NCBI GenBank assembly: GCA_002477755.1
Contig: DLKD01000088.1
Coordinates: 1-41,745, forward strand
Length of the DNA: 41,745 nt
Direction: 5' to 3'
Source: Gordonia sp. UBA7599
Lineage (GTDB): Bacteria; Actinomycetota; Actinomycetes; Mycobacteriales; Mycobacteriaceae
Shown: positions 1 to 41,745 of the stretch, one piece after another
Numbering within the stretch: position 1 is the stretch's first letter
Layout: each line of letters opens with the position of its first letter
The notes under the pieces: generated by a model
Database searches by the model: none
What the model was told of the DNA's origin: nothing
The model's input: only the letters and a program-made list of their open reading frames with translations
Made by a program: the position numbers and the translations under genes

Positions 1-1
1 G

Positions 2-298
2 CTCTACATGGGCGGCATGGGCAGCGAGGACACCAACTTCCACGCCGAGGTGTACCGCCGGATGGGCTACGGCGACGTCGTCGACGAGGTGACCGCGCTG
101 TTCCGAAGCGGACGCAAAGACGAGGCGGCGGCGATCATCCCCGACGCGGTCGTCGACGACGCCGCCATCGTCGGCGACACCGACTACGTCCGCTCCAAGG
201 TGCGCGAGTGGGAGGCGGCCGGCGTCACGACGATGCTCGTGTCCGCCGGGTCCGTCGAGCAGATCGAGCAGGTCGCCGAGGTTGTCGGGAACGCCTGA
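2..298 (+). CDS. LLM-class F420-dependent oxidoreductase, C-terminal fragment
   Basis: Only the last 98 residues or so are in the window; the reading frame is open through the left edge, so the gene begins outside. The segment NFHAEVYRRMGYGDVVDE, then RSGRKDEAAAIIPDAVVDD, then VGDTDYVRSKVREWEAAGVTTMLV matches the C-terminal part of luciferase-like monooxygenases of the F420-using type common in mycobacteria, where the 'DEAAAxxPDxxVDxxALVG' block precedes the last helix of the TIM barrel. Substrate cannot be told from this end. The gene converges on the acyltransferase at 311 with 12 bases between the stop codons. Confidence 0.75.
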   Translation, partial: LYMGGMGSEDTNFHAEVYRRMGYGDVVDEVTALFRSGRKDEAAAIIPDAVVDDAAIVGDTDYVRSKVREWEAAGVTTMLVSAGSVEQIEQVAEVVGNA

Positions 299-310
299 GC
301 CGGACCTCGC

Positions 311-1765
311 TCAGGCGAGCTTTTCGGCCTCGGCTTTCAGTTTCGCGAGCTCGGCCGGGAAGTAGTCGACGAGGCGTTCCGGATCGGGGATGCCCTCGGG
401 ACAGGCGATGATTCCGACGTGCACGATGCCGTTGTTGGACAGAACGGTGATGTTGAGTCCGGCACCGTGGAAGATCGGTCCCAGCGGGTAAAGCGCGTCG
501 ATCTTCGCCCCCATGAAGTACAGCGGCATCTGCGGGCCGGGGACGTTTGAAATGACGAGGTTGTGCACCACCGGCCCGCGTTCGGAGATGCGTAGCGCCG
601 AGTAGGCCCGCATCGCCAGGCCGAAGGTGCGGGGCGGGGCGAACTCAGCCCAGTCCTGCAGGGCATCGGCCGGAATGGCCTTCTGGTGCTCCTTGGCGTT
701 GCGGTTGGCCTCCTCCATCTGTGTCAACCGCTCCCACGGATCCTCGACGTCGGTGCCCAGGCGCGCGAACAGAGCCGACACCTTGTTCATGCCCTCGCTG
801 CGGCGGCTCTCCTCACGCACCGACACCGGAACGTTGGCCAATAGCGGTGTGTCGGGCAGTTCGCCGTGGTCGGCGAGGTAATGCCGCAGCGCACCACCGG
901 CGACGGTCAGCACGATGTCGTTCACCGTCGCGCCACTGAGGCGCCGGATCTCCTTGAAGTCCGACAGCAGCATGTCGTTCAGCGCAATCGTCCGCTGGCC
1001 GGTGATGTTGTTGTTGAAGGGCGTGCGCGGCGCAATGAACGGTGGGGCCATCGCAGTTCCGCGCACCGCCCGCTCGACCGTCTTTACCACGACGTCAATC
1101 GACGGCTGCACGATCCTGGTCAGGCCGAACGGCCGCAGGACGCTCGCGACCACACCGCGCCCGAAGATCTCGAGGTCGCTGGGCTCCTGCTCGTCGCGCG
1201 CTTTCCCATGACCCTCGCCCATCATCGCCGCCACCGATTGGGCGTCGGGCTCCAGCGAGCACATATGGCTGATGATGCTCGCCCCCGATGCACCATCGAC
1301 CGTGGCGTGATGCATCTTCATGAAGACGACGAGTTTGTCGCGCGCCTCATCGTCGCTGACCCGGTCTGCTCCGCGTCCGACGTCCTTGTAGCCCTCGATC
1401 GCCCACATCTCCCACAGCGGATGGCGGCGGTTGACCGGCAGGGAGGCGAAGTGGCCGCACAGCTCCATCAGCTCGTCGTAGCCGCCTGCGCCGGGCAGCG
1501 CGACGCGGTGAACGTGACGGTTGATGTCGAAATGGGAGTCGTGCACCCACACCGGGTGCGCGATCTCCAGCGGTACTTTGCGCACCTTCTGGGTGAACTG
1601 CGGGATGTCGGAGACGGCGACGTCGATCGCGTCGCGGAACCGACCGAATTCGTAGCCGCCGGGGATCGTGGACGGGTCGAGCACGAACACCGAGCAGACG
1701 TGCATCATCTGCTCGGGGGTTTCCAGATACAGAAAAGTCGCGTCGAGTCCGCTCAGCCGTTCCAT
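311..1765 (-). CDS. WS/DGAT family wax ester synthase / diacylglycerol acyltransferase
   Basis: 484 residues, the usual length of bacterial wax ester synthase/acyl-CoA:diacylglycerol acyltransferases, which esterify diacylglycerol or fatty alcohols with acyl-CoA to make storage lipid at the membrane. The N-terminus MERLSGLDATFLYLETPEQ is the family signature. The catalytic HHxxxDG motif is intact as HHATVDG around residue 165. The C-terminal SNVPGP motif is also present, as is 'TVNDIVLTVAGGALRHYL'. I place the start at 1765 rather than further upstream, because TAGGCT (1773-1778, minus strand) lies exactly 7 bases before this ATG, a leaderless arrangement. The product could be triacylglycerol or wax ester; such paralogues are numerous in mycolata and cannot be separated by eye. 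Confidence 0.9.
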   Translation of the reverse strand: MERLSGLDATFLYLETPEQMMHVCSVFVLDPSTIPGGYEFGRFRDAIDVAVSDIPQFTQKVRKVPLEIAHPVWVHDSHFDINRHVHRVALPGAGGYDELMELCGHFASLPVNRRHPLWEMWAIEGYKDVGRGADRVSDDEARDKLVVFMKMHHATVDGASGASIISHMCSLEPDAQSVAAMMGEGHGKARDEQEPSDLEIFGRGVVASVLRPFGLTRIVQPSIDVVVKTVERAVRGTAMAPPFIAPRTPFNNNITGQRTIALNDMLLSDFKEIRRLSGATVNDIVLTVAGGALRHYLADHGELPDTPLLANVPVSVREESRRSEGMNKVSALFARLGTDVEDPWERLTQMEEANRNAKEHQKAIPADALQDWAEFAPPRTFGLAMRAYSALRISERGPVVHNLVISNVPGPQMPLYFMGAKIDALYPLGPIFHGAGLNITVLSNNGIVHVGIIACPEGIPDPERLVDYFPAELAKLKAEAEKLA

Positions 1766-1782
1766 GTCGCGAAGCCTATCGG

Positions 1783-2136
1783 TCAGTCCTGACCACGGCT
1801 CACAATATGCCCCTGACCGCGACTGGTGATGTGCCACAAACCACAGCGGCACCGGTAAACGTCCAGCTCAGGTGTCCGAATTCGCCCAGCGCGCAGCACC
1901 GCGACGGCGAGCCAGGCGGCATCGGGGTCGGCGTGCCCCTCCTTATCGGGAGTCGGACAGGTCGCCGACGATTCTCCCGACGTCCGGTCACGATCCGGCC
2001 CACCTCGAATCAGCTTCTTCCGACGCGGCGCCGCACTCCGCTGCTCGCGGTGCCCTTCATCAGCGCGGGCCGACTCGGTCCGCGCCTCGATCCGCCGGTA
2101 GTAGCGCTCCAGCTCATCGTCGTCGAATGTCGCCAT
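1783..2136 (-). CDS. small hypothetical protein with CxC...H motif
   Basis: 117 residues, not recognised as a named family. The N-terminal part is charged (ATFDDDELERYYRRIEART, then an Arg/Lys-rich stretch), and the C-terminal part has VYRCRCGLWHITS, a CxC-x3-H cluster that could contribute to a half zinc site. I chose the ATG at 2136 because the residues upstream look like untranslated sequence and because DDDELERYYRRIEA is a plausible start; no clear Shine-Dalgarno or TANNNT box is visible. It ends 17 bases before the acyltransferase start, so the two could be co-transcribed, and it diverges from the CPBP protease. The function is unknown. Confidence 0.6.
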   Translation of the reverse strand: MATFDDDELERYYRRIEARTESARADEGHREQRSAAPRRKKLIRGGPDRDRTSGESSATCPTPDKEGHADPDAAWLAVAVLRAGRIRTPELDVYRCRCGLWHITSRGQGHIVSRGQD

Positions 2137-2187
2137 GTCAGCCGCCAGTGTGCCACCGGACCGAATGCCACCCGATGCGGCGGGCGC

Positions 2188-2203
2188 TAGCATCGGCACG
2201 GTG
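2188..2203 (+). promoter_or_regulatory. leaderless -10 element of the CPBP protease gene
   Basis: TAGCAT at 2188-2193 is followed by 7 bases and then GTG at 2201. No purine-rich ribosome binding site precedes the GTG. This is the TANNNT-N7-RTG layout expected of a leaderless transcript in mycobacteria and relatives, and it decides the start of the gene. Confidence 0.55.
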
Positions 2204-2914
2204 AGCCACCTGACCGCGATCGATCGCCTTCATCCAGCACTGATCGCGACGATCGTCTTCGTCATCGCCAGCGCCAACCTGATCGCCCACTACGGGCACG
2301 GCCGGGCGATCTTCCTCGTCATCCCGACGACGGCGCTGCTGCTGGGCGCGGCCGCGCTGCTCTCGGGACTGAAGTGGCACGACCTGGGCGTCACCCTCCC
2401 TCAGCTGCGCCGCGGACTCCCGTGGGCCGGAGTCGTGGTCGTGGCGGTGGTACTCATCATCGCCGTCGCCGTGGCCATCCCACCCCTGCGCGAGTTCTTC
2501 CTCGATGAGCGCTGGCGCTCCGCGCGCACCGCACTGTTCGCGGCATTCGTGGTGATCCCGCTGCAAACGGTGTTGCCCGAGGAGCTGTTGTTCCGCGGCG
2601 TCCTGCAGGGCGCACTCATGCGGACCTGGTCGGTGCCGGTCGCACTCACGGTGGGCGCGGTGCTGTTCGGGATGTGGCACATCACGTCGTCACTGCACTT
2701 GGCCGAGGGCAACGAGGGCTTGCGCGACATCGTCGGCGGCGGAAATGCCGGTCAGATCGCGGGCGTCGCGCTTTCGGTCGTGGCAACGACGGCCGCAGGC
2801 CTGATCTTCGGCTGGTTGCGCTACAAGTCCGACAGCCTCCTGACTCCCATCGCACTGCATTGGGCCCTCAACGCGACCGGCGCACTCGGCGCGGCCATCG
2901 CCTGGCGCCTCTAG
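2201..2914 (+). CDS. CPBP family intramembrane glutamic endopeptidase
   Basis: 237 residues from a GTG start, about six to eight hydrophobic segments. The defining motif of the CAAX-protease/bacteriocin-processing (CPBP) family is present: PEELLFRGVLQGAL carries the EExxxR glutamates and arginine near residue 130, followed by GMWHITSS with the first conserved histidine and LTPIALHWALNATGA with the second near the C-terminus. These are the residues that form the intramembrane active site. The substrate is unknown; family members cleave prenylated or membrane proteins or act in bacteriocin immunity. An upstream in-frame ATG at 2135 would add 22 non-hydrophobic residues and has no promoter or ribosome-site support. 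Confidence 0.9.
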   Translation: MSHLTAIDRLHPALIATIVFVIASANLIAHYGHGRAIFLVIPTTALLLGAAALLSGLKWHDLGVTLPQLRRGLPWAGVVVVAVVLIIAVAVAIPPLREFFLDERWRSARTALFAAFVVIPLQTVLPEELLFRGVLQGALMRTWSVPVALTVGAVLFGMWHITSSLHLAEGNEGLRDIVGGGNAGQIAGVALSVVATTAAGLIFGWLRYKSDSLLTPIALHWALNATGALGAAIAWRL

Positions 2915-3030
2915 CCGTCACCGCACAACGACCACGTGAACCAGTCCCCCTACCGTTGCAACCGCAGCAGTTGTGAAAATCGGTAGCGGATGTGCGGGCC
3001 ACCGGGGAAAACCTGTGCCACAGTAGCCAC

Positions 3031-3666
3031 ATGACCAACGACGACACGGCGCATGTTCCCACCCCCGCCGATCCCCCTGTGCCCGCCGGCGCGCACGGTC
3101 CCGACGAACACTCCGGCGTTGTAGAGCAAAAGAAGAGCTTCAGCGAGACGGTGAGCAGCCTCGTCAAGCGCATGCTGCTCGCACTGATCGGCGTGGCGAT
3201 CCTCGTCGTGCTGTACTTCATCCTCCGCTCAATCGCGCCGCGCTGGTGGGCCGATACCGTGGCGAGCATTGTCGGGACCGACGCCGGCTTCACCACGGGC
3301 GTGCTCTACGGACTGGTCATCGGCATCGTCTGCACGGCCGTGCCCCTCGTTTCGTTCGCTATGGCGGTTGCCTCGTGGAACAAGCTCAAGCACTTCTTCG
3401 GCGTCATCTTCCTGCTGGTGGGCATCGTTTTCGCCGTTCCCAACGTGATGACCCTCGCGATCAACCGAGCCGATCCGGCACAGTCGGCATCCATCCGCTC
3501 GGCCCAGACGAAACTCGGCGACATCATCGGCTTCCAGGGCGCCACGCTGATCGGCGCGATCATCGGCGGCCTCATCGCCCTGATCGTCATCTATTACATC
3601 GTCAACTACAAGCTGCGCGGCAAGAAGATCCGCGCCGCAACCGCCGTGCAACCCGAGGACAAGTAG
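3031..3666 (+). CDS. hypothetical four-helix membrane protein
   Basis: 211 residues. The first 45 are hydrophilic and rich in Asp, Pro and Thr (cytoplasmic tail). Four hydrophobic segments follow: LLALIGVAILVVLYFILRSI, VLYGLVIGIVCTAVPLVSFA, FFGVIFLLVGIVFAVPNVMT and LIGAIIGGLIALIVIYYIVN, with a lysine/arginine-rich C-terminal tail. I recognise the type from mycolata genomes as a conserved membrane protein of unknown function, but cannot give a role. The ATG at 3031 is chosen over the upstream ATG at 2992, because translation from 2992 would run through promoter-like sequence. The gene stands alone, followed by the structured RNA region. Confidence 0.75.
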   Translation: MTNDDTAHVPTPADPPVPAGAHGPDEHSGVVEQKKSFSETVSSLVKRMLLALIGVAILVVLYFILRSIAPRWWADTVASIVGTDAGFTTGVLYGLVIGIVCTAVPLVSFAMAVASWNKLKHFFGVIFLLVGIVFAVPNVMTLAINRADPAQSASIRSAQTKLGDIIGFQGATLIGAIIGGLIALIVIYYIVNYKLRGKKIRAATAVQPEDK

Positions 3667-3703
3667 CGCGACATGGCCGCCCAACACCGTCGGCGAAAAC
3701 CCG

Positions 3704-3732
3704 TTGCACGCCGTCGGCACTGGGGCTAACTT
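3704..3732 (+). promoter_or_regulatory. sigma-A-type promoter of the structured RNA
   Basis: TTGCAC (3704-3709) and TAACTT (3727-3732) are separated by exactly 17 bases. They match the -35 (TTGACA) and -10 (TATAAT/TANNNT) consensus well for a high-GC actinobacterium. The predicted start of transcription, about 6-8 bases downstream, falls at the first base of a 6-bp hairpin (3740-3755), which is where a structured RNA would be expected to begin. Confidence 0.6.
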
Positions 3733-3737
3733 GATCT

Positions 3738-4560
3738 TTCCGTGCGATTGCACGGGACGACAACACAAGACCGGCATGGCGGATAATCCGGGGAAACCCG
3801 GTGAAAGACATGTGACAACCGTCGCCGGGAGCAATCCCGGTACCCCATGCACTCCGAGCCGAAATCCTTCACCTCAGGGTGGAGGCAAGCCCGAAGCAAT
3901 CTGATGACCCCGCCCGTCGGGGTCGGGAGAGCCAATCGGTGACCCAGCACCCGCCAGGTGCTGTTCAGTAGCGACGGGACCTTGCGGCAGAGGCGGGAGT
4001 ATCAGTCCGAGGCAGTCAATCGAGGGCGTACTCCATGAACGCGGCAGCGGGGCACGGCAGCTTCGCCAAGGCGGGAGAGATCAAGTAGGCGTTGACGGCC
4101 GAACGGTCGAGGGTGTGCGGTATTCCGGCCTCCAAAGGGTCGGAGCCGCGCGGGAATGCGCATCCTCAGTCAGATCCAGCCCCTAGCTCAGTGGTAGAGC
4201 GACTGACTTCGGATCAGTCTGTCGCCGGTTCGATCCCGGCGAGGCATCCCAAAGCGAAAGACATTCCTCGGCAGCGCTGCGACAGTGTCCTAAGCCCTGG
4301 CCCTTCGGGGAACCGGGGCACCCGCGGGTCCGCAAGACCCAAGGGTGTTCATGCATCAGTAGCGGTAGCACAGAGACCGGCCGGTCACTGTGCGACGCGA
4401 AAGTGGTGGAGAAGCTGCTGCCGTCACGCGTGGCGCCACGTACGGCGCTGGACATGGTGGATACCGTCGAGAGGCGGTGGACAGGCGGAAAACCCGGCGA
4501 CACGGGAATAGCGACCGTCAAAGGCCACCGAGAGCAGGGATTTAGTCTCAGTCCCCGCAC
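3738..4560 (+). ncRNA. candidate large structured noncoding RNA with embedded tRNA-like module
   Basis: This is the only long gap without a credible protein gene (3667-4567). The + strand reads as a dense series of hairpins after a 17-bp-spaced promoter: 3740-3745/3750-3755; 3788-3792/3797-3801 with a GAAA loop; 3825-3830/3835-3840 with a GCAA loop; 3866-3873/3878-3885 (8 bp); 3906-3912/3918-3924 (7 bp); 3945-3951/3957-3963 (7 bp); 4125-4131/4137-4143; the tRNA-like module 4177-4251; 4295-4303/4308-4318 capped by UUCG; 4326-4330/4336-4340; 4368-4378/4383-4393; 4420-4424/4442-4446; 4534-4542/4550-4558. Longer pairings also enclose groups of these, such as 3774-3779/3845-3850 and 3996-4001/4029-4034. 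GNRA and UUCG caps are typical of folded RNA rather than of coding sequence. Size is about 820 nt. It is not tmRNA or RNase P by any motif I know. A giant ornate RNA such as the GOLLD class, which can contain a tRNA, is the nearest analogue in architecture, but I cannot assign it. It converges with the cyclase gene. Confidence 0.6.
4177..4251 (+). tRNA. tRNA-Arg(UCG)-like module inside the structured RNA (acceptor stem degenerate)
   Basis: Three of four cloverleaf arms are perfect. The D arm is 4186-4189/4197-4200 with an AGTGGTA loop. The anticodon arm is 4202-4206/4214-4218 with loop CTTCGGA, giving anticodon UCG (reads CGA, arginine). There is a 5-nt variable loop, and the T arm is 4224-4228/4236-4240 with loop TTCGATC. 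U8 and A9 are present, and CCA is encoded at 4249-4251. The acceptor stem is poor: 4177-4183 pairs with 4241-4247 at only four of seven positions, and the outer two pairs fail. The 3' acceptor strand 4241-4247 instead pairs at six of seven positions with 4263-4269 downstream. It may therefore be a tRNA mimic held inside a larger RNA, or a decayed tRNA, rather than a working tRNA. Confidence 0.6.
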
Positions 4561-4567
4561 CCCCCAT

Positions 4568-5446
4568 TCACAGCTTGGGGATGACCGAGAAAACAGTGGT
4601 CTCCTTGGGCACGCCCTTGGCGCGGAACCGTTTGCGCCGCAGGACGAAACGCTGCGCATCGACCTCGTCGACGACGGCGTCACTGATGAACACCTCGCCG
4701 GCGCCCGCGGCCGCACCGACCCTGGCCGCGATATTGACGTCGACGCCCAGATAGTCGTCGTCGACGGCCCGCGGCATTCCGGTGTGCAGTCCGACGCGCA
4801 GCTGGGGCCGATAGCCGTCGACCTCGATCGCACTGATCGCGGTGATCGCCTCGAATGCGGCGTAGATGGCCTGCTCCGCGTCGGCGAACACGGCCATGGT
4901 GCCATCACCCAGATTCTTGACGACCCGACCGCCGTGACGGCCCACCACCGCGGTGGTCGCCGTGTCGACGGCGCGGATGAGTTCCAGAACGTGGTCGTCG
5001 CCGACACGCAAGGCCCAGGTCGAAAAGTCGACGAGGTCGGTGAACATGATCGTCGCCGCGACCGGTTCGTCGGAGGTGCGCGATTCGGACTTGGGCCGGC
5101 GCCGCGTCAGCGACTGCCACATCTCGACGGTCGCCAGGCTCAGCTCTCGCATCGCGCTGGGCTGCTCGCCATGGGCCTGCTCGATGAGCCGGGCGACTCG
5201 GTCGCTGGGCCCCTCCCCGCCGACGGCCGGCGAATCGGGGACAAGACTGCGCGCGGCACGGGCGATCGAGAGGGCACCTTCGCTCGCGTCGGTGCGCGCC
5301 AGCAACTCCGCGGCCCGCTTGGCGACGGAGTCCGGACGGATCGCATCCTTCGCGTCAGGCTTTTTCACAGCAGCCTTCTTCACGGTGGCCTTTTTCGCTG
5401 CCGGCTTCTTCGTGACAGTCTTCTTCGGCGTGTTCGACGGGCTCAC
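4568..5446 (-). CDS. class III adenylate/guanylate cyclase with H1-like basic N-terminal tail
   Basis: 292 residues from a GTG start. Residues 1-40 are an unusual KKxxxKKPAAKKATVKK-type tail, rich in Lys, Ala, Thr and Pro like histone H1 or the HupB C-terminus. A short helical region follows, then a class III cyclase catalytic domain from about residue 128: IMFTDLVDFSTWA (first metal aspartate), GGRVVKNLGDGTMAVF (second metal aspartate, substrate-side lysine), LRVGLHTG, and GVDVNIAARVGAAA (transition-state Asn and Arg). All key residues appear intact, so it should make cAMP (or cGMP). It is cytosolic, with no membrane segment. The start overlaps the stop of the upstream 115-residue gene as GTGA, so the two are translationally coupled. 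The 3' end abuts the structured RNA. Confidence 0.88.
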   Translation of the reverse strand: MSPSNTPKKTVTKKPAAKKATVKKAAVKKPDAKDAIRPDSVAKRAAELLARTDASEGALSIARAARSLVPDSPAVGGEGPSDRVARLIEQAHGEQPSAMRELSLATVEMWQSLTRRRPKSESRTSDEPVAATIMFTDLVDFSTWALRVGDDHVLELIRAVDTATTAVVGRHGGRVVKNLGDGTMAVFADAEQAIYAAFEAITAISAIEVDGYRPQLRVGLHTGMPRAVDDDYLGVDVNIAARVGAAAGAGEVFISDAVVDEVDAQRFVLRRKRFRAKGVPKETTVFSVIPKL

Positions 5447-5790
5447 CGCACGCGCTCCGCGGCGACGGCCAATTCGACGACCGTGTCGGCCAACCCGCGC
5501 AGCGTCGCCCGGTCGGCATCCTCGCCCAGCGCAGTCTGCAGATCCTCGGCGGCACAGCGCAGTTCGAACAGCCGGTCGGCGAGGTCGGCGACCTCCTCGG
5601 GGCGCATGATCACCGCATCATCGGGAATATCGGTCCCCACCGTCAGCGTTCGCTGCTCATAGGCTCTTTGGCGGCAGGACTGTCGGCAGTACTTGCGCCG
5701 CCGACCCAGGGTCGAATCGTCGACGATCGGCCGGCCGCACCACGCGCAGGCGACCCGTCGGTCGTGCCGACGGCCAGTCTCGGTGGTCAT
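5443..5790 (-). CDS. small protein with N-terminal four-cysteine zinc-finger-like motif
   Basis: 115 residues. The N-terminal third has CAWCGRPIVDDSTLGRRRKYC followed by xxSCR, a C-x2-C...C-x3-C arrangement typical of a small zinc ribbon, in a strongly basic context (RRRKYCRQSCRQRAYEQR) that could touch nucleic acid. The rest is helical and acidic (EEVADLADRLFELRCAAEDL). I do not recognise a named family, though similar 'C-x2-C / R-K-Y-C-x3-C' proteins are common in actinobacteria. It is the first gene of a two-gene operon with the cyclase (GTGA overlap), which suggests a shared job. TAGCGT lies 8 bases upstream of the ATG, a possible near-leaderless promoter. Confidence 0.8.
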   Translation of the reverse strand: MTTETGRRHDRRVACAWCGRPIVDDSTLGRRRKYCRQSCRQRAYEQRTLTVGTDIPDDAVIMRPEEVADLADRLFELRCAAEDLQTALGEDADRATLRGLADTVVELAVAAERVR

Positions 5791-5852
5791 GGTCGAAAAC
5801 GCTACCCGATGTCACCGCTGGAGCGGCGCGGGGCGACACGCCCGGATTAGCG

Positions 5853-5919
5853 TAGAATGAATGGTCGGACGGCGCCGGAGCGCCCGCGATCGGGCGGCGT
5901 TGCGCCCGACTTGGAGAGG
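5853..5919 (+). promoter_or_regulatory. rbpA upstream region: possible -10 and ribosome binding site
   Basis: TAGAAT at 5853-5858 is a good -10 candidate about 70 bases before the rbpA start; no convincing -35 is visible at the usual distance. GGAGAGGA at 5912-5919 is a strong Shine-Dalgarno sequence 7 bases before the ATG at 5927. Unlike most neighbouring transcription units, rbpA therefore appears to have a real 5' leader. Confidence 0.45.
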
Positions 5920-5926
5920 ACATCAC

Positions 5927-6262
5927 ATGGCAGACCGAGTGCTTCGTGGAAGCCGACTCGGAGCGGTCAGTTACGAGACCGACCGCGACCACGATCTGGC
6001 GCCGCGCCGGATCGTCCAGTACCGCACCGACAACGGCGAGGTCTTCGACGTGCCGTTCGCCGACGACGCCGAGATCCCGTCGAAGTGGCCGTGCAAGAAC
6101 GGCATGGAGGGCACCCTCCTCGAGGGCGCCGCGCCCGAGGAGAAAAAGGCCAAGCCGCCGCGCACGCACTGGGACATGCTGCTGGAGCGCCGCAGCGAGG
6201 CCGAGCTTGAGGTCCTGCTCGCCGAGCGGCTCGATATCTTGAAACAGCGCCGACGCGGCTGA
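5927..6262 (+). CDS. rbpA: RNA polymerase-binding protein RbpA
   Basis: 111 residues, the family length. RbpA binds the primary and primary-like sigma factors and RNA polymerase, stabilises the open promoter complex and is essential in mycobacteria. The sequence shows MADRVLRGSRLGAVSYETDR at the N-terminus, the core domain (RIVQYRTDNGEVFDVPFADDAEIPSKWPCKNG), a basic linker (EEKKAKPPRTHWDMLLERRS) and the C-terminal sigma-interaction helices (EAELEVLLAERLDILKQRR). The start is fixed by the Shine-Dalgarno sequence at 5912-5919. It faces the ppm gene, and both end in the strong hairpin at 6279-6312; the same convergent pair is found in M. tuberculosis (Rv2050/Rv2051c). Confidence 0.97.
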   Translation: MADRVLRGSRLGAVSYETDRDHDLAPRRIVQYRTDNGEVFDVPFADDAEIPSKWPCKNGMEGTLLEGAAPEEKKAKPPRTHWDMLLERRSEAELEVLLAERLDILKQRRRG

Positions 6263-6278
6263 TCCGCGCTGCGCACAC

Positions 6279-6316
6279 CGGCCGGTTGACCCCGTGAGGG
6301 ATCAGCCGGCCGTTTT
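6279..6316 (+). terminator. intrinsic terminator after rbpA (overlaps end of ppm)
   Basis: An 11-bp stem (6279-6289 with 6302-6312, one G-T wobble) is extended by CCC/GGG across a single mismatch and is followed directly by TTTT at 6313-6316 on the + strand. It sits 17 bases after the rbpA stop. The stop codon of the oppositely directed ppm gene is inside the right arm, so the hairpin may serve both convergent transcripts. Confidence 0.75.
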
Positions 6317-7069
6317 GCTGCCCTTGGGGGTGCGCCCCAGACGGCTGTCCATCCCCCACCGCGCGACCTGCAAGAACGCCTCGGTGATGACACCGCCGTC
6401 CATCTTGGACTCGCCGATGGCGCGCTCGGTGAACGTGATCGGCACCTCGGTGACCGTGTACCCGCCCTGGATCGCGCGCCATGCCAGATCGATCTGGAAG
6501 CAGTATCCGGCCGAGTCGATCGCGGCGAAGTCGAAGCTTTCCAGGACTTCGCGGCGGTAGGCGCGGAAGCCGGCGGTGATGTCGCGGATCTTGGACCCGA
6601 GGGCCAGGCGGGCGTAGGTGTTGGCGCCGCGCGAGAGCAGTTCGCGCCGCTTGGGCCAGTTCACCGTCGAACCGCCGGCTACGTAGCGGGACCCGATCGC
6701 CAGGTCGGCGCCAGCATTGACCGCGTCGAAGAGCCGGTGCAACTGCTCTGGCGCGTGCGAGCCGTCGGCATCCATCTCGACGAGCACCGCGTAGTCACGG
6801 GCCAGTCCCCAGGTGAAGCCGGCGAGGTAGGCCTTGCCCAGCCCGTCCTTCTCCGTGCGGTGCAGAACGTGGATCCGAGCGTCCTTCGCGGCAAGACCAT
6901 CGGCGATCTCACCGGTGCCGTCGGGGCTGGAATCGTCGACGACGAGCACGTGCACGCCGACAAGCGCATTGAGCAACCGCTCGACGATGATCGGGAGGTT
7001 CTCGCTCTCGTTGTACGTCGGGATGACGACGAGGGCGTTCTCGCCAGTCGGGCCGATCACCTTACTCAT
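6302..7069 (-). CDS. ppm1: polyprenol-phosphate mannosyltransferase (Ppm1 catalytic domain)
   Basis: 255 residues, a GT2-family glycosyltransferase that transfers mannose from GDP-mannose to polyprenyl phosphate, giving the donor for lipoglycan and protein mannosylation. Motifs: [13 protein letters not shown] at the N-terminus, [13 protein letters not shown], then the metal-binding [11 protein letters not shown] near residue 100, followed by [34 protein letters not shown] and the terminal [11 protein letters not shown]. The protein has no membrane anchor of its own. The ATG at 7069 is chosen because AAGGAG lies just upstream. It overlaps the end of lnt by 8 bases. In M. tuberculosis this domain is fused to Lnt in one protein, whereas here the two are separate, as in M. 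smegmatis and Corynebacterium. Confidence 0.93.
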
Positions 7070-8681
7070 CGAGCTCCTTCGCTCCATCGGTCACACGGGC
7101 CCCGCGCAGCGGGCCCCGACTGAATCTAGTATGCGTCGCCACCGCCGCCAAAAAGGCCGCGACCGCGACCACGCACACGACGATGGCCGGAATGGCGCCC
7201 AACCGGGTGGCCAAGGTGCGTTGCGTGCGCAGCGGAACCCTGTCCGACAGCGTCGCCGGGACGAACAGCGGTGTGCGCGCGATGATGGTCCCGTCGGGCG
7301 CGATGATCGCGCTGACCCCGGAGGTTGCGGCGACCAGGACGGTCCGGCCGTGTTCGACGGCGCGCACCTGCGACATGGCCAGTTGCTGGTAGGTCATCGA
7401 ACTCAAGCCGAAGGTCGCGTTGTTGGTCGGGACGAGCAGCACCTGTGCGCCCTGGTCCACCGAGGCCCGCGCGGCACGGTCGAAGGCCACCTCCCAGCAT
7501 GTCGCGACACCGGCGATGACGGGACCGCTGCGGGTGGGTATCCGCACCACCGACGGACCGCCGCCGGGGGTGAAGGTGCCGGCCATATCGGCGTAGGAGG
7601 AGAAGAGTCGGAAGAAGCCGCGCCACGGCAGGTATTCGCCGAACGGCTGGATGATGTGCTTGTCGTAGCGGTCGGTGATGCCGCGTTTGGGATCCCACAC
7701 GATGACCGAGTTGCGCGGACTGCCGTCGTCGTTGATCAGGATCGTGCCGAGCACGATCGGGGCGTTGACCGCCTTCGCGGCCGCCTCGATTTCCGCCTCC
7801 GCGTCCGGGTTGTCCAGCGGCGAGATGTCCGAGGCGTTCTCGGGCCACAGGACGAAGTCCGGTGCCGGTGTGCGCCCTGTCGCGACATCCTCGGCGAGTT
7901 TCATGGTTTCCCGGACGTGGTAGTCGAGCACCGCCCGGCGCTGCGCGTTGAACTCCAGTCCCAGCCGCGGCACGTTGCCCTGCACGATCGCGACGCGCGT
8001 GGTCGACGGCGAGAGGACCCGGTCGAGGCTGGCCGGGGTGACCAGGATCGCCAGCAGCGGCGCGGCCAGGGCAAGCAGAACCGTCACGACACCGCTCACC
8101 ACTCCTACGGAAAGGGCGTGCGATTCCTCCGTCGCCGGTCGCGGGGCCCGCTGCCAGGAGCGGATGCCGAGCACGAACACCCAGGCCACCGACGCGCCGA
8201 ACAGCGCCGTCCCGAAGGTCAGCCCGGTCGCTCCGACGAGCGATGCCAGTGGCAGGAGCGGACCGTCGGCCTGACTGAAGGCGGTGCGGCCCCACGGGAA
8301 GCCGCCGAACGGGAACATCGAGCGCAGCGCCTCCACCAGCGTCCAGCTCGCGGCGAACCACAACGGCGGCAGGGGCAGACGCATGCTCACCGTCGCGATG
8401 GCGCCGAAGAGTGCGGTATAGGCGGCCAGTACCGCTGCCAGCGCGAGCCAGGGCAGCGGGCCGACGTACTCGCCGATCCACGGCAGCAGCGGTACATAGA
8501 AGCCCAGGCCGAACAGGAAGCCCGCCAGCGCGCCGTCACGCACCCGGATCTCGCGACCGAGGACGACGGCGAGCAATCCGAGCGCGACCACGGCGAGGAA
8601 CCACAGGTTGCGCGGCGGGAAAGCGGCCCACATCGCCACTCCGGCGGCCAGCGCGGTCGTCGGCCAGATGAGTCGGGTCAT
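7062..8681 (-). CDS. lnt: apolipoprotein N-acyltransferase
   Basis: 539 residues. The N-terminal half has several hydrophobic helices ([50 protein letters not shown]) and the C-terminal half is a nitrilase-like domain with the Glu-Lys-Cys triad: VLWPENASD (Glu), [16 protein letters not shown] (Lys) and [12 protein letters not shown] (Cys). It adds the third acyl chain to lipoproteins in the membrane and, in mycolata, binds Ppm1. The start at 8681 overlaps the stop of the upstream amidohydrolase as ATGA; the frame stays open to 9035, but that extension is arginine-rich and lies inside the amidohydrolase gene. It is the third gene of the fxsA-amidohydrolase-lnt-ppm operon. Confidence 0.94.
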
Positions 8682-10330
8682 GCGACTCCCGCCGTCGCGC
8701 GCAGGGCCCCGGAGTCGTGCAGCACCGCGCCGCGGTGCACCGTGCGCACGCAGACCGGGATCGGGGCGCCCGGCGACACGTCGGGCAGCGCCGGCACCCG
8801 CGATCGCGGATCGGTGGACCACCGCTGCACCGTCGAGTCCGATCCGGCGACGACGAGGTTGTCGGCGTCGAACACCGCGTAACTGGCGGGTGCGCCCGGG
8901 ACGAGCAGGCCGGTCAGGCCGTCGTTTCGGCCAACGGCACGCCACCCACCACGCGTGCATGCGCCGTAGGCGGCACGCGCGGAGACGGCCGATGTGCGTC
9001 GGTGGTGACCGACGGCGGCACCCACGGCGGCCCACGGGGAGATCGGAGTCACAGGTGAGTCCGACGAGAATGCCAGCGCGACACCGGCCTTCGCCATCGC
9101 GGCGAAATCATTCATCGCGCTCGCGCGCGCCTCGCCGAGCCGCTGCTCGTACATCTGTCCCGGCCCGCCCCACTGTGCGTCGAACGCGGGCTGCATCGAG
9201 GCGATCACGCCGCAGCGGGCGAGGACGGCCCGTTGCTGCGCGTCGACCATCTCCGCGTGCTCGACGCGGTGGGCGCACGCCGCCAGCGTCGGTGTCCCGA
9301 CCTCGTCGGCCAGCCGCGCCAAGGCGGTGGTCACCGCGGTCATCGCCGCGTCACCGATAACGTGGAAGCCGGCCTGGCGGTGCAGTTGGGTCAGCGCACG
9401 CAGATGCGCGTAGACAGCATCGACATCGAGATAGGGCATCCCGGTGGTGCAGGGGTCGTCGGCGTAGGGCTGCGAGAGCCATGCGGTCCGTGAGCCGAGC
9501 GCCCCGTCGACGAAGAGGTCCCCCGACAACCCGTAGGCGCCGGTCGTCGCCAATAGGTTGCGAGCGTGCTCGACGTCGGCGACCGCCTCCCCCCACAGGC
9601 CGACGATCTCCACGCCGGTGCCGGTGTCGGCAGCGAGGACCTCGGCGAAGTCGGTTGAGCCGGCGATATCGGGTCCACCGTTCTCGTGGACCGCGACGAC
9701 GCCGAGTGCAGCGATCTCCCGCAGGGCGCGTCGACGGGCATCGGCCCGCTGGTCACCAGTCAGCAATGCGCGCGCCGCGACGCGCACGCTGTGATGGGCG
9801 GCTGCGGTCAGGGGGCCCGACGCGGAGAACCCCACCGACTCCCCCAACCCGACGACCCCGTCCCGCAGGGCGGTCGAGGCCAGCGCCGAATGTTCGTCGA
9901 CCCGGACCAGGTACGCAGGCCGTCCGCCGACGGCGGCGTCGATCTCCGCCACGCTGGGCAGTCGCAGGTCGTCGGCCTGGCCCGCTGACCACGTCGACTC
10001 GTCCCATCCGCGAGCCCACACGGGTTCATCGACAGGTAGCCCGGCAACATGGACGCGCAACCGGTCCAGCAGTTCGGGGCGGTTGCGCGCAGTCGAGAGA
10101 TCCAGGCCCGATCGCGCCAGGCCGGTAGCCGTCAGGTGCACGTGGGGATCGACGAATCCGGGACCGACGAAGCGTCCCTCGAGGTCGATGACCTCGGCTT
10201 CCGGGTGGAGCGCCCGCCCGACGTCGTCATAGCCCACCCAGACGACCGTGCCGTCGGTGACGGCCATCGCCGTCGCGTCGGGGTTGGCCGGCGTGTGGAT
10301 ACTGCCACCAAGGAGCAGTTGCGTCGACAT
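8678..10330 (-). CDS. amidohydrolase family protein (YtcJ-like)
   Basis: 550 residues, typical of the YtcJ-type branch of the metal-dependent amidohydrolase superfamily. The N-terminus (LLLGGSIHTPANPDATAMAV) is the small beta-sandwich, followed by GRFVGPGFVDPHVHLTATG with the first HxH metal pair. Other conserved blocks are HENGGPDIA, GDLFVDGALGSRTAWL, FHVIGDAAM with its histidine, CAHRVEHAEM and the late FSSDSPVTPISPWAAV with the catalytic aspartate. The substrate is unknown; relatives hydrolyse exocyclic or cyclic amides. It lies 30 bases after fxsA and overlaps lnt by 4 bases (ATGA), so it is part of that operon even though no functional link to lipoprotein acylation is known. Confidence 0.88.
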   Translation of the reverse strand: MSTQLLLGGSIHTPANPDATAMAVTDGTVVWVGYDDVGRALHPEAEVIDLEGRFVGPGFVDPHVHLTATGLARSGLDLSTARNRPELLDRLRVHVAGLPVDEPVWARGWDESTWSAGQADDLRLPSVAEIDAAVGGRPAYLVRVDEHSALASTALRDGVVGLGESVGFSASGPLTAAAHHSVRVAARALLTGDQRADARRRALREIAALGVVAVHENGGPDIAGSTDFAEVLAADTGTGVEIVGLWGEAVADVEHARNLLATTGAYGLSGDLFVDGALGSRTAWLSQPYADDPCTTGMPYLDVDAVYAHLRALTQLHRQAGFHVIGDAAMTAVTTALARLADEVGTPTLAACAHRVEHAEMVDAQQRAVLARCGVIASMQPAFDAQWGGPGQMYEQRLGEARASAMNDFAAMAKAGVALAFSSDSPVTPISPWAAVGAAVGHHRRTSAVSARAAYGACTRGGWRAVGRNDGLTGLLVPGAPASYAVFDADNLVVAGSDSTVQRWSTDPRSRVPALPDVSPGAPIPVCVRTVHRGAVLHDSGALRATAGVA

Positions 10331-10360
10331 GGGGATAGTCTGCCGTGTCGGCGGCGCGAC

Positions 10361-10840
10361 TCAGTGTGCGGGCGGCAGTTGGCGCTGCTCCGTGGGCACG
10401 GCTACCGGGACGTCGACGACCTCTCCGTCGATCACGTCGCCGCCGAGGAACACCGTCCGCGCACCGACCACCGAAACCACCGCGGCCAACCGTCGTGCCC
10501 CGAACGCGGTCACGACCGGGCGAGCAGCTGCACGCACCGGCGGCGCCATGAGCAGCACACCGAGCGCCGTGGTCACGATGCCCGGAAGGATCACAAGCAC
10601 CGTCGAGAGGCCCAGCAGCGCCGTGTCGGGCAGTGGTTGGGTTGGCCGGATCTCGTTGCGCGCAGCTTTCCCCAGGTCGCGGATCACACGGTTGCCACGC
10701 ACGGCGAGGAACGCGTACCCGGCCACGCCGGCGAGCAGGGTGATCAGTAGCGCCCAGCCCACGCCGAGCCAGTGGGCAAGACCGGCGAACGCGGCGATCT
10801 CGGCCACGACGTACAGCAGCAGAACCCAACGAATCCTCAT
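10361..10840 (-). CDS. fxsA: FxsA family membrane protein
   Basis: 159 residues. Early hydrophobic segments (WVLLLYVVAEIAAFAGLAHW and WALLITLLAGVAGYAFLAV) precede the FxsA hallmark GNRVIRDLGKAARNEIRPTQPLPDTALLGLSTVLVILPGIVTTALGVLLMAPPVR, with a hydrophilic C-terminal tail. FxsA of E. coli relieves F-plasmid exclusion of phage T7; its role in actinobacteria is not known. GGAAGGA, about 6 bases before the ATG, is a strong ribosome binding site, so this transcription unit is not leaderless. It is the first gene of the operon running through lnt and ppm, an order also seen in M. tuberculosis (Rv2053c-Rv2051c). It diverges from the alpha/beta hydrolase across a gap holding three 10-bp repeats. Confidence 0.88.
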   Translation of the reverse strand: MRIRWVLLLYVVAEIAAFAGLAHWLGVGWALLITLLAGVAGYAFLAVRGNRVIRDLGKAARNEIRPTQPLPDTALLGLSTVLVILPGIVTTALGVLLMAPPVRAAARPVVTAFGARRLAAVVSVVGARTVFLGGDVIDGEVVDVPVAVPTEQRQLPPAH

Positions 10841-10883
10841 GGAATGTCCTTCCTTCTACTTGTCCAACGCGCCAAGGCGCCGT

Positions 10884-10913
10884 TTTGCTCCCATTTGCTC
10901 CCATTTGCTCCCG
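10884..10913. repeat. three tandem 10-bp repeats between divergent genes
   Basis: TTTGCTCCCA occurs at 10884-10893 and 10894-10903, and TTTGCTCCCG at 10904-10913, head to tail. The repeats lie in the 96-base gap between fxsA and the hydrolase, immediately upstream of the hydrolase's leaderless -10 box (10924-10929). A 10-bp period puts each copy on the same face of the helix, so they could be a multi-site operator. A simple slippage repeat is the alternative. Confidence 0.7.
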
Positions 10914-10936
10914 CGACTACGACTACGGTGGCTCCC

Positions 10937-11770
10937 GTGCCTATCACCAGCTTCACCAACGACGGCTTGACCTTCGACGTCACCGACTCCGGACCCGCCG
11001 ACGGCGTCCCCATCGTGCTGTTGCACGGATTCCCGCAGCGCGCCAGCTCGTGGGACCTGGTCACCCCGCTGCTCAACCAACGCGGATACCGCACGATCGC
11101 CCCCGATCAACGCGGATACTCCCCCGGCGCACGCCCCAAGGGGCGCAAGCAGTATGCGATGCCGCACCTCGCCGCCGACGTCGCGGCACTCATCGACGAG
11201 ATCGGCTCGCCGGTCCACCTCGTCGGCCACGACTGGGGCGCGGGCGTCGCGTGGGCCGTCGCGGCCAACTACCCGGACAAGATCAAGACCATGACCGCGG
11301 TGTCGGTCGGCCATCCCGGGGCGTTCATCCGCTCGATGGTTCGCAGCAACCAGGTGCTGCGCTCCTGGTACATGCTCGCCTTCCAGTTCCCCAAACTGCC
11401 CGAACGCGTGATGTCCTCCGGCAACGCCCGGGCCACCGCGGCAATGGCCCAGTTCGGCATGACACCGGTCATGGTCGAGCAGTTCCACAACAACATCGTC
11501 GACGACGGCGCGCTGACCGGCGGGCTCAACTGGTACCGCGGGCTGCCGTTCACCCCGCCCAGCTACGTGGGCCGGGTATCGGCGCCGACGACCGTGGTGT
11601 GGAGCGACGACGATGCGGCCCTCAGCATGCGTCAGGCCGTCGACTCGGACCGCTTCGTCGACGCCCCGTTCACCTTCGTCCACGTCGACGGGGCGTCGCA
11701 CTGGATCCCCGAAGAGCGCCCGGGCGAACTGACCGAGGCGATCCTCGCGCGGATCGCTTCAGTCGACTGA
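10937..11770 (+). CDS. alpha/beta fold hydrolase, epoxide-hydrolase-like
   Basis: 277 residues. Alpha/beta hydrolase landmarks: the oxyanion motif LLHGFPQRASSWD, then RGYRTIAPDQRGYSPG, then the nucleophile elbow VGHDWGAGVAWAVA in which aspartate replaces serine, and the late histidine in VDGASHWIPEERP. An aspartate nucleophile in an HDWGA context points to epoxide hydrolases or haloalkane dehalogenases rather than esterases; the substrate is not predictable. The GTG at 10937 is preferred over the GTG at 10928, because TACGGT (10924-10929) sits 7 bases before it and no Shine-Dalgarno is present. It converges with cobN (24 bases apart). Confidence 0.88.
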   Translation: MPITSFTNDGLTFDVTDSGPADGVPIVLLHGFPQRASSWDLVTPLLNQRGYRTIAPDQRGYSPGARPKGRKQYAMPHLAADVAALIDEIGSPVHLVGHDWGAGVAWAVAANYPDKIKTMTAVSVGHPGAFIRSMVRSNQVLRSWYMLAFQFPKLPERVMSSGNARATAAMAQFGMTPVMVEQFHNNIVDDGALTGGLNWYRGLPFTPPSYVGRVSAPTTVVWSDDDAALSMRQAVDSDRFVDAPFTFVHVDGASHWIPEERPGELTEAILARIASVD

Positions 11771-11794
11771 GTCTCGGTACTCCCCGCGGCGAGC

Positions 11795-14700
11795 CTATTC
11801 GCCTGCGCGGCCCTCGATGTCGCCCTCGGTCTGCAGGTAGATGCGGCGCAGTTCGTCGAGCATCTCCGGCGGCGGTGACTCCCACAGGTCGCGCTGCGCG
11901 GCCTCGAGGAGGCGTTCGGTGATGCCGTGCAGCGCCCACGGGTTCGACTTGTCGAGGAATTCGCGGTTGGCCTCGTCGAGCACGTAGGACTGCGTGAGCT
12001 GCTCGTACATCCAGTCGGCGACGACGTTGGTCGTGGCGTCGTAGCCGAAAAGGTAGTCGACGGTGGCGGCCATCTCGAAGGCCCCCTTGTAGCCGTGCCG
12101 CTGCATCGCCGAGATCCAGCGCGGGTTGACCACGCGGGCCCGGAAGACGCGCGTCGCCTCCTCCGACAGCGTGCGCGTGCGCACGGCGTCCGGGCGTGTG
12201 GAGTCACCGATGTAGGCCTCGGGATCGGAGCCGGTGAGCGCGCGCACCGTCGCGACCATGCCGCCGTGGTACTGGAAGTAGTCGTCGGAGTCGGCGATGT
12301 CGTGCTCGCGGGTGTCGGTGTTCTTCGCTGCGACGTTGATGCGCCGGTACGCGCTGCGCATGTCGTCGACCGCCTCACGACCGTCGAGTCCGCGTCCGTA
12401 CGCGTAGCCGCCCCACGCGGTGTACACCGCGGCCAGGTCCTCGTCGGAGCGCCACTGCTGCGAGTCGATGAGCTGCAGCAGGCCGGCGCCGTAGGTGCCG
12501 GGCTTGGACCCGAATACCCGGGTGCGCGCACGCCGATCGTCGCCGTGCTCGGCGAGTGATTCGCGGACGTGGGCGGCGATGAAGTTCTGTTCATCGGGCT
12601 CGTCGGCGGCCGCGGCGAGTGCCACCGCGTCGTCGAGCATCGTCACGACGTGGGGGAAGGCGTCGCGGAAGAACCCGGAGATGCGGACCGTGACGTCGAT
12701 GCGGGGGCGGCCCAATTCGGCCGGGTCGATGAGTTCGAGGTCGACGACGCGTCGCGACGCCTCATCCCACACCGGTTCGACGCCGAGCAGAGCCAGGACC
12801 TCGGCGATGTCGTCGCCGGAAGTCCGCATGGCACTGGTCCCCCACACCGACAGGCCCACCGAGCGCGGGTATTCGCCGTGGTCGGCGAGATAACGCTCCA
12901 ACAGCGAATCGGCCATCGCCCGGCCGGTCTCCCACGCCAGCCGACTGGGCACCGCTTTGGGGTCCACCGAGTAGAAGTTGCGACCGGTGGGCAGCACGTT
13001 GATCAGCCCGCGCAACGGCGACCCGCTCGGCCCGGCCGGGATGAAACCGCCGCCCAGTGCGTGCAGCACCCGTGGCACCTCACCACTTGTGGCGCGCAGC
13101 CGCGGCACGACCTCGCGCGCGGCGAACCCGAGCACATCGGCCACCGCGGTCGGCAGTCCCGCCGCAGCGTCGGCGACCGCATCGTCGGTCCACCCGCCCT
13201 TGTGACACCGCGAGACGAGGTCGCGCGCCTGCGCTTCGAAGACGTCGACGGTGTGCGTGCGGTCGCCATCGGGACCGCCGTCCTCGTCCAGTCCGAGGGC
13301 CTCGCGCAAGCCCGGCAGAGCCACCGAACCGCCCCACAGTTGTCGGGCGCGCAACATCGCCAACACCAGGTCGATCTCGCCGTCGTCGACCGGCGCCTCA
13401 CCAAGGATGTGCAGGCCGTCGCGGATCTGCACGTCCTTGATCTCGCACAACCAGCCATCGACGTGCAGCAACATGTCGTCGAAGACCTCCTCGTCGGGTC
13501 GCTCCGCCAGACCGAGGTCGTGGTCCATCTTCGCCGCGGTGAGCAGCGTCCAGATCTGCTGGCGGATCGCGGGCAGCTTGGCCGGGTCCAGCGCGGCGAT
13601 GTTCGCGTGCTCGTCGAGGAGTTGTTCCAGGCGGGCGATGTCACCGTAGGACTCGGCGCGCGCCATCGGCGGGATCAGGTGGTCGACGAGGACGGCGTGC
13701 GCACGGCGCTTGGCCTGCGTGCCCTCGCCCGGGTCGTTGACGAGGAACGGGTAGACCAGCGGCAGGTCGCCGAGCGCGGCATCGGTGCCGCAGGAGGCCG
13801 ACATGCCCAGGGTCTTGCCGGGCAGCCACTCCAGATTGCCGTGTTTGCCCAGGTGCACGACCGCGTCGGCACCGAACCCCCACCCGTCGGCGACCGGATT
13901 CGCCGCGAGCCAGTGGTAGGCAGCGAGGTAGTGGTGCGACGGCGGGAGGTCGGGGTCGTGGTAGATCGCGACGGGGTTCTCACCGAATCCGCGGGGCGGC
14001 TGCACCATGAGGACGACGTTGCCGAAGGTCATGGCCGCGACGACGATGTCGCCGTCGGGATTGGCGCTGCGATCGACGAACAGATCGCCCGGCGCCGGGC
14101 CCCACTTCTCCTCGACACCCTCGCGCAGATCGGCCGGCAGCGTGGCGAACCACCTTTGGTAGTCGTCGGCGGCGACACGGATCGGGTTCGCGGCGAGTAC
14201 CTCGTCGGTGAGCCATGCCGGGTCTTGGCCGCCGGCCTCGATGAGGGCGTGCATGAGGGCGTCGGAGTCATCGTCGAGTAGGCCGGGGATCTGGGCGGGG
14301 TCGCCGATGTCGTAGCCGTGGGCGCGCAGGGCCGTCAGCAGGCGCAGCAGCGACTTGGGCGTGTCCAAGCCGACGGCATTGCCGATGCGCGCGTGCTTGG
14401 TCGGATAGGCCGAGAGGACCAGCGCGATCCGCTTGTCCGTATTGGCCAGGTGCCGCAGCCGGGCGTGGCGGACCGCGATCCCGGCGACACGGGCGCAGCG
14501 CTCCTCGTCGGGCTGGTACCAGGGCAGGCCGTCGTCGTCGAACTCCTTGAACGAGAAGGGCACGGTGATGATGCGTCCGTCGAACTCGGGCACCGCGACC
14601 TGGCTGGCGACGTCGAGCGGCGACAGTCCGTCGTCATTGGCCTCCCACTGCTCCCGCGACCCCGTGACGGCCAGCCCCTGCAGGATGGGGATGTCGAGGG

Positions 14701-15418
14701 CGGCGAGCCGTTCGACGTCCCATGCCTCGTCCTGCCCGCCCGCCGACGCCTCCGCCGGGGTGGTCCCGCCGGCGGCGAGGACCGTGGCGATGAGGGCATC
14801 TGCGGTGCCGAGGAGTTCGATGAGTTCATCGGGCGCGGTCCGCAACGACGAGCAGAACACCGGTAGTGGCCGTGCTCCGGCGGCTTCGATGGCCGCACAG
14901 AGCGCATCGACGTAGCGGGTGTTCCCGGCCAGATGCTGCGCGCGGTAATAGAGGACGGCAATGGTCGGCGCGTCGCCGGGCAGGTCGGCGGATTGGCGCT
15001 CCAGGACGCCCCACATGGGGGTGACAACGGGTTCGGTGAACCCGAGTCCGGTGAGCAGGACGGTGTCGGACAGGAAGTTGTGCGCGTTGACCAGGTTTCC
15101 GACGCCGCCCGCCGCGAAGTAGTTGTGCGCCTGCGCGGCCACTCCGGCGGGAACGGTGGAGGCAGCCATCAAGTCGGGGTCGGGCTGCTGTTCGCCCGAG
15201 AGAAGCACCACTGGTTTGCCGGTCGCGGTGACCGCGTCGATCCCGTCCTCCCAGGCGCGACGGCCGCCGAGGATCCGGACGACGATCAAATCGGCGTCGC
15301 GGGCCAGATCCGGGATCTCGTCGAGGATGATCCTCGATGGATTGGCGACGCGGAACGGTGCTCCAGTCGCGGCGGCGGTGATGAGGTCGGTATCCGAGGT
15401 GGACAGCAGCAGGATCAC
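11795..15418 (-). CDS. cobN: cobaltochelatase large subunit CobN
   Basis: 1207 residues, normal for CobN. It is the large subunit of the ATP-dependent chelatase that puts cobalt into hydrogenobyrinic acid a,c-diamide in the aerobic B12 pathway; the CobS/CobT-type partners are not in this window. Diagnostic blocks are YPTKHARIGNAVGLDTPKSL, PPRGFGENPVAIYHDPDLPP, VHLGKHGNLEWLPGKTLGMS, and the C-terminal GHKG-like RHGYKGAFEMAATVDYLFGYDATT. The GTG at 15418 is chosen because TAGGGT lies 7 bases upstream on the minus strand, a leaderless layout; the GTG at 15427 is less likely. It diverges from cobG with only 45 bases between the start codons, which leaves no space for a cobalamin riboswitch. Confidence 0.95.
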   Translation of the reverse strand: MILLLSTSDTDLITAAATGAPFRVANPSRIILDEIPDLARDADLIVVRILGGRRAWEDGIDAVTATGKPVVLLSGEQQPDPDLMAASTVPAGVAAQAHNYFAAGGVGNLVNAHNFLSDTVLLTGLGFTEPVVTPMWGVLERQSADLPGDAPTIAVLYYRAQHLAGNTRYVDALCAAIEAAGARPLPVFCSSLRTAPDELIELLGTADALIATVLAAGGTTPAEASAGGQDEAWDVERLAALDIPILQGLAVTGSREQWEANDDGLSPLDVASQVAVPEFDGRIITVPFSFKEFDDDGLPWYQPDEERCARVAGIAVRHARLRHLANTDKRIALVLSAYPTKHARIGNAVGLDTPKSLLRLLTALRAHGYDIGDPAQIPGLLDDDSDALMHALIEAGGQDPAWLTDEVLAANPIRVAADDYQRWFATLPADLREGVEEKWGPAPGDLFVDRSANPDGDIVVAAMTFGNVVLMVQPPRGFGENPVAIYHDPDLPPSHHYLAAYHWLAANPVADGWGFGADAVVHLGKHGNLEWLPGKTLGMSASCGTDAALGDLPLVYPFLVNDPGEGTQAKRRAHAVLVDHLIPPMARAESYGDIARLEQLLDEHANIAALDPAKLPAIRQQIWTLLTAAKMDHDLGLAERPDEEVFDDMLLHVDGWLCEIKDVQIRDGLHILGEAPVDDGEIDLVLAMLRARQLWGGSVALPGLREALGLDEDGGPDGDRTHTVDVFEAQARDLVSRCHKGGWTDDAVADAAAGLPTAVADVLGFAAREVVPRLRATSGEVPRVLHALGGGFIPAGPSGSPLRGLINVLPTGRNFYSVDPKAVPSRLAWETGRAMADSLLERYLADHGEYPRSVGLSVWGTSAMRTSGDDIAEVLALLGVEPVWDEASRRVVDLELIDPAELGRPRIDVTVRISGFFRDAFPHVVTMLDDAVALAAAADEPDEQNFIAAHVRESLAEHGDDRRARTRVFGSKPGTYGAGLLQLIDSQQWRSDEDLAAVYTAWGGYAYGRGLDGREAVDDMRSAYRRINVAAKNTDTREHDIADSDDYFQYHGGMVATVRALTGSDPEAYIGDSTRPDAVRTRTLSEEATRVFRARVVNPRWISAMQRHGYKGAFEMAATVDYLFGYDATTNVVADWMYEQLTQSYVLDEANREFLDKSNPWALHGITERLLEAAQRDLWESPPPEMLDELRRIYLQTEGDIEGRAGE

Positions 15419-15424
15419 AGACTC

Positions 15425-15466
15425 CACCCTAACCAGCGACGTACGCGGCCGTACGCTGGGACCATG
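15425..15466. promoter_or_regulatory. compact divergent cobN/cobG promoter region with inverted repeat
   Basis: Between the two start codons lie, on the minus strand, TAGGGT followed 7 bases later by the cobN GTG, and on the plus strand TACGCT (15452-15457) followed 6 bases later by the cobG ATG. An inverted repeat GTACG-N4-CGTAC occupies 15441-15454, its right arm overlapping the cobG -10 box. Both transcripts look leaderless. The repeat is a candidate operator able to control both genes. Confidence 0.5.
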
Positions 15467-16621
15467 ACCGCCGCGCGGGCCCGGAACGGCCCTGACAGCT
15501 GTCCCGGTGTGCTGCGCACACACGGGGCGCTCGACGGCGAGCTCGCACGTATCCGCCTGCCCGGGGGGCGACTGTGCGCGGACCAGCTGGCGGTCGCCGC
15601 GCAGGTCGCCGAGGAGTGGGGCGACGGACACATCGAACTCACCAGCCGCGGCAACCTGCAGCTGCGCGGCCTCACCGATTCCGACGCCGCCGGACAGGCA
15701 CTCCTTGCCGCCGGTCTGGGCTCACCGGGTGCTGCCGACACCGTTCGCAACATCGTCGCCTCACCCTTGGCCGGACGTATCGGCGGTCACGGCGGCGTCG
15801 ATGAAACGGTCACCGAGCTCGACAAGAAGCTGCGCGGCGGGGCGGCTCAGGGCCTGTCGGGACGGTTCCTGTTCGGTGTCGACGACGGGCGAGGCGACAT
15901 CCTCGCGCATCGACCCGATGTCGTCTCTCGATGGCGGCCCGACGGCGGTGCCGACCTCATCGTCGCCGATCACACAGTCGGTACCGTGGCCCGTCCCGAC
16001 GCCGCCGCCGCACTGCTCACCGTTGCCGAGGCCTTCGCGGACGTCCGAGGTTCGGCCTGGCGGATCCGCGAGCTCGACGAGCCGGCGCGTACCGCCCTGC
16101 TGGTCGGGGTAGTCGAACGCCTCGACCCGGGCGAGTCCGACGGTGCGCCCTGCGACATCACCGACGGGCTCGCGGATACGCCCGCACTGGTCGGCTGGCT
16201 GCCGCAGGACGACGGCGCGGTGATGTTGGGAGCACTCACCCCGGCCGGACGGCTGCCCGCACGGACAGCGGAGTTCCTCGCGGCCGTCAACGCCCCGATC
16301 CTGGTCACGGCCCGCCGGGAGATCCTGCTGGCCGACTTGAGCGCACCTGTGGCAGACACCGTGCTACGCGTCCTGGCCCCGATGGGCCTGGTCTTCGACG
16401 CGGATTCGCCGTGGACCCTACTCAGTTGCTGCGCGGGTGCTCCCGGCTGCGCGAAATCGCACACCGATGTCCGGGCCGATGTCGCGGCGCACCTCGCGAT
16501 CCACCCGGTGGAGCAGCGCGAGCATTGGGTGGGCTGCTCGCGCGGCTGCGGCTCGCCCACGACGGCTCACATCCGCGTTCAGGCCCAGCCCGACGGGACC
16601 TACCTCCGGATGCCGACATAA
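15464..16621 (+). CDS. cobG: precorrin-3B synthase CobG
   Basis: 385 residues, a member of the siroheme/4Fe-4S nitrite and sulfite reductase superfamily. CobG is the oxygen-dependent enzyme that oxidises precorrin-3A to precorrin-3B and marks the aerobic pathway. The N-terminal ferredoxin-like half has IELTSRGNLQLRGL, the family motif. The iron-sulfur cysteines are in CCAGAPGCAKSHTD and VGCSRGCGSPT near the C-terminus. The start at 15464 follows a TACGCT-N6-ATG leaderless signal. cobH begins 11 bases after its stop. Confidence 0.93.
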   Translation: MTAARARNGPDSCPGVLRTHGALDGELARIRLPGGRLCADQLAVAAQVAEEWGDGHIELTSRGNLQLRGLTDSDAAGQALLAAGLGSPGAADTVRNIVASPLAGRIGGHGGVDETVTELDKKLRGGAAQGLSGRFLFGVDDGRGDILAHRPDVVSRWRPDGGADLIVADHTVGTVARPDAAAALLTVAEAFADVRGSAWRIRELDEPARTALLVGVVERLDPGESDGAPCDITDGLADTPALVGWLPQDDGAVMLGALTPAGRLPARTAEFLAAVNAPILVTARREILLADLSAPVADTVLRVLAPMGLVFDADSPWTLLSCCAGAPGCAKSHTDVRADVAAHLAIHPVEQREHWVGCSRGCGSPTTAHIRVQAQPDGTYLRMPT

Positions 16622-16632
16622 GCTCAACTCCC

Positions 16633-17259
16633 ATGGCCGAGTACCTGCGCGACGGCGCCGCGATCTACGAGCAGTCCTTCGCCATCATCCGCGCCGAGGC
16701 CGACCTGTCTGCCTTCGACGACGACCTGGCCACCGTCGTCGTGCGCATGATCCACGCCTGCGGCCAGACCGACCTGCCCGCCGATGTGCGCGCGACGCCG
16801 GGGGTCGTCTCCGCCGCCCGGGGCGCATTGAACGCCGGCGCCCCCATCCTGTGCGACGCGTCGATGGTGGCCGCCGGAGTGACGCGCGCACGACTGCCCG
16901 CTGACAACGACGTCCGGTGCTGTCTGTCCGATCCGCGCGTCCCCGGCCTCGCTGTCGAACTCGGCACCACCCGTAGCGCTGCGGCCCTGCACCTGTGGGG
17001 CTCGGACCTCGACGGGGCAGTTGTCGCGATCGGCAACGCCCCGACCGCCCTGTTCGAGCTGCTCGAACTCATCGACGCCGGCGGACCGCGACCAGCTGCC
17101 GTCGTCGGCGCACCCGTCGGGTTCGTCGGTGCCGCCGAGTCGTGCGAAGCGCTCGCCGCGCGCACCGACCTGGAGTTCCTCACCGTGCTCGGCCGCCGCG
17201 GCGGCTCGGCGATCACCGCCGCCGCGATCAACGCACTGGCCACCCCGAGCGAACGATGA
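16633..17259 (+). CDS. cobH: precorrin-8X methylmutase CobH
   Basis: 208 residues, full length. CobH moves the C-11 methyl group to C-12, turning precorrin-8X into hydrogenobyrinic acid. The catalytic histidine is in VVVRMIHACGQTD near residue 40; other conserved blocks are GAPILCDASMVAAGVTR, DNDVRCCLSDPRVP, AVVAIGNAPTALFELLELI and AAVVGAPVGFVGAAESCEAL, all present. The start lies 11 bases after the cobG stop and the stop overlaps the cobIJ start as ATGA, so it is central in the cobGHIJ operon. Confidence 0.96.
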   Translation: MAEYLRDGAAIYEQSFAIIRAEADLSAFDDDLATVVVRMIHACGQTDLPADVRATPGVVSAARGALNAGAPILCDASMVAAGVTRARLPADNDVRCCLSDPRVPGLAVELGTTRSAAALHLWGSDLDGAVVAIGNAPTALFELLELIDAGGPRPAAVVGAPVGFVGAAESCEALAARTDLEFLTVLGRRGGSAITAAAINALATPSER

Positions 17260-18749
17260 CCGGCACCCTGTACGGCGTCGGGCTCGGGCCCGGCGACTCC
17301 GAACTCGTCACCGTCAAAGCAGCCCGTCTCATCAGCGCGGCCGACGTCATCGCCTATCACTGCGCACGCCACGGCCGCAGCATCGCCCGCGGCGTCGCCG
17401 TCCCGTATCTGCGCGACGGCCAGATCGAGGAACGGTTGATGTACCCGGTCACCACCGAGACCGTCGACCACCCCGGCGGCTACGACGGCGCGATGGCCGA
17501 CTTCTACACCGAGAGCGCGGCGCGGTTGGCCGATCATCTCGCCGCCGGCCGCGACGTGGTGCTCCTCGCCGAGGGCGACCCACTGTTCTTCAGCTCCTAC
17601 ATGCACATGCACAAGCGACTCGCGGGCCGCTTCGCCACGGAGATCGTGCCCGGTGTGACGTCGGTGTCGGGAGCCAGCGCCGCTCTTGGGATCCCCCTGG
17701 TCGAGGGCGAGGAGAACCTCGTCGTCCTGCCGGGGACCGCGCCCGACGACGAGTTGGTCGCCCAGTTCGCCAGCGGTTCGGCGATCGCCGTGCTCAAGCT
17801 GGGCCGCACATTTGAACGGGTGCGCGCTGCGCTGCGGGCGGCCGGCCGACTCGACGAGGCCTGGTACGTCGAACGTGCGACGACTGCGGCCCAGCGGGTC
17901 GAGCGCGTCGTCGACGTCGACCCGGCGTCGGTCCCCTATTTCTCGATGATCGTGGTTCCGGGCGCCACCAACAACCCGCTCGCGCCGCAATCTGACGCCC
18001 AGACGGGCGGCGGGGTCACGGTCGTCGGTTTGGGGCCGGGACCGGCCGACCAGCAGACCCCGCAGGTGCGTGCCGCCCTGGCCGCGGCCACCGACCTCAT
18101 CGGCTACACGACCTACCTCTCGCGCGTCACGCCACGACCGGGCCAGCAGGTCCACGCCAGCGACAACCGCGTGGAATCGCAGCGCGCCGAGTTCGCGCTG
18201 GACCTGGCGCGCCGGGGCCGTCGTGTCGTCGTCGTGTCGTCGGGCGACCCGGGCGTCTTCGCGATGGCGACCGCGGTCGCCGAGGTCGCGGCGCAGGAGC
18301 CCTACACCGATGTCGAGGTGACAGTCCTGCCCGGCGTGACCGCCGCGTCCGCGGTGGCCGCCGCCTTCGGGGCACCACTTGGCCACGACCTGGCATTGAT
18401 CTCCCTGTCCGACCGGCTCAAACCGTGGGACGTGATTGCCCGCCGCGTCACCGCGGCGGTCGAGGCCGACCTGGTTGTGGCGGTCTACAACCCCGGATCT
18501 GCCAGCCGCGACCACCAGGTCGCCGACCTGCGGCAACTCCTGTCCGAGACAGCCGGCCCGGATCGTGTCGTGTTGGTGGGCCGCGATGTCGGCGGTCCCA
18601 GCCAGGCGCTGACGGTGACCACGGTCGGCGACCTGGACCCGAGCACCGTCGACATGCGCACCCTGCTGATCATCGGCTCGTCGACGACGGTTGTAGCCGA
18701 GCGGCCCGGCGGCCGACTCGTGTTCACCCCTCGTCGCTACGAGGTTTGA
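17256..18749 (+). CDS. cobIJ: fused precorrin-2 C20-methyltransferase / precorrin-3B C17-methyltransferase CobIJ
   Basis: 497 residues comprising two SAM-dependent tetrapyrrole methyltransferase domains in tandem. The CobI half (residues 1 to about 245) starts LYGVGLGPGDSELVTVKAAR and contains LLAEGDPLFFSSYMHM and VPGVTSVSGASAALGIPL. After a short linker rich in Gln, Asp and Gly, the CobJ half begins around residue 252 with VTVVGLGPGPADQQTP and has VVSSGDPGVFAMATAVAEV and VLPGVTAASAVAAAFGAPLGHD followed by LSDRLKPWDVIARR. The first adds the C20 methyl, the second the C17 methyl with ring contraction. The same fusion occurs in mycobacteria (Rv2066). It overlaps cobH by ATGA and converges with cobK. 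Confidence 0.95.
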   Translation: MTGTLYGVGLGPGDSELVTVKAARLISAADVIAYHCARHGRSIARGVAVPYLRDGQIEERLMYPVTTETVDHPGGYDGAMADFYTESAARLADHLAAGRDVVLLAEGDPLFFSSYMHMHKRLAGRFATEIVPGVTSVSGASAALGIPLVEGEENLVVLPGTAPDDELVAQFASGSAIAVLKLGRTFERVRAALRAAGRLDEAWYVERATTAAQRVERVVDVDPASVPYFSMIVVPGATNNPLAPQSDAQTGGGVTVVGLGPGPADQQTPQVRAALAAATDLIGYTTYLSRVTPRPGQQVHASDNRVESQRAEFALDLARRGRRVVVVSSGDPGVFAMATAVAEVAAQEPYTDVEVTVLPGVTAASAVAAAFGAPLGHDLALISLSDRLKPWDVIARRVTAAVEADLVVAVYNPGSASRDHQVADLRQLLSETAGPDRVVLVGRDVGGPSQALTVTTVGDLDPSTVDMRTLLIIGSSTTVVAERPGGRLVFTPRRYEV

Positions 18750-18754
18750 CTAAG

Positions 18755-18813
18755 TTCGGCCGCAAATCGGGAGTCCGAGGGCATATCCGCCGAGCGCCCT
18801 ATTTTCGGCCGAA
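18755..18813. terminator. inverted repeat between convergent cobIJ and cobK
   Basis: TTCGGCCG at 18755-18762 pairs exactly with CGGCCGAA at 18806-18813, and AGGGC/GCCCT pair again inside the loop. The right arm overlaps the last codons of cobK. It lacks a T-run on the + strand, so a role in ending both transcripts is possible but not shown. Confidence 0.35.
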
Positions 18814-19533
18814 GTTGGCGGCTTCCTCAACGCTCGTGACGACGTTGCCACACGGCTCCACCGGGCGCGCCACCATCACCACGGGAATGCCGAGTTCCCG
18901 GGCCGCGATCAGCTTCGCCCTGGTCAGCTCGCCACCGCTGTTCTTGGTGACCAACAAATCGATCTTCTCGTCGGCCATCAACGTCCGCTCGTCGTCGAGA
19001 CCGTAGGGCCCGCGCGATCGCACGATGCGGTGGTGCGGTGGCAACGGTCCGGTCGGCGGATCGACGACGCGGATCAAGAACCAAGCGGAGTCGATGCCGG
19101 CGAACGCATCCGCATCCTGACGACCGGTCGTCAGCAGCACGCGCGCAGCGTTGCCCCCGGCCACGGCCCGCGCCGCCCCGACGATGTCCTCGACGATTGT
19201 CCAGTCGTCACCGGCTTGGGCCTCCCACGCGGGTCGCACCAATCGCACCAGCGGCACGCCGACCTCCGCACAGGCCTCGACCGCGTTGCGCGAGATCTGC
19301 TGTGCGAACGGGTGGGTGGCGTCGACGACGGCGTGCGGCTGATTCTCCCGCAGCCACGCCACCATCCCCTCAACGCCGCCGAAGCCCCCGATACGGACCT
19401 CGCCGTCGGGTAGTCGTGGGTTGCGCACCCGCCCGGCCAACGAGCTGACCACCGAGACCCCGTCCGCGACGAGAAGCGACGCCAGGGCGCGTGCCTCACC
19501 CGTACCGCCGAGGATGAGCACCGGTCTCGTCAC
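18799..19533 (-). CDS. cobK: precorrin-6A reductase CobK
   Basis: 244 residues. CobK is an NADPH-dependent reductase that converts precorrin-6A to precorrin-6B. The N-terminus VLILGGTGEARALASLL is the nucleotide-binding motif of the family. VRIGGFGGVEGMVAWL, VDATHPFAQQISRNAVEAC and the C-terminal DLLVTKNSGGELTRAKLIAARELGIPVVMVARP are diagnostic. Its start overlaps the cobM stop as ATGA. It is the last gene of the SDR-cobL-cobM-cobK operon and converges with cobIJ. Confidence 0.95.
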   Translation of the reverse strand: MTRPVLILGGTGEARALASLLVADGVSVVSSLAGRVRNPRLPDGEVRIGGFGGVEGMVAWLRENQPHAVVDATHPFAQQISRNAVEACAEVGVPLVRLVRPAWEAQAGDDWTIVEDIVGAARAVAGGNAARVLLTTGRQDADAFAGIDSAWFLIRVVDPPTGPLPPHHRIVRSRGPYGLDDERTLMADEKIDLLVTKNSGGELTRAKLIAARELGIPVVMVARPVEPCGNVVTSVEEAANFGRK

Positions 19534-20321
19534 GACGGATTGTCCGGCCCGAGATGCGGCGCGGCGGTGCCCCGCAGCTTGCCGACGCGGGCCTGCGAAT
19601 ACAGATAGCTGTCGGTGGCAATCGGATCGGAATCCAGGACCCGGCCGACGAAAATCACCGCGGTGCGCACGATCCCCGCGCTGGCAAGCGCCTGCGGAAG
19701 CTCATCGAGATGACAGCGCACGATCTGCTCGTCGTCGCGGCTGGCGAAGGCGACGGTGGCCGTCGGGCAGTCGGCGCCGTAGTGGGGCACGAGTGCGGCC
19801 ACGATGTCGCCGGCTCGATGGGCGGCCAAATGCAGCGCAAGGGTCACCCCCGTCGACGCCAGTTCGGCGAGCGTCTCCCCCGGCGGCATGTCCGTCGACA
19901 GGGTCGACACCCGCGTGATCAGCAGGCTCTGCCCGACGCCGGGCACAGTGAGCTCGGTTCCCAGCGACGCCGCGGCGGCGGCGAAGGCGGGCACGCCCGG
20001 GACGATCACCGTCTCCACACCGCGCTGATGCAGGAGGCGCTGCTGTTCGGCCACCGCCGAGTACAGCGATGGATCGCCGGAGTGCAGCCGCGCGACATCG
20101 TGGCCGGCGGTATCAGCGGCCACCATTCGCTCGACGATCTCCTCCAGCGGCATCCGCGCGGTATTGACGAGTTCCGCGTTGCTCGGGCACAGGGCGAGCA
20201 TTTCCGCGGGCACCAGCGATCCGGCGTATAGGCACACCGGGCAGCGGCGCAGCAGCTCGGCGCCGCGCAGCGTGATCAGATCGGGCGCGCCGGGCCCGGC
20301 ACCGATGAAGTAGACCGTCAT
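19530..20321 (-). CDS. cobM: precorrin-4 C11-methyltransferase CobM
   Basis: 263 residues, one SAM-dependent tetrapyrrole methyltransferase domain. VYFIGAGPGAPDLITLRGAELL opens the protein, followed by VARLHSGDPSLYSAVAEQ, VPGVPAFAAAAASLGTELTVPG and VTLALHLAAHRAGDIVAAL. It adds the C11 methyl group to make precorrin-5. The start at 20321 overlaps the cobL stop and its own stop overlaps the cobK start, both as ATGA. An alternative frame extends far upstream but lies inside cobL and has no family sequence there. Confidence 0.95.
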   Translation of the reverse strand: MTVYFIGAGPGAPDLITLRGAELLRRCPVCLYAGSLVPAEMLALCPSNAELVNTARMPLEEIVERMVAADTAGHDVARLHSGDPSLYSAVAEQQRLLHQRGVETVIVPGVPAFAAAAASLGTELTVPGVGQSLLITRVSTLSTDMPPGETLAELASTGVTLALHLAAHRAGDIVAALVPHYGADCPTATVAFASRDDEQIVRCHLDELPQALASAGIVRTAVIFVGRVLDSDPIATDSYLYSQARVGKLRGTAAPHLGPDNPS

Positions 20322-21529
20322 CGGCCCTCCTTGCGGACCGCCCACTGGACGACGGGTAGCGCGGGGCGCCAGGCCGTCAGACTTCCCAGCGGCCCCGCCT
20401 CCTCGAGCCCGATGCGCCGCAGCGTGCCGCCATGCTCGGCGGCCAGCCCGATGACTAGTTCCTGCGTCGGGATGGCGACGGCGTTGGCGACGAAGATCCC
20501 GCCCCGGGCCAGGGCCGGCCACACGAGCCTGAACACCTCCGCGTCGAGCCCGCCGCCGGCAAAGACGGCATCGGGCGGGCCGTGCAACCCGGCGAGTACC
20601 GTTCGCGCCTCCCCGTCGACGACGGTGAGACGGCTCGCGACGCCGTGCCGCCGGGCGTTCTCGCCGATTCGTGCGGTGCGCGTCGCGTCGCGTTCGACGG
20701 CGACCACGCGACCGCTCGGATTGAGTCGCAACCATTCGATGCCCACGCTGCCGGCCCCGGCCCCGATGTCCCAGAGCAGCTGGCCGTCCGACGGGGCAAG
20801 CGCAGCGACGGTCAGTGCGCGCACCGCTTGTTTGGTGAGTTGGCCGTCGTGGGTGAATGCGGCGTCGGGCAGACCGGGTGCCAACTGCCGTGTCGGACCG
20901 GTGCACTCGATCGCGATTATGTTCAGCGGGTCGCCGTGAGGCTCGTCCCACCCGGCTGAGGTACCGCTGACCACGCGCTGCGCAGGCCCGCCTAGCTGTT
21001 CAAGCACCGTCATCGTCGAAGCGCCCCACCCACCGTCGCGAAGCATTGCGGCAACGGCCGCGGGCGATGACGCATCGCGGGACAAGATCATCAGCCGCCG
21101 CCGGTCGCCCGCCGCGCCCACCACGTCGTCGACGTCGCCGGTGACCAGCGAGACCACGCGGACCGTCGAGAGATCCCAGCCCAGGAGTGCCGCGGCGAGG
21201 CTGACACTGGACGGGTGTGCGAGGACGCGCACGTTCGCCCTACCAAGCGCCTCGACGACGGTGGTGCCCAGCCCGTGGAACATGGGGTCGCCCGACGCCA
21301 GCAGGTGAACGGTACCGCTCGCGCTGTCATCAAGGACCTCACGCAGGTGTGCACTCATCGGACTGCGCCACGCGACCAGCTCCGCGTCGACGTCGGGACT
21401 CAGCAAGGCCAGTTGTCGCGCCGAGCCGTAGATCGTCGTCGCCGCAGCCAGTTCGCGCTGCGACGGGAGGGTCAGCCCGTCCCAGCCGTCGGCGCCGATT
21501 CCGACGACGACGAACCTCTCCCCGGTCAT
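20318..21529 (-). CDS. cobL: precorrin-6Y C5,15-methyltransferase (decarboxylating) CobL
   Basis: 403 residues, the fused CbiE-CbiT form. The N-terminal CbiE-like part has FVVVGIGADGWDGLTLPSQ, LLASGDPMFHGLGTTV and AHPSSVSLAAALLGWDL. The C-terminal CbiT-like part begins around residue 225 with LTKQAVRALTVAALAP and the SAM-binding LLWDIGAGAGSVGIEWL. It methylates C5 and C15 and decarboxylates the acetate side chain at C12 of precorrin-6B. The ATG at 21529 is chosen because it overlaps the SDR stop as ATGA; the 26 residues upstream belong to the SDR gene in another frame. Confidence 0.95.
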   Translation of the reverse strand: MTGERFVVVGIGADGWDGLTLPSQRELAAATTIYGSARQLALLSPDVDAELVAWRSPMSAHLREVLDDSASGTVHLLASGDPMFHGLGTTVVEALGRANVRVLAHPSSVSLAAALLGWDLSTVRVVSLVTGDVDDVVGAAGDRRRLMILSRDASSPAAVAAMLRDGGWGASTMTVLEQLGGPAQRVVSGTSAGWDEPHGDPLNIIAIECTGPTRQLAPGLPDAAFTHDGQLTKQAVRALTVAALAPSDGQLLWDIGAGAGSVGIEWLRLNPSGRVVAVERDATRTARIGENARRHGVASRLTVVDGEARTVLAGLHGPPDAVFAGGGLDAEVFRLVWPALARGGIFVANAVAIPTQELVIGLAAEHGGTLRRIGLEEAGPLGSLTAWRPALPVVQWAVRKEGR

Positions 21530-22275
21530 CGCGGCATCCGGCGCCAGATCCAGCGCGGCAGCAATCGGAACACGAGCGTCACCGGCGCCAGTGCCCACGG
21601 CACCCACACGACCGTCTTGCCGCGACGGTCGGCGCGCACCACCGCGTCGGCCACCTGGTCGGCGGTCTTGGACATCGGCGCCGGCTTCACCCCGCTCGCC
21701 ATCAACTCGCGGGTCATCGCGCCGATCACGAAACCGGGGCGCACCAGCAGCAGGCGAACTCCGCTGCCGTACAGGGCGTCCGACAGCCCCGACGCGAAGC
21801 CGTCGAGCCCGGCCTTGGTGGAGCCGTAGACGTAGTTGGCGCGCCGCACCCGCTGCCCGGCGATGGAGGAGAAGACGATGATCGTGCCGCTCCCCTGCTC
21901 GCGCAACGCGTTCGCGAGCAGGGTGATCACCGAGATCTGCGCGAGGTAGTCGACGTGGGCGATCTGCAACGCGTGGGCGACGTCGGCCTCTGCTTTCGCG
22001 GCGTCCCCGAGGATGCCGAACGCGACGATCGCCGTCTCGACCGGTCCGCGGGCCACCAACTCGGCGACGATCGCCGGATGCGAATCGGTGTCGTCGGCGT
22101 CGAATTCGACTGTGCTCACCGCGGTTGCGCCCGCCGCGAGCAATGCGGCCTTCTCATCGTCGAGGTCATCGGCGCGGCGCGCCGCCAGCACGACGTCGTG
22201 CCCGGCGGCCATCCGCGTCGCCACGGCCAGGCCGATCTCGCTACGCCCACCGAAGAGCAGGATTGATCCAGTCAC
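21526..22275 (-). CDS. short-chain dehydrogenase/reductase (DprE2/Rv2073c-like)
   Basis: 249 residues from a GTG start. The Rossmann glycine motif is atypical ([17 protein letters not shown]); [27 protein letters not shown] holds the catalytic Ser, Tyr and Lys of the SDR family. The closest family I recognise is the decaprenylphosphoryl-2-keto-ribose reductase (DprE2) group, but its place just before cobL matches Rv2073c of M. tuberculosis, whose function is not established. The C-terminus is hydrophobic then basic ([18 protein letters not shown]), suggesting membrane contact. GATACT lies 7 bases before the GTG. It is the first gene of the SDR-cobL-cobM-cobK operon and diverges from the F420 enzyme. 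Confidence 0.85.
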
Positions 22276-22328
22276 GACTGTCAGTATCCCATCCAGGCGG
22301 TTCAGTCCCGAGGACTACCGTGGTCGGG

Positions 22329-22748
22329 GTGAGCGGACCCGATGACCTGACCGATGATGCGTTGACCTTCCTAACCGAGCGCCATTTGGCGACTCTGGCC
22401 ACGACCCGCACCGACGGGTCTCCGCACGTGGTTGCGGTCGGGTTCACCTACGACCCCGACGAGAAGCTGGTACGCGTCATCACCCGCGACGGCAGCCAAA
22501 AAGTGCGCAACGCCGATCGGGGCGGCCGGGCCGCGGTGACCCACGTCGACGGGCCGCGCTGGTTGACTCTCGAAGGCCCGGTCAGCGTGTCCCGGGTTCC
22601 CGAGCGCATCCGCGAGGCGGAGCGGCGCTACGGCCTGCGCTACCGGGAGCCGCAGCCCAACCCGCAGCGAGTCGTCATCGAGATCCCGGTGGACCGTGTG
22701 ATGGGATCGGCCGTTTTGCTCGGCCGTCCCGTGCCGTTGCGCGACTAG
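22329..22748 (+). CDS. PPOX-class F420-dependent enzyme (biliverdin reductase Rv2074-like)
   Basis: 139 residues, a small split-beta-barrel flavin/deazaflavin protein. [14 protein letters not shown]-type start (here [20 protein letters not shown]), then [23 protein letters not shown], then [13 protein letters not shown], characterise the F420-binding subgroup. In M. tuberculosis the gene at the same place (Rv2074) encodes an F420H2-dependent biliverdin-IX reductase, so that is the best guess. The GTG at 22329 is chosen because TACCGT (22316-22321) lies 7 bases upstream and the length then matches the family. It diverges from the SDR gene with 53 bases between the starts. Confidence 0.88.
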
Positions 22749-22757
22749 GGTTGGGCC

Positions 22758-23879
22758 ATGGTCTCCCGCTTTCCCACCGTCGTGTACGGCCGCCGCGTGG
22801 CGCGCGCCGCGGAACTCGCCGGCCAGGCGGGTGTCACCGCCCTGATCATCACGCCCGGACCCGACCTGGCCTACCTGATCGGCTCGGATGCGCAGACTTT
22901 CGAACGGTTCAGCGCTCTGGTGATCCCGGCATCGGGCGCGCCAGTGCTCGTGACGCCGCGCTTGGAGGTGGCCTCGTTCGCGGAGTCGGCCGCCGGTGAG
23001 CTCGGACTCGACTTCGCCCCCTGGGTCGACGGCGAGGACCCGTTCACACTGGCACTGCGAACGTTGCGCGGCGATCCCGTCCTCGCCGTCTCGGACTCGA
23101 TGTCGGCCGGACACCTCATCCCACTCATGGCCGCGACCGGCACTGCGCCGGTGCTGGCCACCGCAATACTGCGCGACCTGCGGATGGTCAAGGACGACGA
23201 TGAGATCGAGGCGCTGCGCCGAGCGGGCGCCGCCATCGACCGCGTCCACGCCCGAGTGGGCGAATGGCTGCGACCCGGTCGTACCGAAGCCGCCGTCGCC
23301 GCCGATATCGCCGACGCCCTGATCGCCGAGGGCCACACGGCGGCAGCCTTCGTGATCGTCGGGTCGGGACCCAACGGCGCCGACCCGCACCACGAGCACT
23401 CCGACCGGGTGATCGAACAAGACGACATCGTCGTCATCGACATCGGTGGTCCGGTGGCGCCGGGCTACAACTCCGACTGCACCCGGACCTACTGCTTCAC
23501 CGAGCCGCCCGCCGACGTCGCCGCGGCCTATGCGGCGCTGGAAGAGGCGCAAGCGGTGGCGGTCGCCGCGGTGCGCCCGGGCGTGACCGCGGAGTCCGTC
23601 GACGCCGCCGCCCGCGATCGCCTCGTCGCCGCGGGTCTCGGCGAGAAGTTCATCCACCGCACCGGCCACGGGATCGGGCTGTCAGTGCACGAAGAGCCCT
23701 ACATCGTCGCCGGGAACGAACTGGTCCTGGCGCCGGGAATGGCGTTCTCCGTCGAACCGGGCGTCTATTTCGACGGTGAGTGGGGCGCGCGCATCGAGGA
23801 CATCGTGATCGTCACCGACGACGGGTGCGAATCGGTCAACCGGCGCAGCCACGGCCTGACCCGCTTGCCCCAGGAGTAA
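22758..23879 (+). CDS. M24 family Xaa-Pro peptidase
   Basis: 373 residues. An N-terminal creatinase-like domain (LIITPGPDLAYLIGSDAQ, FSALVIPASGAPVLV) precedes a pita-bread metallopeptidase domain. The five metal ligands can be seen: two aspartates in VVIDIGGPVAPGYNSDCTRTY, histidine in HRTGHGIGLSVHEEP, and glutamates in FSVEPGVYF and GARIEDIVIV. This fits aminopeptidase P/prolidase (PepQ/PepE-like), which removes or frees residues before proline. TAGGGT, overlapping the upstream TAG stop, lies 6 bases before the ATG, so it can have its own leaderless promoter 9 bases after the F420 enzyme. Confidence 0.93.
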   Translation: MVSRFPTVVYGRRVARAAELAGQAGVTALIITPGPDLAYLIGSDAQTFERFSALVIPASGAPVLVTPRLEVASFAESAAGELGLDFAPWVDGEDPFTLALRTLRGDPVLAVSDSMSAGHLIPLMAATGTAPVLATAILRDLRMVKDDDEIEALRRAGAAIDRVHARVGEWLRPGRTEAAVAADIADALIAEGHTAAAFVIVGSGPNGADPHHEHSDRVIEQDDIVVIDIGGPVAPGYNSDCTRTYCFTEPPADVAAAYAALEEAQAVAVAAVRPGVTAESVDAAARDRLVAAGLGEKFIHRTGHGIGLSVHEEPYIVAGNELVLAPGMAFSVEPGVYFDGEWGARIEDIVIVTDDGCESVNRRSHGLTRLPQE

Positions 23880-23912
23880 CCGGAGAACCGCAATGATCGG
23901 AGGGAATGCCCG

Positions 23913-24557
23913 ATGAGACGCAAACCTGCACTGGCGCTGGTGAGCGCCGTGGGACTGGTCGTGCTCGCGACTGCCGGGTGCGACAAGACCGTCACCGGCA
24001 CTGCCGAGCCCGACCCGAATGCCACCGTGACGGTGACCACGACCCTCTCCGACGAGCCGACGGCGAGCCCGCCGACCACCACGACGACCCAGCCGCCGCA
24101 GACCACTGCCATCCCACCCGGTGGCGCCGATGCGTTCGGGGTCGCCGACCCGTCGCGATTCCAGCTCAACCCGCCGACACCGGTCGCGTCGTACGCCTTC
24201 AGCGTGCCCAGCCACAACATCAACTGCTTCGTCGGGTCGGAGTTCATCTGCGAGATCCACGACGGTCCGACCCAATCCCCTGTTGATTCGCGGTGCGGGC
24301 TCTACGACGGCGACGCCGAGATCCCGGTACGCATCGTCGGGTGGTTCAACTACGACAAAGCCCCCTGCTCGACGATCCTCCAGGGCCAGTGGCGGGAGCC
24401 GGGCGCGGTGCTCGAATACAACGAGGCCGTGCGATTCTCGGTCCCCGGCGCGGAATTCGCCTGCTATTCGACGCTCGAAGCGCTGTACTGCACCGGCCCG
24501 CAGAACTACGGGTTCAAGCTCTCGCGCACCGAGTTCGCCCGCTACCAACTGTCCTGA
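23913..24557 (+). CDS. predicted lipoprotein with Thr/Pro-rich linker
   Basis: 214 residues. The signal peptide MRRKPALALVSAVGLVVLATAGC ends in a lipobox (LATAGC), so the cysteine at about residue 23 should be acylated and the protein anchored outside the membrane; lnt in this window would act on it. A Thr/Pro-rich linker (roughly residues 35-70) leads to a compact domain with about six further cysteines (INCFVGSEFICEIH, SRCGLYD, APCSTI, FACYSTLEALYCTG), consistent with disulfides. No function is known to me. The GGAGGG sequence about 9 bases before the ATG is the likely ribosome binding site. Confidence 0.85.
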   Translation: MRRKPALALVSAVGLVVLATAGCDKTVTGTAEPDPNATVTVTTTLSDEPTASPPTTTTTQPPQTTAIPPGGADAFGVADPSRFQLNPPTPVASYAFSVPSHNINCFVGSEFICEIHDGPTQSPVDSRCGLYDGDAEIPVRIVGWFNYDKAPCSTILQGQWREPGAVLEYNEAVRFSVPGAEFACYSTLEALYCTGPQNYGFKLSRTEFARYQLS

Positions 24558-24578
24558 TCGCGAGGGAACGATCCAATC

Positions 24579-24637
24579 GGGCTCGCTCGGCGCGGATTTG
24601 GGCTCGCTCGGCGCGGATTCGGGCTCACTCGGCGTTG
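24579..24637. repeat. three 21-bp direct repeats downstream of the lipoprotein gene
   Basis: GGGCTCGCTCGGCGCGGATT starts at 24579 and again at 24600, and a degraded third copy (GGGCTCACTCGGCG) starts at 24621, giving a 21-bp period. The third copy includes the stop codon of the oppositely directed 340-residue gene. Both convergent transcripts would run through it. The function is unknown. Confidence 0.8.
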
Positions 24638-25647
24638 GTGGCGGCCCGGAATTCCTCCGACGAATAGAAGGCCGCCAACCGTCGCCGGATGACGGTTTCG
24701 AGGTAGCCGACCTCGTACAGCTTGGCCAATCCCGCCGGCCCGAAACGCAGGCCCTCCTCGATGAGGTCTTCGCGGAACACGCCGAGCTCGCCGAGCAGCT
24801 CGCTCAACGGCGTATCCCCATACTTCTCGAAGACGTAGCCGACGGCGTCGTCGAGCAGCATGTGCACGAAAGGCGTGCTGCGGAACTCGCGCCAGAACTC
24901 GAAGACCAGGACGATGATGTCGTCGACGTCCTCTTCGGTCACCAAGTCCCGAAACGCACCGAGCGAGGCATCACGGTTGTTGCGCCACACATCGCGCACC
25001 GATTCCAGCAGGAGCTCGCCAGCCTCCTGCTCGTTGCCGCGCAGGACAAAGGTGGCGCTCGATCGCGTCACCCGTTCGACCACGCTGTCGATCACCGGCC
25101 GCGCCGGACGGACAGCACCGCGCAACCCGTGCACGGTTCGTTCCCGCACCCGCGCGGCCAAGTCCGACGGCGCCGGCTCGTCGTCGGGGTCGTCGAGTAG
25201 CGAGTCGACGGCCCTGGTGACCACTTCGACCGCCGTTTCGATCGTCGCCGGGCCCTCCAGAACTTGCCGAACGAGCCGCCGGGTGAGGCCCATCTCGCTG
25301 ATGGCGGTGGCCAACTCGTCGAAATGGCGGTCATCGATGACGTCGGCAAGCCGGTACTGCCCGCCGGTTCCGTGCCGGTAGAGCGCTCGGGCGATCTCGC
25401 CGACGAGCTCGGGAATCGCCCCCTCGACGGGGATCTGCACCGCGTATTTGCGGGCGACATCCTTGACCGGATCCGCGGAAATCGCATCCGCCAAGGTCAG
25501 TTCGTCGGCCATCGCCAGGAAGTGGTCGACCTCATCGACGACGGTGTTCTCAAAGTCGGTGGAATCGAGTATCCGCGCCAGCTCGAATGCGACGTGCGCG
25601 TCGAGGAGGCGCTCGCCGAGCGCGGCGACGTCGGTGCGTTTCGGCAT
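24625..25647 (-). CDS. conserved hypothetical protein, all-helical
   Basis: 340 residues, no signal peptide or clear membrane helix, no cysteine, mostly amphipathic helices (ARILDSTDFENTVVDEVDHFL, RYRLADVIDD-type segments, VERVTRSSATFVLRGNEQEAGELLLESVRDV, FVHMLLDDAVGYVFEKYG). I recognise it only as a type of conserved actinobacterial hypothetical protein; I cannot name a domain. TACGCT 7 bases before the ATG suggests a leaderless transcript. The proline-rich SPOR-like gene ends 16 bases upstream on the same strand, so both may also be read together. Confidence 0.75.
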   Translation of the reverse strand: MPKRTDVAALGERLLDAHVAFELARILDSTDFENTVVDEVDHFLAMADELTLADAISADPVKDVARKYAVQIPVEGAIPELVGEIARALYRHGTGGQYRLADVIDDRHFDELATAISEMGLTRRLVRQVLEGPATIETAVEVVTRAVDSLLDDPDDEPAPSDLAARVRERTVHGLRGAVRPARPVIDSVVERVTRSSATFVLRGNEQEAGELLLESVRDVWRNNRDASLGAFRDLVTEEDVDDIIVLVFEFWREFRSTPFVHMLLDDAVGYVFEKYGDTPLSELLGELGVFREDLIEEGLRFGPAGLAKLYEVGYLETVIRRRLAAFYSSEEFRAATNAE

Positions 25648-25663
25648 GGATGTCAGCGTACGG

Positions 25664-26521
25664 CTAGGGCACTTGCTTCACGAGGCACGCCTGATCGGCG
25701 ACATCGCACGCTTCGCGGGCACTGGTGCGCGAGTACTCGCGCTGGGCGACGACGTACTGCCCCGGCTGCCCGAACTCTTCTCCGAGGTAGACCTCCGCAC
25801 CGACCTGCTCCGCGAGGGTTTGAGCGCTGTCGTAGCTGGTGAACGAGCCGAACTGCGCGTACCAGCCGGGCGTCGGTGACATGGCGTTTGATTCGTCGGA
25901 ATCGGATTCGTAGGACGGCCGTGCCGAACGCGACGGCTTCGCCGTCACGGTGGTCGCGGCGGTCGTCGTCACCGACTCGGTGACGGTCACCGTCGACGTC
26001 GGCGGGCCGTCGGCATAGTTCTCCGCCTTGCGCTCGCGGCTGTCGTTGACCGCCAGCCAGGTGCCGCCGACGATGACGGTGGCCAGCGAGGCCGTGATGC
26101 CGACGATTATGGCGAGGACGACGGGGTGTCGCACCGTGCTGCGACGCTCCGGCGCTGGCGGCGGAGCGTCGTCGTAGTCCGGTTCGACGGTCGGTTCGCC
26201 CGGATAGGTGGTGATGGGATCGGCGACCGGCGCGTACTGACCGGTGGTGTATGCCGTCGTCGCCGCCGGCCGGACCACAGGTCGGGCGACGGTCGGACCT
26301 GTAGGCGTAGGGCCTGTCGGCGTCGGCCGAGGCGGCGTTGTCCCCGGCGCTGCCGGCCGAGCCTGCGTTGCCCCCGGCACTGCCGGCCGAGGTGGCGTTG
26401 CCGCCAGCGGTGCCGAGCGAGGCGCTGGGAACGGAGCCGACGGCGCGACGGGATCATCGGGTGACCGATGCCGGCCCCCACTGGGGAACCCACCGGTCCC
26501 GGGGAACTGCCCAGACGTCAT
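25664..26521 (-). CDS. proline-rich membrane protein with SPOR-like C-terminal domain
   Basis: 285 residues. The N-terminal ~130 are Pro/Thr/Ala-rich and include imperfect 10-residue repeats coded by 30-bp DNA repeats at 26322-26411. A single transmembrane helix follows (PVVLAIIVGITASLATVIVGGTWLAV), then a Thr-rich stretch, then a C-terminal domain GWYAQFGSFTSYDSAQTLAEQVGAEVYLGEEFGQPGQYVV that resembles the start of SPOR domains (which bind denuded peptidoglycan) and contains two cysteines near the end. The topology is cytoplasmic proline tail, extracytoplasmic SPOR-like domain. The ATG at 26521 follows a GGGGG-type ribosome site. It diverges from the EccA-like gene, hinting at a shared envelope role. 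Confidence 0.75.
   Translation of the reverse strand: MTSGQFPGTGGFPSGGRHRSPDDPVAPSAPFPAPRSAPLAATPPRPAVPGATQARPAAPGTTPPRPTPTGPTPTGPTVARPVVRPAATTAYTTGQYAPVADPITTYPGEPTVEPDYDDAPPPAPERRSTVRHPVVLAIIVGITASLATVIVGGTWLAVNDSRERKAENYADGPPTSTVTVTESVTTTAATTVTAKPSRSARPSYESDSDESNAMSPTPGWYAQFGSFTSYDSAQTLAEQVGAEVYLGEEFGQPGQYVVAQREYSRTSAREACDVADQACLVKQVP
26322..26411. repeat. three 30-bp tandem repeats within the proline-rich coding region
   Basis: Units 26322-26351, 26352-26381 and 26382-26411, with a partial fourth, share GCCGGCCGAG...GTTG-CCCCGGC. On the coding (minus) strand they encode a 10-residue Pro/Ala/Thr repeat in the cytoplasmic tail. The in-frame period means copy number could vary between strains without a frameshift. 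Confidence 0.65.
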
Positions 26522-26698
26522 GGAAGCCCCCTTACCGTCCCCATCCACAATCTGACGAGCGCCGTTGCACGAATTATGACGCTAGCACCACCAGTCCCGC
26601 AGGTCGCAGCGGACCGCATCGGCCAAACCGGGTTGCAGGTATGCGCGCAACCGATAGGGTCGCCGCAGTATTGGACTTTGGGGGAGGTCTGAGAATCA

Positions 26699-28483
26699 AT
26701 GACTGCATCAATCATCGGGCAGGCTCGTCGCGTCTTCGACGCCGGCGTTCTCGCCTCCGGGATCCCGGTCGAGGGGGCTGCGGCGAGTCGGGACGACGAC
26801 TACGCGAAACGAGCGTTCCGGCGCGCCACTGAACTCGTCCCGGAGATGGCCGATGCCTGGCTCGGGCGGATCATGGCCGGCGACAAGAGCACCGAAGCGT
26901 TCTTCAACCTGTACAAACACCGGCGTTCGCTGCTCGTCGAGCAACGCCGGCTCGGATTGCCGCCAAACGCCATCGCGGGCAGGTTCCCCACGGGGCTCTA
27001 CCTCGACTACCCGCTGACGAGTCCGGCAGAAGCGGTGGCCGCCTACGCCTGCGCGATGATCGGCGCGAAGGAGTTCGACGCCGCGCAGGAGGCTCTCGAC
27101 GCCACGGAGGCGACAGAGCGCACGCCCATCGTCGACTACGCCCGCGGCTATCTGCATTTCCGCACGCAGCGATGGACCGATGTCCTGACGGCGCTCGCCG
27201 GTGCGTCGAACTGGACCGACGACCACCTGGTGGCCGGCGCCGACGTCATGGTCGGGACGGCGTGCGCACAGTTGGGCCTGTTCGGCGAGGCGGTCAAGCG
27301 TCTCGAAGCCGCCGAAACCGGTCCGATTCCTGCTGCGCGCACCGCGGCGATGTTCACGCGCGGACTCTGCCTGCGGGAAACCGGCAAGGAGAACGAAGCC
27401 CGATCGGTGTTCGAGACCGTGTACGCTCAGTCACCCGGATTCGCCGACAACGCCAAGGCCCTGGCCGATCCGCGGTTCCGGATCGTCGTCGTCTCCAGCG
27501 AGGTGATCGACTCGCGCACCGACCGGTGGGACCCGGCTTCGGTGCCCGCCGACGACGCTCCCGGCGTCGATGCGGGTGACGGGTCCCTGCTGGCGGCCGC
27601 GCAGCGTGAACTCGACGGTCAGATCGGGCTTGAGGCGGTGAAGGCGCAGGTCGGCAGGCTCCGTTCGGCCGCCGAACTCGCCCGGGTGCGCGCCGCGAAG
27701 GGCCTGGCCACCAATTCGCGAAGCCAGCACCTGGTCTTCGCCGGCCCACCCGGCACCGGCAAGACGACCGTCGCGCGCATCGTCGCGAGGATCTACTGCG
27801 CCCTGGGGGTGATCAAGACCGACAAAGTCGTCGAGGCCAGCCGGCGCGACTTCGTCGGCGAGCACCTGGGCGCCACCGCTCCCAAGACGTCGGCGCTCAT
27901 CGACTCCGCGCTCGACGGGGTGTTGTTCATCGACGAGGCGTACACACTGATCCAGGAAGGCCTCTCCGGCGGCGACGCCTTCGGCCGCGAGGCCGTCGAT
28001 ACGCTGCTCGCGCGGATGGAGGGCGACCGCGACCGGCTAGTCGTCATCATCGCCGGCTACGACGGGGAGATCGACCGCTTCCTCGCCGCCAACGACGGAC
28101 TGGCGTCGCGCTTCGCGCGACGGATCGGGTTCGAGTCGTACTCACCCGCTGAACTGGCGCAGATCGGCGAGGTGATTGCCGGCGGCCGTGACTCACACCC
28201 CACGCCCGAGGCGGTCGCCGTACTGCGCGACGCCTGCGTTCCGCTGGTCGAGCAGGTTTCCGTCGACCAGTCCGGGCGGAGCCACCGCCTGATCGACCTC
28301 GCCGGCAACGGTCGATTCGTGCGCAACGTCGTCGAAGCCGCCGAGGAGGAACGCGAGTTCCGACTCGGCTCCGGCGACATCGACCTGGCAGACCTATCCA
28401 CGGCGGACCTGACGACGATCACCGCCGACGACATGCGCGCGGCCCTGTCCACCGTTCTCGGCGGGCTACGACTGATGAGCTGA
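26699..28483 (+). CDS. EccA-like type VII secretion AAA+ ATPase (orphan)
   Basis: 594 residues, the EccA architecture: an N-terminal TPR-like helical half (AFRRATELVPEMADAWLGRIMAG, LYLDYPLTSPAEAVAAYA, LCLRETGKENEARSVFETVY) and a C-terminal CbbX-type AAA+ domain from about residue 305. Walker A is FAGPPGTGKTTVARIVARIY, Walker B is GVLFIDEAYTLIQEGL, and the sensor and arginine-finger region is VVIIAGYDGEIDRFLAANDGLASRFARRI. In ESX systems EccA works in the cytosol on secreted substrates. No other ESX gene (eccB-E, esx, PE/PPE, mycP) is nearby. GGGGGAGG lies about 11 bases before the ATG. The gene converges with recD, overlapping it by 18 bases. Confidence 0.88.
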   Translation: MTASIIGQARRVFDAGVLASGIPVEGAAASRDDDYAKRAFRRATELVPEMADAWLGRIMAGDKSTEAFFNLYKHRRSLLVEQRRLGLPPNAIAGRFPTGLYLDYPLTSPAEAVAAYACAMIGAKEFDAAQEALDATEATERTPIVDYARGYLHFRTQRWTDVLTALAGASNWTDDHLVAGADVMVGTACAQLGLFGEAVKRLEAAETGPIPAARTAAMFTRGLCLRETGKENEARSVFETVYAQSPGFADNAKALADPRFRIVVVSSEVIDSRTDRWDPASVPADDAPGVDAGDGSLLAAAQRELDGQIGLEAVKAQVGRLRSAAELARVRAAKGLATNSRSQHLVFAGPPGTGKTTVARIVARIYCALGVIKTDKVVEASRRDFVGEHLGATAPKTSALIDSALDGVLFIDEAYTLIQEGLSGGDAFGREAVDTLLARMEGDRDRLVVIIAGYDGEIDRFLAANDGLASRFARRIGFESYSPAELAQIGEVIAGGRDSHPTPEAVAVLRDACVPLVEQVSVDQSGRSHRLIDLAGNGRFVRNVVEAAEEEREFRLGSGDIDLADLSTADLTTITADDMRAALSTVLGGLRLMS

Positions 28484-30331
28484 CCATTCGGTCACCTCAC
28501 CGCGCAAGCCGCTGGCCCGCGCCACGCGTCGGTCCACGGCAGCGCGCAACCAGTCGGGCGTACCGACGATCCGCACGCGATGGCGGGCACGGGTGATCGC
28601 GGTGTACAGCAGCTCCCGGGTCAGCAGGGCCGACTCGGCGGGTGGGAGCACGACGGTGACGACGTCGAACTGGCTGCCCTGGCTGCGGTGGATGGTCATC
28701 GCCGTCGCGGCGATCGCGTCGCCGAGCTGCGAGGGGTGGATGGTCACCATCTCGCCCTGTTTGTCGAACGCGACGGTCACTCCGCCGTTGCCGTCGTCGA
28801 TGACGACGCCGGTGTCGCCGTTGTAGATCCCGAGTCGTTTGTCGGTCGACGTCACCAACAGCGGCTCACCGACCGTCCACTGCCCGCGGCGCCCCCAGTC
28901 GCGCCAGTCGTCGATGGTGCGCGACCACCAGCCGACGCCATACCGGCCGTCCCGATGTGCGCACAGCAGCCGGTAGCCCTCCAACGCGGTGACCGCCGCA
29001 CGCGCATCAGACGCCGAACCCGCCGCACGCAGCGCCGAGCACCACGCGACGGTGTCGGCCCGGACGCTGTCGAGGTCATCGGGCACGACGAGTTCGATGT
29101 GCTCACCACCATCGGCGTCGATGAGTGCGAGCACCGCATCGGCGTCGCCGCGGTTGACCGCCTCGGCGACCTTGGCGATCGTCGATCCGTATCGATAACC
29201 CCACGTCAGCGCCAAGACGCCGGCGCCGAGTTGGTCGAGCTCGGGCTCGGTGAAATCTGCGCCCTCGATACCGGCAAGAGAAGGAAACGCTGGTGGCAGC
29301 GGAGCACTCGAGCGCAGCGCCCGATCAGTCAAGTCGGTGAGGACCGCGCCGGCCTCCACCGAGACGAGCTGGTGCGGGTCGCCGACGAGGATGAGCCGGG
29401 TGTCGTCGCGCACGGCTTGCAGCAGCAGACTCATGGCGGTGACCGACAGCATCGATGTCTCGTCGACGACCACGACGTCATAGGGCAGCCGGTTGTCGGC
29501 CCCGTGGCGCACCGTTCCGTCGGGCCAGATTCCCAGCAGCGCGTGGACGGTATGCGCGACCGGCGCCGACTCGAGGCCGTCGAATCGGTTGATCGAGGCC
29601 TGGAGCTGCGCCGCGGCACGCCCGGTTGGCGCACACAGCCCGATGCGAGGGCTCGACCCGATGACCTGCTCGAGTACCGCGAGGATCCGGGCCACCGTAT
29701 GCGTCTTCCCGGTGCCCGGGCCCCCGACCAGCACCGTCGTCCAGGACGTGGCGGCCAGCGCGGCTGCGGCGCGCTGGCGGTCGTAGGCGGGACCGACTTC
29801 CCCATCCCCGGCCGACGGGCCGAACACTGCATCAAGCGCCGCACTCGCGACGTCGGCGTCGATCTCGGGCCGGGTCGACGCGCGCGTGTCGATGACCCGG
29901 CGGATGGTCTGCTCTTGTTCGAAGTACTTGCGCAGGTAGACCAGCGGACCGTCGTCAGAATCCACCAGCGCGAGCGGGCGCAGCGAACCGGAGTTCGCAC
30001 CGGTGACCAGCGCGCTGCCCTGCAACGCGGCGACCATCGCGGAGGGCAACGGCCACGGCAGCGGATCGTCGGGGTCGGGGTCGAGCTCGGAGATCGAATC
30101 GAGGGCAACACAGATCGAGCCGGTGCGCACCGCGCGCACGGCCAGGGCCGCCGCCAACAGCACCTCGTCGGGCGCGATCTCGTTCGACAGTGACGAGAGC
30201 CGTCGCGCGACGTGCACATCGGCCGAGGTGAGGACCCCGGCCTCATTGAAGGCGCGCAGGAATCCTGTCTCTGCAACGGCGAGACGGGCGGCGGCTGCGT
30301 CGGATTCCGGCTGTGCGACGACGTCGCTCAC
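28466..30331 (-). CDS. recD: exodeoxyribonuclease V alpha subunit RecD
   Basis: 621 residues from a GTG start that overlaps the recB stop (GTGA). RecD is the 5'-3' helicase of the RecBCD nuclease-helicase. Superfamily 1 motifs are all visible: Walker A VLVGGPGTGKTHTVARIL, VVVDETSMLS, RLILVGDPHQLVSVEAGAVL, GWWSRTIDDWRDWG in the variable region, and the C-terminal TIHRSQGSQFDVVTVVLP and LLYTAITRARHRVRIVG. It is the last gene of recCBD; its 3' end overlaps the 3' end of the EccA-like gene by 18 bases. Confidence 0.96.
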   Translation of the reverse strand: MSDVVAQPESDAAAARLAVAETGFLRAFNEAGVLTSADVHVARRLSSLSNEIAPDEVLLAAALAVRAVRTGSICVALDSISELDPDPDDPLPWPLPSAMVAALQGSALVTGANSGSLRPLALVDSDDGPLVYLRKYFEQEQTIRRVIDTRASTRPEIDADVASAALDAVFGPSAGDGEVGPAYDRQRAAAALAATSWTTVLVGGPGTGKTHTVARILAVLEQVIGSSPRIGLCAPTGRAAAQLQASINRFDGLESAPVAHTVHALLGIWPDGTVRHGADNRLPYDVVVVDETSMLSVTAMSLLLQAVRDDTRLILVGDPHQLVSVEAGAVLTDLTDRALRSSAPLPPAFPSLAGIEGADFTEPELDQLGAGVLALTWGYRYGSTIAKVAEAVNRGDADAVLALIDADGGEHIELVVPDDLDSVRADTVAWCSALRAAGSASDARAAVTALEGYRLLCAHRDGRYGVGWWSRTIDDWRDWGRRGQWTVGEPLLVTSTDKRLGIYNGDTGVVIDDGNGGVTVAFDKQGEMVTIHPSQLGDAIAATAMTIHRSQGSQFDVVTVVLPPAESALLTRELLYTAITRARHRVRIVGTPDWLRAAVDRRVARASGLRGEVTEWSAHQS

Positions 30332-33300
30332 GGTGCACCCCCCGCCAACAGGTCGGACAGGTCGACGACGAGCCCGGCCGGCACGTCCCACTGGAATACG
30401 CCGCAGCCGGACGGAGTGTCCGGACCGATCATGCCGCGCACGAAGTGGTATTGCACGGGACCCAAGTGACGTTCCGGCGAATATCCCGGCAGGCGCCACC
30501 GGAGGTAGCGGTGCAGCGCCACCGAATACAGCAAGGCCTGCAGTGGATAGTGCGAAGCCATCATCTCCGCCGCCATCGCCTCGGTGGAGAAGACCTCCGC
30601 GCTCAGATCGCCGGCTTGGATCCGGTTGGTCTTGTAGTCGACGACGACGAAGCTCGGCACCCCGTCCGCGCCGGTGATCCGCAGCACCGAGTCGATGCTG
30701 CCGGTGAGGAACCCGTGGAACCGCTCGTCGGAGACGCCGGCGACCTCGTCGGCGTAAGGCCGCAGTGGGTCGTCGTCAGGCAGGTGCTGCCGCATCAGCG
30801 CCGCCACCGAGGCGAGGTCGAAGCCGCCGTCGACATCAGACAGGGGTAGTTCGAACTCCATCTCGCTGAGGCGGTCGGCGGGCTTGACCGCCCACAGATC
30901 GCCGAATCCCAGCGGGGTGGTGAGCACCCCCTCGAGAGCCACGGCCAGGGCATCGACATCAATGTCGAAGGCCGTGCGCCGGGCGCCCTGCGCGCACATC
31001 TCGCGCACGTGCGCCGACCGGTCATCGGCGGCCGTGTCGACGTGCTCCAACACCTCGTGGACGAGGGTGCCGAAGCGCGCGCCGAACGGCATGCCGTTCA
31101 TCAGCGACGGCGCACCCGGCGGTGATTCCTCCGCCGACTCGGCGTCGGTAGCGGTGTCAACGGGTTCGTCGACCACTTCGCCCTCGCGAACGACCTGGTC
31201 GTCGGGCTCGCTCCCGACAGCCGATCCCGCTTCCTCGCCGTGCGCTGCAGCATGAGCCGCCTCGTGCGCGGCGCGGACGATCGCCGAGTACGACGTCCTG
31301 CGGAACGACTGATCGACCTCGCGGTCGAAACGGGCGACGACGAGTTCCCCGTCGGCCCCGGACTTCTCCGACGGCTGCCAGCGCGGCGGTTTCGCGTGTT
31401 TTCCGGCGTGCTCGATGACGATGCCGCTGTGGAGCGAGGCGACGTCGCGCAACACTCTCTCCTCGTGCGCGTCGTCATGCAGCGCGACCTCGTCGGGAAT
31501 CGGGTAGCGGCCGCCGGAGCGCATCGCGGCGGTCCGCTCGGGTGCCGTGAACAGGATCCGGTGCAGCGCGCCGGCGTGCGTGGTGGTGGTGGGCGCCCAC
31601 CAGGCGACGACCTGCGACCGTGCCCGAGTCAACGCGACGTAGAGCAGGCGCAGGTCCTCAGCCGAGTCCTCCGCGTCGGAGCGCTTCTTGCGCTCGCGGA
31701 ATCCTTTAGCCCGCTTCCCGCCGACGTCGATGTGCCGCACGCCGTCGTCGTCGTGGTAGGTGAAGGTTTTGGGGTCGAACATGCGCGCCCCGTCCCACCC
31801 GAACGGTACGTACACGATCGGGAACTCCAGCCCTTTGCTGCCGTGCACGGTCATCAGTTGGACTGCCGCGGTGTCGCGGTGCAGGCGGCGGGTCTGGTTT
31901 GAGCGGCGGGTCGCCGCCTTGGGATCGGCGACGCATTCGCCCAGCCACAGCGTCAAACCGCTGAGGCCGCATCCCGTTCCGGTGGTGTACTCCCCCATCA
32001 GCGAGGCCACCTGCAGCACGTCGGTGAGCAGCCGCTCCCCGTCCGAGAGTGCAAGGACCCGCTCGGCGGTGCGCCGGTCGGCCAGCAACCTCGCGGTCAT
32101 CGCGGCCGGACCGTGCTTGTCGAAGACCCTCGCCCAACCTGCGAGCGCGGCGGCCAGATCGCCGACGGCGGCATCTCCCCCGGCTTCCAGCGCGAGCGGT
32201 TCGACGCCCAGCAGCGGCGTCTGCGCCGCAAGCCGGACCCGGCGTGCGTCGGAGGGCTTCTCCATCGCCGAGAGCACATACCACCAGAACCGCGCCGCGT
32301 CGGTGCCGAAGACGCTCTGCCCACCGGTGACGACGGACGCGATGCCGTATTCGGCAAGCGCCTGCTGCAACGGTTCGATGGTCTTGTTCGCCCGCAGCAG
32401 CACGGCAATGTCGCCCGGCTCGATACGACGGCGCACCGGCCCGTCGCAGTCGTCGACGAGAATCGTCGCCTCGGAAGCCAGTGCCGTCGCGATATCGGCT
32501 GCGACGTCGTCGGTGACGCAGTCGCGCACACCGACGGCCTTCGGCACGCCGTACTGGGAGGCCTCGACGTGGCTGAGGTCGCTGCGGTTGAAGAAGCGCA
32601 GGCGCAGCGGCGCCGTACCGAAGATGCGGGACTCGGTGTGGCGGGCCGTGACCGGTCGCACCGCGATCCGCGGGTCGCCGAGCTCGGCGTCGACGAGGAT
32701 CGCGCCGAGGGCGTCCACGAGCGGACCGTCCGAACGCCAATTGTCGATGAGATTGCGCTGCTCCTGCGCCTCCTGCGCGGCGGCGAGATAACTGAGGACC
32801 TCGGCACCCCGGAATCCGTAGATCGACTGCTTCGGGTCACCGACCAGGACCATCGGCCGGTGGTCGTGGAAGCACCGGCGCAGGATCTCCCACTGTTGGG
32901 GATCGGTGTCCTGGAACTCGTCGACGAGGACCACCTCGAAACGGTCGCGGATCCGCTCGCACGCCGCCGGCCCCCACTCCTCGTCGGTGATGATCTCGTG
33001 CAGCCTGCCCTGCAGGTCGTCATAAGTGCGCAACCGCGACCAGCGCTTGCGGATGTTGACGCGCTCGCGGACCGCGGTCGCGAACTTCACCCATGTGGTC
33101 CCGACTGCTGATGGCGGGTCCTGCTCGGTCGGCGCGAGGACTGCGATCGGGTTGCGCACCACATCGCGGGCGACCTCCTCGGCGACCTCGAAGGGGTATT
33201 CGCCGTCGGGTGCCCAGGCGAACTTGCCCAGGTACAGGTCGCGACCGGTCTCGCGGGCGAGGTCGTCGACGTCTTCGACAAGTGTGTGGTGCTGCTCGCG

Positions 33301-33717
33301 CTCGCCGAGGAATCCGAGGACGGCCAGCATCCGGTTGCAGAAGGTATGCGTGGTCGCCATCGTCGCCGCATCAAAGTCCGACAGCGCCGCCATCAGTCGG
33401 TCCCGACGACGGGCGACCTCGTCCCGATCGCCGACGGCAAGCAGCTCGATGAGCGGATCGCCGCTGACGGCAGCAGCGTCGGGGTCCACAAGCGCCTGCG
33501 CGCATTCGCGTAGACGGATACGGGTCCGGTCGCGCAACTCGGTGGACGCAGCGTTGGAGAACGTCGCCATCAACAGTCGCGACACCGGGGTTCCCTCGGC
33601 GATGAACCGCACTGCCAGCGCGGCGATCGCATAGGTCTTGCCGGTGCCCGCGCTGGCTTCCAGCACCAGGGTCTCGGTGGGCAATGGATCGGAAAGACTG
33701 AACGGTGTCGGGTTCAT
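30328..33717 (-). CDS. recB: exodeoxyribonuclease V beta subunit RecB
   Basis: 1129 residues. UvrD-type helicase motifs occur in the N-terminal two thirds: Walker A LVLEASAGTGKTYAIAALAVRF, VLVDEFQDTDPQQWEILR, MVLVGDPKQSIYGFRGAE, LMTVHGSKGLEFPIVYVP and LLYVALTRARSQVVAW. The C-terminal nuclease domain has GSIDSVLRITGADGVPSFVVVDYKTNR, with the D...DYK catalytic residues of the RecB nuclease, so both activities should be present. The ATG at 33717 has an AGGAGG 7 bases upstream and overlaps the recC stop as ATGA. Order recC-recB-recD is the usual one in mycolata. Confidence 0.96.
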   Translation of the reverse strand: MNPTPFSLSDPLPTETLVLEASAGTGKTYAIAALAVRFIAEGTPVSRLLMATFSNAASTELRDRTRIRLRECAQALVDPDAAAVSGDPLIELLAVGDRDEVARRRDRLMAALSDFDAATMATTHTFCNRMLAVLGFLGEREQHHTLVEDVDDLARETGRDLYLGKFAWAPDGEYPFEVAEEVARDVVRNPIAVLAPTEQDPPSAVGTTWVKFATAVRERVNIRKRWSRLRTYDDLQGRLHEIITDEEWGPAACERIRDRFEVVLVDEFQDTDPQQWEILRRCFHDHRPMVLVGDPKQSIYGFRGAEVLSYLAAAQEAQEQRNLIDNWRSDGPLVDALGAILVDAELGDPRIAVRPVTARHTESRIFGTAPLRLRFFNRSDLSHVEASQYGVPKAVGVRDCVTDDVAADIATALASEATILVDDCDGPVRRRIEPGDIAVLLRANKTIEPLQQALAEYGIASVVTGGQSVFGTDAARFWWYVLSAMEKPSDARRVRLAAQTPLLGVEPLALEAGGDAAVGDLAAALAGWARVFDKHGPAAMTARLLADRRTAERVLALSDGERLLTDVLQVASLMGEYTTGTGCGLSGLTLWLGECVADPKAATRRSNQTRRLHRDTAAVQLMTVHGSKGLEFPIVYVPFGWDGARMFDPKTFTYHDDDGVRHIDVGGKRAKGFRERKKRSDAEDSAEDLRLLYVALTRARSQVVAWWAPTTTTHAGALHRILFTAPERTAAMRSGGRYPIPDEVALHDDAHEERVLRDVASLHSGIVIEHAGKHAKPPRWQPSEKSGADGELVVARFDREVDQSFRRTSYSAIVRAAHEAAHAAAHGEEAGSAVGSEPDDQVVREGEVVDEPVDTATDAESAEESPPGAPSLMNGMPFGARFGTLVHEVLEHVDTAADDRSAHVREMCAQGARRTAFDIDVDALAVALEGVLTTPLGFGDLWAVKPADRLSEMEFELPLSDVDGGFDLASVAALMRQHLPDDDPLRPYADEVAGVSDERFHGFLTGSIDSVLRITGADGVPSFVVVDYKTNRIQAGDLSAEVFSTEAMAAEMMASHYPLQALLYSVALHRYLRWRLPGYSPERHLGPVQYHFVRGMIGPDTPSGCGVFQWDVPAGLVVDLSDLLAGGAP

Positions 33718-36700
33718 CGCCACACCTCCTGGCTACACATCGGCGCGAAGAGCAGCAGAGCGGCCTGCAAGAAGCCGGGCACGTCGGCACGGACCCACGG
33801 ACTGTCGATGCCCAGAACAGGCACCCCGCGGGCCCAGTCGTCGAAACCCATCGACGCAGCGGGGTCGCCGGTGAGCAGCAGCGACGCGGCCTCGTTGTGG
33901 TTGTAGGGGTCGTCGTTGTATAGCTTGCGGGCACTCGTGATCGCCTGCGTTGCATCCCCGCCTGTTCGGCCGTAGACGTCCGCTGCCTTTTCCGTGGAGT
34001 TGAGGTCCAGTGCGAACGGTTGCGCCAGGCCGATGTCACGCAGTGCAACCAGCCCGGCCAACACGTCTGCGGCATCCGGCACGGGCGTGTAGCGGCGAAT
34101 CCCGGTGCCCTTGCCCTCGCCACCGATGACGCACGCTTGCCCGACAGGTTCGGACGAACCGGCGGCCAACGCCAGCAGCGCAATCCACGTCTGCAGGCGC
34201 TGCTTGCCCTTGAGCCCGGAAAACGTGACCGCGACCAACCCGTCGTCGTAGACGTTGCCTACGGTGCCGTAGAGGCGCCGCCCGCCCGGCAGGTCGACGC
34301 GGATGTCGACGGTGCGCGCCGGTCCGCGGCGCTCCTCGGCGGCGCGGGCCACGATTCCCTCCGCCTTCTCGGCGATCGGTCGCAAGGTCTGCTGCCCGAG
34401 GTCGAAGGGCGGCAGTGTGCCCCGGCGCAACTCGGCGGCACGCGCCTGCGCCGGTTCCGCGCCGTCGAGGAGCGCGGCCAGGATTCGATCGCCCACCCCC
34501 CAGCTCTGCAGACCGTCGAGGCGTACGGCGAGTTGATCGTCCGGGGCTTCGATGAACCGGGGCACCATCACCCCGAGGCGCTGCCGCAGGAATCCGTCGG
34601 CGGGGTTGCAGACAAACGCGATGAGATCGGTCAGGTCGACGTCGCCTGGTGGCGCCGCCGGGTAGGTCCCCGCCATAGTCGGCCAAGGCGTCCCGGTGTG
34701 CTGATCTGCCGTCATCCGGTGCAAGGTGCGGGCGCCGGACAGGAGCGCACGGTCGAACGAGAACGGCTGCGGCGTGCGGAAGTTCTGGTCGTCGAAGGCG
34801 TGCAGCGTGTGCGTACGCACCGTCTGCGCGGCGACGTCGCGACCCGCGACCGCGGTGATCGCATCGACGAGTTCGGTGACGACCACCGATGGCGGGACCG
34901 CCGTCCCGGTAATCGGGTCGGCACCGGTGTAGCAGATGATCAGGTGCTCTCCGGCCGCGGTGATCGCATCGAGGAAGGCTTGGCGGTCCTCATCCCGGCG
35001 CGATCGCTCCCCGACGAGCGGGTCGACGGCGAGGATGTCGTCCCCGTCGACGGCCTGGGTGCGCGGAAAGGCCTCGGCGTCCATCCCGAGGAGGATGATC
35101 GCGCGGTGGGGCACCGACCGCATGGGCACCATCGTGCAGACGGTCAACTCGCCCGTGCAGAAGTTCGAGCGGGTCGGCGCCGCGCCGACGAGATCTTCGA
35201 CGAGGTCACGGATGTCCGACGGTCCGAGCGCGTGCCCGCCCGTCAGCGAGTCGCGGATCAGTCGCACGGCTTGTGCGCGCTGCCATTCCGAATCACGGTC
35301 GGCAAGGGTGAGGAGTTCGACGATGTCGGTGAGCACGTCGGCCCACGAAACTGCCGGCTGCTCGCCGGTGAAGCGAGCGAGCAGCGAACCGAGGCGGTCG
35401 ACGAATTCGGCGAAGCGCCCGACGACGTCGGTGTCGTTGGAGTCGATCCCGCCCAGTGGCAGCGCGGTGCCCAGCCATTGCCCGTCCGCCTCGTCGGCGG
35501 CCACGCCCAACAGCATGCGCGACAGACCGGTTTCGGCAGTGCCCTGTGGGAAGCCGGCCAGACCGTACCTGGCGCGCTGCGCCACATCGATCCCCCACCG
35601 GATGTTCGCGCGCTGTACCCAGGAGCCGAGGTTGTCGAGGTCGTCGTCGGTGAAGCCGAAGCGCCGGGCGACCGGCGCGGCCGCTTCTAGGTCCAGGAGG
35701 TCGCTGACCGTCACGCGTCCGACGCCGAGCGCGATGACCCGCGCCACGACGGCGAGGACGTCGTTGGTGGCGAGCAGGCCACGGTCGGCCAAGCGCACGC
35801 GCAGTTGCGTGGCCGGATGGTTCCAGACGCGTTCGGCTGCATCGGTGCTGCCGAACGCGCCGGTGATCAGCGGTGCGAATTCCTCGATGTTGGGACACAT
35901 GATGAGGACGTCGCGCGGCTGCAGCGTCGGGTCTGCGGCAAAGAGGTGCAGCAGTCGGTCGCGCAGCACCTCGACCTGCCGTTCACGGCCGTGGCAGGAG
36001 TGCAACTCCAACGAACCGTCGGCGTCCAGGCCCGGGACCGGGCCGGACGTGTCGGCGCGCAGCGAAGCTTGCAGTGCCCCGAGCAGAGTGGTCGGGGCGG
36101 CGGCCTTTCCGCGGTGGTATTCGTCACGCCCGATCGTGGCGCCGAGGGATTCCTGCAGTTCTTGGACATCGCGCGACAGGCTGGCCAGGGCGGTGTTGGC
36201 GACGGGACGCGGTGTGCGCTGGGCCCGCGGCTGCGGCCCGGACGGTGCGGGGTGCTCGGCGATCTGGCGCCACAGGACCGGGCTCGGGTGCGGCAGGTAG
36301 AGCCCGACATCCCGGTGCTCGGCGACCGCGTCCATCAGCTCGCGCAGCATCTGCGGGATCCGCGTCGGGCCGAAGATCGACAACCGAAGCGGAAGGGCCA
36401 TACGCCCGGGATCATTGCCCACCGCGGCCACAAGGTCGTCGAGAACCTCCGCGACGTGCGGTGACCCGATATGTTCGCGGACCTGGCGCCACAGTCTCGG
36501 CTGCCACTCGTGCGACCGGCCGAGCATGCGTGGCACGCCGTCGACGACGGAGCCGTCGCTGTCCTCGCCCCGGGCCCACGCCGCGATCATCCGGGGGCGC
36601 TGCACCCCATACGACCAGAACAGCCGCGCGATTATCGTCGCGGTGGCCAGGCGCCGTCCGCGCCACGCGTCATCGCCGGCGTCGCCGCCGTCGAGGTGTC

Positions 36701-37058
36701 GCGCGAGCATCGCAAGTGCGGGATCGGCGACCAGTTCGTCCAGCGCCGTGAGCACCACCCACACCAGCGCCTCGGGCTCCCATTGCTGCGACCGCACACC
36801 AAGTTCGTCGGAATAGGGGTCGACCACACGCTCGAGCAGCTTTGCCGCGGGGAGGAATTCAATGTTGGCGGCGATCCCGTCACCGGCCTGGCCCGCACCG
36901 AGGGTGTGGGCGAGCCGCTGCGCCAACCATCGCTCCACACCGCGTGCGGCGACCGTCACGACCTCGGCGGCCATTGGGTCGGGCAGCGGGGAGCCCATCG
37001 TCGCGGCCAGCACCTCGACCAGGGTGTCGGCGCGTTCGGCGCGGTGAACTGTGAGCAT
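33714..37058 (-). CDS. recC: exodeoxyribonuclease V gamma subunit RecC
   Basis: 1114 residues. RecC is the Chi-recognising scaffold with inactive helicase and nuclease folds. Recognisable blocks are MLTVHRAERADTLVEVLA, the family-wide VTVAARGVERWLAQRLAHTLG near the start, FGPTRIPQMLRELMDAVAEHRDVGLYLPHPSP, and VPHRAIILLGMDAEAFPRT followed by RDEDRQAFLDAITAA. There is no Walker A, as expected. The ATG at 37058 is preceded by TACTAT-N7, a leaderless signal; a longer frame to 37184 has no support. It diverges from the thioesterase gene with 52 bases between the starts. Confidence 0.95.
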   Translation of the reverse strand: MLTVHRAERADTLVEVLAATMGSPLPDPMAAEVVTVAARGVERWLAQRLAHTLGAGQAGDGIAANIEFLPAAKLLERVVDPYSDELGVRSQQWEPEALVWVVLTALDELVADPALAMLARHLDGGDAGDDAWRGRRLATATIIARLFWSYGVQRPRMIAAWARGEDSDGSVVDGVPRMLGRSHEWQPRLWRQVREHIGSPHVAEVLDDLVAAVGNDPGRMALPLRLSIFGPTRIPQMLRELMDAVAEHRDVGLYLPHPSPVLWRQIAEHPAPSGPQPRAQRTPRPVANTALASLSRDVQELQESLGATIGRDEYHRGKAAAPTTLLGALQASLRADTSGPVPGLDADGSLELHSCHGRERQVEVLRDRLLHLFAADPTLQPRDVLIMCPNIEEFAPLITGAFGSTDAAERVWNHPATQLRVRLADRGLLATNDVLAVVARVIALGVGRVTVSDLLDLEAAAPVARRFGFTDDDLDNLGSWVQRANIRWGIDVAQRARYGLAGFPQGTAETGLSRMLLGVAADEADGQWLGTALPLGGIDSNDTDVVGRFAEFVDRLGSLLARFTGEQPAVSWADVLTDIVELLTLADRDSEWQRAQAVRLIRDSLTGGHALGPSDIRDLVEDLVGAAPTRSNFCTGELTVCTMVPMRSVPHRAIILLGMDAEAFPRTQAVDGDDILAVDPLVGERSRRDEDRQAFLDAITAAGEHLIICYTGADPITGTAVPPSVVVTELVDAITAVAGRDVAAQTVRTHTLHAFDDQNFRTPQPFSFDRALLSGARTLHRMTADQHTGTPWPTMAGTYPAAPPGDVDLTDLIAFVCNPADGFLRQRLGVMVPRFIEAPDDQLAVRLDGLQSWGVGDRILAALLDGAEPAQARAAELRRGTLPPFDLGQQTLRPIAEKAEGIVARAAEERRGPARTVDIRVDLPGGRRLYGTVGNVYDDGLVAVTFSGLKGKQRLQTWIALLALAAGSSEPVGQACVIGGEGKGTGIRRYTPVPDAADVLAGLVALRDIGLAQPFALDLNSTEKAADVYGRTGGDATQAITSARKLYNDDPYNHNEAASLLLTGDPAASMGFDDWARGVPVLGIDSPWVRADVPGFLQAALLLFAPMCSQEVWR

Positions 37059-37065
37059 CCCGGCG

Positions 37066-37113
37066 ATAGTAGCGTCGCCGCCCGACACCGAGGCCGCTAC
37101 GCTGCTCCTCGTG
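37066..37113. promoter_or_regulatory. back-to-back leaderless promoters of recCBD and thioesterase
   Basis: On the minus strand TACTAT (37066-37071) is 7 bases before the recC ATG. On the plus strand TACGCT (37098-37103) is 7 bases before the GTG at 37111. The -10 boxes are about 26 bases apart, so the two promoters must overlap upstream and may compete for RNA polymerase. Confidence 0.55.
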
Positions 37114-37563
37114 ACCGACACCCGTGATTCGTTCGACATCCACCTGCGCTGGGGCGACATGGACGCGTTCCGGCACATCAACAACGTGCAGGTCGCGAGG
37201 CTCTTCGAGCAAGCGCGGATCGACTCGTTCCAACGTTGGTTCGGCGTCGACCGTCGAAAGATCCATCTCCTCGTCGCGCGGCAGGAGATCGAGTACTGCG
37301 CCGTCCTGCACTACTCGACCGAACCGGTCACCATCCATTCTTCGATCAGCGCCATCGGCGGGGCGTCGCTCGAGTTCGCTTGCGATCTCGTCGATCCCAC
37401 TGGCACCGTGTGCGCCCTCTCCGAGACCACCTTGGTGACGATCGACCGCGAGGGATCGGCCGTCGCGATCCCCGACGGGGTCCGGGCGGTCCTCGAACAA
37501 CACCGCGGTGCCCCCACGCCGTTCCGCCGACGCCGGAGTGGCAGCGCCGACGCCGGCCGGTGA
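37111..37563 (+). CDS. acyl-CoA thioesterase, hotdog fold (4-hydroxybenzoyl-CoA type)
   Basis: 150 residues. IHLRWGDMDAFRHINNVQVARLFEQARID is the signature of the YbgC/4-hydroxybenzoyl-CoA thioesterase subfamily, with the catalytic aspartate in GDMDAFRHINN, followed by LLVARQEIEYCAVLHYSTEPVTIHSSI. It hydrolyses an acyl-CoA of unknown chain. The basic tail (FRRRRSGSADAGR) is not part of the fold. The GTG start is set by the leaderless -10 box. A GNAT gene follows 18 bases later with its own -10 signal. Confidence 0.9.
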   Translation: MTDTRDSFDIHLRWGDMDAFRHINNVQVARLFEQARIDSFQRWFGVDRRKIHLLVARQEIEYCAVLHYSTEPVTIHSSISAIGGASLEFACDLVDPTGTVCALSETTLVTIDREGSAVAIPDGVRAVLEQHRGAPTPFRRRRSGSADAGR

Positions 37564-37581
37564 CCCACTATCCTTGAACCC

Positions 37582-38175
37582 GTGATCGTCGATACCCGCC
37601 GACTGTGGCTGCGCCCGGTCCTACCCGACGACGCCGATCTCCTCGTCTCGCTCGACGCCGATCCACTGGTCATGCGCTATGTCAGCGACGGTGAGCCCAC
37701 ATCGCGCGCGCAGATCGTCGACTGGACCATCCCGCGGGCCCGCGCCGAATTCGCCGCCCACGGCACCGGGATTTGGACGCTCATCCATAAGCCGACACTG
37801 GAATTCGCCGGCTGGGTCGCGCTTCGCCGACCCCGGCACGGCGGCCGCAAGCGCGAGTTGGAGCTCTCCTATCGCGTCCCGCGCGACCTGTGGGGCCGCG
37901 GGCTGGCGACCGAGGCGTCGCGGGCGATGCTCGCCGCCGCGTTCACCGCACATCCCGCCGAACGCGTCTTCGCTGGCACGGCACCGTCGAACACCGCGTC
38001 GCGCCGGGTCTTGGAGAAGATCGGGATGCGCACGGTCGCGGGAGCACCCGATGAGCGCGCCGACGACGTCGAGTACCAGATCCTGCGCCACCACTGGCTC
38101 CTGCGCGACGGCACGCGAAGGTCGGGCAACCCGGGCGGACGTCATCGCCTGCCCGACGCGCTGCACGGATCCTGA
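37582..38175 (+). CDS. GNAT family N-acetyltransferase (RimJ/RimL type)
   Basis: 197 residues. DTRRLWLRPVLPDDADLLVSL at the N-terminus and LELSYRVPRDLWGRGLATEASRAML, which carries the acetyl-CoA pyrophosphate-binding loop, followed by VFAGTAPSNTASRRVLEKIGMR, place it in the RimJ/RimL-like group (Acetyltransf_3), which acetylates N-termini of proteins or small amines. The C-terminal 25 residues are Arg/Gly-rich and outside the fold. The GTG start is supported by TATCCT (37569-37574) 7 bases upstream. Confidence 0.9.
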   Translation: MIVDTRRLWLRPVLPDDADLLVSLDADPLVMRYVSDGEPTSRAQIVDWTIPRARAEFAAHGTGIWTLIHKPTLEFAGWVALRRPRHGGRKRELELSYRVPRDLWGRGLATEASRAMLAAAFTAHPAERVFAGTAPSNTASRRVLEKIGMRTVAGAPDERADDVEYQILRHHWLLRDGTRRSGNPGGRHRLPDALHGS

Positions 38176-38192
38176 GGCGATACGATCAAGGT

Positions 38193-39608
38193 GTGAGTGA
38201 CACCGCCACCAGTTCTGCCCGCCACCATGTCGTGATCATCGGATCGGGCTTCGGAGGACTCTTCGCCGCTCAGCGCCTCAAACGCGCCGACGTCGACATC
38301 ACCCTTATCGCCCGGACGACCCACCACCTCTTCCAGCCGATGCTGTACCAGGTGGCGACCGGCATCGTGTCCGAGGGCGAGATCGCGCCCGCGACGCGCA
38401 TCATCTTGCGCCACCAGAAGAACGCGACGGTCCTCCTGGGCGACGTCTTCGACATCGATGTGAACGCGCAGACGGTGACTTCGCGACTACTCGAGCGAGT
38501 CACGGTCACGCCCTACGACAGCCTGATCATCGCTGCCGGCGCCGATCAGTCGTACTTCGGCAACGACGAGTTCGCCGAGTACGCGCCAGGAATGAAGACG
38601 ATCGACCATGCACTCGAGCTGCGCGGACGCATCCTCGGTGCCTTCGAGCAAGCCGAACTGTCCGACGACCCGGCCGAGCGCGAGAAGCTCCTCACCTTCG
38701 TGGTGGTCGGCGCCGGACCCACCGGCGTCGAGATGGCCGGGCAGATCGCGGAGATGGCGGAACGGACCCTGAAGGGCTCCTTCCGGCACATCGACCCGAC
38801 GCAGGCCAGGGTGATCCTCCTCGACGCTGCGTCAGCCGTCCTGGCCCCGTTCGGCCCGAAACTGAGCGCCAAGGCGCAAAAGCGCCTGGAGAAGATGGGC
38901 GTGGAGATCCAGCTCAACGCCATGGTCACCAACCTCGACTACGACGGCCTGGAGGTCAAAGACGCCGACGGCACCGTCCGCCGGATCGAGGCCCAGTGCA
39001 AGGTCTGGTCGGCGGGCGTGCAGGCCAGTTCGCTGGGCAAGGTCCTCGCCGAGCAGACCGGAGTCGAGCTCGACCGGGCCGGCCGCGTCAAGGTCGGTCC
39101 CGACCTCACCGTGCCGGGCAACCCGAACGTCTTCGTCGTCGGCGACATGATGGCCGTCGACAAGGTCCCCGGGGTAGCGCAGGGCGCGATCCAGGGCGGC
39201 CGGTACGCGGCCGACGCGATCAAGGCGGAGCTGCGCGGGCAGACTCCCGACCAGCGAAAGCCGTTCTCGTACTTCGACAAGGGCTCGATGGCCACGATTT
39301 CGCGGTATGCCGCGGTCATGCAGGTCCCCCTGCCCTTCACCGAGAAGAAGTTCGAGACCGAGGGCTACTTCGCGTGGCTCGGCTGGTTGATGCTGCACCT
39401 GGTGTACCTGGTCGGGTTCCGCAACCGCCTCAACACCTTCATCAACTGGTTCTTCGCGTTCACCACCCGCGGGCGCACCCAGTTGGCGGTCACCGAACAA
39501 CAGGTCTACGCGCGCACCGCAATGGGCGCGCTCTCGGAACTGGAGCGCCGCGAGGCCGAGGAGATCCAGGAAAAGCTGGCGCGCGCCCAGCGCAGACAGG
39601 GCGCCTGA
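38193..39608 (+). CDS. ndh: type II NADH dehydrogenase
   Basis: 471 residues. It is a single-subunit, non-proton-pumping NADH:menaquinone oxidoreductase at the inner face of the membrane. The FAD dinucleotide motif is HVVIIGSGFGGLFAAQRL, the NADH-binding motif is FVVVGAGPTGVEMAGQIAEM, and the second FAD motif is PNVFVVGDMMAVDKVPGVAQ. Other conserved parts are FQPMLYQVATGIVSEGEIA near the active site and a C-terminal membrane-docking region (WLGWLMLHLVYLVGFRNRLNTF). TACGAT lies 6 bases before the GTG. It converges with the PaaI-like thioesterase, with 3 bases between their stop codons. Confidence 0.95.
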   Translation: MSDTATSSARHHVVIIGSGFGGLFAAQRLKRADVDITLIARTTHHLFQPMLYQVATGIVSEGEIAPATRIILRHQKNATVLLGDVFDIDVNAQTVTSRLLERVTVTPYDSLIIAAGADQSYFGNDEFAEYAPGMKTIDHALELRGRILGAFEQAELSDDPAEREKLLTFVVVGAGPTGVEMAGQIAEMAERTLKGSFRHIDPTQARVILLDAASAVLAPFGPKLSAKAQKRLEKMGVEIQLNAMVTNLDYDGLEVKDADGTVRRIEAQCKVWSAGVQASSLGKVLAEQTGVELDRAGRVKVGPDLTVPGNPNVFVVGDMMAVDKVPGVAQGAIQGGRYAADAIKAELRGQTPDQRKPFSYFDKGSMATISRYAAVMQVPLPFTEKKFETEGYFAWLGWLMLHLVYLVGFRNRLNTFINWFFAFTTRGRTQLAVTEQQVYARTAMGALSELERREAEEIQEKLARAQRRQGA

Positions 39609-39611
39609 GGC

Positions 39612-40028
39612 TTAAGCGCCCGGGATCGGTACGTTCTGCAGACGGACGCGCCCCTGTGCGAGGAGCGTCCCGTCGGGTAGCGACATGTCGACCTGCCAGA
39701 GCTGCTGACGCTTGCCACGGTGCACCGGCACCGACCGCGCGACGATCGTGCCCTCGCGCACCGACTTGAGGAAGTCGGTGCTGTTGTTGACGCCGACGGC
39801 GGTGCCGCCGATACCGGTCTCCCCCAACCACAGGAACCCGGAGACGCTCGCCACACTCTCGGCCATCGCGCAGTAGAGCCCGCCGTGGACGATCCCGAAC
39901 GGCTGGTGGTGATCGGGTGTGATGTCGATCTCAGCGACAACGCCGTCGCCGGTCGCTTCCACGAACCGCAAACCCAGCGCGGCGTCGAGGCCCGTATCCA
40001 ACCGTTCGGTATCTGTGTTCTCCGTCAT
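39612..40028 (-). CDS. PaaI/Rv1847-like hotdog thioesterase
   Basis: 138 residues. The sequence HHQPFGIVHGGLYCAMAESVAS has the conserved glutamate and HGG of the PaaI-type hotdog thioesterases. It is followed by GETGIGGTAVGVNNSTDFLKSVREGTIVARSVPVHRGKRQQLWQVDM. It is a predicted acyl-CoA thioesterase with unknown substrate. The ATG at 40028 is supported by TAGCCT (40035-40040, minus strand) 6 bases upstream. The gene diverges from blaI-M56, an order shared with M. tuberculosis Rv1847-Rv1846c. Confidence 0.9.
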   Translation of the reverse strand: MTENTDTERLDTGLDAALGLRFVEATGDGVVAEIDITPDHHQPFGIVHGGLYCAMAESVASVSGFLWLGETGIGGTAVGVNNSTDFLKSVREGTIVARSVPVHRGKRQQLWQVDMSLPDGTLLAQGRVRLQNVPIPGA

Positions 40029-40061
40029 ACCCACAGGCTAACCGCCACCGGCAAATACAGC

Positions 40062-40098
40062 GGCAGGCCCCACGTTCTCCTACTACGTGGGGCCTGCC
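40062..40098. repeat. perfect 14-bp inverted repeat with 9-base loop
   Basis: GGCAGGCCCCACGT (40062-40075) is exactly complementary to 40085-40098. It lies upstream of the -10 boxes of both divergent genes, not at the end of a gene, and no T-run follows on either strand. It may insulate the promoters from read-through of the convergent ndh/thioesterase pair, or serve as a palindromic binding site. Confidence 0.7.
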
Positions 40099-40161
40099 GT
40101 GCCGTGGATCGGGGGTCTCTGCAGCCCTCAGGACACTCGCGCGATCCGCGTAATTAGTAAT

Positions 40162-40180
40162 GTAGGCTAGCCTTACCTTG
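40162..40180. promoter_or_regulatory. IdeR/DtxR-type iron box upstream of blaI
   Basis: Read on the minus strand, the 19-mer at 40162-40180 matches the DtxR/IdeR consensus TWAGGTWAGSCTWACCTWA at 16 of 19 positions (my count). It includes a central GGCTAGCC. It overlaps the candidate -10 sequences TAATGT/TAGGCT (40158-40168), so an iron-loaded repressor here would block transcription toward blaI. It is 49 bases upstream of the GTG at 40229. Confidence 0.6.
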
Positions 40181-40228
40181 TTGTCAAATCCTCGACACGC
40201 ACACCGAACGAAACCCACAGGAGTCGCA

Positions 40229-40705
40229 GTGACCGCCACCATGGACGCACGCAGAACGCAGCACAGCTCCGATCGCGCTCGTATCGGTAGAATGAAAAAG
40301 GTGAATGGGCTGGGCGATCTTGAACGGGCCGTCATGGACGCGCTCTGGAACTCGAGTGCCCCGCAAACGGTGCGGCAGGTGCACGAGTCGCTCAACCGCT
40401 CCCGCAACCTCGCCTACACCACCGTCATGACCGTGCTTCAGCGCCTGGCCAAGAAGGGCCTCGTCACCCAGATCCGCGACGACCGCGCCCACAAGTACCA
40501 GGCCGCGCACCAGCGTGAGGACCTCGTCGCCAGCTTGATGGTCGACGTCCTCGACTCCGCCGACGCCCCCGGCTCCCGGGAGGCCGCGCTCGTGTCCTTC
40601 GTCGGCCAGGTCGGCGCCGTTGAGGCGGCCGCACTGCGCAGCGCACTGGACAAGCTGGCCGCAGCGCAGGACCGGCGCGACGAGAAACCCCACAAACGGA
40701 CGTGA
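40229..40705 (+). CDS. blaI: BlaI/MecI/CopY family transcriptional regulator
   Basis: 158 residues from the GTG at 40229, or 134 from the GTG at 40301. The winged-helix domain starts LGDLERAVMDALWNSSAPQTVRQVHESL and continues LAYTTVMTVLQRLAKKGLVTQIRDDRAHKYQA, almost word for word the mycobacterial BlaI (Rv1846c), a dimeric repressor inactivated by cleavage. Two starts are credible: 40229 has AGGAG five bases upstream and lies below the iron box; 40301 has TAGAAT (40288-40293) exactly 7 bases before it and gives the N-terminus seen in M. tuberculosis. It is translationally coupled to the M56 gene by a GTGA overlap. I report the longer form. Confidence 0.9.
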   Translation: MTATMDARRTQHSSDRARIGRMKKVNGLGDLERAVMDALWNSSAPQTVRQVHESLNRSRNLAYTTVMTVLQRLAKKGLVTQIRDDRAHKYQAAHQREDLVASLMVDVLDSADAPGSREAALVSFVGQVGAVEAAALRSALDKLAAAQDRRDEKPHKRT

Positions 40706-41652
40706 TCGCGGTCGCGTTCGGCCTCCTGTGCCTGCTGCTCGTCGGGCCGGTCCCCGATTGGCTGTCCCGGGCGCAGTGGCCGATGCGCGCACCCCGAGCG
40801 GCGATGGCGTTGTGGCAGGCTATCGCCCTCGCGGCCATCTTGTCCGCGTTCAGCGCCGGCCTGGCAATCGCGGCCAACCTCCTGCGGCCCGACGGCGACG
40901 CCGGTGCGACGGCGAGCATCCCCGTCCAGATCGAGCGGCTCGGCTGGCCGCTGTGGCTGCTCTCGGTGGCCGCGTTCGCGGCCACTGTCCTCGTGGGGGC
41001 GCGCCTTGCGTTCACCACCGTCGGCCTGGCCGTCCGAACACGCTCCCGCCGCGCGGCGCACCGCCGCGTCGTCGACCTCATCGCGACCGTCGACGAACCG
41101 GTCGTCGCCGATTACCACCCGCTGCGCGCACAATACGTCCGCCGCCTCGCCGTCGACCGGCCGCTCGCCTATTGCCTCCCGGGCCGCAACAGACGGGTCG
41201 TGGTGACCGACGGCACCGTCGCCCGGCTCTCCGACGACGAGCTGCGTGCCGTCCTCGCCCACGAGCGGGCACATCTGCGCGCGCGCCACGACCTTGTCCT
41301 TGAGGCGTTCATCGCACTCCAGGCCGCCTTCCCCCGCTTCGTGCGCAGCAAATCTGCTCTCGGTTCGGTCGAGTTGCTGGCCGAAACGCTCGCCGACGAC
41401 CAGGCCGTGCGCTCGACGAGTCCGACGACCCTGGCCCGCGCCCTGGTGGCCGTCTCCGATGCCGGCGCCCCCGAGGGCGCGCTGGCCGTCGGCGGTTCGA
41501 TGACCCTCGCGCGCATCAACCGGTTGGCCGCGCCCAATTCCGTGCGGGTGGCCGTCGCCGCCTACGCCGCGGCGGCGGCCGTGCTCGTCGTCCCAACGCT
41601 CGCCGTCGCAATCCCGTGGCTACGCGAATTGTCCCGCCTCGTCAGCGGCTAA
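40702..41652 (+). CDS. M56 family membrane metallopeptidase (BlaR1/MecR1-like, Rv1845c type)
   Basis: 316 residues. Hydrophobic helices at the N-terminus (VAFGLLCLLLVGPVPDWL, MALWQAIALAAILSAFSAGLAIA, WPLWLLSVAAFAATVLVG) and C-terminus (VAVAAYAAAAAVLVVPTLAVAI) flank a cytoplasmic zinc protease domain whose HExxH appears as VLAHERAHLRARHD near residue 188. LAETLADDQAVR supplies the downstream glutamate. Such proteases are the partners of BlaI repressors, but this one has no extracellular penicillin-sensing domain, so the signal is unknown. The GTG start overlaps the blaI stop. Confidence 0.9.
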   Translation: MIAVAFGLLCLLLVGPVPDWLSRAQWPMRAPRAAMALWQAIALAAILSAFSAGLAIAANLLRPDGDAGATASIPVQIERLGWPLWLLSVAAFAATVLVGARLAFTTVGLAVRTRSRRAAHRRVVDLIATVDEPVVADYHPLRAQYVRRLAVDRPLAYCLPGRNRRVVVTDGTVARLSDDELRAVLAHERAHLRARHDLVLEAFIALQAAFPRFVRSKSALGSVELLAETLADDQAVRSTSPTTLARALVAVSDAGAPEGALAVGGSMTLARINRLAAPNSVRVAVAAYAAAAAVLVVPTLAVAIPWLRELSRLVSG

Positions 41653-41665
41653 GCTGACATCCATG
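41650..41665 (+). promoter_or_regulatory. leaderless -10 element of gnd
   Basis: TAAGCT at 41650-41655, starting on the stop codon of the M56 gene, lies exactly 7 bases before the gnd ATG at 41663. No Shine-Dalgarno sequence is present, so gnd probably has its own leaderless transcript. Confidence 0.5.
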
Positions 41666-41745
41666 ACTGTGCCTTCTGCTACCGCCCAGATCGGGGTCAC
41701 CGGCCTCGCCGTGATGGGCTCCAACATCGCCCGCAACTTCGCCCG
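41663..41745 (+). CDS. gnd: 6-phosphogluconate dehydrogenase, N-terminal fragment
   Basis: Only the first 27 residues or so are in the window; the gene runs off the right edge. QIGVTGLAVMGSNIARNFAR is the NADP-binding start of decarboxylating 6-phosphogluconate dehydrogenase (GLxVMGxNxxxN), the pentose phosphate pathway enzyme that makes ribulose 5-phosphate and NADPH. The blaI-M56-gnd order is as in M. tuberculosis (Rv1846c-Rv1845c-gnd1). Confidence 0.9.
   Translation, partial: MTVPSATAQIGVTGLAVMGSNIARNFA

Follow-up and report, generated by a model that had tools for sequence, protein, structure and literature searches.

The window, a 41,745-nt stretch of contig DLKD01000088.1 from Gordonia sp. 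UBA7599, carries, among genes for a CAAX-protease-like protein, a membrane protein and a cyclase, a region that almost certainly encodes a GOLLD RNA about 820 nt long (Table 1). Run in E-value mode over 3600-4700, Infernal matched the full GOLLD model RF02032 (416 positions, 1-416) to the plus strand at 4108-4554 with 130.3 bits and an E-value of 7.3e-36. Comparison of copies in unrelated neighbourhoods shows a conserved core that runs from 3772 to about 4560, and the predicted transcript, 3739 to about 4560, measures 822 nt, both of its ends being predicted; many GOLLD members exceed 800 nt. A search of 3600-4700 for terminator-like sites found none, which leaves conservation as the only basis for placing the 3' end. 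A 139-aa open reading frame at 4092-4511 has GC contents of 0.63/0.68/0.63 at the three codon positions versus 0.69/0.49/0.85 in the cyclase gene, and the open reading frames inside the RNA region lack the third-position GC bias of the neighbouring genes, in agreement with the initial annotation, which had seen no credible protein gene here.

Table 1. Features of the GOLLD gene, in window coordinates
Feature	Position	Strand	Evidence
Promoter-like pair TTGCAC - 17 nt - TAACTT	3704..3732	+	Recurs in 9/10 Gordonia copies; weak by consensus
Leader with hairpin 3739-3756; predicted start about 3739	3739..3771	+	Fold z -3.96
GOLLD 5' domain	3772..4107	+	84.7% mean pairwise identity, 8 copies; R1 matches L134 and L136; aligns with plasmid pCBMA213_1
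GOLLD 3' domain including linker	4108..4554	+	RF02032 model 1-416, 130.3 bits
tRNA-like domain in linker, anticodon position UCG, acceptor stem degenerate	4179..4246	+	RF00005, 49.9 bits
Hairpin with self-complementary loop GGCC at 4379-4382, candidate subunit contact	4368..4393	+	Loop conservation
3'-terminal hairpin	4534..4558	+	Helix 40 of the consensus structure, 96.9% of cells paired, 2 pairs doubly changed

The window copy lies under the Rfam gathering cut-off for RF02032, which at 150 bits is a curation threshold and not a structural feature; a default Rfam scan, which applies this threshold, therefore reports the embedded tRNA alone. Eight copies in the genus, including that of the window, score between 123.8 and 160.1 bits. 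Two exceed the cut-off (160.1 and 151.3 bits) and are 78-82% identical to the window copy; the other six are excluded by the gathering score. Because the RF02032 match spans just the 3' half of the conserved element, the 5' half was represented by a separate model, R1, built over its first 132 positions from ten Gordonia copies and the copy on plasmid pCBMA213_1. R1 matches two viral GOLLDs absent from its training set, L134 (49.4 bits) and L136 (34.9 bits), where the match starts 333 and 328 nt ahead of the 3' domain versus 336 nt in the window; the remaining seven of the nine viral GOLLDs gave no match. Two weaker matches were set aside: one at 30663-30773 of the window (18.1 bits, E 0.019), which we take as noise, and one in Siphonobacter, a chance match with no Rfam counterpart that reaches 14.5 bits with R1 and lies, by our own reading, inside an apparent protein gene.

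By these matches, homology to GOLLD covers both the 5' and the 3' domain. The initial annotation had proposed a large, structured, GOLLD-like noncoding RNA, possibly a new class of giant RNA, and had named an Infernal search of Rfam as a check. That search returned a known class, so that the RNA stays and its novelty goes: the locus encodes a divergent GOLLD, recognised by RF02032 in its 3' domain and by R1 and alignment with the plasmid copy in its 5' domain, and covariation adds to the case for a structured RNA. ROOL, tmRNA, RNase P RNA, 6S RNA and SRP RNA have no Rfam match up to E 10 in 3600-4700, matching the lack of tmRNA, RNase P, 6S and SRP signatures remarked on before.

Folding of 3739-4560 yields -363 kcal/mol (z -2.8), and 0 of 20 dinucleotide shuffles are equally low. 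The comparative evidence for structure is stronger than this single-sequence energy. An RNAalifold structure from eight full-length copies (alignment A1, which omits G009, split over two contigs, and the broken copies of G025 and G070) contains 227 pairs, with 97.1% of 1814 cells paired and 50 of the 227 pairs changed on both sides with pairing kept. The paired fraction and the number of doubly changed pairs were reached in 0 of 500 shuffles; slid versions of the structure pair only 38-46% of cells, a comparison that favours the consensus, derived as it is from the same eight sequences. A separate column shuffle is a weak control, since it destroys helices outright. Further pair types show no excess over shuffles (319 of 500 reach the observed number). 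A second alignment, A2, omits G009 and G070. The pattern of substitutions shows that base pairing in this RNA is under selection. Both the ornate folding and the compensatory changes among homologues that the initial annotation had proposed or sought are thus to be seen, in a fold below all 20 shuffles and in the covariation among the eight copies.

Upstream of the RNA, TTGCAC (3704-3709) and TAACTT (3727-3732) are separated by exactly 17 nt. A sigma-70 consensus scan detected no promoter here, the pair being a poor sigma-70 match, and the promoter claimed for this RNA stands as a recurrent, promoter-like sequence with a weak fit to consensus: the pattern TTG-N3-N17-TA-N3-T is found 39-92 nt upstream of the core in nine of ten Gordonia copies, ahead of GOLLD in different neighbourhoods, and dinucleotide shuffles of each upstream region yield it in 0.3-3% per copy. 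The broken copy of G025, whose leader length was set by hand, does not have it. Leaders vary in sequence, with a fold z below -2 in four of ten and between -1.5 and +0.3 in the others. In the window, transcription would start at about 3739, at the base of a first hairpin of seven pairs, as the initial annotation had predicted.

GOLLD or its remains occur in at least 11 of 59 Gordonia genomes, among them Gordonia araii, aichiensis, asplenii, sputi, jacobaea, amarae, sp. ABSL49_1 and one Gordonia MAG. RF02032 found eight of these, and a DNA search added G009 (on two contigs) and G025; the eleventh is G070. The DNA search covered 37 of the 59 genomes, so broken copies in the other 22 may be missed. 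The G025 copy has lost its 3' part, and the G070 copy (L072:1099-1477), which occupies the site where G017 holds an intact copy, lacks 226 nt internally. The copies fall into five neighbourhoods: A (window, G062), B (G034, G027), C (G010, G006), D (G017, G009, G079, G070) and E (G025), with flanks shared only in part in A, B and C. By qcrB, genomes that share a neighbourhood are closely related, and identity over the GOLLD 5' part tracks that of qcrB (r 0.86, from 45 non-independent pairs among ten genomes, with a partial qcrB for the window genome and one of two qcrB copies used for G025). Between groups C and D, identity is 89-92% in GOLLD and 85-86% in qcrB, a difference that makes transfer between the groups possible and counts against pure vertical descent. 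In G006:C68 (L030:4421-6046) and G010:C1 (L029:6702-8315), GOLLD is adjoined by a second qcrB-like gene for cytochrome b, which shares about 87-89% identity with the other copy.

GOLLD stands free among ordinary genes in Gordonia. Most flanking genes in the other carriers are of common kinds (cytochrome b, M24 peptidase, GNAT, glyoxalase, dehydrogenase, TauE), the exceptions being an HNH protein that adjoins GOLLD in G006 and, in G017, a DUF222 protein that weakly matches HNH. Open reading frames resembling IS3-type transposases, by our own reading and without a family search, lie near GOLLD in G010 (L029:3223-4820). A phage, prophage or tRNA-array location, typical of GOLLD if not defining, was not seen in the window: ARAGORN called no tRNA, 24 of 30 window proteins match Pfam families of which none is phage structural (six have no match), and ten neighbouring proteins gave PHROGs matches that were weak or to a general glycosyltransferase. 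The initial annotation had likewise seen no phage gene nearby, and its suggestion of a chromosomal, domesticated RNA gains support.

In G005 and G008, which have no GOLLD, a POT-family transporter gene separates the membrane-protein gene from the cyclase gene that comes after it (L036, L067, L068; compare window 3666-4568); the POT gene adjoins GOLLD in G062 and is missing from the 3666-4568 interval of the window. At locus A in G005, G008 and G064 and in a second G025 region there is no GOLLD remnant, insertion boundary or target-site duplication to be read, and no clean empty site was readable. Among 397 genomes of the order a wider search recovered two, as it did among 394 of the class, and in both cases these were the window genome and G006 only. 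Since each species was represented by one genome and the filters were stricter, such a search would miss strain-specific arrays.

Broken copies in two of 11 carriers, together with absence from most genomes of the genus, indicate that GOLLD is dispensable. The same observations, along with the weak promoter consensus and the lack of a detectable terminator, would suit a remnant, now functionless and in decay, of a tRNA array, plasmid or phage, but this reading is improbable in light of covariation across the whole RNA, the recurrent promoter motif and an identity comparable to that of qcrB in ten genomes. In the Gordonia species group we very probably see an active, selected gene.

The 3' domain of GOLLD RNAs has a variable linker, sometimes with a tRNA, and in the window the RF00005 match falls in the variable stretch of RF02032. 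With three arms kept, it bears out the internal tRNA-like domain claimed earlier. All ten Gordonia copies in which linker sequence is present match RF00005. Among nine copies, the anticodon and T stems are 100% paired (with four and two of their five pairs doubly changed, respectively) and the D stem 97.2%; the acceptor stem is 73.2% paired, its three inner pairs being kept and its outer four mostly failing. Further pair types show no excess over shuffles in this domain (258 of 500 reach the observed number). The window acceptor has at most four or five of seven pairs and lacks a seven-pair stem with a CCA-ready 3' end. By position, the anticodon is UCG in the window and G034, UUC in G062, UCA in G027 and G006, GAU in G010 and GCA in G079, and G017 and G025 have 8-nt anticodon loops. 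For G034, G027, G006 and G062 the ARAGORN anticodon is the positional one; for G017 ARAGORN reports no complete anticodon, and at the window domain and in the G010 and G079 copies it calls no tRNA.

Since the acceptor is mostly lost and the anticodon varies between species, an ordinary tRNA is very unlikely. A role as carrier or precursor of a functional tRNA would accommodate the 49.9 bits of RF00005 and the tRNA-Gln, with an acceptor nearly complete by eye, that viral L134 has at the same place in its linker, but we consider it extremely unlikely: the distal acceptor pairs mostly fail, two copies have 8-nt loops, and ARAGORN is silent in three. In addition, PMC6582537 reports that in M. aubagnense a separate pseudo-tRNA was not detected. 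A similar pseudo-tRNA is present in the plasmid copy (40.1 bits, model 4-67), so the degenerate form is probably older than the free-standing copies.

Linkers of viral GOLLDs bear on a different reading, namely a working GOLLD RNA whose insert plays no part itself and is only a spacer left by an array tRNA. By eye, six of nine viral GOLLDs (L126, L129-L132 and L135) have A/U-rich linkers with no visible tRNA, none is visible in L127, and the L136 linker is tRNA-like; the linker is also described as disordered in the solved structure, where it lies inside the cage (PMC12286853). These observations fit a spacer, but we hold that reading to be doubtful, as the RF00005 match persists in every Gordonia copy with a linker and in the plasmid copy, and the anticodon and T stems are maintained by two-sided changes.

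Published GOLLD is a hollow homo-oligomer, a 14-mer whose half-shells are joined by self-kissing loops (PMC12286853). The Gordonia RNA has a hairpin with the self-complementary loop GGCC (eight of eight Gordonia and six of seven viral copies aligned, AGCU in the plasmid copy and AGCA in L130), which resembles those loops in kind. A hairpin near this loop, present in four of the seven viral copies aligned, is missing in Gordonia, so the contacts or interface of a cage may differ. By analogy, we think it reasonably probable that Gordonia GOLLD assembles into a cage, in which case the RNA would form a hollow homo-oligomer like the published one, with the tRNA-mimic linker on the inside. An RNA that works without a cage, for instance as a monomer that binds ribosomes via its tRNA-like domain, would fit the retained tRNA-like elbow and the ribosomes reported bound to GOLLD in pull-downs (PMC12286853), but appears improbable given that the self-complementary loop is retained in sequence or kind and that the sole solved GOLLD is a 14-mer.

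Taken together, we lean slightly towards a GOLLD gene with its own promoter-like motif whose RNA would form a cage with tRNA mimics that may serve as bait or scaffold. The last element is the least certain step and is offered tentatively: instead of working as a tRNA in translation, the mimics may bait, or provide a scaffold to, a factor recognising the elbow or the anticodon arm of tRNAs. GOLLD levels are reported to rise in phage lysis, and ribosomes to bind GOLLD in pull-downs (PMC12286853); tRNA arrays have been put forward as a putative anti-defence system (PMC12803027), and phage tRNAs as a means to evade tRNA-targeting defences (PMC10264068). In its most specific form, which as a whole we regard as unlikely, Gordonia would have made a mobile-element RNA into a free-standing, promoter-driven host gene, and the cage would display up to 14 translation-unfit tRNA mimics, selected for elbow and anticodon arm, not for acceptor, and diversifying in the anticodon loop, as expected of bait for a tRNA-recognising factor, e.g. 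a tRNA-cleaving toxin or a stalled-ribosome factor. The one target class examined, an anticodon nuclease as the baited factor, found no support. Long matches to PF13166, a PrrC-like family, occur in three of 59 genomes (G072, G022, G063), none of which has GOLLD; above the cut-off, the family is found in six of 59 genomes, comprising two of 11 GOLLD carriers (G025 and G079, with short matches) and four of 48 others.

The structure of the GOLLD cage has been solved and its function is not known. A free-standing copy with a promoter-like sequence removes the phage and the tRNA array from this problem, and bacteria in culture collections supply natural intact, broken and absent strains for comparison. 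The linker pattern of three tRNA arms kept, an acceptor lost and a changing anticodon is a clue to what the interior of the cage meets. The Rfam cut-off conceals most of the Gordonia copies (six of eight).

In nucleotide searches with the window copy as query, phages gave matches to the tRNA part alone (six records) and plasmids none. With the G027 copy and E up to 10, pCBMA213_1 was the one match beyond the tRNA part among the best 25 of 356 plasmid records, and there was none beyond the tRNA part among the best 30 of 338 phage records. A pattern search for the 5' domain in viral contigs found nothing, and RF02032 scored 180-307 bits in nine of the 16 IMG/VR loci scanned (of 17 viral loci in all, L137 was outside the Rfam scan, and L129 and L135 outside the hairpin-loop alignment). 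Two viral loci have short stretches that match the whole tmRNA model, L127:5274-5356 (+, 83 nt, 51.8 bits), about 500 nt ahead of the GOLLD 3' domain, and L128:11319-11437 (-, 119 nt, 66.7 bits); these may be tRNA-like parts with no mRNA part. An HNH gene as travelling partner was also considered and discarded: 51 of 59 genus genomes have relatives of the plasmid array's HNH protein (36-52% identity), on contigs other than that of GOLLD except in G010, where the two share one 5.2-Mb contig and are more than 1.6 Mb apart. The HNH protein next to GOLLD in G006 shares with it a stretch of 76 residues at 30% identity, and the DUF222 protein of G017 nothing.

Compared with known systems, ROOL RNA is likewise large and ornate, has a variable linker and is often found close to tRNA islands (PMC12286853), but is absent from the Rfam hits up to E 10 in 3600-4700. 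Viral GOLLDs share the RF02032 domain in nine cases, the 5' domain in two (L134, L136) and a linker tRNA in L134, and differ in that seven of nine do not match the Gordonia 5' model; the 5' region is described as less conserved in GOLLD (PMC12286853). The env-38 GOLLD, the 14-mer cage of the same source, shares by description the two-domain layout, the linker position and a self-complementary hairpin loop in the 3' domain; in contrast, the Gordonia linker holds a tRNA-like domain. Mycobacterial GOLLD lies in tRNA arrays with pseudo-tRNAs, for example in M. aubagnense (PMC6582537; see also PMC9569102), and a structured RNA of about 430 nt is reported in about 81% of arrays (PMC5966550).

The closest relative is the GOLLD of pCBMA213_1 (Mycolicibacterium sp. 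CBMA 213), which aligns end to end with the Gordonia RNA, 5' domain included, and has the same kind of linker pseudo-tRNA with a degenerate acceptor. Its neighbours are tRNA-Leu on one side and tRNA-Asn on the other, and the surrounding stretch contains 23 tRNA genes and an HNH gene, whereas the Gordonia gene has no such company: ARAGORN calls no tRNA anywhere in the window, and the gene has a promoter-like motif of its own. The plasmid RNA starts about 5 nt past tRNA-Leu and ends 13 nt ahead of tRNA-Asn, so close that tRNA processing may release it there. In the literature searched we found no paper that pairs GOLLD with Gordonia. GOLLD itself is already known, also with pseudo-tRNAs; what is unusual here is the free-standing Gordonia variant.
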